A stretch of DNA of 64,000 bases, from NCBI RefSeq assembly GCF_000455125.1, contig NZ_AUWR01000018.1, positions 1-64,000 on the forward strand. The letters run 5' to 3'. The notes beneath the pieces are model-generated. The model was not told the origin of the DNA, made no database searches, and was given only the letters and a program-made list of their open reading frames with translations. The stretch is from Mycobacterium sp. UM_WGJ. GTDB taxonomy: Bacteria > Actinomycetota > Actinomycetes > Mycobacteriales > Mycobacteriaceae. Shown here piece after piece: positions 1-64,000 of this stretch (position 1 is the stretch's first letter; every line of letters begins with the position of its first letter). Made by a program: the position numbers and the translations under genes.

Positions 1-299
1 CCCCACGGGGCACTGCCCCGAGACGCCACCGTGTCACGAGCGTCCAATTTCTACAAGACATTGTTTTTGAATAGCCTTTATATGAATTCCTGCGCCACGA
101 CCGCCGGCAAGAATTCGCAATGTTCCGGTCCCTGTTGTAGACATTGGCATCGCATGTGAGGCAACCTGCCTTGGGCCACACCACGGGACAGCCCACTCAA
201 TTCAGGTAATTCCAGCGCGCCACCACCCGGATGGTTCCCGGATGTCTTCACATCTTTTTCACATACAAAGGATTGGTCGGGATCGCAGCGGGGCAACGC
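1..299. other. Intergenic region downstream of lpqB
   Basis: No convincing gene is visible. A short minus-strand reading frame (about 72 codons, 78-296) has no recognisable domain and is probably fortuitous. An AT-rich patch at about 45-85 stands out from the GC-rich surroundings and could be the promoter of a leftward gene lying mostly outside the window. In M. tuberculosis the next gene in this direction is a ComF-like phosphoribosyltransferase gene. The first 20 bases contain short complementary CCCC/GGGG blocks. Confidence 0.4.
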
Positions 300-2066
300 T
301 CAGCCCGGCAGTACCGGCAACGCTCCGCTCACCATGAACGGCCCCAGCGGCGACCAGCTCTGCTCGTCCTCGGCCGCCGCGGACGACAGCGCGAGCACAC
401 CCCGCGGATCGGCCACATAGACCGTGGACGGGTCGGCGACGATCGTCGACACCGGCAGCTGCAGATTGCCGTTGGGTGCATCGGAGTTGACCCCGTCGAT
501 ATTGACGTAGGACACCGGATGTTTGGGATCGGACCGGCTCACCACGATGTCGTCGCCAGTGCGCCAGCTCAACGACACCGCCGAGGAGCCCAGCCCGAAG
601 CCCAGCCGGCGCGGGTAGTGCAGCACGAACTGGCCGCCGGCCATCTGCTCGATACCGGCCAGGATCACCTGTCCACCGATCACCATGGCAGCCCGGGTGC
701 CGTCACGGGACAGTTGCAGCTCGCTGATCGGTCCGGGGAACCGCGCGGAGACCGCCCCGGAATCCACCGGGATCCGGGCCGGGCGGCCTGTTGCGACTTC
801 TTGGATGGCCCGCAGCACATTGTTGCCGTCGACCACCACCCACACGGCCTCGTCCAGCGACCAGCTGGGCCGCGACAGGGTGTGCCCCTCAGCCGCCTGC
901 ACCGCCTCGCCGCCGAGGTCACCGATCCACAGGGTGGCCTCCGGGTCACCGGGGTGCACCACCACCGAGGCCACCTGACGGCCATTGCGCGACAGCGCGC
1001 ACGATTCCTGATCGGGCTCCCGGCCGAACGCCCCGGGCACCCGGTTGGCCTGCTGGCCGTCCAGTACCAGCAGCGATCCACCCACCAGCGCGTGTATGCC
1101 CGCACCGGCGCCATCGGAGGCGCCCGGGTCGGTGGTGGCCACATCCGAGGTGGTCCACCCGTCGGGGAACCTGTCGTCGAGCGCCGCGCCGTCGGCGTCG
1201 ATCACGTAGGGGCCTTTGATATCAGCGCGGGCCAGCGTCCAGATGAGTTGCGCGGCAAGCAGTTTCCTGGTGTTGGGGTCGGTGGCCGCCAAACTGTCCA
1301 GGTCGATCTTCGCGCCGCCGTAGCCGCGGCCGACCCCGCTCTTGCCGCCGTCGGCGCGGGTCACCGGCCCGCGCAGTCGCACGGGAGGCGACAGCAGATT
1401 GCGCACCCCGGCCATCTCGGGGCGGGGGCCGGCAATCAGCTTGGACACCAGTTCGGTCGCCAACTGGTCGGGATCGGACACCGCCACGTAGCGGGGATCG
1501 GGCACCACTGTCTTGCCGGTCGGGTCGACGAAGTAGAGCGTGTTGCGCTTGTAGGTCGCCTGGAACTGCTGCCAGTCCAGGAACACCCCGTTGGGCAGCC
1601 GATCGATGCGCCAACCGTCGGAGGTCTTGAGCAGTTCGATCGGCTCCGGGGCCGGCAGGGCGCCCTCGGCGGTCTCGAACACCCCGATGTCCGAGAGCGA
1701 CCCCAGCATGTCGGCGCGCATTGTGACCGCGACCCGGCCGGCGCTGCGCGTCTCGACGAAAACCACGTTGTCGATCAGCAACGCGCTACCGGCGTCGTCC
1801 CAGGAGTCAGAGGCCTCCTGGGTGAGGAACTGCCGCGCCGCGCGGTGCCGGTTAGCCGGATCGGCGGTCGCCTTGAGGAATTCCCGCAGCAGCACATCGG
1901 GATCCATCCCCGGGGTGGGCTTGGGCAGCACCGACGGCGGCGGCGACTCCACCGTGCCGATCGCCTGCGGCGCCGACGTGCTGGGCACCCCGGCGCACCC
2001 GGCCAGCGCGCCCACCAACGCTGCCACGACCAGCATCCGCGTCGCGATCCTGTTGCGCGGCATCAT
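300..2066 (-). CDS. lpqB: LpqB, lipoprotein partner of the MtrAB system
   Basis: The 588-residue protein begins with a lipoprotein signal: basic residues, a hydrophobic stretch and a lipobox LAGC with Cys at about residue 23. The body matches the LpqB family (GerMN-like domain, then a C-terminal beta-propeller-like region). LpqB is an outer-leaflet lipoprotein that interacts with the sensor domain of MtrB and influences cell division and envelope homeostasis. The start ATG overlaps the mtrB stop (ATGA), the usual coupling in this operon. Length matches the roughly 585 residues of other mycobacteria. Identity is supported by sequence and by the strict mtrA-mtrB-lpqB order. Confidence 0.95.
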
Positions 2067-3712
2067 CCGATCCTCTCGGCGTGCTCGCGGGCCCGCTGAC
2101 GACGTTCCCGACGCTCGGCGGCGCTCACCGGCTTCATCGGCAGCGGGCTGGTGGTGACCTTGTGTCCGCGCACCAACGGCAGGGTGAGCCGGAAGCAGGC
2201 CCCCTTGCCCGGCTCGCCCCAGGCCTCCAGCCGGCCCTGGTGCAGCCGGGCGTCCTCCACACTGATCGCCAGGCCCAGCCCGGTTCCGCCGGAGCGCCGC
2301 ACCCGGGATGGGTCGGCACGCCAGAACCGGCTGAACACCAGCTTCTCCTCGCCCGGGCGCAACCCCACGCCGTGGTCACGCACCGTGACCGCCACCGTGT
2401 CTTCATCGGCGGCCATCCGAATCACCACCGGCTTGTGCTCGGCGTGGTCGATGGCGTTGGCGATCAGGTTGCGCAGGATGCGTTCCACCCGGCGCGGATC
2501 GACCTCGGCGATCACCTGATGGCCGGGCATGTCCACCTTGAGCTGGACACCGGCGTCGGCCGCCAGGTGCCCCACGTTCTCCAGGGCACTGTTGACGGTG
2601 GAGCGCAGGTCCACCGACTCCACGGACAACTCGGCCACACCGGCGTCGTGACGGGAGATCTCCAGCAGATCGTTGAGCAGAGACTCGAACCGGTCCAGCT
2701 CACTGACCAGCAGTTCGGTCGAGCGCCGCAGCGAGGGCTCGAGGTCTTCGCTGTGGTCGTGGATCAGGTCGGCGGCCATCCGCACGGTGGTCAGCGGGGT
2801 ACGCAGTTCGTGGCTGACGTCGGAGGTGAACCGGCGCTGCAGGTTGCCGAACTCCTCGAGCTGGGTGATCTCGCGCGACAGGGTCTCGGCCATGTCATTG
2901 AAGGACACCGCCAGGCGGGCCATGTCGTCTTCACCGCGCACCGGCATCCGTTCGGACAGGTGGCCTTCGGCGAACCGTTCGGCGATCCGCGAAGCCGACC
3001 GCACCGGCAGCACCACCTGCCGCGACACCAGCAAGGCGATACCCGCCAGCAGCACCAGCAGCACCAGGCCACCGGTGGCGATCGTCCCGCGCACCATGCT
3101 GATCGTGTTGCGTTCGGTGCCCAGCGGATAGATGAGGTAGAGCTCCAGGTTGGTGATGCGCGACGTCGTCGGCGTCCCGATCACCAGCGCCGGCCCGGAA
3201 AAGCCTTCGACGTGCACGGTCGCGTACTGGTAGCTGACCTGACCGGCCTTGACGAATTCCCGCAGCGCTGCCGGAACCTGATCCACCGGCCCGGCGGCGG
3301 TCGCCGCGCGCGGCCCTTCGCCGGGGACCACCAGGACCGCGTCGAACGCGCCTGCCGTGCCGCTGCCGGCAGCCGGGTCGGTCTTGGACATCAGCGTGTT
3401 GCGAGCCAGCTGCAGACTCGATGTCAGCGAGCGGGCCTCCTCACCGCCGACGATGCCACCGGCAGTGACCCGCGCCCGCACGATCTGCTCGGTGGCCGCC
3501 CGAACCTTGACGTCCAGCACCCGGTCGGTGATCTGGCTGGTCAACACGAAACCGAGACCCAGGATGACCACAGCCGACATGCCCAGCGTCAGCACCACAA
3601 CCCGCAGTTGCAGCGAACGACGCCAGGCGACCTGCACCGCGCGGCGCAGTGTGTTCACACCGAGCAGCAGTGGCCCCGACCGCCGGGGGCGCCGTCTGGA
3701 GCTGAAGATCAT
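2063..3712 (-). CDS. mtrB: MtrB sensor histidine kinase
   Basis: The 549-residue membrane kinase has a first membrane segment at about residues 35-58, an extracytoplasmic domain, a second membrane segment at about 190-212 and a HAMP linker. The HisKA dimerisation domain carries SHELRTP with the phospho-accepting His near residue 300. A HATPase domain follows with N box ([13 protein letters not shown]) and G boxes (GGTGLGLAI). It phosphorylates MtrA and links septal cell-wall synthesis with transcription. It starts at ATG 78 bases after mtrA. The C-terminal tail after the kinase domain is shorter than in M. tuberculosis MtrB (567 residues), which ends in a Pro-rich tail. Confidence 0.96.
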
Positions 3713-3790
3713 TGGCGCTTCTCCTCAGCCTCGCTGGCGCTCGGCATCGTCGAAGACGCGAAGATCACGTGCGCCGCTCCCCGGTGGGGA

Positions 3791-4477
3791 TCACGGGGGT
3801 CCGGCCTTGTAACCCACTCCTCGGACGGTCAGCACCACAGTCGGGTTCTCCGGGTCTTGCTCCACCTTGGCCCGCAGGCGCTGGACGTGCACGTTCACCA
3901 GCCGGGTGTCCGCCGGGTGGCGATATCCCCAGACCTGTTCGAGAAGCACCTCACGAGTAAACACCTGCCGCGGTTTGCGTGCCAGCGCCACCAGCAGGTC
4001 GAACTCCAGCGGGGTCAGCGAGATCTGCTCACCGGCCCGGCTCACCTTGTGCGCCGGCACGTCGATGTCGATATCGGCGATCGAGAGCATCTCAGCCGGC
4101 TCGTCGTCGTTGCGGCGCAGCCGGGCCCGCACCCGGGCCACCAGCTCCTTGGGCTTGAACGGCTTCATGATGTAGTCGTCGGCGCCCGACTCCAGCCCGA
4201 GCACCACGTCGACGGTGTCGGTCTTGGCGGTGAGCATCACGATCGGGACACCGGAGTCCTTGCGCAGCACCCGACAGACGTCGATGCCGTTCATGCCGGG
4301 CAGCATCAGGTCCAGCAGCACCAGGTCGGGCCGCAGCTCGTGCACCGCGGTGAGCGCCTGGGTGCCGTCACCGACGACCGCGGTGTCGAAACCCTCCCCA
4401 CGCAACACGATGGTGAGCATCTCGGCCAGCGACGCGTCGTCGTCGACGACAAGAATCCTTTGCCTCATGGCGTACAT
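3791..4477 (-). CDS. mtrA: MtrA response regulator (OmpR family)
   Basis: This is a 228-residue OmpR/PhoB-type regulator. The receiver domain has the acidic pocket VVDDD, phospho-acceptor Asp56 (LLDLMLPG) and the conserved Lys (MKPFKPKEL). The C-terminal winged helix ends in VRGVGYKAGPP, characteristic of MtrA. MtrA is an essential mycobacterial regulator of cell-wall hydrolases, dnaA and division genes. I chose the ATG at 4477, giving MYAMRQRIL, because it aligns with the 228-residue M. tuberculosis protein. The frame stays open to 4564, and an internal ATG at 4468 is an alternative. Confidence 0.97.
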   Translation of the reverse strand: MYAMRQRILVVDDDASLAEMLTIVLRGEGFDTAVVGDGTQALTAVHELRPDLVLLDLMLPGMNGIDVCRVLRKDSGVPIVMLTAKTDTVDVVLGLESGADDYIMKPFKPKELVARVRARLRRNDDEPAEMLSIADIDIDVPAHKVSRAGEQISLTPLEFDLLVALARKPRQVFTREVLLEQVWGYRHPADTRLVNVHVQRLRAKVEQDPENPTVVLTVRGVGYKAGPP

Positions 4478-4529
4478 GGTGTCACCAGATCGAGATAAAA
4501 CGTGGCTATCACACGCGCGTTTCGCGGAG

Positions 4530-5159
4530 TTACCCGCGCATCTCGGCCGCCAGAGCGGCCGCATCGACCGTCGGGCCGACTATCTGCCAGCGTCCAGCGA
4601 ACTCGGCTTGGGCCAACCCGCGATACACCGCGCCGGTGCGGCGCTGCAGACCGTCGTCGCGCTCGTAGCTGTCGCGGGTGCGTGCGGCGTCGTGCTCCTC
4701 ACGGTGCCGGGCCCGCTGCGCGGCGAGTTCGGTGGGCACGTCGAGCAGTACCTGCCAGTCCGGCGCGGGCAGCGCGAGCCGCTCGAATTCCAGCCGGCGC
4801 ACCCAGTCCACCATCTCGCCGTCGGCGCCCTGATGCAGCCGGGCGGCGCTGTAGGCCGCGCTGGAGGCGACGTACCGGTCCAAGATCACCACGTCGTTTC
4901 CCCGGCACAGCGCGTCGATCTCGCCTTTGGCGCCGGCGCGGTCCAGCGCGAACAACATCGCCATCGCATACACCGAGTCGGCTAGATCGCCGTGCTGCCC
5001 GTGCAATGCCTCGGCGGCCACATCGGCGGTCACCGAGACGCCGTAGCGCGGGAACGCCAACGTGGCCACCGACTGGCCGGCGCCCTCGAAGGCGGTGCGC
5101 AACCCTTGGGCCAGCGTGTTCTTGCCGGCGCCGTCAACGCCTTCGATCGCGATCAGCAC
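4530..5159 (-). CDS. tmk: Thymidylate kinase
   Basis: The 209-residue dTMP kinase makes dTDP for DNA synthesis. It shows a P-loop (EGVDGAGKNT), the DRY-like motif with DRYVASSAAY, and the adenine/TMP-binding region typical of mycobacterial Tmk. The conserved N-terminus LIAIEGVDG fixes the start at GTG 5159. An in-frame ATG at 5198 would add 13 residues unlike the family and would begin inside the hairpin upstream. The gene lies 52 bases before mtrA, as in M. tuberculosis (Rv3247c). A hairpin separates it from sahH, so tmk probably has its own transcription start or relies on read-through. Confidence 0.93.
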   Translation of the reverse strand: MLIAIEGVDGAGKNTLAQGLRTAFEGAGQSVATLAFPRYGVSVTADVAAEALHGQHGDLADSVYAMAMLFALDRAGAKGEIDALCRGNDVVILDRYVASSAAYSAARLHQGADGEMVDWVRRLEFERLALPAPDWQVLLDVPTELAAQRARHREEHDAARTRDSYERDDGLQRRTGAVYRGLAQAEFAGRWQIVGPTVDAAALAAEMRG

Positions 5160-5191
5160 GGCGGGAAGCCTAGTCAGCCCCCTGCCGAGCA

Positions 5192-5237
5192 GACGCAAAA
5201 GCCCCCAATTCCAGGCCGGAATGGGGGCTCTTGCGTC
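5192..5237 (-). terminator. Hairpin between sahH and tmk
   Basis: An almost perfect inverted repeat of about 20 bases per arm (left arm begins GACGCAAAAGCCCCC, right arm ends GGGGGCTCTTGCGTC) encloses a short loop, with one bulged base. It begins 15 bases beyond the sahH stop, so it looks like the sahH transcription terminator. A T-run is lacking, as is common for mycobacterial hairpin terminators. It ends 32 bases before the tmk start and could also affect the tmk leader. Confidence 0.7.
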
Positions 5238-5252
5238 GGTTCGCGGAGAAAA

Positions 5253-6710
<1,458 letters not shown>

Positions 6711-6786
6711 CAGTACGCCCCCGTTAGGTTCGGTGAATTGGCTCCGCTACAAGCTACCGGCGCAGGCCGAAGTCTGCTCGGCCGGG

Positions 6787-7509
6787 TCAATCGGTCTCGG
6801 TCACACCGTAGGTCTCGACCGCGGGTGTGAATAGTCGGGCCAGGTCGGCGGCCACATCGTGATCGGCTTCCGGGGGCATCGAGACATAGCTGATGGCCAG
6901 CCGCACGACGGCCCGAGCCAGGATTCCGGCGTCGTCCTCGCTGACCTTGACCCAGCTGTGCATGAACGACGTGGTCAGCCGCGCCGAGCAGCGGGTGATG
7001 ATGGGGCCGCTGTCGATGGTGATGATCTGCAGCAGATCCGGCTTGGCGGCCCCGGTCAGCAATGAGATCACCAGCGGGTCGGCGGCCGACTCGGAGAAGA
7101 AGGACCGGAACCCCTCCAACAGCGCGGCGTGGATATCGCCGACGTTGTCGGACATCGCTCGTTCCACGGCGTCGACCAGGCGGTCGGCCAGCCTGATCGC
7201 ATAGCCCTGCGCCAATCCCTGGCGCGAACCGAACTCGTTGTAGATGGTCTGCCGGCTGACGCCCGCCGCCGCGGCCACCGCGGCCAGCGTGATCGATGAC
7301 CAGTCCCGGCGGGTCAGCAGTTCGCGCATCGCATCGAGCACCGAGTCACGTAGCAGCGCCCGGGATGCCTCGGCGTAGGGGATGCGCTTCACCAACGCGA
7401 CGTTAGCGTGTGCCACACCGCCACTCCTCATCTCTGCGTTCTGCTCCGGCGCGGCGGATGCCGCATGCGAAACCGCCCGGTGGGCAGCGAACAGTTCGTA
7501 GGCGCTCAT
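6787..7509 (-). CDS. TetR-family regulator beside alkB
   Basis: This 240-residue regulator (214 if started at the internal ATG at 7431) has an N-terminal TetR helix-turn-helix containing AAAAGVSRQTIYNEFGSR, followed by an all-helical ligand domain. It is the counterpart of M. tuberculosis Rv3249c, the repressor-like gene at the end of the alkB-rubredoxin operon, and probably controls alkane or fatty-acid hydroxylation. The ATG at 7509 overlaps the alkB stop (ATGA). The 26-residue extension starting MSAYELF is absent from the M. tuberculosis protein and resembles the first residues of a rubredoxin (see findings). The true start is therefore uncertain. Confidence 0.85.
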   Translation of the reverse strand: MSAYELFAAHRAVSHAASAAPEQNAEMRSGGVAHANVALVKRIPYAEASRALLRDSVLDAMRELLTRRDWSSITLAAVAAAAGVSRQTIYNEFGSRQGLAQGYAIRLADRLVDAVERAMSDNVGDIHAALLEGFRSFFSESAADPLVISLLTGAAKPDLLQIITIDSGPIITRCSARLTTSFMHSWVKVSEDDAGILARAVVRLAISYVSMPPEADHDVAADLARLFTPAVETYGVTETD

Positions 7510-8720
7510 GCCGCCGCCGCTTCGGCCGCCCCATACCGGGCCAGGATCTTCGCCCGCCGGCGCGGCGAGATGTTGACCCGGGTGATGTCGCCGCCGTAAT
7601 GCGCCAGCACCCGGTGGTCCATCAGCCTGCGCCACAGCGGGGGGAAGTAGGTGAGCCCGATCAGCGACGCGTAGCCGCTGGGCAGGTTCGGCGCCCCGGC
7701 CATGCTGCGCAGCGTCTGGTAGCGCCGGGTGGGATTGGCGTGGTGGTCGCTGTGCCGCTGCAGGTGGTAGAGGAACAGGTTGGTCACCAGATGGTCGGAG
7801 TTCCAACTGTGCTCGGGAGTGCACCGCTCGTAGCGGCCGTTCGCGCGGGTCTGCCGCAGCAGACCGTAGTGCTCGATGTAGTTCACCGACTCCAGCAGCG
7901 AGAAGCCGTAGACGGCCTGAATGACGACGAACGGGATAAGCGCCGGGCCGAACACCGCGATCAACACTCCCCAGAGCACCACCGACATCAGCCAGGCATT
8001 GAGCACGTCGTTGGACAACCGCCACGGTCCCGTGCCCAACCGGCGTAACCGGGCGGCCTCCAGCTGCCAGGCCGAGCGAAGACCGCCGAAGACGGTGCGC
8101 GGCAGGAACTCCCAGAAGGTCTCGCCGAACCGGCCCGACGCCGGGTCCTCGGGGGTGGCAACCCGGACGTGGTGGCCGCGGTTGTGCTCGATGTAGAAGT
8201 GCCCGTAACAGACTTGGGCCAAGGTGATCTTGGAAAGCCAGCGTTCGAGCCGGTCCTTCTTGTGCCCGAGCTCATGCGCGGTGTTGATGCCGACCCCGCC
8301 CAGGGTGCCAACCGACAGTGCCAGCCCGATCTTGGCGAACCAGCTGAGAGACCCCTCGACTCCCAGCCAGTTCAGATCGGTGGCGGTGAACAGGTAGGCG
8401 CCCAGGACAAGGCTGGCGTACTGGCACGGAATGTAGGCGTAGGTGCAGTAGCGGTAGTACCGGTCATTCTCCAACTGCTCCATCACTTCGTCGGGCGGGT
8501 TCTGCCCGTCGGCGCCGAACCGCAGGTCCAGCGCCGGCAGCAGAACGTAAACCAGGATGGGCCCGATCCAGAACGGCAACTGCGCGGCCAGATGCCAGCC
8601 GACCCGGTTCATCGCCCAGACCAACGGCAGCATCGTGAACATCACCGTGGGGGCGATCAGGCCCATCAACCACAGGTATCGCTTTTTGTCCCGCCACACC
8701 GCTGCGGCCTGGGTGCCCAT
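7506..8720 (-). CDS. alkB: Alkane 1-monooxygenase AlkB
   Basis: The 404-residue integral-membrane diiron hydroxylase carries the histidine boxes HELGHKK, HNRGHH and HSDHH, with NYIEHYG between them. It also has several hydrophobic segments, starting near residue 18. AlkB inserts oxygen at the terminal carbon of medium-chain alkanes using electrons from rubredoxin. The ATG at 8720 is preferred because AAGGAGA lies seven bases before it. Upstream in-frame starts (8762, 8879) lack this and lie in the promoter region. No rubredoxin domain is fused and no rubredoxin gene follows, unlike M. tuberculosis Rv3252c-Rv3250c. Confidence 0.95.
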   Translation of the reverse strand: MGTQAAAVWRDKKRYLWLMGLIAPTVMFTMLPLVWAMNRVGWHLAAQLPFWIGPILVYVLLPALDLRFGADGQNPPDEVMEQLENDRYYRYCTYAYIPCQYASLVLGAYLFTATDLNWLGVEGSLSWFAKIGLALSVGTLGGVGINTAHELGHKKDRLERWLSKITLAQVCYGHFYIEHNRGHHVRVATPEDPASGRFGETFWEFLPRTVFGGLRSAWQLEAARLRRLGTGPWRLSNDVLNAWLMSVVLWGVLIAVFGPALIPFVVIQAVYGFSLLESVNYIEHYGLLRQTRANGRYERCTPEHSWNSDHLVTNLFLYHLQRHSDHHANPTRRYQTLRSMAGAPNLPSGYASLIGLTYFPPLWRRLMDHRVLAHYGGDITRVNISPRRRAKILARYGAAEAAAA

Positions 8721-8726
8721 CCACGC

Positions 8727-8733
8727 TCTCCTT
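8727..8733 (-). promoter_or_regulatory. Ribosome binding site of alkB
   Basis: The minus strand reads AAGGAGA, six bases before the ATG at 8720. It is the strongest Shine-Dalgarno match near any candidate start of alkB and decides the start choice. Confidence 0.8.
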
Positions 8734-8747
8734 GTGAGTTCGGCCAC

Positions 8748-8792
8748 TGTCCGACTGGACATTACATGGACATAAGTCATCCGTCTAGACAT
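8748..8792. promoter_or_regulatory. Candidate operator in the alkB/cyclase divergent promoter
   Basis: The region between alkB and the divergent adenylate cyclase contains an inverted repeat TGTCC-GACT-GGACA (8748-8761). A second GGACAT follows at 8768-8773, and a perfect palindrome GTCTAGAC then runs into AGACAT (8783-8792). Three similar half-sites within 45 bases suggest a binding site for a dimeric repressor, with the adjacent TetR regulator the obvious candidate. This is inferred from sequence symmetry alone. Confidence 0.4.
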
Positions 8793-8871
8793 TTGATACC
8801 GATTTGTACAAATAGCATGCCGCGCCGTGGCCGCGGAATCCGTATAACTTGGGTGCACAACGCACTCAGGG

Positions 8872-10455
8872 ATGGGCACGACCGCGATGACGACTGCAGG
8901 TTCGGGCGCAGGCGCGCGGCCGCGTACCGCCGTCCGGGTCCGCGACTACGCGACCGGGCTGGCCTTCGCCCACCTGTTGACCAGTGCCGAGGCGATCGCG
9001 GTGGTGGTGTCACTCAACGGCGAAACGCCCCTGACCGACTCCACCCTGCTGTCGGCGCGAAACCTGGTGCTGGTGGCGGTACTGGTCACGCTGGGCACGC
9101 TGTCCGTCGTCGCCGCGGGCAGCGCCAGCATCGCGCCGTCCGTGCGCTGGTACACCACCGGAGCGCCACCCGACCCGGGGCAACGCCGCGCGGCCGTCAA
9201 CATCCTGCGCCGGCAGTCGGTGATCGTGCTCGGAACCTGGCTGGTCGGCGGGGCGATCGGCATGGCCGCGATCCAATCCCACAACATGGGACTGATCGTG
9301 CTGCTCAGCACCATCATCGTGTTCGGGGGCACCGCGTCGCTGAGCACCAGCATGCTGTTCACCCAACGCACCTTCCGGCCGATCGTGGCCGCGGCCTGGC
9401 AGGGGTCCGACGTCCGTGCCACCGCCCCCGGCGTCTTGGCCCGGCTGGTGACCATGTGGTTCATCACCTGCGCGATGCCGTCGGCTGCCATCATCGCGCT
9501 CATCGTCTGCCGGCAGATGGGCTGGATCATCGACCCGGACTCGTCGGTGGAGATCCCGGTCCTGGTGCTGTGCGTGGTGGCGGTGCTGCTCGGGGTGCGC
9601 GCCATGATCCTGGTGTCCCGGTCGATCTCCGACCCGGTCGGCGAAGTCGTCAACGCGATGGCCCGGATCGAGCGCGGCGAGATGACCACATCCGTCGGGG
9701 TCTACGAACAGTCCGAGATCGGGCGGCTGCAAACCGGGTTCAATCGCATGGTGGCCGGTCTGGCCGAACGCGACCGGCTCCAGGACCTGTTCGGCCGCCA
9801 CGTCGGCTCCGATGTCGCCCGACTGGCCGTCGAACAGGACCTCGCGCTCGCCGGCTCGGTTCAAGAGGCGGCGATCCTGTTCATCGATCTGGTGGGCTCC
9901 ACCGAACTGGCGGCCACCCATCCGCCCGACGAGGTCGCCGGGGTGCTCAACGACTTCTTCCGCATCGTGGTGGACGCGGTCGACGCGCAGCGCGGTTCGA
10001 TCAACAAATTTCAAGGCGATGCGGCGCTGGCGGTGTTCGGCGCTCCCGTCCCTTCCCAGGACGCTGCTGCGGCGGCGTTGGCCACCGCTCGCAGCCTGAT
10101 CGCCCGACTTCGCCGGCTGCCATTGGTGGACTTCGGGATCGGGGTCTCGGCTGGCCCGGTGTTCGCCGGCAACATCGGCAGCGAAAACCGCTACGAGTAC
10201 ACGGTGGTCGGCGACGCCGTCAACGAGGCCGCGCGGCTGGCCGACCGCGCCAAGGCCGTCACGGCCCGGGTGTTGTGTTCGGCGACCGCGCTGGAACGCG
10301 CCGACCACGACGAGCGGGCGCGCTGGGCGCGCTACGGATCGGCGACCTTGCGCGGCCGCGCACAGCCCACCGAAATGTCGATGCCGATCACCGAGCCTGC
10401 GACCGGGGGTGACGCGGCTGCTGGGCACATGCCAGACTCCGAGCATGGCTTATGA
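8872..10455 (+). CDS. Class III adenylate cyclase with membrane anchor and HAMP
   Basis: The 527-residue protein has about six hydrophobic segments in residues 25-245, a HAMP linker (about 247-303, starting SRSISDPVGEVV) and a C-terminal class III nucleotide cyclase domain. Catalytic features are present: a metal-binding Asp in LFIDLVGST (about 339), NKFQGD with the second metal Asp and adenine-selecting Lys, and GDAVNEAARL with the Asp, Asn and Arg of the active site. It should make cAMP as a dimer in response to a membrane signal. Architecture matches M. tuberculosis Rv1318c-Rv1320c/Rv3645. Its 3' end overlaps the next gene by 11 bases. A possible -10 (TAACTT) lies at 8845-8850. Confidence 0.92.
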   Translation: MGTTAMTTAGSGAGARPRTAVRVRDYATGLAFAHLLTSAEAIAVVVSLNGETPLTDSTLLSARNLVLVAVLVTLGTLSVVAAGSASIAPSVRWYTTGAPPDPGQRRAAVNILRRQSVIVLGTWLVGGAIGMAAIQSHNMGLIVLLSTIIVFGGTASLSTSMLFTQRTFRPIVAAAWQGSDVRATAPGVLARLVTMWFITCAMPSAAIIALIVCRQMGWIIDPDSSVEIPVLVLCVVAVLLGVRAMILVSRSISDPVGEVVNAMARIERGEMTTSVGVYEQSEIGRLQTGFNRMVAGLAERDRLQDLFGRHVGSDVARLAVEQDLALAGSVQEAAILFIDLVGSTELAATHPPDEVAGVLNDFFRIVVDAVDAQRGSINKFQGDAALAVFGAPVPSQDAAAAALATARSLIARLRRLPLVDFGIGVSAGPVFAGNIGSENRYEYTVVGDAVNEAARLADRAKAVTARVLCSATALERADHDERARWARYGSATLRGRAQPTEMSMPITEPATGGDAAAGHMPDSEHGL

Positions 10456-11365
10456 CATCGCCCGTCCTCAGATCGAGGGGAACATCGCCGTCGGCGAGGA
10501 CCGTCAGCTCGGCTTCGCCGAATTCGGTGCCCCGCAGGGCCGGGCGATGTTCTGGTTGCATGGCACACCCGGCGCCCGCCGGCAGATTCCGGTCGAAGCC
10601 CGGCTGTATGCCGCCGAAGCCAACATCCGCCTGATCGGGGTGGACCGGCCCGGCATCGGTTCCTCGACCCCATTCCAGTACGAGACGGTTTCCCAGTTCG
10701 CCGACGACCTGCGCACCGTCGCCGACACGCTCGGGATCGAGAAGATGGCGGTCATCGGGCTGTCCGGCGGCGGTCCCTACACGCTGGCGTGCGCCGCGGC
10801 CATGCCCAAGCGGGTGGTCGCGGCCGGCGTGCTGGGCGGTGTCGCCCCAGCGGTGGGCCCCGAAGCCATCGACAGCAACCTGATGCGGCTGGCCCGGCTC
10901 GCCGAGCCGGTGCTGGACCACGCCGGGCGACCGATCAGCTTGCTGGCCGCCGGCCTGATTCGGATGGTCCGGCCGGTGGCCTCGCCGGCGCTGGAGCTCT
11001 ACGCGCGGATCTCCCCGGAGGGCGACCGCGAGATGCTGTCTCGCCCGGAGTTCAAGGCCATGTTCCTCGACGACCTGCTCAACGGCTCCCGCAAGCAGCT
11101 CGCCGCGCCGATCGCGGACGCGATCCTGTTCGCCCGGCCCTGGGGCTTCCGGCTCGCCGACATCAAGGTGCCGGTGCACTGGTGGCACGGCGACGCCGAC
11201 CACATCGTCCCGTTCTCCCACGGCAAACATGCGGTGGCGCTGCTTCCCGACGCCCGGCTCTACCCGATTCCCGGGGAGAGCCATCTGGCCGGACTGGGCC
11301 GCGCCGAAGAGATTCTGTGCACGCTGCTCCAGGCCTGGGACGAGGCGCGCGAGCCGACCCTGTGA
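10445..11365 (+). CDS. Alpha/beta hydrolase
   Basis: This 306-residue alpha/beta-hydrolase-fold enzyme has an oxyanion motif HGTPGARRQ and the nucleophile elbow GLSGGGPY with catalytic Ser. It also has an acid region (HGDADHIVPF) and a C-terminal His in GESHLAG. The ATG at 10445 (MAYDIARP) is chosen over the upstream in-frame ATG at 10409, which would bury the start deeper in the cyclase gene. The substrate is unknown. Overlaps on both sides place it in one transcript with the cyclase and the thioesterase. Confidence 0.85.
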   Translation: MAYDIARPQIEGNIAVGEDRQLGFAEFGAPQGRAMFWLHGTPGARRQIPVEARLYAAEANIRLIGVDRPGIGSSTPFQYETVSQFADDLRTVADTLGIEKMAVIGLSGGGPYTLACAAAMPKRVVAAGVLGGVAPAVGPEAIDSNLMRLARLAEPVLDHAGRPISLLAAGLIRMVRPVASPALELYARISPEGDREMLSRPEFKAMFLDDLLNGSRKQLAAPIADAILFARPWGFRLADIKVPVHWWHGDADHIVPFSHGKHAVALLPDARLYPIPGESHLAGLGRAEEILCTLLQAWDEAREPTL

Positions 11366-11757
11366 CCGCGCCGCAATCGATCCGGGAGTTGTTCGACCAA
11401 CTCGGTCTGCGGGAGGTGCCGTCGGCCGACGGCACCCTGACGCTGCAGATGCCGGTCGACGAGCGTGTGGTCAACACCGCCGGCGGGCTGCAGGGCGGAT
11501 CGATCGCCACCATGGCCGACGTGGCGGCCGGACAGCTCGCGGCGCGCAGCACCCAGTTCGGCAACGGCATCGCCACGACGGACCTGTTCATCCGCTACCT
11601 GCGGCCGATCAAGGCCGGACCGGCGCGGGCCGTCGCGTCCATCCTGCGTACCGGCCGGCGTTCGGTGGTGGCCCAAGTCGACATCTACCGAGGCGACGAT
11701 GATCAGCTGGCCGCCACCGCGACGGTGAATTTCGCCGCCATCGAGCTACCTGGCTGA
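11362..11757 (+). CDS. PaaI-like hotdog thioesterase
   Basis: This small 131-residue protein has the hotdog-fold signature VNTAGGLQGGSIATMAD, typical of the PaaI/YdiI acyl-CoA thioesterase group, followed by the long helix and the strand RYLRPIKAGPARAVA. It probably hydrolyses an acyl- or aryl-CoA thioester. It starts with GTG overlapping the preceding stop (GTGA). The usual His of the HGG motif is replaced here (VNTAGGLQGG), so catalytic detail may differ from characterised enzymes. Confidence 0.85.
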   Translation: MTAPQSIRELFDQLGLREVPSADGTLTLQMPVDERVVNTAGGLQGGSIATMADVAAGQLAARSTQFGNGIATTDLFIRYLRPIKAGPARAVASILRTGRRSVVAQVDIYRGDDDQLAATATVNFAAIELPG

Positions 11758-11765
11758 ACGCGCTC

Positions 11766-12530
11766 ATGTCGGTAGTGCTGGTGCACGGCAACCCGGAATC
11801 GAATGCGATCTGGGACCCACTGGTCGATGCCCTGGGCCGTCGAGATGTCGTGCGGTTGTCACCACCGGGCTTCGGCGCCCCACTGCCGCAACACTTCTCC
11901 GCAACCTACGTCGCCTACCGCGACTGGCTCGAACGTGAGCTCGAAGCCCTCGGCGGTCCCGGCGAGCCGATCGACCTCGTCGGACACGACTGGGGTGGCG
12001 TCCACGTCGTCAATCTGGCCATGCACCGCCCCGACCTGGTGCGTAGTTGGACCACCGACATCATCGGTGTGTTCGATCCGGACTATGCCTGGCCCGAGAC
12101 CGCCCAGATCTGGCGGACCCCGGGAAAGGGTGAGCGGCTGGTCGCGAACATGCTCGGCGGGACAGTGGAAGACCGGACCGCGCTGTGGTCGGCCACGCTG
12201 CCGCCAGACATCGCCAGATCCATGGCGCAGGCACAGGGTCCGGAGATGGGCCGGGCAACCCTACTGCTGTATCGCTCGGTGGAAGGCCCCGGCGCGATGG
12301 CGCAAACCGGCGGAGGGCTGGAGCGCGCGCGTGCCCGGCCGGGCCTGTCCCTGCTGGCCACCGGCGACCCCTACGTGGGATCCGAGGAGATCCGGCGACG
12401 CGCAGCGCAGCAGGCGGGCGCCCGCACCGAAGTGCTCGACGGGCTTGGCCACTGGTGGATGACCGACGATCCGGTGCGTGGCGCGGCCGCGCTCACATCC
12501 TTCTGGGAATCGGTCGCCGAATCGCGGTGA
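11766..12530 (+). CDS. Alpha/beta hydrolase, epoxide hydrolase/dehalogenase-like
   Basis: This 254-residue alpha/beta hydrolase has HGNPES as oxyanion motif and a nucleophile elbow GHDWGG carrying Asp rather than Ser. That marks the epoxide hydrolase/haloalkane dehalogenase group. The C-terminal catalytic His lies in GLGHWWM. It sits eight bases after the thioesterase and ends one base from the convergent Csb1-like gene. The pathway is unknown. The neighbouring hydrolase and thioesterase suggest degradation or remodelling of a lipid-like compound. Confidence 0.85.
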   Translation: MSVVLVHGNPESNAIWDPLVDALGRRDVVRLSPPGFGAPLPQHFSATYVAYRDWLERELEALGGPGEPIDLVGHDWGGVHVVNLAMHRPDLVRSWTTDIIGVFDPDYAWPETAQIWRTPGKGERLVANMLGGTVEDRTALWSATLPPDIARSMAQAQGPEMGRATLLLYRSVEGPGAMAQTGGGLERARARPGLSLLATGDPYVGSEEIRRRAAQQAGARTEVLDGLGHWWMTDDPVRGAAALTSFWESVAESR

Positions 12531-12531
12531 C

Positions 12532-13605
12532 TCAGTTCGGCGTGGTCAGCCGGCTTCCGAGGAAGTGCGGCAACCGAAACCGCCGAGGCGCATGCACGAC
12601 CGGCGTGTCCTGCGACGCTCCGCCGTTCTGGGCGGCGGTGTAGGCCGCGGAGTTACCGGTGACACGCAGCACCTGGCCCCGCCAGCTGATGTCGGCCTCC
12701 CGGTAGGCCTCCACCAGAGCCCGCTCCAGCAGTTCGTCGGCCTCGGCGATCGACAGCGCGGCCAACTCCACGAAGTCCCCATCGCGGGCATCGAGTTTGA
12801 GCGTGGTGGGGCCGGTTTCCACCAGGTCACAGTTGGCCCGGATGCTCAGTTCGGCGTTCGAACGCGCCAACCCGGCCAGCGCGTAGGCGGCCAGCAGGAC
12901 ACGGCCCGCCTCGTCGCCGGCCGGGCCGCAGTCGAAACGCAGCTGACGCAGCGCGGCGAAGCTGAGCACCTGGGTGCGAATAATCCGACTGCAGCACACT
13001 CCGCTGTCGGGCACCGCACGGGAATCCGCCGATACACCTTCGACGAGCACGCCGATGATCTCACCGGACAGCACTCCGCGGAAACGGCTTTGACCGGTGC
13101 CCAAAGCGGCGTCGATCGCACCGAAGATCAGACTGCCGGGGCTCAGTTCCAGCAGCGCGCGAGCGTTGTCCGGTGTGCTCTCGCGGGCCACGCGGTAGGC
13201 GGGGTGGGCGATCGCGGGCTTGCCGTCGATGGAGCCGGTGAGAAAGTGCCCGTCGAAAATGCGTTGCGGCAGTTCGAGATCGGTGTAGACCACCCGGCCG
13301 CCCTCGTAGGAGACCTCCATTCGCGGCACCCGGCTCAGCAGCGGATGCTGGGCGTGGATGCCTTGCAGGATCGCGGCTTCGACGCGCTGGACCTGGCTCT
13401 GGTTGTCATCGATGAGCACAGTGGCCGTCGGTTCCCCGTCGATCAGTCGGGTCTCGACCGCCGACGCTGAGCGCCCGGCACGGGGCGCCGGGCTGATCGC
13501 GGCGTGTGGTCCCCCAGCCGGCGCCAGCTCGGTGGACACCGTCAGGGTGCTGCCGCCGCCGGCCTGGCAGGCGGCCACCAGCTGTGGAAAGGAAAGTTTG
13601 GACAA
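12532..13605 (-). CDS. Csb1/Cas7-like (GSU0053 family) RAMP protein, orphan
   Basis: The 357-residue protein resembles Csb1 (Cas7u), the RNA-binding backbone subunit of type I-U/I-G CRISPR effectors. An early DNQSQVQRVEAAIL resembles the family's 'SQANRLEAAL' segment. A LELPQRIFDGHFL region is followed by SPGSLIFGAIDA and RFRGVLSGEIIGV, and the C-terminal half contains a hydrophobic LAAYALAGLA helix. The start is taken as TTG 13605, eight bases after GAAAGG and five bases from the CDF gene stop. Upstream codons in this frame lie inside the CDF gene. No other cas gene or repeat array is visible. The family call is pattern recognition from memory and needs a profile search. Confidence 0.65.
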   Translation of the reverse strand: MSKLSFPQLVAACQAGGGSTLTVSTELAPAGGPHAAISPAPRAGRSASAVETRLIDGEPTATVLIDDNQSQVQRVEAAILQGIHAQHPLLSRVPRMEVSYEGGRVVYTDLELPQRIFDGHFLTGSIDGKPAIAHPAYRVARESTPDNARALLELSPGSLIFGAIDAALGTGQSRFRGVLSGEIIGVLVEGVSADSRAVPDSGVCCSRIIRTQVLSFAALRQLRFDCGPAGDEAGRVLLAAYALAGLARSNAELSIRANCDLVETGPTTLKLDARDGDFVELAALSIAEADELLERALVEAYREADISWRGQVLRVTGNSAAYTAAQNGGASQDTPVVHAPRRFRLPHFLGSRLTTPN

Positions 13606-13610
13606 AGCGA

Positions 13611-14552
13611 TCAACCTTTCTGGTCCACCGAGTGTGGCACAGGCGTGCGGTCCAGATCCGGCTCGAGATAGATGACCAGCGCCGCGGGTACAGCCGCACG
13701 GATATTGGCTTCGGCGGCGTCGATGGTGGCCGCGACGCCGGCCAAATCGAGGCTGCGAACCACTGCGATCTTGGCCCCCACCAGCATCTCTTCCGGGCCC
13801 AGGTACTGGGTGCGGATGTGGATCAGCCGGGTGACGTTCTCGGTGCCCTCCAGCGCCGCGCGAATGGCCTGATCCTCGGCGGCGGTGGCGCCCTCGCCGA
13901 TCAGCAGGCTGTGCATCTCCACCATCAGGAATACGGCGACCACCCCCAGCAGCGCACTGATGCCCAGCGTTGCGACACCGTCCCACAACGGATTTCCGGT
14001 GACCGTGCTCAGTCCGACGCCGATCAGTGCCAGTGCCAGACCGATCAGCGCCGCGGTGTCCTCGAGCAGGACCACCGGCAGCTCCGGGTTGCGGGAGGTA
14101 CGCAAGAAGCGCCACCAGCTGGCCTCACCTTTGAGCGGGCGCGACTCGCGCAGCGCGGTGCGAAAACTGTAGGTCTCCAAGCCGATAGCCACCAGCAGGA
14201 TTGCGATCGCCACCACCGGCGAGCTCAGCTCGACCGGGTGACGCACCTTCTCGTAGCCCTCGTAGAGCGCGAACATCGAGCCCAGGCTGAACAGCACCAG
14301 CGCCACCACGAACGACCAGAAGTAGCGGCTGCGTCCGTGCCCGAAGGGATGCAGCGCGTCGGGTGCCTTGGCGGCCGCGCGCTGCCCGAACAGCAGCAGC
14401 GCCTGGTTGGAGGTGTCGACCACCGAGTGCACTGCCTCGGCGAGCATGGCGGCGCTACCGGTGATCAGGTAACCGGCGAACTTCGCCACCGCGATGCCGC
14501 CGTTGGCCGTCAAGGCCGCGATGATGGCCTTGGTGCTGCCCGAGGACGACAC
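13611..14552 (-). CDS. Cation diffusion facilitator (ZnT9-like)
   Basis: The 313-residue membrane transporter has the CDF signature AEAVHSVVDTSNQ, with the metal-binding His and Asp of helix II. The segment HPFGHGRSRYFWSFV is typical of the SLC30A9/ZnT9-like branch, and LLEDTAALIG supplies the helix V metal site. A short cytoplasmic domain follows. It should exchange Zn2+ or a similar cation for protons. The GTG start lies one base after the manA stop. It is closely followed by the Csb1-like gene, with which it is probably co-transcribed. Confidence 0.9.
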   Translation of the reverse strand: MSSSGSTKAIIAALTANGGIAVAKFAGYLITGSAAMLAEAVHSVVDTSNQALLLFGQRAAAKAPDALHPFGHGRSRYFWSFVVALVLFSLGSMFALYEGYEKVRHPVELSSPVVAIAILLVAIGLETYSFRTALRESRPLKGEASWWRFLRTSRNPELPVVLLEDTAALIGLALALIGVGLSTVTGNPLWDGVATLGISALLGVVAVFLMVEMHSLLIGEGATAAEDQAIRAALEGTENVTRLIHIRTQYLGPEEMLVGAKIAVVRSLDLAGVAATIDAAEANIRAAVPAALVIYLEPDLDRTPVPHSVDQKG

Positions 14553-14553
14553 T

Positions 14554-15807
14554 CTAGAGGCCTATCGTCGCCCGGAACAGGGCGGCCGGTTTTTGGGCGA
14601 GCAGCCGGATCGGCCCGTCGTCGCAGGGCACCCAGGCCGACTCGCCGCGGTGCAACGTCAGCGTCTTGGACTTGGCGTGCACGGTGATCACGCCCTCGGT
14701 GCACAGCAGAATCTGCGGACCGTCGTGGCGCGCGGGCGCGTCCACCTCGTGACCGAGGTGGCTGCCGTCGAGCGTCAGTCGCGACACCGCGAATTCCTCG
14801 GCGGGTGTCCGGTAGACCAGCTCGAGTCCCTCGGTATGGGTGGCCGGTCGCAGCGCCTCCTCCGTGGTGGGGGTGAAATCCAGCACCCGCAGCAGCTCGG
14901 GGACGTCGACGTGTTTGGGGGTCAGTCCGCCACGCAGCACGTTGTCGGAGTTGGCCATCACCTCCAGACCCACGCCATGCAGGTAGGTGTGCAGGTTTCC
15001 GGCCGAGACGAAGATGGCCTCTCCCGGCGCCAGGCTGATCCGGTTGAGCAGCAGCGAAGCCAGGACACCGGCATCCCCGGGATACCGCTCCCCCAGTTCG
15101 AGCACCGTCTTGGCCTCGGCAGAGAACTCGCCGGCCTCAGAACTGAGGTACTGGATGGCCCCTTCCAGCACCGCGGGCACCAACACGTCCAGATCAGGTT
15201 GGGGCGCGGTGATCCACGTGGTGAACAGCGCCCGCAGTCCATCGGCGTCGGACTGCACATCGGATTGACCGTTGCCGGTCTGGCCGCCGAGCAGGTCGAT
15301 GAACGGGTCCAGGTCGGATACGGCCAGCGCCCTCAGCAGCTCGATGGTGCGCGCCACCGGCCGGAATCCTGCCAGCGCCTCGAACGGCTGCAGCGCCACC
15401 AGAAGTTCGGGTTTGTGACTGGTGTCGCGGTAGTTGCGGATCGGCGAGGACACCGGGACCCCGAGCCGCTCCTCACGCTCGTAGCCCTCGATCGCCTGCA
15501 TGGCACTGGGGTGGGCCTGCAGCGACAGCGGCTCGTCGGCGGCCAGCACCTTGACCAGAAACGGCAGCCGGTCACCGAAGCGCGCCTGAGCCACCGGGCC
15601 CAGCTGGCCCTCCGGGTCGTGAGTCAGGACGTTGAGCAACGACACCTCGCCGGTGTCGGTCTCCAGGCAGGCCGGGTCCCCCGGGTGTGCCCCCAGCCAA
15701 AGCTCGGCTTCGGGATGCGCCGCCGGAACGGGCCGACCGGTGAACTCGGCGATAGCAGTCCTCGAGCCCCAGGCGTAGGTCCGTATCGCACCGCGTAGCT
15801 GTTCCAC
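14554..15807 (-). CDS. manA: Mannose-6-phosphate isomerase, class I
   Basis: The roughly 417-residue zinc enzyme interconverts fructose 6-phosphate and mannose 6-phosphate, feeding GDP-mannose for PIMs, lipoarabinomannan and mannosylated proteins. It shows the zinc-site motif LQAHPS, the later GNLHTY motif and the start RGAIRTYAWGSRTAI typical of mycobacterial ManA (Rv3255c). I prefer GTG 15807, which matches the M. tuberculosis N-terminus. A TTG at 15819 overlaps the stop of the preceding gene and would add four residues. Confidence 0.94.
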   Translation of the reverse strand: MEQLRGAIRTYAWGSRTAIAEFTGRPVPAAHPEAELWLGAHPGDPACLETDTGEVSLLNVLTHDPEGQLGPVAQARFGDRLPFLVKVLAADEPLSLQAHPSAMQAIEGYEREERLGVPVSSPIRNYRDTSHKPELLVALQPFEALAGFRPVARTIELLRALAVSDLDPFIDLLGGQTGNGQSDVQSDADGLRALFTTWITAPQPDLDVLVPAVLEGAIQYLSSEAGEFSAEAKTVLELGERYPGDAGVLASLLLNRISLAPGEAIFVSAGNLHTYLHGVGLEVMANSDNVLRGGLTPKHVDVPELLRVLDFTPTTEEALRPATHTEGLELVYRTPAEEFAVSRLTLDGSHLGHEVDAPARHDGPQILLCTEGVITVHAKSKTLTLHRGESAWVPCDDGPIRLLAQKPAALFRATIGL

Positions 15808-15815
15808 TGTTCCCG

Positions 15816-16952
15816 TCAACCCCGCAAAAGTCTCACGTAGGCGGCGGCCATCTCCAACCGCACGGCCAACACCGCAAGCTGCTGTTCGGCCCGGCCCGGA
15901 CCGCTCGGCGACAGCTCCCCCGCCGGCACAGTCAGGCTCGCGGCTTCCGCCGAGGCACCCGGTGCCACCGGCACATCCCCGGCTGCGATCAGATCGACGT
16001 CGTGCAGGCCGTTGATTCGGGCCGCCACCACGGTGCGTTCGGCGGCCAACGTCAGGGCCAGTACTCGCAGCCGTCCGGCGGCCGGTCCGTCGATCTGCTC
16101 GTCGTGAAAGATGTCGGAGACGTCGCGGCCACCGGCGGCCTGCGCCCGCAGCACGCTCACCGCGTCGGCCAGCCCGGCCGCCGCTACCGTGATCCGACCG
16201 ATCCGCAGCATCGCCGCGCTGCCGTGCCGAGCCAGCGCCAGGGTCGCCGCGCAGTCGCCGGCCAACGCGACCTCGCGGCCCACGATGCGGTCCGCCAGCA
16301 TCTTCGCCGGGTTGGTGAACAGCTCACGCGCGGCACTGTTGCGCAGCGCCTCGGCGTCGAGCTCGTCGGCCAGCACGGCCAAGTCGGTCGGTGCGGCCGC
16401 ACCCTCCAGGGCATCCATGATGGCCAGCCCGGCGGCCAGGTAGCGCGGCAGACCGAACTCCGCCGAGACGGCGATCCGCGGTTCCAGCACGGCGACCCGG
16501 CCGGCGGTGGCGTCGCGCAGCGGCCCTTCGTAGGGCGCGACCACCACGACTCGCGCGCCGCGACGTACCCCGGCCGCGGCCGCGGCGACCAGCGCGGGAT
16601 CGCCCGGATCGTCGCCGGCAACGATCAGGGCGTCCAGCGATCCGATCCAGGACGGGGCCTCGGCGGCCAGCACCAGCGGTGCCCGCGCCGACTCGCCGCG
16701 GGTAGCGGCCAGCAGGCTCCCTGCCGTGGCCGCGGTGCCGCGGGTGGACAGCCAGATGATCGTCCGCGGCGGGTAGTCACGGCTCTCGCTGCGCACGGCA
16801 TCCAGGGCACCCTCATCGACCGTCGCGGCGGTAGCGCGCACCTGTGCGCCGGCCATCGATGCGGCCCACAGTGCGCCGTCACGGTCAGCCGCCAGCAGGG
16901 CCTCGGTGTCATCGAGGTCGACGGTGGAGAAGGAGCCGGAGAACGCGGTCAC
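15816..16952 (-). CDS. Phosphosugar isomerase-like protein (Rv3256c family)
   Basis: The 378-residue Ala-rich protein is the counterpart of M. tuberculosis Rv3256c, always found between pmmA and manA. It has a SIS-like Rossmann layout: IIWLSTRG after the first helix, VVVVAPY and a C-terminal helical domain resembling the C-terminal domain of bifunctional glucose/mannose-phosphate isomerases (TobH-like). Its exact reaction is not established. Context implies a role in mannose-phosphate metabolism. The GTG start overlaps the pmmA stop (GTGA), and its own stop touches manA. Confidence 0.8.
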   Translation of the reverse strand: MTAFSGSFSTVDLDDTEALLAADRDGALWAASMAGAQVRATAATVDEGALDAVRSESRDYPPRTIIWLSTRGTAATAGSLLAATRGESARAPLVLAAEAPSWIGSLDALIVAGDDPGDPALVAAAAAGVRRGARVVVVAPYEGPLRDATAGRVAVLEPRIAVSAEFGLPRYLAAGLAIMDALEGAAAPTDLAVLADELDAEALRNSAARELFTNPAKMLADRIVGREVALAGDCAATLALARHGSAAMLRIGRITVAAAGLADAVSVLRAQAAGGRDVSDIFHDEQIDGPAAGRLRVLALTLAAERTVVAARINGLHDVDLIAAGDVPVAPGASAEAASLTVPAGELSPSGPGRAEQQLAVLAVRLEMAAAYVRLLRG

Positions 16953-18346
16953 GGACGCGACTTCTCCGCAGCGGTGATCTGTTCGGAGACTTGGGCCACC
17001 ACCGCGTCCACCGCGGCGGCGTCGGGCGCCTCGACGTTGAGCCGCAACAGCGGCTCGGTGTTGGAGCTGCGCAGGTTGAACCAGCTGCCCGAACCCAGCT
17101 CGACGGTCACGCCGTCGAGGTGGTCCACCGACGACACCTGGTCACCGAACGACCCGACCACCGCGTCCACGCAGGCCTGCGCATCGGAGACGGTGAAGTT
17201 GATCTCGCCGGACGCCGCGTAGCGCTGGTAGTCGGCGGTCAGCTCCGACAACGGCCGCTGCTGTTCGCCGAGCGCGGCCAGTACGTGCAGGGCCGCCAGC
17301 ATGCCCGAGTCGGCGCCCCAGAATTCCCGGAAGTAGTAGTGCGCCGAGTGCTCCCCGCCGAAGATGGCCCCGGTCTCGGCCATCAGCGCCTTGATGTAGG
17401 AGTGTCCGACCCGCGACCGCAGCGGGGTGCCGCCGCGCTCGCTGACCAGTTCGGGCACGGCATGCGAGGTGATCAGGTTGTGGATCACCGTCGCACCGGG
17501 CTCGCGGGCCAATTCACGGGCCGCGACCAGGCCGGTCACCGCCGATGGCGACACCGGCTCGCCGCGCTCGTCGACCACGAAGCACCGGTCGGCGTCGCCG
17601 TCGAAGGCCAGTCCGATGTCGGCGCCGCTCTCGCGCACGAACGTCTGCAGATCAACGAGGTTGGCCGGATCCAGCGGGTTGGCCTCGTGGTTGGGAAAGT
17701 TGCCGTCCAACTCGAAGTACAGCGGCAGCAGTGTGATACCCCCGACCGAGCCGAACACCGCCGGGGCGGTGTGGCCGGCCATCCCGTTGCCGGCGTCGAC
17801 GGCCACACGCAGCGGCCGCAGGCCGGAGATGTCGACCAGCGAGTGCAGGAATGCCGCATAGTCGGCGAGCACGTCACGGTCGGTGATGCTGCCGCGCGAT
17901 TCTTGGCCGTCGCCAGCCGGATCGACGCCGGCGATCAGCTCATCGCGGATCCGGCCCAGGCCGCTGTCAGCGCCCACCGGCTTGGCACCGGCCCGGCAGA
18001 GCTTGATGCCGTTGTAGGCCGCCGGGTTATGGCTGGCAGTGAACATCGCACCCGGGCAGTCCAGCGCCCCGGAGGCGAAATAGAGCTGGTCGGTCGACGC
18101 CAGCCCGATCCGGACCACATCCAGGCCGCGGGCGATCACGCCTTCGGCGAACGCCGCAGACAGCAGTGGCGAACTGTCCCGCATGTCGTGGCCGATCACC
18201 ACTTGGTGGGCGCCTTCCTCGGCCATCAGCCGGGCAAACGAGGACCCGACCTCAGTGACGAGGGATTCATCGATCTCCGAACCGACCAGGCCGCGTACGT
18301 CGTACGCCTTGATCACACGGTGGACAGCCGCAGCGGGCCGAGACAT
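16949..18346 (-). CDS. pmmA: Phosphomannomutase
   Basis: The 465-residue alpha-D-phosphohexomutase converts mannose 6-phosphate to mannose 1-phosphate. The phosphoserine loop FTASHNPAAYNGIK, the Mg-binding loop AFDGDADRC, the sugar-binding GGEHSAHYY and the phosphate-binding RSSNTEPLLR are all present and in order. Start ATG 18346 has AGGAG about eight bases upstream. It corresponds to M. tuberculosis Rv3257c (also called manB in other species) and heads the pmmA-Rv3256c-manA set. Confidence 0.95.
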   Translation of the reverse strand: MSRPAAAVHRVIKAYDVRGLVGSEIDESLVTEVGSSFARLMAEEGAHQVVIGHDMRDSSPLLSAAFAEGVIARGLDVVRIGLASTDQLYFASGALDCPGAMFTASHNPAAYNGIKLCRAGAKPVGADSGLGRIRDELIAGVDPAGDGQESRGSITDRDVLADYAAFLHSLVDISGLRPLRVAVDAGNGMAGHTAPAVFGSVGGITLLPLYFELDGNFPNHEANPLDPANLVDLQTFVRESGADIGLAFDGDADRCFVVDERGEPVSPSAVTGLVAARELAREPGATVIHNLITSHAVPELVSERGGTPLRSRVGHSYIKALMAETGAIFGGEHSAHYYFREFWGADSGMLAALHVLAALGEQQRPLSELTADYQRYAASGEINFTVSDAQACVDAVVGSFGDQVSSVDHLDGVTVELGSGSWFNLRSSNTEPLLRLNVEAPDAAAVDAVVAQVSEQITAAEKSRP

Positions 18347-18404
18347 GGACAGGGCTCCTGACGCAGTGGACTCTTGACGCTCAAGCCTAGCCCGGAACCC
18401 GCGA

Positions 18405-18845
18405 TCAGTCCGAAGGGTCTGGCAACACACGCAGGTGGCCACGACGCCGGCCATTGGTCTTGCCCGGTGCCCCGGGCGGTGCCAGCACACCACCACCGGG
18501 TCCGGCGGTGGGCGCTCCGCGGGTCGGGGAGTCGATCGGATTGGCCTGGGGGTACCACCCGTTTGCCGGGGCCGCCCGCCCGGATTCGCGCTCGCGAACC
18601 GCCTCGGCAAGCGCGATCAGATCATCCTCTTCAGGCGATACCCACGGGCCGGGGTGGCGGACCAGTTCCCAACCGCGCGGGGCGGTGATCCGGCCTGCGT
18701 GACTGAAGCACAAGTCCCAGGAATGCGGTTCAGCGGCAGTCGCCAGCGGGCCGACCACGGCGGTGGAGTCCGAGTAGACGAACGTCAGCGTCGCCACCGC
18801 ATAGTGCGGACACCCTGGCCGGCAGCAACGGCGGGGAACGTTCAC
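18405..18845 (-). CDS. DUF3499 protein (Rv3258c family)
   Basis: The 146-residue actinobacterial conserved protein starts VNVPRRCCRPGCPHYA. The closely spaced Cys residues and a later CFSH suggest a small zinc-binding fold. A Gly/Pro-rich tail follows. GTG 18845 is chosen because the Cys-rich motif begins the family consensus. It lies upstream of pmmA in the same direction and is conserved there in mycobacteria. Its function is unknown. Confidence 0.85.
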   Translation of the reverse strand: MNVPRRCCRPGCPHYAVATLTFVYSDSTAVVGPLATAAEPHSWDLCFSHAGRITAPRGWELVRHPGPWVSPEEDDLIALAEAVRERESGRAAPANGWYPQANPIDSPTRGAPTAGPGGGVLAPPGAPGKTNGRRRGHLRVLPDPSD

Positions 18846-18935
18846 GCCCGTGAGGCTATCGTGGCCGCGCGCCCCCGCGCCGCCGGACACGCGCAAGGCG
18901 CCGGCACCCTATGCACAACCGTTACCATCTTCTGC

Positions 18936-19391
18936 GTGATCGCCACGCGTCGCCGCTGGCGCGGCCGCGAAACCCGCGGGCCGCTGTTGCCGCCCACCGT
19001 TCCAGGCTGGCGCACCCGCGCCGAACGGTTCGACATGGCCGTGCTGGAGGCCTACGAGCCCATCGAGCAACGGTGGAAGCAACGGCTGACGGCGCTCGAT
19101 GTCGCGGTCGATGAGATCCCGCGGATCGCCGCCAAGGATCCCGACAGTGTGCAGTGGCCCCCAGAAGTGGTCGCGGACGGGCCAATTCCGCTGGCCCGTT
19201 TGATTCCCGCCGGGGTGGATGTGCGGGGAAATCCGACACGCGCCCGAATCTTGCTGTTCCGCAAGCCGATCGAGCAACGCGCAAACGACAGCACAGAGCT
19301 CGGTGATTTATTGCACGAGATCTTGGTGGCCCAAGTCGCCACCTATTTGGATGTCGAGCCCACCGTCATCGACCCGACGATCGACGACTAG
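18936..19391 (+). CDS. Metallopeptidase-family protein (Rv3259 family)
   Basis: The 151-residue protein corresponds to M. tuberculosis Rv3259, annotated as a small zincin-like metallopeptidase family member. Near the C-terminus is LLHEILVAQVATYLDVEP, where a zincin would have HExxH. Here the second His is replaced (HEILV), so proteolytic activity is doubtful. A TACCAT box ends eight bases before the GTG at 18936, consistent with a leaderless transcript. It is divergent from the DUF3499 gene and convergent with whiB2. Confidence 0.8.
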   Translation: MIATRRRWRGRETRGPLLPPTVPGWRTRAERFDMAVLEAYEPIEQRWKQRLTALDVAVDEIPRIAAKDPDSVQWPPEVVADGPIPLARLIPAGVDVRGNPTRARILLFRKPIEQRANDSTELGDLLHEILVAQVATYLDVEPTVIDPTIDD

Positions 19392-19424
19392 GACCGATCG
19401 GTCACACTCGTCGCAGAGCGGGAA

Positions 19425-19820
19425 TCAGATGATGCCGCGCTTGAGGCGGCGGCGCTCACGCTCGGAAAGCCCGCCCCAGATACCGAAACGCTCGTCGTGC
19501 GCCAAGGCGTACTCCAGGCACTCGCTGCGAACCGAGCATCGCTGGCAGATCTTCTTGGCCTCGCGAGTCGAACCGCCCTTCTCCGGAAAGAACGCCTCGG
19601 GGTCGGTCTGCGAGCACAGGGCACGGTCCTGCCACTGCTCATTGGTGGCCGTCGCGGGGTCGAACGGGTCGAACTCGTCGTAGTCCTCCGGCTCGGGAAC
19701 CAGACTCAGATGTGGTCGACTGGGCATCGCCTCCAGCCCGCTCGGCCCAGCCATTTCAGCCATTTCGGCACCGGCGTGCGATGCTCCTCCCATCACGCCC
19801 CAAAGGTGCTCATAGGACAT
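19425..19820 (-). CDS. whiB2: WhiB2 (WhmD) iron-sulfur regulator
   Basis: The 131-residue Wbl protein has four cluster-ligating Cys (ALC, then ICQRC and SEC), the GIWGG turn and the basic C-terminus RERRRLKRGII. It is the mycobacterial orthologue of WhiB, required for septation and cell division. ATG 19820 (MSYEH) has AGGAGG six bases upstream and gives a length close to M. smegmatis WhmD (about 129). The M. tuberculosis form is shorter at the N-terminus. The N-terminal 40 residues are variable and probably disordered. Confidence 0.96.
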   Translation of the reverse strand: MSYEHLWGVMGGASHAGAEMAEMAGPSGLEAMPSRPHLSLVPEPEDYDEFDPFDPATATNEQWQDRALCSQTDPEAFFPEKGGSTREAKKICQRCSVRSECLEYALAHDERFGIWGGLSERERRRLKRGII

Positions 19821-20165
19821 GCTCCGCCTCCTCACCTGTAGCGCGATCCTGATATGTCGGCCGAATCCAAGATATTGACCATCTCGATTCGAACATGTGA
19901 TCGAATCTCGGTCTGCGGCACCGAAATCGGCTGGCCAACCGGGAAATGACACTAGTGTGATTAGACACGGGTTGATCAGCCCGGTCAAGCTGATTGGCCA
20001 AATTCCTTACCATCTCGTGATCGATTTCCAACGTGTCCGAGACCGGCGAGTCCCTGTCATCTACCCCACACCCGCGTCTCGGCGTGTCTTACCGTGCCCC
20101 CGATGCAGCGACGACGGCGGTCCGCCACACCGGCGGCGGCGGCGCCAAAGGTACTGTCGTGCGCT
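19821..20165. promoter_or_regulatory. Divergent whiB2/fbiA intergenic region
   Basis: These 345 bases contain no supported gene and must hold the promoters of whiB2 (leftward) and fbiA (rightward). A perfect 10-base palindrome ACACTAGTGT lies at 19949-19958 in a locally AT-richer stretch, a possible regulator site for whiB2. Just before fbiA, TACTGT (20152-20157) ends eight bases before the GTG start, a spacing expected for a -10 box of a nearly leaderless transcript. Confidence 0.5.
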
Positions 20166-21173
20166 GTGAAGGTCACCGTTCTCGTCGGAGGGGTCGGCGG
20201 CGCCCGATTCCTGCTCGGCGTCCAGAAACTACTGGGTCTGGGCCAATTCGCCGAATCCCCGGCTGACAACGGGGCCGACGCGCACGAGCTGACCGCGATC
20301 GTCAACGTCGGCGACGATGCCTGGATGCACGGTGTGCGCATCTGCCCCGATCTGGACACCTGCATGTACACCCTGGGCGGCGGCGTGGATGCCGAACGCG
20401 GCTGGGGGCATCGCGACGAAACCTGGCATGCCATGGAGGAGTTGGGCCGCTACGGAATGCAGCCCGACTGGTTCGGTCTCGGCGACCGCGACCTGGCCAC
20501 CCACCTGGTCCGCACCCAGTCGCTGCGCGCCGGTTACCCGCTGACCGAGGTGACTTCGGCGCTGTGCGAGCGCTGGCAGCCCGGCGCGCGACTGCTGCCG
20601 GTCACCAACGACAGTTGCGAAACCCACGTCGTCATCACCGATCCGGCCGACAACACCCAGCGCGCGATCCACTTTCAGGAGTGGTGGGTGCGCTACCGTG
20701 CCCAAGTTCCCACCCACGGGTTCGGCTTCGTGGGCGCAGAGAAGGCCACCGCCACAACCGAAGTCGTCGACGCCATCGCCGGCGCCGACATCGTGCTGCT
20801 GGCCCCCTCGAATCCGGTGGTCAGCATCGGCGCCATCCTGGCCGTTCCGGGTGTCCGCGCGGCCCTGCGCTCCACGGCGGCACCGGTCGTCGGCTACTCC
20901 CCGATCATCGCCGGAAAGCCGTTGCGCGGTATGGCCGATGTCTGCCTGAGCGTGATCGGCTTGGACTCCACCTCCCGAGCCGTCGGCGAGCACTACGGCG
21001 CCCGCAGCGGCACCGGGATCTTGGACTACTGGCTGGTGCACGAGGGCGAGTCCCCCGACACACCCGACATCGCCGGCGTCACCGTTCGCGCCGCCCCGCT
21101 GTTGATGACCGATCCGGCGGCCACGGCCCAAATGGTCCGCACCGGACTGGAGCTAGCGGGGGTGTCACCATAA
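20166..21173 (+). CDS. fbiA: FbiA, 2-phospho-L-lactate (PEP) transferase of F420 synthesis
   Basis: The 335-residue CofD-family enzyme joins the Fo deazaflavin with the activated phosphoenolpyruvate/lactyl group to give (dehydro)F420-0. The nucleotide-binding start [24 protein letters not shown] and [14 protein letters not shown] are characteristic. The GTG at 20166 matches the start of M. tuberculosis FbiA (331 residues). It overlaps the proposed fbiB start. The window also encodes a probable F420-dependent oxidoreductase at 53.6 kb. Confidence 0.95.
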
Positions 21174-22519
21174 AGGGGCAGGGCGAGCACGGCAGCGCCG
21201 CCAAGGTCGAGATCCTGCCGGTGACCGGATTGGGCGAGTTCCGGCCCGGCGACGATCTCGCGTCCGTGCTGGCCCAGGCCGCACCGTGGCTGGCCGACGG
21301 CGACATCGTGGTCGTCACCAGCAAGGTGGTGTCCAAGTGCGAGGGCCGCATCGTGCCGGCGCCGCACGACGCCGAGGCGCGTGATGCGCTGCGCCGCCAA
21401 CTGGTCGAGGCCGAGGCGGTACGCGTACTGGCCCGCAAGGGCCGCACCTGGATCACCGAGAACCGCCTGGGACTGGTGCAGGCGGCCGCCGGTGTGGACG
21501 GCTCCAACGTCGGCTCCGACGAACTCGCGCTGTTGCCGGTCGATCCCGACGGCAGCGCCGCCGCGTTGCGCGCCGGACTGGCCGAGCGTCTGGGCGTCAG
21601 CGTGGCGGTGCTGATCACCGACACCATGGGCCGGGCCTGGCGCAACGGCCAGATCGACGTCGCGATCGGCGCGTCGGGCCTGTCGGTGCTCAACGGCTAC
21701 GCCGGGTCAGTCGACCGACACGGCAACGAATTGGTGGTCACCGAAGTCGCCGTCGCTGACGAACTCGCCGCGGCTGCCGACCTGGTGAAGGGCAAGCTCA
21801 CCGATATTCCGGTGGCGGTGGTGCGTGGCGTCAGCAGCCCCGACAACGGTTCCACCGCAGCAGCACTGGTGCGTTCCGGCTCCGAGGACCTGTTCTGGCT
21901 CGGGACCGCCGAGGCCATCGAGGCGGGACGCGGGCAGGCTCAGCTGCTGCGCCGCTCCGTGCGCAGGTTCGCCGGGGAACCCGTTCCGGCGCACCTGATC
22001 ACTGATGCCATGGCCGAGGCCCTGACCGCCCCGGCGCCGCATCACACCCGCCCGGTCCGGTTCGTGTGGCTGCAGACTCCGAGCGTGCGCACTCGGCTGC
22101 TCGATGCCATGGCACAGCAGTGGCGATCCGACTTGGCCGGCGACGGCAGATCGCCTGAGTCCATTGACGCCCGGGTCTCGCGTGGCCAGATCCTTTACGA
22201 CGCACCTGAAGTCGTCATCCCGATGATGGTGCCCGACGGCGCCCACCACTATCCGGACGCCGCCCGCACCGCCGCCGAGCACACCATGTTCACGGTCGCC
22301 GTCGGTGCCGCCGTCCAAGGCCTGTTGGTGGCGCTGGCGGTCCGTGGCGTAGGCAGCTGCTGGATCGGTTCGACCATCTTCACCCCCGAGTTGGTCCGCA
22401 CCGAACTGGATCTGCCGCCCGACTGGGAACCCCTGGGCGCCATCGCGATCGGCTACCCCACCGAGCCGCCCGAACCCCGCGAACCGGCCGACATCGGCGA
22501 CCTGCTGGTGCGGCGATGA
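21170..22519 (+). CDS. fbiB: FbiB, F420 gamma-glutamyl ligase with FMN domain
   Basis: The 449-residue bifunctional enzyme has an N-terminal CofE-like ligase domain ([40 protein letters not shown]) that adds glutamates. A C-terminal nitroreductase-like FMN domain (about residues 250-449) reduces dehydro-F420. The conserved N-terminal strand (VEILPVTGL) lies upstream of the first canonical start, GTG 21221. At the position matching the M. tuberculosis start there is ATA (21170) overlapping the fbiA stop as ATAA. I therefore extend the gene to ATA 21170, with the start uncertain. The identity is firm. Confidence 0.92.
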
Positions 22520-23049
22520 TTCTGCACGAGTCCGCTGTAACAACGCTGAGTGGTTGGACCGCACCAGATTCCGCGCAAGATTCGCTCCGGCATGCGGTGC
22601 TGGCGTTTCTGGCGGCCCGCCCCGACGCGTGCCGGCGCGAATGCGTTCCCGGCCACATCACCGCTTCCACCCTGGTGCTCGACCACACCGGTGAGCACGC
22701 GCTACTCACGCTGCACCCGCGGGTGGGCCGCTGGCTGCAGCTCGGAGGTCATTGCGAGGACACCGACGCCGACATCCGCGCAGCCGCGCTGCGCGAGGCC
22801 ACCGAGGAATCCGGCATCACCGGCCTGCGACTGGATCCGGCGCTGGCGGCCGTACACGTGCATCCGGTGACCTGCTCACTGGGTGTGCCGACCCGGCACC
22901 TGGACCTGCAATTCGTGGCGCATGCGCCCACGAACGCACAGATCGGGATCAGCGACGAGTCGCTTGCGCTGCGCTGGTGGCCGGTCGACGGCCTACCGCC
23001 GGACACCGACGACGCCCTGGCGCATCTGGTGGCGCGGGCCGTCGGATAG
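22516..23049 (+). CDS. NUDIX hydrolase
   Basis: The 177-residue protein has a complete Nudix box, [20 protein letters not shown] followed by EESGI, matching GX5EX7REUXEEXGU. The fold runs from about residue 45 to 170. Nudix enzymes hydrolyse nucleoside diphosphates linked to another group. The substrate here cannot be predicted. The ATG overlaps the fbiB stop (ATGA), so it is translationally coupled to F420 synthesis. M. tuberculosis has an unrelated gene (Rv3263) after fbiB. Confidence 0.88.
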
Positions 23050-23059
23050 GCCCCCGGGC

Positions 23060-23416
23060 TCACTGGGAGTCGTTTACCCGCGTCCAGGGTTGGCAGTTCT
23101 GTGACTCGAAGGCCTTGACCGTGACGGGAATGCTCGCGTACATCGGGCCGATTGACGTGTTCGTCTGGACCACATGGTCCTTGGCCGCATCGGGTGTGCT
23201 GTAGGTGAACCAGGAACACATCGATTCCTGGGTCGGCACGTTGTTGATCCACACGCCGAAAGCCGAACCCGACCCACCGGTGTGATAGAGGCCCGGTGCG
23301 ATGTCGGTTCCGACCTGAAAGACCCCGTTACCGGGAATCGGGTCCAGCGGGTCTGCAGCGGCCGGCGCCGCCATGGCGACTGCGGCCAGGCACGCGACGA
23401 AGGCTCTGGTGAACAT
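23060..23416 (-). CDS. Small secreted protein
   Basis: The 118-residue protein starts with a clear Sec signal peptide (MFTRAFVACLAAVAMAAPAAA) with likely cleavage after AAA, then DP. The mature part is about 97 residues with two Cys that could form a disulfide, and contains VFQVGTDIAPGLYHT. This resembles a recurrent family of small exported mycobacterial proteins of unknown function. It is convergent with the Nudix gene (10 bases apart) and 90 bases upstream of manB on the same strand. Confidence 0.8.
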   Translation of the reverse strand: MFTRAFVACLAAVAMAAPAAADPLDPIPGNGVFQVGTDIAPGLYHTGGSGSAFGVWINNVPTQESMCSWFTYSTPDAAKDHVVQTNTSIGPMYASIPVTVKAFESQNCQPWTRVNDSQ

Positions 23417-23506
23417 GGTTATGACTATCCACCGTTGACTCGGCGTCCATGGCGGAAAAGCGCGAGATGGGTGCGCCGTTGAGCGCAGAGTCAGCGCGAA
23501 AACGGC

Positions 23507-24580
23507 TCAGACGTCGCTGGAGTAGCGGATCCCGCAGTCCGGGATCGACACCCCGGGCCACACCCGGGCCCCGCGCAGCAATTCGCAGCGCGCCCCGATG
23601 TCGGCGCCGTCGCCGATCACCCCGTCGCGAATCAACGCCCGCGGCCCGATGCGAGCGCCGAAGCCGATGATCGATCGTTCGATCACGCTGCCGGCCTCGA
23701 CTTTCACCCCGTCGAAGATCACCGCGCCGTCGAGGCGGGCACCCGGGCCGATCTCAGCACCCCGGCCCACGACGGTCCCGCCGATCAGCACCGCACCGGG
23801 CGCCACCGAGGCACCGTCGTGCACCAGTGCCTCACCGCGCTTGCCGCCCAGCGCCGGTGACGGCGCGATGCCGCGCACCAGGTCCGCCGAACCGCGTACG
23901 AAATCCTCCGGCGTGCCCATGTCGCGCCAATAGCTGGTGTCGACGTAGCCGCAGACCAACACGGCGTCGGCCAGCAGCGCGGGAAACACCTCGCGCTCCA
24001 CCGAAACCGGGCGGCCGCGCGGGATGCGGTCGATGACGCCGCGGGAGAGCACGTAGCAACCGGCGTTGATCTGGTCGGTCGGCGGGTCTTCGGTCTTCTC
24101 CAGGAATGCGGTGACCCGCCCGTCGTCGGTGGGCACGCAACCGAAGGCCCGTGGGTCGCCGACACGCACCAGGTGCAGGGTGGCCTCGGCGCCCTGCTCC
24201 CGGTGGTAGGCGTGCAGTTCGGTCAGATCAGCCCCGGACAGCACATCACCGTTGAACACCATCGCGGTGTCATGGCGCAGCTTGGGGGCGACGTTGGCGA
24301 TACCGCCGCCGGTGCCCAGCGGCTCATCCTCGGTCACGTAGTCGATCTGCAGGCCCAGCGCCGAGCCGTCGCCGAATTCCTCGGCGAACACCTCCGGCTT
24401 ATACGACGTGCTGAGGATGACGTGCTCGATGCCGGCGGCAGCGATCCGCGACAGCAGGTGCGTCAGGAAGGGCAGACCCGCGGTCGGCAGCATCGGCTTG
24501 GGGGCCGACAGCGTCAGCGGCCGCAGCCGGGTGCCCTTGCCGCCGACGAGGACCACCGCATCGAGTTGGCTCAGTGTCAC
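23507..24580 (-). CDS. manB: Mannose-1-phosphate guanylyltransferase
   Basis: The 357-residue sugar nucleotidyltransferase makes GDP-mannose. It has the N-terminal signature VVLVGGKGTRLRPLT, the Lys motif with SAPKPMLP, the metal-site Asp in VFNGDVLSG, and a C-terminal left-handed beta-helix of hexapeptide repeats (from about residue 255). It matches M. tuberculosis Rv3264c, which is named manB there although its role is that of ManC. The GTG start overlaps the wbbL stop (GTGA). Confidence 0.93.
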   Translation of the reverse strand: MTLSQLDAVVLVGGKGTRLRPLTLSAPKPMLPTAGLPFLTHLLSRIAAAGIEHVILSTSYKPEVFAEEFGDGSALGLQIDYVTEDEPLGTGGGIANVAPKLRHDTAMVFNGDVLSGADLTELHAYHREQGAEATLHLVRVGDPRAFGCVPTDDGRVTAFLEKTEDPPTDQINAGCYVLSRGVIDRIPRGRPVSVEREVFPALLADAVLVCGYVDTSYWRDMGTPEDFVRGSADLVRGIAPSPALGGKRGEALVHDGASVAPGAVLIGGTVVGRGAEIGPGARLDGAVIFDGVKVEAGSVIERSIIGFGARIGPRALIRDGVIGDGADIGARCELLRGARVWPGVSIPDCGIRYSSDV

Positions 24581-25464
24581 GGGTGTCCCTTCGTCAATTT
24601 GCGGCGGGCGTTGCGCACCGCCAGGTGTGAGCGCACCGCCAGCGCGCCGCGCATGCTCCAGCGCAACGGGGCCCGCCACCAGCCGGTGTGCCGGTCGGCG
24701 AGGTAGGTGTAGGTGCTGCGATGGTGCGCGGCCAGGTTGCGTGCGGGGTCCTTGCCGGTGGCGTGACCCTTCTGGTGCAACACCTCGGCCGTGGGCACGT
24801 AGACGTTGAGCCAACCGGCCTTGGCCAGCCGGTCGCCCAAGTCGACGTCCTCCATATAGAGGAAGTAGCGCTCGTCGAAGCCGCCGACCGCGTCGAACGC
24901 GGCCCGGCGCACCAGCAGGCAGGCGCCCGAGAGCCACCCGACCGGCCGTTCGCTGGGCTCCAGCCGTTCCTGCCGATAGGCGCGGGTCCACGGATTGTTG
25001 GGCCACACCGGACCGACCACCGCGTGCATGCCGCCGCGGATCAGGCTGGGCAGGTGGCGCGCCGAGGGATACACCGAACCGTCCGGCTCCCGGATCAACG
25101 GTCCCAGCGTCGCCGCCTGCGGCCACCGGGCCGCCGCATCCAGCAGGGCCTCGATGCTGCCCGGACCCCACTGCACATCGGGGTTGGCCACGATCAGAAA
25201 TTCGCTGCGCTCGCCGCCCTCGGCGTCCAGCAGAGCCACCCCGGCGTTGACCGCTCCGCCGTAGCCCAGGTTGGCCCCGGTATGCAGCAACTGCACGTTG
25301 GGATAGCGCTGCTCGGCCTCCTCCGGCGAGCCGTCGGTGGATCCGTTGTCGGCCATCACCACCCGCACCGGACGGTCGGTCGCCAGCGCCAGCGACGCCA
25401 GGAATCGGTCCAGATGCCATCCCGGCGAATAGGTCACCGTCACCACCGGTAGGGCCTCACTCAC
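24577..25464 (-). CDS. wbbL: WbbL rhamnosyltransferase
   Basis: The 295-residue GT2-family glycosyltransferase adds L-rhamnose from dTDP-rhamnose to GlcNAc-PP-decaprenol, forming the linker between peptidoglycan and arabinogalactan. The nucleotide-binding ADNGSTDGS, the DxD-like ANPDVQWGPGS, the acceptor-site GGFDERYFLYMEDVDLG and the C-terminal His region are visible. It starts with GTG at 25464, ten bases after rmlD, and matches the roughly 300-residue essential WbbL1 (Rv3265c). Confidence 0.94.
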   Translation of the reverse strand: MSEALPVVTVTYSPGWHLDRFLASLALATDRPVRVVMADNGSTDGSPEEAEQRYPNVQLLHTGANLGYGGAVNAGVALLDAEGGERSEFLIVANPDVQWGPGSIEALLDAAARWPQAATLGPLIREPDGSVYPSARHLPSLIRGGMHAVVGPVWPNNPWTRAYRQERLEPSERPVGWLSGACLLVRRAAFDAVGGFDERYFLYMEDVDLGDRLAKAGWLNVYVPTAEVLHQKGHATGKDPARNLAAHHRSTYTYLADRHTGWWRAPLRWSMRGALAVRSHLAVRNARRKLTKGHP

Positions 25465-25474
25465 GGCCTAGAGG

Positions 25475-26332
25475 TTATCTGGCCACGGCGGCGGACAATG
25501 CATCGCTCCACCGGCGCAGCGGTGCCAGGCCGGCCCGCGCCGACTCGTCGCCCGACAACGCGGAGTAGGCGGGACGGGCCGCCGGGCGCGGATGCACGGC
25601 ACTGCTGACCGGGTGCACCCGGTCCGGATCGGCGCCGACCGCGGCGAACACCGCGCGGGCCTGTTCGTAGCGGCTCGCGGCACCGGCGTTGGCGGCATGC
25701 AACACCCGAGCGCCCGGCGGCGAGGACGCCAGCGCCAGCAGTGCGTCGACGAGATCGCCGACATAGGTCGGGGATCCGATCTGGTCGTCGACCACCTCCA
25801 CGTCCGCGTCGCCCGCGGCCCGCTCGCGCATCACCGCGACGAAGTCCGAACCACCGGCGGCACCGGTGTAGACCCAGGCGGTGCGCACCACCAGGGCGTC
25901 CGGTGAAGCGGCCAGTACCGCGTTCTCACCGGCCAGTTTGGTGCTGCCGTAGACCGACAGTGGCCGGGTGGCGTCTGCCGGTTCGTACGGGCGCGGCGGG
26001 TTATCGCCGAAGTCGCCGTCGAAGACGTAGTCGGTGGAGATGTGGATCAGCCGCGCGCCGGCCCGAGTACAGGCGGTCGCAAGGTGGCCCGGTCCGGTCG
26101 CGTTGACGGCGTGGGCCCGCTCGGCATCGGTCTCGGCGGCGTCGACTTGGGTGTAGGCCGCACAGTTGATCAGCACGTCGTCGGGCCGCAGGTCCACGGC
26201 GTCCACGGCGGCGCCGTCGGTGATGTCGCATTGCGCCGATGTCAGCGCCAGCACGTCATGACCGGTCTCGGCGGCGCGTTTCGCCAGGAAAGTGCCGACT
26301 TGGCCGCCTGCGCCGGTGATCACAATCCGCAT
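25475..26332 (-). CDS. rmlD: dTDP-4-dehydrorhamnose reductase
   Basis: The 285-residue short-chain dehydrogenase-type enzyme performs the last step of dTDP-L-rhamnose synthesis. The NAD(P)-binding motif TGAGGQVGTFLA, STDYVFDG and the catalytic YGSTKLAGE (Tyr-x3-Lys) are present. ATG 26332 (MRIVITGAGG) is used. In-frame codons up to 26380 add an unlikely N-terminus. RmlD supplies the donor used by the adjacent WbbL. It is divergent from the LCP gene, with 98 bases between. Confidence 0.94.
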   Translation of the reverse strand: MRIVITGAGGQVGTFLAKRAAETGHDVLALTSAQCDITDGAAVDAVDLRPDDVLINCAAYTQVDAAETDAERAHAVNATGPGHLATACTRAGARLIHISTDYVFDGDFGDNPPRPYEPADATRPLSVYGSTKLAGENAVLAASPDALVVRTAWVYTGAAGGSDFVAVMRERAAGDADVEVVDDQIGSPTYVGDLVDALLALASSPPGARVLHAANAGAASRYEQARAVFAAVGADPDRVHPVSSAVHPRPAARPAYSALSGDESARAGLAPLRRWSDALSAAVAR

Positions 26333-26430
26333 GAGCGTCGAGCTTAAGCGGCGGCTCCAGCTTCGCTTGCGGGCTGCCACGCCGCGCTCGGCTACCGCCG
26401 ATACGGCAGTTACGCAAGTAATCTGAAGTG

Positions 26431-27903
26431 ATGCCTGCGCAACGTGTGGTTCGTGTGATTGCCACGGTGGCAGCCGTCGCCATCGTCCTGGGGACCGGGG
26501 TGGCCTGGAGCCAAGTCCGGTCGTTCGAGGACGGCATCTTCCACGTCTCGTCGCTGGCGCTGGGCAACGGCGGATCCGACGGCGCGGTCGACATCCTGCT
26601 GGTCGGGATGGACAGCCGCACCGACGCCCACGGCAATCCGCTGACGCCGGAAGAGCTGGCCGCGCTGCGCGTCGGCGACGACGAGGCCACCAACACCGAC
26701 ACCATCATCCTGGTCCGGATCCCCAACAGCGGGAAGTCGGCCACCGCGATCTCGATCCCCCGCGACTCCTACGTGGCGGCACCTGGGCTGGACAAGACCA
26801 AGATCAACGGCGTGTACGGGGCCACTCGGCTGGAGACCGCCGACGCGCTCGTCGAATCCGGGATGGATCCGATCCAGGCGCAGGCGCGCGGCACCGAGGC
26901 GGGCCGCGAGGCCCTGATCAAGACGGTGGCCGATCTGACCGGCGTCACCGTCGACCACTACGCCGAGATCGGACTGCTCGGGTTCGCGTTGATCACCGAT
27001 GCCCTCGGCGGCGTCGACGTCTGTCTCAAGGAGCCGGTGTATGAAGAGCTCTCCGGCGCGGACTTCCCGGCCGGCTGGCAGCGGCTGGGCGGCGCCCAGG
27101 CACTGAGCTTCGTCCGACAGCGCCACGAACTCCCGCACGGCGACCTGGACCGGGTCCGGCGTCAGCAGACGGTGATGGCGTCCCTGGCCCATCAGGTCAT
27201 CTCCGGCAAGACCCTGTCCAGTCCGGGCACCTTGTCGCGGCTGCAGGCCGCGGTACAGCGGTCGGTGGTGCTGTCGGAGGGCTGGGACGTGATCGACTTC
27301 GTCACCAAGGCCCAGGACCTGGCCGCGGGCAAGGTGGCGTTCGCCACGATCCCGGTGCTCGAGGAGGCCGGCTGGAGCGACGACGGTATGCAGAGCGTGG
27401 TCCGTGTCGATCCCGACCAGGTAGCTGACTGGGTGGCCGGGCTGCTGCACGATCAGGACGAGGGCAAGACCGAGCAACTGGCCTACAACCCGGAACAGAC
27501 CACCGCCAGCGTGCTCAACGACACCGACATCAACGGCCTGGCCGCCGCGGTTTCCGGGGTGCTCAACGCCAAGGGGTTCGGCACCGGGTCGGTCGGCAAC
27601 AACGAGTCCGGACACGTGCCCACCAGCCAGGTGCAGGCAGCGTCGGCTGACGACCCCGGCGCGCTGGCGGTGGCCAGGGACCTGGGCGGCTTGCCGGTGG
27701 TGTCCAACGAGTCAGTCCCGACCGGCTCGGTGCGCGTGGTGCTGGCCAACGACTACACCGGGCCCGGATCGGGCCTGGGCTCCGGGGGCGCCAGTGCGCA
27801 GGCGGCCGGCATCTTTAGCTACGACGACGACGAGGCGCCCCAAATCCCCGTTGCGTCACCGATTCTGACCGCGGGTTCCAACGACCCACAATGCGTGAAC
27901 TAA
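26431..27903 (+). CDS. lcp1: LytR-CpsA-Psr family cell-wall ligase
   Basis: The 490-residue membrane protein has one N-terminal hydrophobic anchor (about 8-30) and an LCP catalytic domain with DILLVGMDSR, TDTIILVRI, SIPRDSYV and KINGVYG. Clustered Arg residues (FVRQRHELPHGDLDRVRRQQ) bind pyrophosphate. A LytR C-terminal domain follows. Lcp1 (Rv3267) attaches arabinogalactan to peptidoglycan, fitting next to wbbL and rmlD. TAATCT (26419-26424) ends exactly seven bases before the ATG, pointing to a leaderless mRNA starting at 26431. A GTG directly in front (26428) is the alternative. Confidence 0.93.
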   Translation: MPAQRVVRVIATVAAVAIVLGTGVAWSQVRSFEDGIFHVSSLALGNGGSDGAVDILLVGMDSRTDAHGNPLTPEELAALRVGDDEATNTDTIILVRIPNSGKSATAISIPRDSYVAAPGLDKTKINGVYGATRLETADALVESGMDPIQAQARGTEAGREALIKTVADLTGVTVDHYAEIGLLGFALITDALGGVDVCLKEPVYEELSGADFPAGWQRLGGAQALSFVRQRHELPHGDLDRVRRQQTVMASLAHQVISGKTLSSPGTLSRLQAAVQRSVVLSEGWDVIDFVTKAQDLAAGKVAFATIPVLEEAGWSDDGMQSVVRVDPDQVADWVAGLLHDQDEGKTEQLAYNPEQTTASVLNDTDINGLAAAVSGVLNAKGFGTGSVGNNESGHVPTSQVQAASADDPGALAVARDLGGLPVVSNESVPTGSVRVVLANDYTGPGSGLGSGGASAQAAGIFSYDDDEAPQIPVASPILTAGSNDPQCVN

Positions 27904-27913
27904 CGTCGCTGAG

Positions 27914-28639
27914 GTGATCAACCTCAGCTCGGCGATCCTTGATCCGATCATGCGCGCCGACCCCGTCGGGCCACGGATCACCTATTACGACGACGCCTCC
28001 GGCGAGCGCATCGAGCTGTCCGCGGCGACGCTGGCAAACTGGGCGGCCAAGACCGGCAACCTGCTACGCGACGAGCTCGGCGCCGGAGCCGGCAGTCGTA
28101 TCGCGGTGTTGTTGCCGTCGCACTGGCAGACCGCGGCGGTGCTGTTCGGTGCCTGGTGGATCGGGGCCGAGGTGCTGCTCGGCGATCCAGGAGACGACTC
28201 CGATGTCGCGCTGTGCACTGCCGACCGGCTCGATGAGGCCGACGCGGCGGTGGCTGCCACCGGCGGCGAAGTGGTCGTGTTGTCGCTGGACCCGTTCGGC
28301 CGGCCGGCCCCCGACCTGCCGATCGGCGTCACCGACTACGCGACCGCGGTGCGGGTGCACGGCGACCAGATCGACGCCGAACGCGCCCCCGGCCCAGCCC
28401 TGGCCGGGGCGTCGCCGGATGACGTGCTGGCCTCGTGTGAGAAGTGCGCGGCAGCATTGGGTTTGACGTCGTCGGATCGGGTGTGGTCGACCGGGGACTG
28501 GACCAACCCGACCGAGCTGATCGAGAACATGCTGGCGGTGTTCGCCGTGGGTGGGTCGCTGGTCCAGGTCGCCAATGCCGATCCCGAACTGCAGGAGCGT
28601 CGCCGGGCCAGCGAAAAGGTCACCCGCGATCTGGGCTGA
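27914..28639 (+). CDS. TIGR03089-type protein (Rv3268 family)
   Basis: The 241-residue protein resembles the N-terminal part of AMP-binding (acyl-CoA synthetase) enzymes: LANWAAKTGNLLRDELG, IAVLLPSHWQTAAVLFGAWWIGAE and a late DRVWSTGDW. It lacks the nucleotide-binding and C-terminal domains. It is the counterpart of M. tuberculosis Rv3268, always after the LCP gene. It is probably not an active ligase, and its role is unknown. The GTG start is ten bases after the LCP stop, so they are co-transcribed. Confidence 0.82.
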   Translation: MINLSSAILDPIMRADPVGPRITYYDDASGERIELSAATLANWAAKTGNLLRDELGAGAGSRIAVLLPSHWQTAAVLFGAWWIGAEVLLGDPGDDSDVALCTADRLDEADAAVAATGGEVVVLSLDPFGRPAPDLPIGVTDYATAVRVHGDQIDAERAPGPALAGASPDDVLASCEKCAAALGLTSSDRVWSTGDWTNPTELIENMLAVFAVGGSLVQVANADPELQERRRASEKVTRDLG

Positions 28640-28705
28640 ACCGCCCGACAGCCATTTCCGTCCCCCATCGGGGGGAAGCAGGCGTCACGCCGGGACCACC
28701 AACAC

Positions 28706-28731
28706 ATGCATAAATGCTTATATGCTGATAC
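28706..28731 (+). promoter_or_regulatory. Candidate metal-responsive operator/promoter of pacL1-ctpC
   Basis: An AT-rich segment has imperfect dyad GCATAAATG-CTTATATGC (28708-28725). ATGC recurs at exactly 8-base steps (28706, 28714, 28722), and -10-like boxes (TATGCT, GATACT) lie inside it. AT-rich dyads overlapping the -10 are typical of ArsR/SmtB-type metal sensors, and the downstream genes export metal. No sensor gene is adjacent. The regulator assignment is inference. Confidence 0.45.
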
Positions 28732-28773
28732 TCTTGCCCGCAAGAACCCGCCGTACGTAAGAGGAGATGACCC

Positions 28774-29055
28774 ATGGCAGTGCAGGGATTGCTGGCGAAA
28801 GCGGCGTCGACGGTGTTCACCGGATTGGTCGGCGTCAGCGCCTACGAGGTGGCCCGCCGGGCGCTGGCGAAAGCTCCGCTGCACGAGGCAGCGGTGACGG
28901 CTACCGAGTGGAGTCTGCGCGGAACCCGGCGAGCCGAAGAGGTCGCCGAGTCGGCACGACTGAAGGTGGCCGACGTGGTGGCCGAGGCTCGCGAGCGGAT
29001 CGGCGAGGAGGCCACCCCGCCGGCGGCCGCCGTCGAGCACGACCACGAGCACTGA
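28774..29055 (+). CDS. pacL1: PacL1, DUF1490 metal-binding chaperone of CtpC
   Basis: The 93-residue small membrane-associated protein has an N-terminal hydrophobic helix (FTGLVGVSAYEVARRALA), a charged helical middle and the C-terminal metal-binding tail EHDHEH. It corresponds to Rv3269 (PacL1). In M. tuberculosis PacL1 binds zinc through such a tail and clusters with the P-ATPase CtpC in membrane platforms that protect from zinc poisoning. It lies 31 bases upstream of ctpC, confirming the pairing. Confidence 0.92.
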   Translation: MAVQGLLAKAASTVFTGLVGVSAYEVARRALAKAPLHEAAVTATEWSLRGTRRAEEVAESARLKVADVVAEARERIGEEATPPAAAVEHDHEH

Positions 29056-29086
29056 CCGCCCCGCGCCGACGAGGGGGAGCGCAGCG

Positions 29087-31303
29087 ATGAACAGCAGCGG
29101 CGCCATAGCGACCGTGCCCGCCGACAACGACGAGCTGACCGTCATTTCCGACGCGGCGGGCCGGATACGGGTGCAGGTGGCGTGGGTGCGCGGCGACTCG
29201 CGCCGCGCGGTGGCCGCCGAGGAGTCCGCCGGCCGGGTCCACGGTGTCCGTACCGTGCACGCCTATCCGCGAACCGGATCGGTCGTGGTCTGGTACTCCC
29301 CCAAACGCAGTGACACTGCGGAGATCCTCGCGGCGATCGCCTCAGCGGCCACCGTGGCCGCCGAGCTGATCCCCGCCCGCACGCCGCGCTCGGCCGACGT
29401 CAGCAACACCGACGTGCTGCGCATGGTGATCGGCGGTGCGGCGCTGGCGCTGCTGGGGATGCGCCGCTACGTCTTCGCCCGGCCGCCGCTGCTGGGACCC
29501 AGCGGCCAGCTCGTCGCAACCGGTGCCACTGTCTTCATGGGATACCCCTTCCTGCGGGGCGCGCTGCGCTCCATCCGGTCCGGCCGGGCCGGCACCGACG
29601 CTCTGGTGACCGCCGCGACCGTGGCCAGCCTGGTGCTTCGCGAGAACGTGGTGGCGCTGACCGTGCTGTGGTTGCTCAATATCGGTGAGTACCTGCAGGA
29701 TCTGACGCTGCGCCGCACCCGCCGCGCCATCTCGGATCTGTTGCGCGGCAACCAGGACACCGCCTGGGTCAGGTTGGCCGACGGTACCGAGGTTCAGGTT
29801 CCGATCGACACGGTGAAGATCGGCGACGAGGTGATCGTCCACGACCACGTGGCGATCCCGGTCGACGGCGAGATCGTCGACGGGGAAGCCATCGTGGACC
29901 AATCCGCCATCACCGGCGAGACGCTGCCGGTCAGCGTGATCGCCGGGGCGCGCGTGCATGCCGGTTCGGTGGTGGTGCGCGGCCGACTGGTGGTCCGGGC
30001 CACCGCGGTGGGAAGCCAGACCGTGATCGGCCGCATCATCAGCCGCGTCGAGGAGGCGCAGCATGACCGCGCACCGATCCAGACCGTCGGCGAGAACTTC
30101 TCCCGCCGCTTCGTACCGGCCTCGTTCATCCTCTCGGCGATCACCTTGGTGCTCACCGGCGATGTCCGCCGCGCGATGACGATGCTGTTGATCGCCTGCC
30201 CCTGCGCGGTGGGGCTGGCCACGCCGACCGCGATCAGCGCGGCGATCGGCAACGGCGCCCGGCGCGGCATCCTGATCAAGGGCGGCTCGCATCTGGAGCA
30301 GGCCGGCCGGGTGGACGCGATCGTGTTCGACAAGACCGGCACGTTGACGGTGGGCCGTCCCGTGGTGACCAATATCGTTGCCATCCACAAGGATTGGCAG
30401 CCCGAACAGGTGCTCGCCTATGCCGCCAGCTCGGAGTTGCATTCGCGACATCCGTTGGCCGAAGCCGTCATCCGGTCCACCGAGGAACGCCACATCAGCA
30501 TCCCGCCGCACGAGGAGTGCGAGGTTCTGGTGGGGCTGGGCATTCGCACCTGGGCCGACGGCCGCACCCTGCTGCTGGGCAGCCCGAACCTGCTGCGCTC
30601 GGAGAAGGTCCGCATCTCCAAGAAGGCGGCGGACTGGGTCAACAAACTGCGCGCCCAAGCCGAGACTCCGCTGCTGCTGGCGGTCGATGGCACCTTGGTC
30701 GGGCTGATCAGTCTGCGCGACGAAGTACGACCCGAGTCGCGTGAGGTGCTGGAAGCATTGCGCGCCAAAGGCGTTCGCCGCATCGTCATGCTCACCGGTG
30801 ATCACCCGGAGACCGCGGCAGCGGTGGCGACCGAACTCGGCATCGAGGAATGGCGAGCTGAGGTGCTGCCGGAGGACAAGCTGCAGGTGGTCCGTGAGCT
30901 GCAGGACGAGGGCTACGTGGTGGGCATGGTCGGTGACGGCGTGAACGACGCACCGGCATTGGCCGCCGCGGACATCGGGATCGCGATGGGGCTGGCCGGT
31001 ACCGACGTCGCGGTGGAAACCGCCGATGTCGCCCTGGCCAATGACGACCTGCGCCGCCTGCTCGACGTCAGGGACCTGGGCGGACGTGCCGTCGAGGTGA
31101 TCCGGCAGAACTACGGCATGTCGATCGCGGTCAACGCCGTCGGACTGTTGATCGGCGCCGGCGGTGCGTTGTCACCGGTGCTCGCCGCGATCCTGCACAA
31201 CGCGTCATCGGTGGCCGTCGTCGCCAACAGTTCGCGGTTGATTCGCTACCGGCTGGGTGTCGAGGCGGCGACGCCGATGGCGTCCGTGCCGTCCGTGCCG
31301 TAA
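29087..31303 (+). CDS. ctpC: P1B-type metal-exporting ATPase CtpC
   Basis: The 738-residue heavy-metal P-type ATPase has an actuator loop with TGET (ITGETLPV), the intramembrane metal motif ACPCAVGLATPTA, phosphorylation site DKTGTLTVG and hinge GDGVNDAPALAAAD. It also has a last membrane helix pair near the C-terminus. The N-terminal 70 residues form a degenerate metal-associated domain without CxxC. CtpC (Rv3270) exports Zn2+ and/or Mn2+. It works with PacL1 and probably with the His-rich membrane protein that follows. Confidence 0.95.
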   Translation: MNSSGAIATVPADNDELTVISDAAGRIRVQVAWVRGDSRRAVAAEESAGRVHGVRTVHAYPRTGSVVVWYSPKRSDTAEILAAIASAATVAAELIPARTPRSADVSNTDVLRMVIGGAALALLGMRRYVFARPPLLGPSGQLVATGATVFMGYPFLRGALRSIRSGRAGTDALVTAATVASLVLRENVVALTVLWLLNIGEYLQDLTLRRTRRAISDLLRGNQDTAWVRLADGTEVQVPIDTVKIGDEVIVHDHVAIPVDGEIVDGEAIVDQSAITGETLPVSVIAGARVHAGSVVVRGRLVVRATAVGSQTVIGRIISRVEEAQHDRAPIQTVGENFSRRFVPASFILSAITLVLTGDVRRAMTMLLIACPCAVGLATPTAISAAIGNGARRGILIKGGSHLEQAGRVDAIVFDKTGTLTVGRPVVTNIVAIHKDWQPEQVLAYAASSELHSRHPLAEAVIRSTEERHISIPPHEECEVLVGLGIRTWADGRTLLLGSPNLLRSEKVRISKKAADWVNKLRAQAETPLLLAVDGTLVGLISLRDEVRPESREVLEALRAKGVRRIVMLTGDHPETAAAVATELGIEEWRAEVLPEDKLQVVRELQDEGYVVGMVGDGVNDAPALAAADIGIAMGLAGTDVAVETADVALANDDLRRLLDVRDLGGRAVEVIRQNYGMSIAVNAVGLLIGAGGALSPVLAAILHNASSVAVVANSSRLIRYRLGVEAATPMASVPSVP

Positions 31304-31312
31304 TCTGTCGTC

Positions 31313-31363
31313 GTCCCGACTGTTCCTGTCGAGCACCACCACCAGCTCCAGGGCAGTCGGGAC
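31313..31363. terminator. Hairpin between convergent ctpC and His-rich membrane gene
   Basis: A perfect 10-base inverted repeat, GTCCCGACTG (31313-31322) and CAGTCGGGAC (31354-31363), lies between the two stop codons, ten bases after ctpC. The 31-base loop is long and there is no T-run. Because it reads the same on both strands it could end both transcripts. Confidence 0.5.
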
Positions 31364-31398
31364 TTAGCGTCGGTGGGCGCAACAGCGTTTAGCAGCCT

Positions 31399-32136
31399 TT
31401 AACAGCCACAGCCCTCGCCGCGCCACGAGCGGAAGCCCTGCCACACCGAAACGGCGGCCACCCCCAGACCGATCAGCGGGTCCAGCCACCAGCCGCCGGA
31501 CCATTGGGTGGTCAGGGTCAGCCCGACCAGCACCGCGGCGGCCTGAATCGCACACAGATAGTTCTGCACGCCCTCACCGACTGTCGCCGCCGAGCCGAGC
31601 CGCTTGCCGAGCCGCCGCTGGGCCCGGCCCAGCATCGGCATCACCAGCACGGCCGCAGCGGTGACCGCGATGCCGATCGCGCTGCCTTCGCTGCGGTGGT
31701 CGCCGATGAAGTGGCGTATCGACTCCGCGGCGATATAGGGGGCGTTGATCCAGAACGAGATCGCCACGCCGATCTGAGCGCGCCGCTCCGCTGTCTCCGA
31801 CAGTGTGCGGGCACCGGTGAACCGCCAGATCACCACCGCCCCGGCCATCGCCTCGGGAATGGCGCCCAGCGCCCAACCGGTCAGGGCGATCGAACCGGCG
31901 GCCAGGCCCTGCCACAGGCCCACCACGCCTTCGATCCCCACCAGGACCAGGCTTATCCAGGCAAGCCGCCGGGCCCAGGTCGCTGCGCGGCGCCAACCCG
32001 CATCGTGAACGACGAGAAAGCCGTGGGCGTGCCCCGCGTGGTCGTGGTCGTGGTCGTGGCGCCCGACGGTCGTGACCGGGGCGTCGGCCACCGGATCGGC
32101 GATACCCGCGGCCGGGCCCACGACGCTACTGTCCAC
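31399..32136 (-). CDS. His-rich CDF-like membrane protein (Rv3271c family)
   Basis: The 245-residue protein has about five or six membrane segments. A cytoplasmic N-terminus contains the metal-binding string HDHDHDHAGHAH, and the C-terminus ends in GCGC. The first helices (AGSIALTGWALGAIPEAMAG) resemble a cation diffusion facilitator, but the canonical His/Asp sites are not intact. It corresponds to Rv3271c, next to ctpC, so a role in metal storage, sensing or transport is likely. GTG 32136 is chosen as the first start after which the sequence looks protein-like. Confidence 0.8.
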   Translation of the reverse strand: MDSSVVGPAAGIADPVADAPVTTVGRHDHDHDHAGHAHGFLVVHDAGWRRAATWARRLAWISLVLVGIEGVVGLWQGLAAGSIALTGWALGAIPEAMAGAVVIWRFTGARTLSETAERRAQIGVAISFWINAPYIAAESIRHFIGDHRSEGSAIGIAVTAAAVLVMPMLGRAQRRLGKRLGSAATVGEGVQNYLCAIQAAAVLVGLTLTTQWSGGWWLDPLIGLGVAAVSVWQGFRSWRGEGCGC

Positions 32137-32200
32137 GCGAAAAATGCTACCTGGCGTTTCGGTGCGGCAGCCGTCACAGCGCCGGTGCCTCAGGCGGCAC

Positions 32201-34201
32201 TCAGCTGTTGGCCTCCACCTTGACGACCCGGTCGTTGCCGCGGTCGGCGACATAGATATCGCCGCGTTTGTCGACGGCGACGTCCAATGGGGAGTTGAGT
32301 CCGGTGAACGGCAGCACCACCGGGATTGCGGCTCCGGCGGCCAGCTTCACCACCTTGTTGCGGTTGTGCTCGGTGACATAGACGTCACCGGCCTCGTCCA
32401 CCGCGATACCCCGCGGAGCGACGATCCCGGCGAACGAGAGCACCACCTGCTCGCCTGTGGCGGCCACCAGCTTGAGCACCCGGTTGTTGCCGGTGTCGGT
32501 GACGTAGACATTGCCGGCGGTGTCGACTGCCACCCCGTCGGGCTTGTTGAGGCCGACGAACGGCACCGTGGTCTGGATGTTGGTGACGGTGTCCAGGCGC
32601 AGTACCACGTCGTTGCCGCGGTCGGCGACATAGACGTTGCCGCCGTCGGAGTCCACCGCCACCCCGTCCGGGTCATCCAGGCCGGCGAACGGCAGCACCG
32701 TGTGAGTCTCGGAGTCCGCGCTGACCTTGACCACCCTATCGTTGACATCGGAGAAGTACACGTTGCCGATGCTGTCGACCGCCACACCGCGGGGCTGGTA
32801 CTGGTCGCTGAAGGCCACTACCGTCGAGGCGGTCGTGTCGGCGGCCAGGCGCACCACCCGCCCCTGGATGCCTTCGCTGCTGACGTAGACGTTGCCGTCG
32901 CCGTCCAACGCCACCCCGCCCGGTGAGAGCCGGAAGTCCAGGTCGGTGAACGGCAGCACCTCCTGTGGGGGTGCCGCCACCGGCGTCGCCGACGAGGGCT
33001 CCGACACCACGTGCCCGATGCCGGCGACCACGGTGACCGCGGCAACCGCCGCGGCCGCCACCAGCACCGGCTTGCGGGGCAGCCGCCGGCGTCGCGACGG
33101 GGTCGGCATGACCGTGGTCGGCGTCTGCAGGTCGTTGCGCAGCAGGGGTGACATCGGGGAGGGCGCCGGGGGCGGGCCGCCCAGACCGGCGCCCAAAGCA
33201 GCACCGAATCCGATGTCGGTCGGCGCCCATCCGGCTCGGCTCACGCCGGCCGGCGCCGCGCCGCCACCTCGGCCCTCAGATCGGGGCTCGGGTTCCAGGC
33301 CGCCGGGCAGGTGCAGCGCCGGCTCGCCACGCAGCAGGATCCGGGATACCTGGTGGCGTTCGGGCTCGGTCAGCGCCTGGTAGGCGGCGGCGGCGAGCTC
33401 ACCGGCGCTGCTGTAGCGCTCCTCGGGTTTGCGGGCCAGCCCGCGGGCGAGCACCGCGTCGATGGCCACCGGAACGCGCCCCGGGAACAGCTTGCTCGGT
33501 TGCGGGGGCTCGGTCGTGCGGCGTTCTTCGATCGCCTCGGCGACGGTCTCGGCGGAGAACGGGCACACCCCGCTGAGCGCCTCGGCCAGCACAGCGGCCA
33601 GTGAGTAGATGTCGGCGAGATGCGTGACCTGTTCGCCGGTCAGACGCTCGGGCGCCATGTAGGCCAGGGTGCCGACCGCCGGCTTGGCCGCTGCGCCCGG
33701 TTCGGCGATGGCCGCGGCCACCCCGAAGTCCATCAGATACGCCGCGTCATCAGCGGTGAGCAGGATGTTGTCGGGCTTGACGTCGCGGTGGACGACAAAG
33801 GCGTTATGGGCCGCGTCCAGGGCCGCGGCGACCTGCCGCACGATGGCCACCGCCCGCGGCGGGCTCAACGGACCTCCGTCGGCCAACGCGGTGGCCAGGT
33901 CGGTACCGTCGATCAGGCCGGTCTCCAGGTAGAGCACGTCGTCGATCTCGCCGTAGGCGCGGATCGGCACCACATGGGGCTCCGTCAACTGTCCGGCGGC
34001 TTCGGCCTCGTCCTCGAGCCGGCTGCGGAACGCCTCGTCGGTGGAGAACGACTCCGAGATCAGCTTGAGTGCCACGGCCTCGTCGTTGCGGGTGTCCTCG
34101 GCCCGGTAGACATCACCCACGACGCCGTGGCCGAGCAGCCGCCCCAATTGATAGGGGCCGAATCGCGATCCGGTCCGCGAAACCGGCTCGGGATTGTTCA
34201 C
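32201..34201 (-). CDS. pknD: PknD-like receptor Ser/Thr kinase with NHL propeller
   Basis: The 666-residue protein has an N-terminal Hanks-type kinase domain: Gly loop LLGHGVVGDV, VALKL with the ATP Lys, HRDVKPDN near residue 138, MDFG near 157 and MAPERL. A Pro-rich juxtamembrane linker and one membrane helix (about 375-397) follow. The extracellular part contains six NHL repeats (for example PDGVAVDTAGNVYVTDTGNN), a six-bladed beta-propeller. Length and layout match M. tuberculosis PknD (664). As there, it sits directly after a pstS gene, suggesting a link with phosphate sensing. Confidence 0.93.
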   Translation of the reverse strand: MNNPEPVSRTGSRFGPYQLGRLLGHGVVGDVYRAEDTRNDEAVALKLISESFSTDEAFRSRLEDEAEAAGQLTEPHVVPIRAYGEIDDVLYLETGLIDGTDLATALADGGPLSPPRAVAIVRQVAAALDAAHNAFVVHRDVKPDNILLTADDAAYLMDFGVAAAIAEPGAAAKPAVGTLAYMAPERLTGEQVTHLADIYSLAAVLAEALSGVCPFSAETVAEAIEERRTTEPPQPSKLFPGRVPVAIDAVLARGLARKPEERYSSAGELAAAAYQALTEPERHQVSRILLRGEPALHLPGGLEPEPRSEGRGGGAAPAGVSRAGWAPTDIGFGAALGAGLGGPPPAPSPMSPLLRNDLQTPTTVMPTPSRRRRLPRKPVLVAAAAVAAVTVVAGIGHVVSEPSSATPVAAPPQEVLPFTDLDFRLSPGGVALDGDGNVYVSSEGIQGRVVRLAADTTASTVVAFSDQYQPRGVAVDSIGNVYFSDVNDRVVKVSADSETHTVLPFAGLDDPDGVAVDSDGGNVYVADRGNDVVLRLDTVTNIQTTVPFVGLNKPDGVAVDTAGNVYVTDTGNNRVLKLVAATGEQVVLSFAGIVAPRGIAVDEAGDVYVTEHNRNKVVKLAAGAAIPVVLPFTGLNSPLDVAVDKRGDIYVADRGNDRVVKVEANS

Positions 34202-34285
34202 CGACGACGCTCCCTTCGACCACAGTGCCGCGCACTGCGGCGAAAGAGTAGCTACCAGACTAACCGGCGCCGACGCCGCGAATGG

Positions 34286-35401
34286 TCACGAGATCGCGTT
34301 GACCGCCGTCTGGACCCTGGATTTGAAGGACGGCGGCAGTGGAATGAAGCCGTACTGGTCCAGCCCGTCCTGGCCTGGACCGATCGCAGCCTGCAGGAAC
34401 GCCTTGACCGCCGTGCCGGTGGCCGCATCGGGGTATTTCGAGCAGACCATCTGGTAGGTCGCCGACACGATCGGGTAGGCGCCGTGTTCGGCGGGCCGGT
34501 AGAGGGATGCCATCTCCAGCACCAGGTCATTGTTCGGGTTGGCGTCGGACACGAACTTCGCCCCGGCGATCGTCTTGGAGACCGATTCGGCGGAGATCGC
34601 CACCGGTGCCGATCCGGCCGCGGTGACGATCTGAGCCATGGGCAGCTGTTTGCCGACCGCGAACGACCATTCGTTATAGGTGATGGATCCGTCGGTGGCC
34701 TGCAGCGCCGCAGCGGCACCGTTGTTGCCGGTGGCGGCTTCGCCGACGCCGCCGTTGAACGTGTCGCCGCTGGAATACCAGCCGCCGTCAGAGGCGACCT
34801 CGAGGTACTTCTGGAAATTGGCGGTGCTGGGCGACCGGTCGCTGCGATACACCACATGGATGGGCAGCGCGGGCAGCGGGACGCCGGCGTTGAGCGCCTT
34901 GATCGCGGGGTTGTCCCAGCTGCCGATGCTGCCGTTGAAGATTTTTGCCAGGGTTGGCCCGTCCAGGCTGAGGCTGGTCACCCCGGTGATGCGGTAGGTG
35001 ACGGCGATCGGACTGAACACCAGCGGCAGGTCCCAGGCCGGCGAGCCGCATCGCTCCGCGGCCCGTTCCGGCTGCGTCTTGGCGGGGTCCATAGCCACCT
35101 CGGAGCCGGCCAGGTCGCTCTCGTTGGCGAGGAAGTCATCGACTCCGGCGGCGGAGCCATTGGCGGTGTAGACCAGCGCTTGCCCGGGGCAGGCCCGGGA
35201 AAAGGCGTAGGCGAACTGCTCGATCGCGTTGGCCTGGGCGGCCGAGCCGCCGGCCTGCAATTCCTGCTTGCCCCCGCAGTCCACGCCTACGGCCGGGTCC
35301 TCGGCGGACACCAATTGCGCGGAGCCGCCGCCACAGGCCGAAACCGTCAGTGCGCCAACAGCCAGCAGGGCCGGCAGCACGGTCGAACGGCCGAATTTCA
35401 C
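34286..35401 (-). CDS. pstS: Phosphate-binding lipoprotein PstS
   Basis: The 371-residue lipoprotein has signal and lipobox VSAC (Cys near residue 23) and is the solute-binding component of a high-affinity phosphate ABC transporter. Typical PstS segments include [13 protein letters not shown], the phosphate-contacting [13 protein letters not shown] and YNEWSFAVG. No pstC, pstA or pstB gene is in the window, so it may serve a distant transporter or act as a sensor for PknD, 84 bases downstream. GTG 35401 gives a normal signal peptide. A strong hairpin lies just upstream. Confidence 0.92.
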
Positions 35402-35412
35402 AGGACGACACT

Positions 35413-35444
35413 GTACCGCGACCCGCCGCGGGCGGGCCTGGTAC
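35413..35444 (-). promoter_or_regulatory. Hairpin in the pstS leader
   Basis: A two-part inverted repeat, GTACC (35413-35417) with GGTAC (35440-35444), encloses the perfect dyad CCCGCC-GCG-GGCGGG (35422-35436). It lies 12 bases before the pstS start and 71 bases after ackA. It may end the ackA transcript, or act in the pstS leader as an operator or translation-control hairpin. There is no T-run, so the terminator role is uncertain. Confidence 0.5.
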
Positions 35445-35515
35445 GGCTGGATGCGCCGCGACCGGTCCCGCACGCCGTCCACGGCGGGGTTACCGCTCCG
35501 GGTCGCGGGCGACGC

Positions 35516-36670
35516 TCACACGAACTGCCAGGCGGCCCGCGCGATCGCCAGCTCCTCATTGGTGGGAACCACCAAGACGGTGGTGCGCGATCCCTCGGCG
35601 GAGATGATCCGGGCGCCTTTGCCGGTGCGGTTGCGCTCGGGGTCCACGATGATGCCCAGCCCGTCCAGTCCGGCCAGCGCGTCCTCGCGCACGCTGGGTG
35701 CGTTCTCCCCCACTCCGGCGGTGAAGGCGATGGCGTCGACGTGGCCCAGCACGGCCAGGTAGGCGCCGACGTATTTGCGCAGTCGGTGAACGTAGACGTC
35801 GTAGGCCAGTCCGGCGGCCTCGCCCAGCGCGCCGCCGGCCGCCCGCTGCTCGAGCAGTTCCCGGAAGTCGTTGACCCCGGACAGCCCTTTGAGTCCGGAG
35901 CGGCGGTTCAGCAACTCATCGAGCGCATCGACGCGCATTCCGGCGGTGCGGTTGAGGTGGAACAGTACGCCCGGGTCGATGTCACCGCTGCGGGTTCCCA
36001 TCACCAAACCCTCCAGCGGGGTCAGCCCCATCGAGGTCTCGACGGCCACCCCGCCTTGCACCGCCGAAGCCGAGGCCCCGTTGCCCAGGTGCAGCACGAT
36101 GATGTTCAGCTCGGCCGGGTCGCGGCCCAGTACGGCGGCGGTCTCACCGGAGACGTATTCATGCGAGGTGCCGTGGAAGCCGTAGCGGTGAATGCCGTAT
36201 CGGGCCGCGACGTCACGGTCGATGGCATAGCTGGCTGCGGCCGCCGGCAGGGAGTGGAAGAAACTGGTGTCGAACACCGCCACGTGCGGGACCTCGGGAA
36301 AGTCGTTGCGGGCTACTTCGATCCCGATCACGTTGGCGGGATTGTGCAATGGCGCCAACTCCGACAGCCCCGCCACCTCGGCCACCACCTCGTCGGTGAT
36401 CAGTGTCGGCGCGTAAAACAGTTTGCCGCCGTGCACCACCCGGTGCCCGACAGCGCGGACGGCGGCCAGGTCGATGCCGGAGTCGACGAGCTGCCGGTGG
36501 ATCAGCTGCAGGCCGGCGGCGTGGTCGGCGACCGGACTGTCCGGCTCGCCGATCTGCTCCACCAGCCCGGACAGCAGCGCAGTGCCGGCCACCGGATCGA
36601 CCAGTTGGAACTTGATCGACGACGAACCCGAGTTGAGCACCAGCACCAAGCCGGGTGCGGTTGAAGTCAC
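35516..36670 (-). CDS. ackA: Acetate kinase
   Basis: The 384-residue acetokinase interconverts acetyl phosphate + ADP and acetate + ATP. It has the N-terminal signature [12 protein letters not shown], the active-site [19 protein letters not shown] with catalytic His, the adenosine/phosphate loops [11 protein letters not shown] and [10 protein letters not shown], and the late [10 protein letters not shown]. The GTG start overlaps the pta stop (GTGA), so Pta and AckA form one pathway unit that can make or use acetyl phosphate. Confidence 0.96.
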
Positions 36671-38766
36671 TGAGTCACTCCCTGCGCCTGGATCGCGGTG
36701 ATGGCCACGGTGTAGACGATGTCGTCGACCAAAGCTCCCCGGGACAGGTCGTTGACGGGCTTGGCCAGTCCCTGCAGCACCGGGCCGATCGCGATCGCGC
36801 CGGCACTGCGCTGCACCGCCTTGTAGGTGTTGTTGCCGGTGTTGAGGTCGGGGAACACCAGCACGGTGGCCTGCCCCGCTACCGGCGAGTCCGGCATCTT
36901 GGCCGCGGCCACTCCCGCATCGACCGCGGCGTCGTACTGGATCGGGCCGTCGGCAAGCAGATCGGGGCGACGCTCGTGCACCAGTTGTGTTGCGGCACGC
37001 ACCTTGTCCACGCCGGCGCCGGAGCCGGATTCGCCGGTCGAGTAGGACAGCAGCGCGACTCGGGGTTCGATGCCGAACGCGGCCGCGGTGGCCGCCGAGG
37101 AGATGGCGATGTCGGCGAGTTGCTCGACGGTCGGATCGGGCACCACCGCGCAGTCGCCGTAGGCCAACACCCGATCCGACAGGCACATCAGGAACACGCT
37201 GGAGACCGTGGACACCCCGGGCGCGGTGCGGATGATCTCGAATGCCGGCCTGATCGTGTGGGCGGTGGTGTGTGCCGCACCCGACACCATTCCGTCGGCG
37301 ATCCCCCGGTGCACCATCATGGTGCCGAAATAGGAGATGTCGCGCATGATCTCGCGGGCGCGGTCCTCGGTCACGCCTTTGTGTGCGCGCAGCCGGGCGT
37401 ACTCGGCGCCGAAGGTGTCACGCAGCTCACTGGTCTCGGGATCGATCACCCGCGCGGCGTCCAGGTCCACACCCAGCTCGGCACCGCGCTGACGCACCGC
37501 GCCTTCCATGCCGAGCAGGGTCAGATCGACGATCCCGCGCGACAGTAACCGCCCGGCCGCCAACAGGATCCGGTCATCGCTCGCTTCCGGCAGCACAATG
37601 TGGCGACGGTCGGCGCGGGCCCGTTCCAGCAGCCGGTATTCGAACATCTGCGGGGTGATCACGGTCGACGCCGGCACCCGGATCCGCTCGGCCAGTTCGG
37701 CGCCGTCGATGTGCGCGGCGACCACGGCAAGTGCGGTGTCAATCTTGCGCAATGCACCGACGGTGATTCTCGAGCCGGTATGCGACACCTTTTCGGCGGT
37801 GTCGTAGGTGCGGTGACTGGTGGCGATCAACGGCAGGGTGGGCCGCAGTCCCTTCACCAATTTGTCGATGGCCGGGTGCGGCAACAGACCCCCGTTGAGG
37901 ATGATCCCGGCCAGGGAGGGGAAGCCTTGTGCCTCATGGGCGTTCACCAACGCCAGCAGTACGTCCGAGCGGTCGGCCGGGACGATCACGACCTGCCCCT
38001 CGGACAGTCGATCGAGAATGTTCTCAGCGGTCATACCGCCGACCATGACGCTGAGCGCTTCGCGGCGCAGTAACTCCGGGTCGCCGCTGTAGACGGTGCC
38101 CTCCAGTGCGGTGCAGAGTTCGGCCATGGTCGGTGCCGACAGCAGCGCCACCTCCGGGACCGCGAACGCCGGAACATCGGCACCGGCCAGGCGGACTGAG
38201 ATCGCTTGGGTGACATCGGCCAGCTGGTCCGGATCGCAACGGTTGGCGATCACCGCTGCCGGGCGGGTGTGTACCGCGGCCACTTCGGCCAGGCACCGCT
38301 CGGTGATCTCAGCGATGGCCTGCGCGTCGCGGTTGTGTCCGTTGACCGCCAGCACAAGTGGCGCCCCCAGGTTCACCGCGATACGAGCGTTGAAGGTCAA
38401 CTCGCTCGGGTTGACGACGTCGGTGTAGTCGCTGCCGACTACCAGTACGGTGTCGCAGTGCCGGGCGACTTCGTGGAACCGCGCCACGATCTCGCCCAGC
38501 GCCGCCTCCCGGTCGGCGAAGACCTGCTGGTAGGTCACACCACGGCAGGCGCTGTGATTGTCGATGGTGGCGGTGGCATGGGCGAGCAGCAGTTCGAGTT
38601 GCCCGTCGGGCTCGTCCAGCGATCGCACGACCGGACGGAAAACACCGACCCGCGTCGATGAGGCGGCCAGAAGGTGCAGCAGGCCGAGCGCGAGCACGGA
38701 CTTGCCGGTGCCGCCCTCCACGGCGGCGAGGTAGATGCTCGACGTACCGGCGTTACCTTCAGACAT
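36667..38766 (-). CDS. pta: Phosphate acetyltransferase
   Basis: The 699-residue long-form Pta has an N-terminal P-loop/BioD-like domain ([16 protein letters not shown]), a middle DRTGG-type regulatory domain (from about residue 215) and a C-terminal catalytic domain from about residue 375. The catalytic domain includes [27 protein letters not shown] and [14 protein letters not shown]. It interconverts acetyl-CoA and acetyl phosphate. The length matches the mycobacterial enzyme (about 690). In M. tuberculosis pta-ackA lies elsewhere, beside fgd1. Confidence 0.95.
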
Positions 38767-38770
38767 CGGA

Positions 38771-39904
38771 TCAGGCCAAGGCGATCCGGTCGATCGCGGA
38801 GCTCAGTCGCGCCACCGTTCCCTCGATGTCGGCCAGTTTGTCCAGCCCGAACAGCCCAATTCGGAAGGTGCTGAACGTCGCCGGCTCATCGCATTGCAGC
38901 GGCACTCCGGCTGCGGTCTGCAGGCCTTGGGCCAGAAACTTTCTGCCGGTGCGGATCTCCGGGTCAGTGGTGTAGCTGACCACCACGCCGGGCGCTTCGA
39001 ATCCCGGTGCGGCCACGCTGGGGAAGCCACGTTCGGCCAACAGCGCACGTACCTTGCGACCCAGCGCGAACTGCTGCTCGCGCACCGCATCGAAGCCGCG
39101 GTCGCGGGTCTCGGCCATGGCGTCGCGAAGGCCGCTGATCACGCCGGTCGGCATGGTCGAGTGATACGCGTGGCCGCCGTTCTCGTAGGCCACCATGATC
39201 TCTCGCCACTTCTTGAGGTCCAGCGCGAAGCTGGTGCTCTGGGTGCGCTCCATGGCCTCCAGCGCCCGGTTGGACAGGCAGACCATGGCACAGCCTGGCT
39301 CGGCGCTCCAGTCCTTCTGCGGCGCCGTCACCAAGACGTCGACCCCGAGCGCCGCCATGTCAGCCCAGACCACCCCGGCGGCGATGCAGTCCAGGACGAA
39401 CAGGCCGCCCACCGCGGACGTCGCCGTGCCGATGCGCGCCAGGTAGTCGTCGGGCAGCAGGATTCCACTCGCGGTTTCCACGTGCGGAACGCACACCACC
39501 GCCGGCCGGATCCGCGCGATCGCCTCCTCGACCTCGTCGATGGGCGCGGGAGCGAATGGCGCCTGGTCGCCGTCGCCGGTCGGACGGGCCTTGAGGACGG
39601 TGACGCGGTCGGTGATGCGGCCGGTCGCAAGGATCTGACTCCACCGGTAGCTGAAGAACCCGTTCCGGATGACGAGTACGTCGGCGTCGTTGGCGAACTG
39701 TCGTGCGACCGCTTCCATGCCACAGGTTCCGTTGCCGGGCACCACGACTGCCGCGTCGGCGTGGTAGACCTCGCGCAGCATCGCCGAGACGTCGTTCATG
39801 ACGTCTTGGAAGCGCGCGGACATGTGGTTGAGTGCCCGGTCGGTGTAGACGACGGAGTACTCCAGCAATCCGTCGGGATCGACATCGCGTCGAAGTCCTG
39901 GCAT
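38771..39904 (-). CDS. PLP-dependent aminotransferase (alanine-glyoxylate type)
   Basis: The 377-residue class V aminotransferase has VVVPGNGTCGMEAVARQ (cofactor phosphate region), the PLP-ring Asp in FVLDCIAAGVVWAD and the probable PLP-binding Lys in VTAPQKDWS. It likely transaminates a small amino acid with glyoxylate or pyruvate. The substrate is not certain. AGGAGAGG precedes the ATG, and TAAGAT at 39943-39948 (read on the minus strand) may be its -10. It is four bases upstream of pta, heading the aminotransferase-pta-ackA operon. Confidence 0.87.
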   Translation of the reverse strand: MPGLRRDVDPDGLLEYSVVYTDRALNHMSARFQDVMNDVSAMLREVYHADAAVVVPGNGTCGMEAVARQFANDADVLVIRNGFFSYRWSQILATGRITDRVTVLKARPTGDGDQAPFAPAPIDEVEEAIARIRPAVVCVPHVETASGILLPDDYLARIGTATSAVGGLFVLDCIAAGVVWADMAALGVDVLVTAPQKDWSAEPGCAMVCLSNRALEAMERTQSTSFALDLKKWREIMVAYENGGHAYHSTMPTGVISGLRDAMAETRDRGFDAVREQQFALGRKVRALLAERGFPSVAAPGFEAPGVVVSYTTDPEIRTGRKFLAQGLQTAAGVPLQCDEPATFSTFRIGLFGLDKLADIEGTVARLSSAIDRIALA

Positions 39905-39990
39905 GAAGCCTCTCCTAGGTGGGGCGGACAGCGCCGATTGCCAATCTTAGGGCTGTCGCATTCGTGCGTTCACCGATGCGGACGAACGGC

Positions 39991-40557
39991 TCAGCCGATC
40001 TCGACATCGGATATGGTGCGGCCGCCGAGCCACAGGCCCAGCGCTTCCGCCGTGCCGCGGACTACGGTGCCGCGGCCGCGGGGCCGGCCGATCCCGTTGG
40101 TGGGTTCGATCCGATACCGCAGCAGGGTCGGCTGCAGCTTCTGCACGGTCAGGCTCACTCCCTCGGTCAGGATCGCGGCCTCTTCGACCGGCGGGATCTC
40201 GCGGCTGCGCCCTAGCCCGCGCAGCACATCCTGGTGATGCATCGCCAAGTCGCCCAGCAGCAGCCGGGCCACGGCGCGGTCGGGTACCTGTGCCCAGCGC
40301 CGGGCGGCGGCGATCAAGTCGGCCCGGTCGCGGCCGCGTCCCGCCGTGACGACTTCGGCGTTGATCTTGTGCAACCGCCACGGGGCACGCAGGTATCTGC
40401 CGATCTCGGAGGTGCCGATCAGATGAGCCAGCACGTCACGCGGCGACCATTGCGCGCACAGTGTGGTGCCGTGGTCGAATTCAGCGTCCGTGAGCCCGTC
40501 GACCGTGTCGACGAACGCATGCCGCGCCGCGCGGACGATGTCGATCCGGTTTGTCAT
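39991..40557 (-). CDS. Mycothiol-dependent maleylpyruvate isomerase-family protein
   Basis: This 188-residue DinB-like four-helix protein of the actinobacterial mycothiol-dependent group has CAQWSPRDVLAHLIG (metal His) and the matching GDLAMHHQDVLRGLGR, which completes the metal site. Members use mycothiol as cofactor for isomerisation or detoxification. The substrate is unknown. ATG 40557 is used, with a GTG directly before it (40560) as alternative. It ends the fadE25 transcript, ten bases from that stop. Confidence 0.85.
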   Translation of the reverse strand: MTNRIDIVRAARHAFVDTVDGLTDAEFDHGTTLCAQWSPRDVLAHLIGTSEIGRYLRAPWRLHKINAEVVTAGRGRDRADLIAAARRWAQVPDRAVARLLLGDLAMHHQDVLRGLGRSREIPPVEEAAILTEGVSLTVQKLQPTLLRYRIEPTNGIGRPRGRGTVVRGTAEALGLWLGGRTISDVEIG

Positions 40558-40567
40558 CACCGCGGCG

Positions 40568-41737
40568 TCAGCGCAGGAGGTGTCGGCTCATGACGACGCG
40601 CTGGATCTGGTTGGTGCCCTCATAGATCTGGGTGATCTTGGCGTCGCGCATCATCCGCTCCACCGGGAAGTCGGTGGTATAGCCCGCCCCACCGAACAAC
40701 TGCACCGCATCAGTGGTGACCTCCATCGCCACATCGGAGGCGAAGCACTTCGACGCCGCGGAGATGAAGCCCAGGCCCGTCTCACCCCGCTCGGCGCGAG
40801 CCGCCGCCGAGTACACCATCAGCCGGGCCGCCTCGAGCTTCATCGCCATGTCGGCCAGCATGAACTGCACACCCTGGAAGGTGCTGATGTTCTTTCCGAA
40901 CTGCTTGCGGTCCTTGGTGTATTCGATGGCCGCGTCCAGCGCGCCCTGAGCGATACCCACGGCCTGAGCGCCGATCGTGGGACGAGTGTGGTCCAGCGTG
41001 CGCAACGCGGTCTTGAACCCGGTCCCCGGCTCGCCGATGATCCGGTCACCGGGAATCCGGCAATTCTCGAAGTACAGCTCGGTGGTCGGCGAGCCCTTGA
41101 TCCCGAGCTTGTGCTCCTTGGGACCGATGGTGAATCCCTCGTCGTCGATGTGGACCATGAACGCCGAGATGCCGTTGGCGTCCAGGTCCGGGTCGGTCAC
41201 GGCCATCACGGTGTACCAGCTGGACTTGCCGCCGTTGGTGATCCAGCATTTGGAGCCGTTGAGGATCCAGTCGTCGCCGTCGGCCTTGGCGCGGGTGCGC
41301 ATCGCCGCGGCGTCGCTGCCGGCCTCGCGCTCGGAAAGCGCGTAGGAGGCCATCACCTCGCCGGCGGCCAGGCCAGGAAGCACCTGGGCCTTGAGTTCCT
41401 CCGAGCCCGCCAGGATCAGCCCCATGGTGCCGAGCTTGTTCACCGCCGGGATCAGCGACGACGAGGCGCAGACCCGGGCTACCTCTTCGATCACGATGCA
41501 GGCCGCCACCGAGTCGGCACCCTGCCCGCCGTACGCCTCGGGGACGTGCACGGCGTTGAAACCCGACGCATTCAACGCCGCCAGAGCCTCCTCAGGAAAC
41601 CGGGCCTGCTCATCGACATCCTTGGCGTACGGAGCGATCTCCTTCTCCGCCAACGCCCGAATCGCCGCCCGCAACTCATCATGCTCCTCGGGCAACTTGA
41701 ACAGATCAAACGAGGGATTCCCGGCCCACCCAGCCAT
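40568..41737 (-). CDS. fadE25: Acyl-CoA dehydrogenase FadE25
   Basis: The 389-residue FAD-dependent acyl-CoA dehydrogenase has FAD/substrate motifs YALSEREAGSDAA and WITNGG, and the catalytic Glu in the C-terminal YEGTNQIQR. The length equals M. tuberculosis FadE25 (389), and the downstream purE-purK order agrees. It oxidises acyl-CoA in beta-oxidation or branched amino-acid breakdown. ATG 41737 is preferred to GTG 41740 because AGGAGG lies five bases before the ATG. Confidence 0.95.
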   Translation of the reverse strand: MAGWAGNPSFDLFKLPEEHDELRAAIRALAEKEIAPYAKDVDEQARFPEEALAALNASGFNAVHVPEAYGGQGADSVAACIVIEEVARVCASSSLIPAVNKLGTMGLILAGSEELKAQVLPGLAAGEVMASYALSEREAGSDAAAMRTRAKADGDDWILNGSKCWITNGGKSSWYTVMAVTDPDLDANGISAFMVHIDDEGFTIGPKEHKLGIKGSPTTELYFENCRIPGDRIIGEPGTGFKTALRTLDHTRPTIGAQAVGIAQGALDAAIEYTKDRKQFGKNISTFQGVQFMLADMAMKLEAARLMVYSAAARAERGETGLGFISAASKCFASDVAMEVTTDAVQLFGGAGYTTDFPVERMMRDAKITQIYEGTNQIQRVVMSRHLLR

Positions 41738-41751
41738 CACAGCCTCCTAAG

Positions 41752-42267
41752 CTACTCGCCGGTAACTTTACCTTGAAGCGTCGCGTCCTTCGCAAGCACG
41801 CTCTGGGCCAACTGGTCTTGAAAAGCCTCCATACGAGCCCGCAACGCGGCATCGGCTGAGCCCAGAATACGCACTGCGAGCAAACCTGCATTCCGGGCGC
41901 CGCCAATGGAAACAGTGGCCACAGGCACACCCGCAGGCATCTGCACGATGGACAGCAAAGAATCCATGCCGTCGAGGCGGGCCAGCGGCACCGGCACCCC
42001 GATCACCGGCAGCGGTGTGGCCGAAGCCACCATCCCGGGCAGGTGCGCGGCGCCGCCCGCCCCGGCGATGATCACCTCGATGCCGCGGCCGGCGGCGTCG
42101 CGGGCGTAGTCGAACATCCGCTGCGGGGTGCGGTGCGCCGAGACCACTCCGACCTCGAACGGGATCTCGAACTCGGCCAGCGCCATGGCCGCGTCTTCCA
42201 TCACCGACCAGTCACTGTCGCTGCCCATGATGACGCCGACCCGGGGACCGGGCTTGTGCTCACTCAT
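41752..42267 (-). CDS. purE: N5-carboxyaminoimidazole ribonucleotide mutase PurE
   Basis: The 171-residue PurE class I mutase moves the carboxyl group from N5-CAIR to CAIR in purine synthesis. The motif [12 protein letters not shown], the active-site [10 protein letters not shown] and [13 protein letters not shown] are all present. ATG 42267 ([11 protein letters not shown]) matches the family start and overlaps the purK end by eight bases. An in-frame ATG at 42282 would lie further inside purK. Confidence 0.96.
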
Positions 42268-43513
42268 GCGGATCCCATCCATCGCTCCATTCCCCGTGCG
42301 ACAACCAGTGTGCCGCGCTTTCGGCCCGCTCGCGCAGGTTCGCCAAGTCGTTCGCGTCCGCCCCGAGGAGGTTGATGTGGCCGATCTTGCGGCCCGGCCG
42401 CTCGTCCTTGCCGTAGAGGTGGACCCGCGCGTCGGGATAGCGCGCGAACAGGTGGTGCAGCCGCTCGTCCATCGTCATCGTCGATGTCTGCGGGGCGCCC
42501 AGGACATTGGCCATCACAGTCACCGCCGCAATCGGTGTGGTGGCACCGAGCGGATAGTCCAACACCGCACGTAGATGCTGTTCGAACTGGCTGGTGGCCG
42601 CACCGTCCATGGTCCAGTGCCCCGAGTTGTGCGGTCGCATCGCCAGCTCGTTGACCAGAACCTGACCGCCGATGGTTTCGAAGAGCTCGACAGCCAGCAC
42701 CCCGACCACGCCCAGCTCATCCGCCAACCGCAGCGCCAATTGTTGTGCAGCAGCAGCGGATTCGTCCGAGAGATCGGGGGCGGGCGCAATCACTGTCACG
42801 CAGATTCCATCTTCCTGCACGGTCTCGACCACCGGCCACGCCGCGCCCTGGCCATACGGTGACCGGGCCACCAGCGCCGAGAGTTCCCGGCGCATCGCGA
42901 CCCGCTCCTCGGCCAGTACCGGCACACCTGCGGCCAGGTAGTCGGTGACGACCGCCCGAGCCTGGGCCACATCGTCAACGAGGGACACCCCGCGCCCGTC
43001 GTAGCCGCCCCGGGCCGCCTTGACCACCATCGGGCCACCGGTCAGGGCCGCGAAGGCGTCGAGATCCTCAAGAGTCTCGATGGCGGCGAACCGCGGCACC
43101 GGCGCCCCCAGCGCCGACAGCTTGCGGCGCATCACCAGTTTGTCCTGGGCGTGCAACAGCGCCGCCGGCGGCGGCGCCACGTTGATGCCCTCGGCGATCA
43201 GTTGTTCTAGCAGCTCGCCCGGGACGTGTTCGTGGTCGAATGTGAGCACGGTGGCTCCAGCGGCCGCCCGGCGCAGGTCATCGAGGTCGGTGTGTGAGCC
43301 GATCACCACGTCCGGGGTGACCTGGGCAGCCGGCTCGTCGGCCGCCGCGGCCAGCACCCGCAGCCGCTGCCCCAGCGCGATCGCGGCCTGATGAGTCATC
43401 CGCGCCAGCTGACCGCCGCCCACCATGGCGACCTGCGGGTACCGCCCGCTTGCGGGGGACGGGCTGCGTCCGCCCGCGGGCGGCGTTGTGGTTGGGGGGT
43501 TCGGCACGGCCAA
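42260..43513 (-). CDS. purK: N5-carboxyaminoimidazole ribonucleotide synthase PurK
   Basis: The 417-residue ATP-grasp enzyme makes N5-CAIR from AIR, bicarbonate and ATP. Features are [12 protein letters not shown], the ATP-binding [24 protein letters not shown] and the metal-binding [20 protein letters not shown]. The first in-frame start is TTG 43513. GTG 43507, two codons later, is equally plausible. The N-terminal Pro-rich stretch before AMVGGG is variable in mycobacteria. It is divergent from gtrA. Confidence 0.94.
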
Positions 43514-43628
43514 TATCGTGTCACGTCGGCGCGCGGCGATCGCAAGTGCGGCGCAGCCGCCATGGGCCCCCTAAGTCGTTATGCGGTCATTAGGCGCAGC
43601 TGGGGCCGAGTCCGTACACTGGCGACTT

Positions 43629-44276
43629 GTGTCTTTTACCGACGCCACGATTGCCCGCCTGCCGCGGGTGATCCGTCCGCTGGCCGAACGCCATCATGAG
43701 CTGATCAAGTTCGCCATCGTCGGCGCGACCACATTTCTCATCGACTCGGCGCTGTTCTACACGCTCAAGCTCACGATTCTGTCGCCCAAGCCCGTCACGG
43801 CCAAGGTCATCTCGGGCATCGTCGCGGTAATCGCGTCATACATCCTCAACCGCGAGTGGAGCTTCAAAGACCGGGGCGGCCGAGAACGGCACCACGAGGC
43901 CCTGCTGTTCTTCGGGATCAGCGGCGTCGGCGTGGTGTTGTCCATGGCCCCGTTGTGGTTCTCCAGCTACGTGCTCGGGCTGAGAGCACCCATGGTGTCG
44001 TTGACCATCGAGAACCTCTCGGACTTCGTCTCGGCCTACATCATCGGCAACCTGCTGCAGATGGCGTTCCGGTTCTGGGCGTTCCGCCGCTGGGTCTTCC
44101 CCGACGAGTTCGCTCGCAGCACCGACGCCGCACTCGACGCGACGATCGAGACCGGCGCGCTCGCCGAGGCGATCGAAGATGCCTTGGAGAGCGGCCCGGA
44201 CACCGGCGTGGTGACACTGTTCCGGCGTCCGGCCCGTCATCAACCGCCGGCGGACGGTCTGTCGAAAACTTCGTGA
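43629..44276 (+). CDS. GtrA-family membrane protein
   Basis: The 215-residue protein has four membrane helices (about residues 25-145): IKFAIVGATTFLIDSALFYTL, then SGIVAVIASYILNREWSF, GISGVGVVLSMAPLWF and IIGNLLQMAFRFWAF, plus a soluble C-terminal tail. GtrA proteins are thought to flip or handle polyprenyl-linked sugars for cell-surface glycans. It is the counterpart of Rv3277. TACACT (43615-43620) ends eight bases before the GTG, consistent with a leaderless start. The last 37 bases overlap the convergent PH-domain gene. Confidence 0.9.
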   Translation: MSFTDATIARLPRVIRPLAERHHELIKFAIVGATTFLIDSALFYTLKLTILSPKPVTAKVISGIVAVIASYILNREWSFKDRGGRERHHEALLFFGISGVGVVLSMAPLWFSSYVLGLRAPMVSLTIENLSDFVSAYIIGNLLQMAFRFWAFRRWVFPDEFARSTDAALDATIETGALAEAIEDALESGPDTGVVTLFRRPARHQPPADGLSKTS

Positions 44277-44749
44277 TACAGCAGCGTGTGGACCTGCTCC
44301 ACGCGCGGAATGTCGTAGAACTCCAGGGGTTCCTGCGACGCCGACTCGATGATCAGCGTGCCGGTTCGCAACAGCCGGTCGATGAAGCCATGTACGAACT
44401 CCACGCTGTTGATCCGCGCCAGTCCGATGTCGATTCCGCTGCGGGTCAACAACCCGTGCCGAAACATCACGCGCCGGTCAGTGACCACAAAATGCGTGGT
44501 CAGCCAGCTCAAGAACGGCCAGAGCGTCAGCCAGCCGAATATCACCAGCCAGATCGCCCAGATCACCCCGAAGACGACGTTCTTGGCAGTCGGATCCCAG
44601 GGCCGTGAGTTGACGAACCCAGCGGCGAACGCGGCGCACGCGGTGACCAGCAGCAACGCCAGCACCGGCAGTATCAGTCGTTTGACGTGCGGGTGCCGGT
44701 GCAACACCACGTGCTCATCGTCGGCCAGCACATTCTCCGGGTAACCCAC
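44240..44749 (-). CDS. PH-domain membrane protein (Rv3278c family)
   Basis: The 169-residue protein has two hydrophobic segments (about 24-46 and 58-85), followed by a bacterial PH-like domain (bPH2/YdbS type) with FVVTDRRVMFRHGLLTRSGIDIGLARINSVE. This matches Rv3278c between gtrA and birA. The family's role is not established and is probably membrane-linked. The GTG start lies nine bases after the birA stop, so both are transcribed together. Confidence 0.87.
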   Translation of the reverse strand: MGYPENVLADDEHVVLHRHPHVKRLILPVLALLLVTACAAFAAGFVNSRPWDPTAKNVVFGVIWAIWLVIFGWLTLWPFLSWLTTHFVVTDRRVMFRHGLLTRSGIDIGLARINSVEFVHGFIDRLLRTGTLIIESASQEPLEFYDIPRVEQVHTLLYHEVFDRPSAGG

Positions 44750-44758
44750 CGCCAGGCC

Positions 44759-45571
44759 CTAGCCGGTGGGCCGAAGTCGGGTGACGTCGCCGGCCGACAC
44801 CGTGACGGTGCCATCTCCGGTGTTGATCACCAGGCGTCCGGTGTCATCGATGGCTTCGGCGACTCCCTCCACGCGTTGGTCGCCGGGTATGTCGGCGCGC
44901 ACCTGGGCCCCCAGCGTGCAGCTGTGCCGCCGATAGTCCGACACCAGTGCATCGTCGGCGCCGCCCGCCGCACGCCAGGCCGCGATCCGAATCGCGAGGT
45001 GACGAAGAACCTTGTCGGCCCAGAGGTTTCGGTCCACCACCGCAGCGCCGAGCATCGCCAGCGAGACCGCTGCGGGATCCGGAGCCTCCTCCGCGGTCAT
45101 GGACACGTTGAGCCCGAGGCCCACCACGATCACCTGCTTCGGCGCGGCCACCTCGGCGAGGATGCCGGCCAGCTTTCCGTCGCCCGCGATGACGTCATTG
45201 GGCCACTTCAGGCCGACCTGCAGGCCCGAAACTTCGGCGATCGCATCGGCGACCGCGACCCCGGTGGCCAGAGTCAGCCAACCCCAACCCGATGTCGGCA
45301 CGGTGTCCGCGGCCACACCCACCGACAGCGCGAGCTGGCTGTACGCCGGGGCACTCCAGTGTCGGCCGTGACGACCACGGCCGGCCATCTGATGTTCGGC
45401 CAGCAGCACGGCTCCGTCGATATCTTCGCCCGCTGCGGCGCGGGCCAACAGATCCGCATTGGTGGAACCGGTTTCGTCGACGACATCTACGACGCGCCAC
45501 GGCCCGTCCGGCCCGGTCAGCCCGGCTCGCAGAGCGGCTACGTCCAGCGGCGGCCGTGGCACAAGACTCAT
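44759..45571 (-). CDS. birA: Biotin-protein ligase BirA
   Basis: The 270-residue monofunctional biotin-acetyl-CoA-carboxylase ligase has the biotinyl-AMP loop GRGRHGR, DETGSTNADLL at the N-terminus, KWPNDVIAGDGKLAGIL in the catalytic core, and an SH3-like C-terminal domain. It lacks the DNA-binding domain of E. coli BirA, as usual in mycobacteria. It should biotinylate the Lys in the AMKM motif of AccA3, encoded 6 kb away. It is divergent from the esterase gene. Confidence 0.95.
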   Translation of the reverse strand: MSLVPRPPLDVAALRAGLTGPDGPWRVVDVVDETGSTNADLLARAAAGEDIDGAVLLAEHQMAGRGRHGRHWSAPAYSQLALSVGVAADTVPTSGWGWLTLATGVAVADAIAEVSGLQVGLKWPNDVIAGDGKLAGILAEVAAPKQVIVVGLGLNVSMTAEEAPDPAAVSLAMLGAAVVDRNLWADKVLRHLAIRIAAWRAAGGADDALVSDYRRHSCTLGAQVRADIPGDQRVEGVAEAIDDTGRLVINTGDGTVTVSAGDVTRLRPTG

Positions 45572-45658
45572 TTCGCCAGCTTACTCACCGGCACTGCGGC
45601 CACCTCGGTTGAAACGCCCGGCACACGGGTATTCGGCCAGGCGGAGGAGGTGATCGAC

Positions 45659-46615
45659 ATGGTCACCAAGGGATTGACGAGGCACGTTCACCGCCGCCAC
45701 AGCGCGCAATCAGTCGCGGTGTCACTCGCCAGCCGGTTCGTCGTGAAGAACCTGGTGCGCACGTGGGCAGTCCGGCCGGACTTGGCGTGGCCGCTGACTT
45801 CCGTCGACCGACTGGCCGGCTTGGTACCGCAGCGGCAAACAGCGCGCGTCCAGCGCTTCCGCCTGGGTTACTGTGTCGCCGAACGGGTTCAGGCTACCGG
45901 TGCCTCGGCAGAACGGGCCATCCTCTATCTGCACGGCGGCGCTTTTCTGACGTGTGGACTCAACACCCACCGTTCACTGGTAACCCGGCTGTCCCGAGCG
46001 GCCGACGCCAGCGTTCTCAACATCGACTACCGAATGTTGCCCGCACACCGGATCGCTGACGCCGTCGAGGACGGCCTGAGCGGGCTGCGCTGGCTGCTTC
46101 GGCGAGGCTACGACCCGGAGCAGATCGTGATCGCCGGCGATTCCGCGGGCGGATATCTGGCCTTTATGACCGCGCTGGCCGCCGCGCAGTCGAATCTGAT
46201 GAAACCCGCTGGAATTGCCGCGGTTTCACCGTTCACCGATGCGGACCCCACCGCAAAGCTTCAGCACCGCAACGCTCGGCGTTGCGCGATGTTCCCGTGC
46301 GAGGCACTGATGGCGTTCACCCGGTACCTGTTGCGCGCCCGGGCGGCGTCGCCGATGGATGCCGACCTGTCAGTGCTGCCACCGGTTGCCATCCACGCAA
46401 GCACCGACGAACTGCTTCTGCCCGACGCCGAAGCGATGGCGCAGCGACTGGACACGGCCGGCGTGCGCTGCGATCTGCATCTGTGGGAGGGCCAGGTTCA
46501 CGACTTCCCGTTGGCGGCCGACGTGCTGCCCGAGGGACGGCGGGCGATCCGCTACCTCGGCGAGTTCGTCAAGGAAGTCACCGCCCCACCTGAACCCGGT
46601 ACCGCAGCCGCCTGA
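45659..46615 (+). CDS. HSL-family esterase/lipase
   Basis: The 318-residue alpha/beta hydrolase is of the hormone-sensitive lipase group. It has oxyanion motif YLHGGAFLTCG, nucleophile elbow GDSAGGYLA, a C-terminal Asp in STDELLLPDAEA and His in GQVHDF. It resembles mycobacterial Lip proteins that hydrolyse short acyl esters. Its substrate is unknown. GGAGGAGG lies about nine bases before ATG 45659. M. tuberculosis has no such gene between birA and accD5. Confidence 0.88.
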   Translation: MVTKGLTRHVHRRHSAQSVAVSLASRFVVKNLVRTWAVRPDLAWPLTSVDRLAGLVPQRQTARVQRFRLGYCVAERVQATGASAERAILYLHGGAFLTCGLNTHRSLVTRLSRAADASVLNIDYRMLPAHRIADAVEDGLSGLRWLLRRGYDPEQIVIAGDSAGGYLAFMTALAAAQSNLMKPAGIAAVSPFTDADPTAKLQHRNARRCAMFPCEALMAFTRYLLRARAASPMDADLSVLPPVAIHASTDELLLPDAEAMAQRLDTAGVRCDLHLWEGQVHDFPLAADVLPEGRRAIRYLGEFVKEVTAPPEPGTAAA

Positions 46616-46699
46616 CCCGGGGACAGCCCCGCACCAACCAACTACCACCACCCCGAGAATGTGCTTCGCGACGGTTCAGACGGCGGTGACGTTCCCTAA

Positions 46700-48611
<1,912 letters not shown>

Positions 48612-48615
<4 letters not shown>

Positions 48616-48872
48616 GCGAAGAGAACGAAGCGACCACCGCGGTCGAAGAGACTGCGGTGGCGGCCGAGCCGCTCATCAAGGTGTTGCGGGGCAACCCCAC
48701 CGACGCCGAGATCGCGGCGCTGGTCGCGGTGCTCGGTACGGCAGGCGGCGCGAGTGCCGAAGCCGGTCCGCGGGACCGCAATATGTGGGGACACCCGGTC
48801 GACAAGCTACGGCTTCCGCTGTTCAGCTGGCAGCGGATCACGTTGCTGGAACGCACCCACATGCGCCGGTGA
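48612..48872 (+). CDS. accE5: Acyl-CoA carboxylase epsilon subunit AccE5
   Basis: The 86-residue epsilon subunit has the conserved core [20 protein letters not shown] and the C-terminal [18 protein letters not shown]. AccE5 tightens the AccA3-AccD5 complex and raises its activity. It is about half the length of M. tuberculosis AccE5 (177 residues), because the repeat-bearing N-terminus is absent or encoded in the separate upstream frame. It starts with GTG overlapping the repeat ORF stop. Confidence 0.9.
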
Positions 48873-48935
48873 CCAGCCGGTGACGAGGCCGAGCCCCCGT
48901 ACGGCGGCGAATACCCGGCGCCCAAAGCACCGTCG

Positions 48936-49577
48936 GTGACGCGACTGGTTCTCGGCTCGGCCTCCACGGGCCGGTTGGCCGTCCTGCGCGGCGCCGGGAT
49001 CGACCCGTTGGTGGTGGTCTCCGGTGTCGACGAAGACGCCGTCATGGCCGCTCTTCCCGCCACCGCGTCCCCGGATGCCGTGACCGGCGCCCTGGCCGCC
49101 GCCAAAGCGGAGCATGTCGCCTCGCTGTTGCAACCTCCGGTGAGCGCCGATTGCGTTGTGATCGGCTGCGATTCGATGCTCTACATCGACGGCAAGCTGT
49201 GCGGCAAGCCCCCGACGCTCGATGCGGCCCGGATCCGCTGGCGCGAGATGGCCGGAAGTTCCGGGCAGCTGCACACCGGCCACAGTCTGATCCGGTTGCG
49301 CGACAACGAGATCACCCATCAGATCACCGAAACCGCCGTGACCACAGTGCGCTTCGGCCGACCGGATGACGACGACCTGGAGGCCTACCTGGCCAGCGGC
49401 GAGCCACTGCGGGTCGCCGGCGGCTTCACCCTGGACGGCTTGGGGGGCTGGTTCGTCGACGGCGTCGACGGCGACCCCTCCAGCGTCATCGGTATCAGCC
49501 TGCCCATGCTGCGCCGGCTGCTGCGCACAGCCGGACTCTCCGTCGCTGCGCTGTGGGCGGCCAACCCGGTCACCTGA
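48936..49577 (+). CDS. maf: Maf-family nucleotide pyrophosphatase
   Basis: The 213-residue Maf protein has the N-terminal [19 protein letters not shown], the conserved [23 protein letters not shown] and [20 protein letters not shown]. Maf enzymes hydrolyse non-canonical or specific NTPs (dTTP/UTP or modified bases) and are linked to septum formation. The GTG start is at 48936. It lies between accE5 and sseA, as in M. tuberculosis (Rv3282). Confidence 0.93.
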
Positions 49578-49658
49578 GCCAGGTCACGAACACCTGACAC
49601 CGGAGGATTTCCGGCCACAGGAGTGGCACCACGGTTACCGACCGGTAGGCTCGGCCTC

Positions 49659-50561
49659 GTGCCAGTTCCTGCCGACCCCACGCCCGCCCTGCAGTCCTAC
49701 GCTCACCCGGAACGGTTGGTGACAGCCGACTGGCTCGCGGGCAACCTGGGCACACCCGGCCTCGTCGTGGTGGAGTCCGACGAGGATGTCTTGCTCTACG
49801 ACATCGGCCACATCCCCACCGCGGTCAAGATCGACTGGGTCACCGATCTCAACGATTCCCCGGTCCGCGACTACATCACCGGCGAGCAGTTCGCCGACCT
49901 GATGAACCGCAAGGGCATCTCGCGCGACGACACCGTGGTGATCTACGGCGACAAGTCCAACTGGTGGGCCGCCTACGCGCTGTGGGTGTTCACCCTGTTC
50001 GGTCATGAAGACGTGCGACTGCTCGACGGCGGGCGCGACCTGTGGGTGTCCTCGGGGCGCGAAACCACGCTGGACGTGCCGTCGAAGACCACCACCGGCT
50101 ACCCCGTCGTCCAGCGCAACGACGCGCCTATCCGGGCCTACAAGGACGATGTGCTGGCCAACATCGGCCACGTGCCGCTGATCGACGTGCGCTCGCCGCA
50201 GGAGTACACCGGCGAGCGCACCCACATGCCGGAGTACCCGGAGGAGGGTGTGCTGCGCGGGGGCCACATCCCCACTGCCGTCTCAGTGCCATGGAGCAAC
50301 GCGGCCGACGACGCCGGCCGGTTCCGCAAGCGCGAGGAATTGGAACGGCTCTACGCCTTTCTGAAGCCCGGGGACCAGCCGATCGCTTACTGCCGCATCG
50401 GAGAACGCTCCAGCCACACCTGGTTCGTTCTGACCCACCTGCTCGGCCTCGACGACGTCCGCAACTACGACGGCTCCTGGACCGAGTGGGGCAACACCGT
50501 TCGGGTGCCTATCGTCGACGGCCCCGAACCAGGTCCGGTCCCAGGGGCCGGGGCGGGCTGA
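49659..50561 (+). CDS. sseA: Thiosulfate sulfurtransferase SseA
   Basis: The 300-residue tandem rhodanese has an inactive N-terminal rhodanese domain and a C-terminal one with active-site Cys in [12 protein letters not shown]. It transfers sulfane sulfur and has been linked to oxidative-stress survival in mycobacteria. GTG 49659 matches the M. tuberculosis start. TAGGCT (49646-49651) ends seven bases upstream of it, so the mRNA is probably leaderless. It lies nine bases before the SufE-like gene. Confidence 0.94.
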
Positions 50562-50569
50562 GCCGGCTG

Positions 50570-50986
50570 ATGAGCCTGCCGGAAGGATTGGCGCAGGTGG
50601 TGTCCGACTTCGCCGACGTCGAAGGCCAGGACAAGCTCAAGCTGTTGATCGAATTCGCCGATGAACTGCCCGAGCTGCCCGACGACCTGACCGAGTCAGC
50701 CATGGAACCGGTACCGGAGTGCCAGTCACCGTTGTTCCTGCATGTCGATGCCGCCGACCCGCAGCGGGTACGGCTGTATTTCAGCGCGCCCCGCGAGGCG
50801 CCGACGACGCGCGGCTTCGCATCGATCTGGGCCGCCGGCCTCGACGGCGAACCGGCCGACGTCATTTTGGGCGTGCCGGAAGATTTCGCGTCTCGGCTCG
50901 GATTGGCCGCACTGATCAGCCCGTTGCGCCTGCGAGGTATGTCCGCCATGTTGACCCGCATCAAGCGGCATTTACGCGCCGCATAA
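50570..50986 (+). CDS. SufE-like sulfur acceptor protein
   Basis: The 138-residue SufE-family protein has the acceptor Cys in [13 protein letters not shown] and the typical [20 protein letters not shown]-terminal helix. SufE proteins take persulfide sulfur from cysteine desulfurase for Fe-S assembly. Pairing with the sulfurtransferase SseA (Rv3283-Rv3284 in M. tuberculosis) suggests a shared sulfur-relay task. ATG 50570 is nine bases after the sseA stop. Confidence 0.92.
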
Positions 50987-51033
50987 GGGGCACTGGAACA
51001 GGTTCAGCGGTCGCGCTTTACACTGCCTGAAGC

Positions 51034-52874
<1,841 letters not shown>

Positions 52875-52881
52875 CAGTCCC

Positions 52882-53277
52882 ATAGAACCCGTCGAGATCA
52901 ACGCCGGCCCGTGGTATCTGCGGATGCCACGGGCTGATGACCGCGTCGACGACCGTCCGAACCTGGCCGATCTCGGCGAGACCGACCCGGACTACGTCGC
53001 GAAGGCCGCCTCCGGCTGGGCAGACGACTCGCGCTATCTCTGGGCGGTCTGCGAGCCGACGACGGGCGAACTGTTGGCCGAGGCGACGCTGGATCCCGCC
53101 TCCGGCGAGATCGCCAGTCGGCACCGGCCAGGTCACAGCCAGGCCGCAGCGACCGGGACGCAGGCGGTGTCCCGTTTCGCTGCCGGCGCGTTAGGTCTGA
53201 CGCCGGTGATGACCGGCCTGGGTGGTCCGGTTGCGCCCGACGAAAATCCAGGTCAAACCGCCGACCGCCAGCGCTAG
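52882..53277 (+). CDS. GNAT-like N-acetyltransferase fragment
   Basis: The frame encodes about 131 residues starting (ATA)-EPVEINAGPWYLR, with ADLGETDPDYV and WAVCEPTTGELLAEATLDP. This resembles a short acetyltransferase-like family found after accA3 in several mycobacteria. No ATG, GTG or TTG lies at the expected start. Alternatives are GTG 52801 inside accA3 or ATG 52924, which loses the conserved N-terminus. The family seems to end near ALGLTP, whereas here the frame runs on about 20 codons antisense to the next gene. It may be a decaying gene. Confidence 0.5.
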   Translation: MEPVEINAGPWYLRMPRADDRVDDRPNLADLGETDPDYVAKAASGWADDSRYLWAVCEPTTGELLAEATLDPASGEIASRHRPGHSQAAATGTQAVSRFAAGALGLTPVMTGLGGPVAPDENPGQTADRQR

Positions 53278-53475
53278 AACCGCGATCCCGAAGCCCAGTG
53301 TCCACCCGGCGTCGCGCTGCGCGGCAGCGCTCATGAAACCCACCAATGCCAGTGCTGCCATCAGCAGCATGCCCAAGCCCGGCAACTCACGGCGGTCCTT
53401 GAACACCAACCCGGCCCGCGGCTGGGTCGTACGCCTCTGATCGATTCCCTCGTCGGTGTCGCTGATGTCGCTCAT
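53191..53475 (-). CDS. Small two-helix membrane protein, UsfY-like
   Basis: The 94-residue protein has a charged N-terminus (MSDISDTDEGIDQRRTTQPR) and two hydrophobic helices (about 38-56 and 64-83), ending with basic residues. The RTT-P-AG segment and layout recall UsfY, a protein of unknown function encoded in the sigF locus. In M. tuberculosis sigF and usfY follow accA3. Here no sigF or anti-sigma gene is present. The call is tentative. Its 3' end overlaps the preceding acetyltransferase frame by 87 bases. Confidence 0.55.
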   Translation of the reverse strand: MSDISDTDEGIDQRRTTQPRAGLVFKDRRELPGLGMLLMAALALVGFMSAAAQRDAGWTLGFGIAVLALAVGGLTWIFVGRNRTTQAGHHRRQT

Positions 53476-53510
53476 GAAGCCCTTGTACCCTCGGCGTTTC
53501 AACCCGAAAC

Positions 53511-53640
53511 CCGCCGCGCTCGCAGTCGCCGCTGCGCTGATGGCGGCGACCTTCTTCACCCGGCTCCGCCGCGCTCGCAGTCGCCGCTGCGCTGATGGCG
53601 GCGACCTGCATCACCCGGCTCCGCCGCGCTCGCAGTCGCC
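53511..53640. repeat. 55-bp tandem repeat with hairpin unit
   Basis: Two full 55-base units (53511-53565, 53566-53620) and a 20-base partial third occupy the space between the UsfY-like start and the oxidoreductase stop. They differ at only two or three bases (CTTCTTC versus CTGCATC). Each full unit contains GTCGCCGC and GCGGCGAC arms around a 10-base loop, so each can form a hairpin. The length is not a multiple of three, so no frame is kept. It resembles MIRU/VNTR loci. Confidence 0.85.
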
Positions 53641-53641
53641 G

Positions 53642-54625
53642 TCATGGTGCGTCGCGCAGCGCCGCCAGCAGCGGCTCTGCCGCCTCCTTGAGGAAGGCCT
53701 CCTGGGTCTCCCCACCGATCTGGATCAGCGCGATGTCGGTGAAGCCGGCTTCTCGGTAGGCACCGACGGCGTCGACGATGGCGTCCAGTTCCGGCCCGCA
53801 GGCAATGGCCCCGGCCACGTCACGCGGCTGAACATAGCGGGTGGCGGCCGCGAACGCAGCGGGTGTCGGCAGCTCGGAATTGACCGACCAGCCGCCGCCG
53901 AACCAACGGAACTGCCGGTGAGCGCGCTGTATTGCCTTATCCCGGTCGGGATCCCAGCACACCGGTAGCTGCCCGACGACTCGCCCGCCGGCCAGTCCGG
54001 CCGCCTGCCGTGCGGCGTGCCAGGACTGGACCAGGTCGCGGTCGGGCTGCACCGCGATCAGGTGATCGGCGGCCGCAGCGAATCGGTCGACGCCCTTGGG
54101 TCCCGACATCGCGACGGCCAAGGCGACCGGGATGTCGGGTAGGTCCCACAGCCGCGCCTGGTCGACTTGGAAGTATTCGCCGTGGTGGTCGACCGTCTCC
54201 CCCATCAGCAGCTCACGGATGATCTTGATGGCTTCACCGAGCATGGCCTGTCTGCGCGCTACGTTCGGCCAACCGGCTCCCGTCACGATGTGCTCGTTGA
54301 GGTTCTCCCCGCTGCCCAGCCCCAGGGTGAACCGGCCTTCAGCCAGGATCTGCACCGTGGCCGCCTGCTGGGCCACGATCGCCGGGTGATACCGCATAGT
54401 CGGGCAGGTGACGTAGCTGTACAGACCTATCTCTTGAGTGGCGTGCGCAACCGCGCCCAGCAGCGCCCAGGCGTTGGGGGCGTGGCCCTGCGACGCCAGC
54501 CACGGTGAGAAGTGATCGCTGCACACGGCGAAGTCGAAACCGCGTTCTTCGGCGGCAACGGCGTAGCCGACCAACTCTGCGGGCCCGCTCTGCTCGGTCA
54601 TCAGGGTGTAGCCGAAGCGTGTCAT
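53642..54625 (-). CDS. F420-dependent LLM-class oxidoreductase (G6PDH-like family)
   Basis: The 327-residue luciferase-like TIM-barrel enzyme starts TRFGYTLMTEQSGP and contains VCSDHFSPW, TCPTMRYHPAIVAQ and GLGSGENLNEHIV. These are hallmarks of the F420-dependent glucose-6-phosphate dehydrogenase-related (TIGR03557) group. It should use F420 made by the FbiA/FbiB pathway encoded 30 kb away. The substrate is uncertain, and other sugar phosphates or alcohols are possible. ATG 54625 gives the family start. The stop is two bases from the tandem repeat. Confidence 0.88.
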   Translation of the reverse strand: MTRFGYTLMTEQSGPAELVGYAVAAEERGFDFAVCSDHFSPWLASQGHAPNAWALLGAVAHATQEIGLYSYVTCPTMRYHPAIVAQQAATVQILAEGRFTLGLGSGENLNEHIVTGAGWPNVARRQAMLGEAIKIIRELLMGETVDHHGEYFQVDQARLWDLPDIPVALAVAMSGPKGVDRFAAAADHLIAVQPDRDLVQSWHAARQAAGLAGGRVVGQLPVCWDPDRDKAIQRAHRQFRWFGGGWSVNSELPTPAAFAAATRYVQPRDVAGAIACGPELDAIVDAVGAYREAGFTDIALIQIGGETQEAFLKEAAEPLLAALRDAP

Positions 54626-54717
54626 GCTGCCGGAATACCCAACGGCTGAGCACCGAAACGGCACGGTGCCGTTTGGCGCAGCCGGGCTGGCGGGTACCCG
54701 CAAGCGTGACCACGGCA

Positions 54718-55713
54718 ATGATCCACACCGAACCTCGTCTGCCCGCCGCGTGCGGGCCGTTGTCCGAGGCGGTGTGCGACCTCTTACGCCAGCCCGCTGG
54801 CACGGCCCACGGTTTCCTCCCCCCGGCCCGCGAAGCCGATCCGTATGGCCGCGACCTGCAACTGGCGCTCTACGTCTGCTACGAGTTGCACTACCGCGGG
54901 TTCGCCGGCGTGGACCCGGACTGGGAGTGGGACGTCACCCTGTTGGGATTACGCCGACAACTCGAACAGGTGTTCCTCGACCGGGTGCGTCACGATGTCG
55001 GAGTGATTCCGCCGGAAGCGACGGCCGCTGCCGAAATGGACGCCGCGGCAACCGAGCCCGTGCGCGGGACCGGCCCGTCGTGGCATCTGCGTGATCACGG
55101 AACCTGGGAGCAGGCCCGCGAATACTTCATCCACCGATCGCTTTACCACCTCAAGGAGGGCGATCCGCACGCCTGGATCATCCCGCGCCTGACCGGCCAG
55201 GCCAAGGCGTCGTTCGTCGCGGTCGAATTCGACGAGTACGGCGCGGGACAGGGGGCGCGGGTGCACCAGCAGCTCTTCGCCGACCTGCTCACCGCTGCCG
55301 GGCTGGATGCCGGCTACCTGGCCTACCTCGACGTGGTCCCCGCCGAGTCGCTGGCGGTGGTGAATCTGATGTCGCTGTTCGGGCTGCATCGCCGCTGGCG
55401 GGGTGCGGCCGCCGGCCACTTCGCCGCCACCGAGATCACCTCCCCGCCCGGCTCGAGCCGCCTGGTCGCGGCGCTGCGGCGGATGGGCGCACCGGAGCCG
55501 TGCGTGGCGTTCTACGCCGAGCACGTCGAGGCCGATGCCGTGCACGAACAGGTGGTGCGCACCGACGTGATCGGCAGCCTGTTGGACCGCACTCCGCATT
55601 TGGAGACTGATGTCGTGTTCGGTATGCGAGCTCTTGACACCGTGGAAAATCGGCTTGCCGACGTGATGACCTCGGCCTGGTCAGCCGGACGTTCATCGCT
55701 ACTGACGAACTGA
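54718..55713 (+). CDS. Heme-oxygenase-like diiron (HDO) family protein
   Basis: The 331-residue mainly helical protein belongs to the iron-containing redox enzyme family. Candidate iron ligands are spread as expected: Glu/His in LYVCYELHYRGF, Glu in VEFDEYGAG followed by His in RVHQQLF, and Glu/His in YAEHVEADAVHEQ. HDO enzymes carry out O2-dependent oxidation, desaturation or C-C cleavage of amino- or fatty-acid substrates. None can be assigned here. ATG 54718 is used, with GTG 54706 possible. It is divergent from the F420 oxidoreductase gene. Confidence 0.8.
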   Translation: MIHTEPRLPAACGPLSEAVCDLLRQPAGTAHGFLPPAREADPYGRDLQLALYVCYELHYRGFAGVDPDWEWDVTLLGLRRQLEQVFLDRVRHDVGVIPPEATAAAEMDAAATEPVRGTGPSWHLRDHGTWEQAREYFIHRSLYHLKEGDPHAWIIPRLTGQAKASFVAVEFDEYGAGQGARVHQQLFADLLTAAGLDAGYLAYLDVVPAESLAVVNLMSLFGLHRRWRGAAAGHFAATEITSPPGSSRLVAALRRMGAPEPCVAFYAEHVEADAVHEQVVRTDVIGSLLDRTPHLETDVVFGMRALDTVENRLADVMTSAWSAGRSSLLTN

Positions 55714-55896
55714 AAATTAAGGTTTCACTGGGATTTTCCAGAAATTGTCGAGCACCTCTTTGCCAATCGAATCGGTTCTAGGTAATGTCTGGTTCCTCCG
55801 GTTGAGCTCACAGCCGCAGTGAAACGTCACCGCGTAACGCAGTCCCGGAAGTGACGTGATCCAACAGCACGATTCGTCGACTGATGGAGCCACAAC

Positions 55897-56334
55897 ATGA
55901 TGATCAGCAAGGTTACTCAGAACGCATTCGCCACTCCCGCAACGGAAGCCACCCAGGTTTGGCACAATCACACCGCCAAATTCACTGTGCATTGGGGCCG
56001 CGCCGGAGCCGTCGTCGCCGTGAACGGTGAGATCGACGCGGCCAACGCCATCCCATTCGCCGACTATGCCAAGCACTGCGCCGAATGCTGCGAATGGCTG
56101 GTGGTGGACCTGTCCGAACTGACTTTTATTGGAACCAGCGGGTTTTCAGCTCTTCAGTCGATCAGCGCGCAGTGTTCCAGCACGCAGACCAAACTGAAGG
56201 TGGTCCCCAGCCCCGCATTGACCACCTTGCTGCGGATCTGCGATCCACACTCGCGGCTTCCGCTGGTGGACTCGCTGACGGACGCCTTGACTGAGGTGCA
56301 GCGGTCCGGCCGACCGCTGCACCTGGTGCCGTGA
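55897..56334 (+). CDS. STAS-domain anti-sigma factor antagonist
   Basis: The 145-residue SpoIIAA-like protein has an N-terminal tail of about 35 residues, then the STAS core: GAVVAVNGEIDAANA, WLVVDLSELTFIGTSGFSAL with the phosphorylatable Ser in the IGTSG loop, and a C-terminal helix. Such proteins bind anti-sigma kinases, in mycobacteria typically of the SigF network (RsfA/RsfB). GGAG precedes the ATG at 55897. It is convergent with katE, a common SigF target, nine bases apart. Confidence 0.88.
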   Translation: MMISKVTQNAFATPATEATQVWHNHTAKFTVHWGRAGAVVAVNGEIDAANAIPFADYAKHCAECCEWLVVDLSELTFIGTSGFSALQSISAQCSSTQTKLKVVPSPALTTLLRICDPHSRLPLVDSLTDALTEVQRSGRPLHLVP

Positions 56335-56343
56335 TCTAGGGAG

Positions 56344-58470
56344 CTAAGCAGGAACCGCGTCCGCAGTGCGGTTCCAGACCCGGTGCTCGGCGAGTGCAGC
56401 GGCGAACGCGTCGAAGAACTCGTCATCGAGGTCATCAGCCGCGGCCGTCGTCGTCACTACGCCGGAGGCGACGACGACCGCGGTGTCCTCGGCCGGTCGC
56501 TCGGACACGCCCGCCTTGGGCAACAAGTCCACTCCCGCCCCGAACGCCCCGATCACCTTGAGGTGCTTGTAAGCCTCCGTGACGAAATGCACCGCATACC
56601 CGTCGCCGGAGAGCGTTTGCACCGCGTCGGGTCCGCACGGCACGACCACCGCGTCGTAGAGCACCGACGCCATCGTGGTGAAGGCTCGGTCGACACTCAA
56701 CCGGCCACCGGAGCCGCCGGTCAATTCGCCACCGGCGATGGGCGCCAGCACTTCGGCGATCGCGCCGCGTTCCCGCATCGCGGCGACGAACCGTTCGACG
56801 CCCACCACGTCCACGCCGTCAGCGGCCAGCATCGCGATCTTGCGGCTGTCGATGCCGGGCGCCTCCTCGCCTGCGGGGGTGCCGGCATCCGTCAGCTGCG
56901 AGAGCGCCGGTGAGAGCACCACCTCGTCGACGGGCTGCTCTTCGGGTGCGGCCAGGCCCAGTTTCGCGGCCACCTGCCGCGCCAGGCCGTGGTCGACCAA
57001 GTTGAGCTGTTCGACGGTGCGCTGCCGGATCTCAACGGTTTCGCATTTCCCCAGTTCAAAGGCGTAGGCCGCGACGATGTGCTTCGCCTCGGGCGCCGAC
57101 ATGCTGCGGTAGAACATCCGCGCCTGGCTGTAGTGGTTCTCGAAGCTCGCGGCGCGCTTGCGGATCTTGGCCCCGTCCACCTTCCCGGTGTAATGCCGGA
57201 ACACGCCCTCGTCGGCCAAAGCTGGGCAGCCACCGCCCATCGAGTTCTTGTAGTAACTGGACTTCCCCCGCGGAATCGCGTGTTGGCTGTAGCCGTCGTG
57301 CTGGTTGTTGTGCACCGGGGCCACCGGCCGGTTGACCGGCAGCTGGGCGAAGTTCGGTCCGCCGAGCCGGATCAGCTGCGTGTCCAGGTAGGAGAAGTTG
57401 CGGAACTGCAGCAACGGGTCATTGGTGAAGTCGATTCCCGGAACGAGGTTGGCCGTGCAGAAGGCCACCTGCTCGGTTTCGGCGAAGAAGTTCTCCGGGT
57501 TGCGATTGAGCACCATTCTGCCCACCGGGCGTACCGGAACCTGTTCTTCGGGAATGATTTTGGTGGCGTCCAACAGGTCGAAGTCGAACTTGAACTCGTC
57601 GTCTTCTGCAACCAACTGGACACCGAGTTCCCATTCCGGGTACTGACCGGCCTCGATGGCGTCCCACAGATCGCGACGGTTGAAGTCGGGATCTTTGCCG
57701 GCGATCTTCTGGCATTCGTCCCAGATCAGCGAATGCACACCCAGCTTTGGCTTCCAGTGGAACTTCACGAACGTCCCCTCGCCGCTTGAATTCACGAAAC
57801 GGAAGGTGTGCACGCCGAAGCCCTGCATCATCCGGTAGCTGCGCGGCAGGGCGCGGTCCGACATCAGCCACATAATGGCGTGCAGCGTCTCGGGCTGCAA
57901 TGAGACAAAGTCCCACAGCGTGTCGTGCGCGGACTGGGCCTGCGGAATCTCGTTGTCCGGCTCGGGTTTCACCGCATGCACGAAATCCGGGAACTTGATG
58001 CCGTCCTGGATGAAGAACACCGGAAAGTTGTTGCCCACCAGATCGTAGTTGCCCGCCTCGGTGTAGAACTTGGTGGCGAATCCGCGGACGTCGCGCACGG
58101 TGTCGGCCGAACCGCGGGAGCCGGCCACCGTGGAGAACCGCACGAACACCGGCGTCTTGATGCCCGGCGTGGTCAGAAACCGTGCCGCGGTGTACTGCGC
58201 GAGCGAGTCGTCATAGGGCTCGAAGTAGCCGTAGGCGCCCGACCCCCGGGCGTGCACCACCCGCTCGGGAATCCGCTCATGGTCGAAGTGGGTGATCTTC
58301 TCCCGGGCGTGAAAGTCCTCCAGCAGAGTCGGCCCGCGCTCACCGACAGTCAGCGCGTCGTCGGTGTGGTCGACGCGCACCCCCTGCTGGGTCGTGAGGT
58401 ATCCGGACTGCCGGTCGACCCGGTAATCGTCGAGTTGTCGCTGCTTGCCGTCACGGTCCTCGTTAGCCAC
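56344..58470 (-). CDS. katE: Large-subunit monofunctional catalase
   Basis: The 708-residue clade 2 (HPII-type) catalase disproportionates H2O2. The active-site His lies in [15 protein letters not shown] (about 73), the distal region is [18 protein letters not shown], and the heme-ligand Tyr is in [16 protein letters not shown]. From about residue 550 a flavodoxin/GATase1-like C-terminal domain is present, typical of the large subunits. The GTG start has AGAGGAAAA upstream. M. tuberculosis lacks KatE at this locus. SigF-like promoter boxes lie in the divergent spacer. Confidence 0.95.
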
Positions 58471-58487
58471 CGCTTTTCCTCTCGTCA

Positions 58488-58536
58488 GTATTCGGGAAGT
58501 CCCTGGGTGGGTATCCCAGCCGGGTCATCCGCAAAC
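58488..58536. promoter_or_regulatory. SigF-like promoter elements between katE and the HAD operon
   Basis: On the plus strand GTAT (58488-58491), 17 bases and GGGTAT (58509-58514) approximate the mycobacterial SigF consensus GTTT-N15-17-GGGTA. On the minus strand GTTT (58536-58533), 15 bases and GGGATA (58517-58512) give a poorer match reading toward katE. The boxes overlap, so the two directions may share one control region. The match was made by eye only. Confidence 0.35.
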
Positions 58537-58570
58537 GGCCAGGACCACCCACGAGCGAGAGGAGACGAGC

Positions 58571-59260
58571 GTGAGCGCCCAATCGGCTGTGTTGTTCGAC
58601 GTTGACGGCACCCTGGTCGACTCCAACTATCTGCACGTACACGCCTGGCGGCGTGCGTTCGACGAGCTACACTTCGAGGTGGAGTCGTGGCGCATTCACC
58701 GGGCCATCGGAATGGACGGGTCCGCGCTGGTGCGCCTGCTCTCCGACGACGCTCCCGAGGACGTCCGAAGCCGTCTCAAAGACCTGCACTCGCAGTTCTA
58801 CCTACAGTCATCGGCGCTGCTGTCGCCGCTACCGGGTGCCCGGAAGCTGCTGGAACACATAGCGGCCCTTGGTCTTCCGGTGGTGCTGGCTACCTCGGCC
58901 CCCGAGGACGAGTTGGCGGTGCTGCGCAAGGTGCTTGGCTGCGACGACCTTGTCGCAGCGGTCACCTCGTCGGCTGACGTCGACATCGCGAAGCCGAATC
59001 CGGACATCATCGAGATTGCACTGGACCGGGTCGGTGCAGCGGCGGAGCGCGCCGTCTTTGTGGGCGACGCGGTTTGGGATGCCCACGCATGCGTGCGCGC
59101 GGGAGTGCCCAGCATCGGTCTGCTCAGTGGCGGCGTCTCCCGCGACGAACTGGAAACGGCCGGTGCGGCCGCGGTTTTCGACAACGCCGCGGATCTGCTG
59201 GAGCACCTCGATCAGTCGCCGATCGCCGGCTTGGCTGAGGGGCGAGACGACCATGGATGA
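58571..59260 (+). CDS. HAD-family phosphatase (beta-PGM-like)
   Basis: This 229-residue haloacid dehalogenase-like hydrolase has motif I LFDVDGTLVDSN with the nucleophile Asp, motif II in LATSAPED, motif III Lys in DIAKPNP and motif IV VGDAVWDAHA. A helical C1 cap is of the phosphoglycolate phosphatase/beta-phosphoglucomutase type. The substrate is unknown. AGAGGAGA precedes GTG 58571. It leads a three-gene operon, its stop overlapping the next start by eight bases. Confidence 0.88.
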   Translation: MSAQSAVLFDVDGTLVDSNYLHVHAWRRAFDELHFEVESWRIHRAIGMDGSALVRLLSDDAPEDVRSRLKDLHSQFYLQSSALLSPLPGARKLLEHIAALGLPVVLATSAPEDELAVLRKVLGCDDLVAAVTSSADVDIAKPNPDIIEIALDRVGAAAERAVFVGDAVWDAHACVRAGVPSIGLLSGGVSRDELETAGAAAVFDNAADLLEHLDQSPIAGLAEGRDDHG

Positions 59261-60056
59261 ATCCACGTTCCTGACCACCCTGACCCGGGCAGTCGGGGCG
59301 CTGCATCGAGCCGATGTACCGTTCGCCCTGGCCGGCGGCGCGGCGGTATACGCCCGCGGCGGTCCGCACTCCCACCACGACATCGACCTGCTGGTCGAAC
59401 CGTCCGAAGCCGAGCGTGCGGCGATAGTGCTCGCCGAGGCCGGTATGTCACGGGTTCAGCCGCCGGAAGACTGGCTGCTCAAGGTCTTCGACGGCGAGGT
59501 GCTGGTGGACCTGATCCATCACCTCGGCGAGACCCCGATCAGCGCCGACACCATCTCCAACGCCCCGCCGATTCAGGTCGGGTCGGTGATCGTCCGGGTC
59601 ATCACCGCCACCGAACTGATGGTGCAGAAGCTCGCGGTGCTGGACTGTCACCGTTGCGATTTCGCCGAGCTTCTCATTGTCGCGCGAGTCCTGCGTGAAC
59701 AGGTGGATTGGCCGCAAGTGCGCCGGCGGCTGCGGAATTCCCCGTTCGCCGAGGCCTTCTGCCACCTGCTGCGTGGGCTGTCCATCGTTGACGACGACAA
59801 CATCGAGCGGCCGCAGCCACCCGCCCATCTGGTCGCCGTCGTACGGCGGAGGCTCGCCGAAGACCCCGCGATCGGCGAGCTGGGGATCGGCATCGAGATC
59901 AACGACGACTCGGTGCGCCTGACCGGATCGGTCAACGGGCCGCAGCGCCGAGCGGCGATCGAATCGGCTGTTCGGCGCATCGTGGGTGCGCGAAATGTGG
60001 TGAACGAGATCGAAGTGGTGCAGCTGTTCGAACCCGCAGAGCAGGTGACCGGGTGA
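59253..60056 (+). CDS. Nucleotidyltransferase fused to a BON domain
   Basis: The 267-residue protein has an N-terminal nucleotidyltransferase-like core (FALAGGAAVYARGG, then HHDIDLLVEP giving GG...DxD) of the kind seen in AbiEii/MNT proteins, with a helical segment to about residue 185. The C-terminal 65 residues form a BON domain (INDDSVRLTGSVNG, ARNVVNEIEVV). BON domains usually bind membranes or phospholipids and are rarely joined to such a fold. It overlaps the neighbours on both sides (8 and 4 bases). Function unknown. Confidence 0.8.
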   Translation: MDESTFLTTLTRAVGALHRADVPFALAGGAAVYARGGPHSHHDIDLLVEPSEAERAAIVLAEAGMSRVQPPEDWLLKVFDGEVLVDLIHHLGETPISADTISNAPPIQVGSVIVRVITATELMVQKLAVLDCHRCDFAELLIVARVLREQVDWPQVRRRLRNSPFAEAFCHLLRGLSIVDDDNIERPQPPAHLVAVVRRRLAEDPAIGELGIGIEINDDSVRLTGSVNGPQRRAAIESAVRRIVGARNVVNEIEVVQLFEPAEQVTG

Positions 60057-60811
60057 TTCGGGTAGCAGCCGTGGGTGACATTCATCTGGGTGAGGACTCG
60101 CGCGGCACCATGCACTGGCACGACATCGACGCCCGTGCCGACATGCTGCTGGTCGCCGGCGACCTGACCCGCCACGGGACCACCGCCGAGGGCCAGGTGG
60201 TCGCCGACGAACTGCGGGGCTGCCCGGTGCCGGTGGTGTGCGTGCTCGGCAACCACGACTACCACCAGAATCAGCAGAACGAGATCACCGCGGCACTGCG
60301 CGACGCCGGGATCGCCGTCCTGGAAGGCGAGACCCACACCATCGAGGTGCACCGGCAGCGGGTCGGCGTGGCCGGAGTGAAAGGGTTCGGTGGCGGCTTC
60401 GCCGGCAGATGCGCGACAGCCTTCGGGGAGCCCGAGATGAAGGCGTTCGTCGGCGCCACGCAGACCGCTTCCGATCAGCTGCGTGACGGTCTGCGCGCAC
60501 TGCGCACGGACTATCGGATCGCACTGCTGCACTACTCTCCCGTCGCCGACACGCTGCACGGCGAGCCACCGGAGATCTATCCATTTCTGGGCTCGTGTCT
60601 GCTGGCCGAGGCCATCGACGAATCCGGAGCCGACCTGGCGGTGCACGGTCACGCCCACGCCGGAACCGAGAAGGGCCGCACCGCCGGTGGCGTCGCGGTA
60701 CGCAATGTGGCCCGACCACTGCTCCGCGCGCCTTACAGCGTGTATCAGGTCAGCGGCAATCCGATAGCGGCGGCCAGCGCTGCCAGCGCGGCGAACATCC
60801 ACGCGACGTAG
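60053..60811 (+). CDS. Calcineurin-like metallophosphoesterase
   Basis: The 252-residue enzyme has the full metallophosphoesterase motif set: [28 protein letters not shown] and VHGHAHAG. These bind two metal ions for hydrolysis of phosphomono- or diesters. The substrate is not predictable. The GTG start overlaps the NTase-BON stop (GTGA), and the last 67 bases overlap the convergent antiporter gene. Together with the HAD phosphatase and NTase it suggests a pathway acting on nucleotides or nucleic-acid ends. Confidence 0.87.
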
Positions 60812-62541
60812 TCCCCGACGTGCCCGGAGTGTGCGGCGCGCAACGCACTGAGCGCTGGTGCGGCAACAGCGGTGGCAGCCCGACGCACCGCTGGAGTCCA
60901 GCGGTACAGCCCGGCGGCCGCCACTCCCGCCGCCGCGAGCGCGCCAAGGGCGCTCATACCGGCCCCGGCCACCGACCAGCCCGGACCCGACGCAGCGGCC
61001 ACCGCGCCCGCTTCGACGAAACGTGCCGCGGCGCTCTGCGCTCCGCGCGCGACCCCGGGCAGCAGGCCGGCAGCCAGGCAGCCGGCCAGCAGCAACCCGA
61101 TCGCCACATACATGCTCAGCGGTGTTCGCCGCAGCCAGGTGTCGGGTTCCTCATCGCCGCGGGTGCGGCGCCCGGAGGCCACGTCGTCGGACGGCTCGGT
61201 TCGTCCGCCGATACCGGTGAAACAACGGATGCCGGCCCGCAGCACGGCGCCGCCCGTCAGTGCCGAAACCCCCAGGAACAGTGCCGATCCCCACCCGCTG
61301 CCGACGGCCTCCTCGCAGAGGGTCTTGCCGAGTGCCGTGCCGAACGGAGGCAGGCCCGCCAGGGCGACGGCCGCGGTGCCGAAGCAGGCCGCCAGCAGCG
61401 GCTGGCCCCGGCCGCGTCCCGCCAACTCCCATTCGTCGACGCTGTGGTGACGGTCCAGCAACACCCCCACGATCAGGAACAGCGCCGACTTAGCCCCGGC
61501 GTGGCCGACCAGGTAGACCGCCGCACCGGCCACCCCGTGGGCGCTCAAGGTCGCGGTGGCCACCAGCGACAACCCCATGTGGCCGATGGTGGAATAGGCC
61601 AGCAGCCGCTTGAGGTGGCGCTGCAGCAGGCACATCACCGCGCCGACGGCTGCGGTCAGCGCACCCGCCACCACGAAGACCCGGCTGATCACCGAAGGCG
61701 GCAGCACACCGGCGAACACCTCCCAATACGCCCGCCACAGCCCGTAGAGGCCCAGCTCGACCATGACCCCGGAGAACAACACGCACACGCCGGCCGGGGC
61801 GACCGCGTGCGCGTCGGCCAGCCAGAAGTGCAGCGGCACAATGGCGGCCTTGACCAGCAGTGCCGCCGACACCAGTACGAAGGCGGCCACCACCAGGGCG
61901 TCGGGCGGGCCTCCCGCGGACGTCGAGCGCAGTGCCGCACCCAGCTGGGCCATCCCCAACTGGCCGCCACGGGCGTAGAGCAAGGTGATGCCGATCAGGG
62001 TCACACACGCGCTCAGCGACTGAATGATCCCGAAGTTGAGTGCCCCCTGGATCGCCGAGCGATCCTCGATCTTGATGCCGGTCAGGGCGTAGCCGACCGC
62101 ACCCATCAACTCGAGGAACACGAACAGGTTGAACAGGTCGGATGCCAGCACGAAGCCGTTCATCGCCGCCAGGAAGATCAACAGCAGCGCGCCGAAGCGC
62201 GTGCCGGCCTCGTCGAGACCGCGGCGACTGTAGAGCGCCGCGCACACGGTCAGGGAGCCGGCCAGCACCGCCAGTCCCGCCGAGAGTGGATCGGCGGCCA
62301 TGGCGATGCCGACCGCCAGGCCGGAATGCGGGGGCCAGTCACCAACCCAGGCCACCACCGTGCGGCCCGACGCCGCTACCAACGCGCAGCCGGCACCCGC
62401 AGTGCAGGCCGCCGCGACCGCCAGCACCAACGTATTGGCCACCGACCGAGTCACCCTGCCGCTCAGCGCCAGCAACAGACATGCCGCCAGGATCGGCACC
62501 GCGACCAGCAGTGGCAACAAAGCGGCGTTGGCGGCCGGCAC
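60745..62541 (-). CDS. mnhD: Mrp/Mnh antiporter subunit D (NuoM/N-like)
   Basis: The 598-residue, about 14-helix membrane protein of the proton-translocating NADH dehydrogenase/antiporter family has [12 protein letters not shown], the conserved Lys region in [20 protein letters not shown] and [15 protein letters not shown]. With the neighbouring subunits it forms a cation/proton antiporter. MnhD is the best fit by position after MnhC, although MnhA-type and MnhD-type subunits are similar. The GTG start is six bases after mnhC. The C-terminus overlaps the phosphoesterase gene. Confidence 0.88.
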
Positions 62542-62547
62542 GGTGAT

Positions 62548-62892
62548 TCAGCCCCGCAATGCCGACAGCTGATCCGGATCCAAGGTGTGGTGGCGCTTGT
62601 GGACCTGAATGGCCAGTGCCAGAAGCAATGCGGTGACGGTGGCCTGAATGACGATGTCGGTGAGTGTCATCGCCTGGACCACGGGGTCGACCACAGCAGT
62701 CGGCCCGGGAGAATCGACGAAGATCGGCGGCGCCGCGCCGTGCTGGTAGCCGACGGTCAACAGCAACAGGTAGGTGCCCGCCTGCGCCACCGACAGGCAT
62801 ACCACTGCGTGAATCAGGTTGTGGCTGCGCATGATTCCGAAGGCTCCGACCAGTACCAGCCAGCCCGCCACGCCGTATATGTAGCTGCTCAC
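62548..62892 (-). CDS. mnhC: Mrp/Mnh antiporter subunit C (NuoK-like)
   Basis: The 114-residue protein has three helices: VAGWLVLVGAFGIMRSHNLI, then VVCLSVAQAGTYLLLLTVGY and a last helix starting with the NuoK signature DPVVQAMTLTDIVIQATVTA. MnhC is a core subunit next to MnhD. The GTG start overlaps the preceding stop (GTGA). Confidence 0.9.
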   Translation of the reverse strand: MSSYIYGVAGWLVLVGAFGIMRSHNLIHAVVCLSVAQAGTYLLLLTVGYQHGAAPPIFVDSPGPTAVVDPVVQAMTLTDIVIQATVTALLLALAIQVHKRHHTLDPDQLSALRG

Positions 62893-63632
62893 GATCCCTC
62901 CCGTCGCGGTGCGACAGTGATCTCCTGGGCCAGGAACTGCGCCAGCAGTACGGTCATGCCGCACGCCACCGCGATACCGACCGCGGCGTTGAGCAGCGGT
63001 ACCGTCCCCGCGGACAGCAACTGGCCTCGGGTGCCGGTCGGCAATACGTTGAGCAGGAATGCTCCGCCGGCGACCAGGGCGGTGACGCCGATCGCGGCGA
63101 ACGCTGCTGCGCCCAGCGCCTCCCCGACGTCGAAGACGTTGACCGGCCGCAGCCGATCCAGCGCCCGGAAGCTTCCGGTGATGTAGAGCAGGTGCAGACC
63201 GGAAGCCAGCAGTACGCCGCCCTGGAAACCCCCACCCGGGGTCAGATGCCCGTGCACCACAACGTCGACACCCACCGCCAGGGTCACCGGCAGCAGGAGA
63301 TATCCGACGAACCGGGTGGCCTCCAGGGCAGTCCGGCGACCTGAGTTGTGATACTCGCGCTCCTCGACGGCCGGCCGCAGCAGGGCCATCACACCGGTCA
63401 CCGAGGCGACCAGAATGGTCTCCTCACCGAGCGTGTCCAGCGCGCGCTGGTCGAAGTTCACCGATGCCACCACGTTGGCGGTGGCGTGCGAAAACGCTGC
63501 CCGCACCGCAAGATCGCGGTAAACGTGATGCGCCTGCCCGAACGCGGGCAGGTCGGCGAATCCCAGCGCCAGCAGAATCCCCAGTCCGGCCGCCCCGGCC
63601 AGGAACAGCGCTGTGCGCCCAGCGTGGCTCAC
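62889..63632 (-). CDS. mnhB: Mrp/Mnh antiporter subunit B-type protein
   Basis: The 247-residue membrane protein has an N-terminal part resembling the MbhE/MnhA C-terminal region (NFDQRALDTLGEETILVASVTGVM). It is joined to an MnhB domain with RFVGYLLLPVTLAVG and HGHLTPGGGFQGGVLLAS. The GHLTPGGGFQGG loop is diagnostic for MnhB. The GTG start overlaps the preceding gene (GTGA). The fused arrangement is common in actinobacterial Mrp operons. Confidence 0.87.
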   Translation of the reverse strand: MSHAGRTALFLAGAAGLGILLALGFADLPAFGQAHHVYRDLAVRAAFSHATANVVASVNFDQRALDTLGEETILVASVTGVMALLRPAVEEREYHNSGRRTALEATRFVGYLLLPVTLAVGVDVVVHGHLTPGGGFQGGVLLASGLHLLYITGSFRALDRLRPVNVFDVGEALGAAAFAAIGVTALVAGGAFLLNVLPTGTRGQLLSAGTVPLLNAAVGIAVACGMTVLLAQFLAQEITVAPRREGS

Positions 63633-63880
63633 CGGCCGATCTCCCGGTGCCGGCGCTGCACCGTACGCACGGTGAGCATCACCATCAACGGCACCACCAC
63701 ACCGCCGATCAGCAACTGGGACAACGCCACGTCGGGCGCCTGCAGCAGCACGAACAAGACCGTGAGGGCCAAGCCGAAGACCGACAACATGATCGCCTGC
63801 CGCTGCGGCTCGCCGGTCAGCGCGACGATGGTCCCGATGATGCCGACCGTCGTGAGCGAGAACAGGACCAGGGTGGTCAT
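63629..63880 (-). CDS. DUF4040/MbhD-like antiporter subunit
   Basis: The 83-residue protein has three helices. VALTGEPQRQAIMLSVFGLA and the conserved QAPDVALSQLLIGGVVVPL match the DUF4040 segment found at the end of long MnhA or as separate MbhD proteins. It is a piece of the membrane antiporter module. The ATG overlaps the stop of the mnhG gene (ATGA). Confidence 0.87.
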   Translation of the reverse strand: MTTLVLFSLTTVGIIGTIVALTGEPQRQAIMLSVFGLALTVLFVLLQAPDVALSQLLIGGVVVPLMVMLTVRTVQRRHREIGR

Positions 63881-64000
63881 GACGGCGAGTCGGCTTCCAC
63901 CACACCGGCTTCGTGGGCGGTCAGCCGGGCGGTGGCCGCCGACATCACCGGCGCGGTCAGCAACACCAGCGCGGTGATCAGCAAGACCATCACCGACGCT
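63877..64000 (-). CDS. mnhG: Mrp/Mnh antiporter subunit G, partial
   Basis: Only the last 40 codons are inside the window. The sequence reads ASVMVLLITALVLLTAPVMS followed by AATARLTAHEAGVVEADSPS and a stop, matching the C-terminal helix and LLTAPV motif of MnhG/PhaG. The gene continues past the right end. Its stop overlaps the DUF4040 start. Confidence 0.8.
   Translation of the reverse strand, partial: ASVMVLLITALVLLTAPVMSAATARLTAHEAGVVEADSPS

Follow-up and report, generated by a model that had tools for sequence, protein, structure and literature searches.

An orphan csb1/cas7g-derived gene retained beside a metal-transporter gene across the Mycolicibacter clade

Why should a gene of the Csb1 (Cas7) family stand by itself at the end of a metabolic operon, and what has kept it there? 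Such a gene lies in the 64,000-nucleotide stretch of Mycobacterium sp. UM_WGJ that we analysed, here called the window, directly behind the gene for a cation diffusion facilitator (CDF) transporter. An earlier note made from the sequence had given its position and strand correctly (Table 1), and had left it undecided between a protein recruited for a new role and the remnant of a lost CRISPR system.

Table 1 Features of the csb1 locus and of the operon that precedes it, in window coordinates.
Feature	Position	Strand	Evidence or remark
Orphan csb1/cas7g-derived gene	12532..13605	minus	357 aa, TTG start
PF09617 (Cas_GSU0053) domain	13042..13545	minus	profile match
Short loop, residues 188–204, at the place of the GGARxDP...LGxGxPP module of I-G Cas7	12994..13044	minus	module absent
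Lineage-specific C-terminal tail, residues 319–357	12535..12651	minus	38–40 aa after N318 in 19 orphans
FRLPHF motif in tail	12562..12579	minus	FR.PHF in 19/19 orphans, 0/33 I-G Csb1
GAAAGG, likely ribosome-binding site, within the end of the CDF gene	13615..13620	minus	22/22 orthologues
CDF gene, directly upstream of csb1	13611..14552	minus	PF01545 1.2e-39; adjoins csb1 at 22/22 and 18/18 loci
manA, mannose-6-phosphate isomerase	14554..15819	minus	PF20511 1.1e-26
Conserved operon gene (presumably TobH)	15816..16952	minus	Pfam: no family; match in 392/396 genus genomes
manB-like phosphomannomutase/phosphoglucomutase	16949..18610	minus	PF02878, PF02879, PF02880, PF00408; synteny

A csb1 gene and its missing partners

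The orphan protein scores 133 bits against PF09617, far above chance and above the cut-off of 25, and matches the PADLOC Cas7g profile at 5.2e-31. Of the two profile comparisons that the earlier note had proposed, PF09617 thus gave a clear match and the NCBIfam equivalog domain TIGR02570 did not, as the orphan reaches 32.8 bits, under the cut-off of 38, compared with 53.5 bits for the type I-G relative L101 from an actinobacterial metagenome-assembled genome. The motifs it had pointed out are present as SQVQRVEAA, SPGSLIFG and GEIIGV, and structure prediction supports an RRM-type Cas7 palm fold. The proposed homology to Csb1 is therefore upheld; its extension over the whole length of the protein is not, with a central module absent and a C-terminal tail new. 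A search of the PDB by sequence returned nothing for P0001 or L123 and only a chance match for A2.

The claim that no CRISPR locus accompanies the gene also withstood a search of the window and, for four Cas families, of the genome. Two short tandem repeats were all that a simple array finder reported in the window, an Rfam search gave nothing, and no Cas family was found in Pfam among the neighbours scanned. Both repeats were rejected as arrays, the one at 48397-48575 being a tandem repeat with a 63-bp unit in 2.8 near-perfect copies and the one at 53511-53641 a G+C-rich tandem repeat with a 55-bp unit in 2.4 copies. The genome-wide search of UM_WGJ covered PF09617, Cas1, I-G Csb2 and I-G Cas3. 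It showed a single PF09617 place, no Cas1 (control positive in 9 of 14 genomes) and neither I-G Csb2 nor I-G Cas3, for both of which the positive controls were matched, so that the search for csb2 and cas3 in the remaining genome, likewise suggested earlier, was negative. The TIGR02165 profile for Csb2 also found nothing in this genome, its control being silent everywhere.

Query proteins for Csb2 and Cas3 were taken from L101, a profile-confirmed csb1-csb2-cas3g-cas8g-cas4/1-cas2 locus. Besides its Csb1, the Csb2 (TIGR02165, 264.6 bits), Cas3g (TIGR02621, 667.1 bits), Cas1 (TIGR00287, 227.7 bits) and Cas2 (TIGR01573, 43.4 bits) all score over their cut-offs, and Cas8g is matched by PADLOC at 1.4e-93. 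We scanned 26 genomes, made up of the 22 that carry the orphan and four controls with I-G loci. Cas1 was detected in four genomes (G181 and three controls, the control G124 being without it), I-G Csb2 in five (G181 and 4/4 controls) and I-G Cas3 in six (G181, 4/4 controls and, at 22 bits, G332). Neither Cas1 nor I-G Csb2 was thus matched in 21 of the 22 genomes with the orphan, a warning that a match to csb1 by itself does little to establish a type I-U/I-G system. No I-G Cas3 match at all was obtained in 20 of the 22. The weak Cas3-like match in G332 (G332:C52:62835-63221, E 4.5e-5) lies in a 2140-aa frame and is probably another helicase.

The only complete I-G system among the 22 orphan-bearing genomes is that of M. 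longobardus (G181; L118/L043), where it lies elsewhere in the genome and includes an array-like run of repeats. An orphan csb1 and a type I-G locus can therefore coexist.

Conservation and inheritance behind the CDF gene

Coupling of the gene to the CDF transporter downstream of manA, as the earlier note had described it, is borne out by a csb1 start only 5 nt past the CDF stop codon. The first codon is TTG in 20 of the 22 orthologues and GTG in two, and in all 22 the GAAAGG motif stands 9 nt 5' of this start; the short spacing together with a conserved GAAAGG that overlaps the last part of the CDF gene suggests that csb1 is made in step with the transporter. Upstream of the CDF gene, the operon continues with manA, a gene that we take to be TobH and the manB-like gene, whose true start is likely internal.

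Within the genus, PF09617 occurs in 35 of 396 genomes at 37 places. Directly behind CDF and manA are 22 of these places, among the 30 listed as loci; of the remaining 15, fourteen are accompanied in the surrounding sequence by a member of the similarity cluster to which the cas3 of L033 and L039 belongs, and the fifteenth (G165) ends at a contig edge. The CDF gene itself is common in the genus; its 22 best matches (at least 80%) single out the 22 csb1-bearing genomes and no others, with the following match at 78%. Similarly, the top 21 TobH matches (at least 79%) are all from csb1-bearing genomes and the next is at 73%; the 22nd csb1-bearing genome, G086, has two weaker TobH matches. Because both splits coincide with the presence of csb1, the clade that they mark is, as sampled, fully csb1-bearing (22/22), and no sampled genome of the 396 outside the clade has csb1 at the manA-CDF place.

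The same picture was obtained from GTDB contigs, among which 53 loci were confirmed, 18 of them named Mycolicibacter loci at the manA-CDF place and 35 others. These 18 overlap with the 22 genomes above, so that the two counts are not independent, and they do not cover species such as M. terrae, M. hiberniae, M. minnesotensis and M. virginiensis, which were absent from the GTDB results. TobH, manA and CDF occur in order at 18/18 named loci and manB at 17/18, the contig of the remaining one (L082) starting inside TobH. Within at most 8 kb on each side, csb2, cas3, cas8g and cas1/cas2 were found at 0/18 of these loci, and no array-like run was seen at any of them. By contrast, csb2 and cas3 stand beside csb1 in 32 of the other 35 loci; the exceptions are L106, which has a csb2 fragment only, and L100 and L111, which end at contig edges. 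The suggestion that conservation be checked at the same place in related mycobacteria therefore received a positive answer in 22/22 clade genomes and at the 18 named loci.

In the outgroups, all 11 stretches have manB-TobH-manA-CDF and are without csb1. In M. acidiphilus, whose orphan branches off deepest in the tree, the CDF gene and the desaturase gene flank csb1. Two outgroups read closely have an amino-acid permease gene (PF13520) on the csb1 side of CDF, directly beside it in one (L056, 6246-7850) and beyond an opposite-strand frame next to it in the other (L062, 2683-4176).

The reading frame is intact in 22/22 orthologues, and 191 of 361 alignment columns are invariant. The median dN/dS of csb1 (Nei-Gojobori, own script, 231 pairs) is 0.196, compared with 0.182 for the neighbouring CDF gene and 0.136 for the manA part. 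Distances between csb1 sequences correlate with those of CDF (Mantel r 0.58) and manA (0.67), with 0/999 permutations as high; CDF and manA follow each other more tightly (r = 0.84) than csb1 follows either, so some transfer within the clade or a change of rate is possible. The gene is under purifying selection, has been inherited largely vertically and is not debris.

A maximum-likelihood tree of 54 Csb1 proteins places the orphans in one clade (100/100) inside the actinobacterial I-G Csb1, on a stem of 0.84. At a fork supported by 96/90, this clade joins L100 (M. helveticum), G105, L103 (Nocardia) and L101. Identity to the orphan is 51-56% for L101, L103 and G105, all three of which are accompanied by csb2 and cas3, L100 being cut at a contig end. 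The nearest relative of the UM_WGJ gene is that of M. heraklionensis strain 1211594.5 (L073). Such a long stem, with only short branches after it, fits a shift in function that gave way to stasis.

Departures from type I-G Cas7

Comparison with I-G proteins shows a large difference between the GEIIG and VLSFAALRQ motifs, a segment of 26-27 aa in the 19 orphans. In 33 relatives (including L111, which ends at a contig edge) it is 82-102 aa long, and in two gammaproteobacterial ones 62 aa. The second motif of the missing module, GxGxxPP, is present in 31/33 I-G proteins and 0/19 orphans, and even distant mycobacterial I-G Csb1s retain recognisable pieces of the module. In a scan of 331 family genomes, seven strong non-orphan matches were split in two at the module place, which fits what is expected if the module is kept; five more genomes gave weak partial matches only (E 5.7e-9 to 4.7e-4).

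In a structural model of L101 (pLDDT 85.0), the module takes up residues 190-267, with core strands at 181-189 and 269-279 on either side, and consists of two helices and low-confidence stretches, with no clear hairpin. The equivalent core strands of the orphan model are residues 179-187 and 205-215. From Cas7 anatomy, the missing module presumably sits at the thumb position, and its place between two core strands suggests that the deleted segment would be the thumb. Through the thumb insertion, adjacent Cas7 subunits lock into each other and bend the crRNA into a kink. For the I-G effector, the crRNA is described as kinked at every sixth base by a β hairpin from the adjacent Cas7 (PMC9638904). 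The missing thumb-position module speaks against a role as a Cascade-like backbone.

Substitutions accompany the deletion. Among 111 columns that are at least 85% conserved in both 29 I-G and 19 orphan proteins, 98 agree between the two sets and 13 do not, the latter including K68N, N73Q, H114Q, R122L, W164I and H212Q. Of 18 K, R or H positions conserved in I-G proteins, 12 are kept by 19/19 orphans and five are lost, and R168 is kept by 11/19; invariant in all 19 are R53, R74, R115, R141, R174, R210, R220, R223, R235, R248, R256 and R274. The orphan protein is net acidic, with 33 K+R against 39 D+E, as are five I-G Csb1s that were counted likewise. At the other end of the protein, the 33 I-G Csb1s have only 12-19 aa past the position of N318, clearly shorter than the orphan tail (Table 1), of which residues 329-357 have pLDDT below 50 and are predicted to be disordered.

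A probable exaptation and its alternatives

Taken together, we consider it probable that a Cas7 was exapted once as a non-polymerising and probably RNA-binding protein that is co-made with a metal transporter. One type I-G cas7 (csb1) would have been captured a single time, in the ancestor of the Mycolicibacter clade, behind the CDF gene of a manB-TobH-manA operon, and would there have become a housekeeping gene. It would have retained the palm (RRM-type) core and most conserved arginines, lost the thumb-position insertion, changed several conserved K, R and H residues and gained a conserved tail; given this loss, these changes and the new tail, the protein most likely no longer polymerises along crRNA. 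Acting alone or as a small oligomer, it may bind cellular RNA through its palm and would be synthesised along with the metal transporter and the operon enzymes, with the FRLPHF tail holding a partner and thus adjusting the expression or assembly of operon products. We infer the loss of filament formation, the RNA binding, the partner binding and the regulatory role from the features described above, and a tie of the orphan to mannose or metal metabolism is suggested by synteny. Recruitment, which the earlier note had considered, is favoured by fixation throughout the clade, by purifying selection and by derived changes that the orphans share. We are more doubtful about a stronger version, in which the lone Cas7 is a housekeeping RNA-binding protein, either guide-free or host-RNA-guided and non-polymerising, that controls an envelope-precursor and metal-transport operon genus-wide, and would be the first such case; we put it forward tentatively.

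Less probably, nucleic-acid binding may have been lost altogether, leaving a protein that serves as a scaffold or that partners the CDF transporter, as the loss of conserved basic residues, the new conserved tail and the constant CDF adjacency would allow; the invariance of 12 arginines (R53 to R274) in 19/19 orphans speaks against this. The palm core and the 12 of 18 conserved K, R and H positions that all orphans retain could also mean that a CRISPR-like complex persists with small RNAs, using host-transcript guides and other partners; the dev operon, where Cas5-7-8 use an antisense RNA (PMC8730458), is a precedent. With I-G Csb2 absent from 21 of 22 genomes and the thumb-position module gone, we regard such a complex as improbable. 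There is also little likelihood that the orphan acts by itself as a minimal defence against phages or plasmids, for example by binding invader RNA: its fold is of a defence protein's type, but the gene is fixed at one place of a metabolic operon throughout the sampled clade and largely vertical, no relative was found in IMG/VR or phage records, and the search of plasmids yielded 13 weakly matching records, seven annotated as type I-U cas7 and six as hypothetical.

Other Cas7 homologues outside adaptive immunity have been described, namely the myxobacterial dev operon, HRAMP/ARAMP and a Streptomyces I-E derivative with a STAND NTPase (PMC8730458). In these, as described there, Cas7 occurs with Cas5 and further proteins, whereas the orphan is a single Cas7 for which no Cas partner was found. 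Isolated cas loci likewise have cas genes without a nearby array, but are defined by at least three cas genes (PMC5294841), in contrast to the one clade-fixed gene here. From type I-G Cas7 (Csb1/Cas7g, formerly I-U), as known from Thioalkalivibrio sulfidiphilus (8ANE), the orphan differs in lacking I-G cas neighbours and the thumb-position module, and in its 13 changed columns, extra tail and metabolic operon. The closest proteins in the tree, the mycobacterial and nocardial I-G Csb1s (L100, L101, L103 and G105), retain the module that the orphans are without.

Mycobacterial surveys describe full loci or orphan arrays (PMC10333696, PMC7820667). Full I-G loci are described in the former; in the latter, 141 Mycobacteriaceae genomes were surveyed with 395 Cas profiles, and its main text does not mention csb1 or cas7. 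The main text of PMC12669027 contains no mention of I-G, Csb1 or "mycobacteri". Literature searches listed no paper on a solitary csb1 in Mycolicibacter. The orphan csb1 appears to be a CRISPR exaptation in single-subunit form. One Cas7 subunit, without partners or a thumb-position segment, has been kept by selection across a whole clade, raising the testable question of what the Cas7 RRM core is capable of by itself.

That the gene is just what decay has left of a former type I-G CRISPR locus, the other outcome considered earlier, is hardly credible, as the intact frames, low dN/dS and invariant columns, the lack of I-G cas matches at all 18 named loci and the constant csb1-CDF junction outweigh its descent from mycobacterial and Nocardia I-G csb1 genes and the existence of a decaying locus elsewhere. 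The latter, in Pseudonocardia sp. MH-G8 (L106, 7992-9792), has an open csb1 that includes the module, a csb2 reduced to a fragment and, around csb1, frames that read as transposase-like, a label given from the frames and not from a profile; it shows an I-G locus in decay, in contrast to the orphan csb1.

Two further observations concern I-G loci proper. One genome (G091) carries two I-G type loci that differ from each other and lie on separate contigs (L035 and L039), and in the I-G locus of Nocardia camponoti (L091), cas1-cas2 lie on the strand opposite csb1-csb2-cas3-cas8g.
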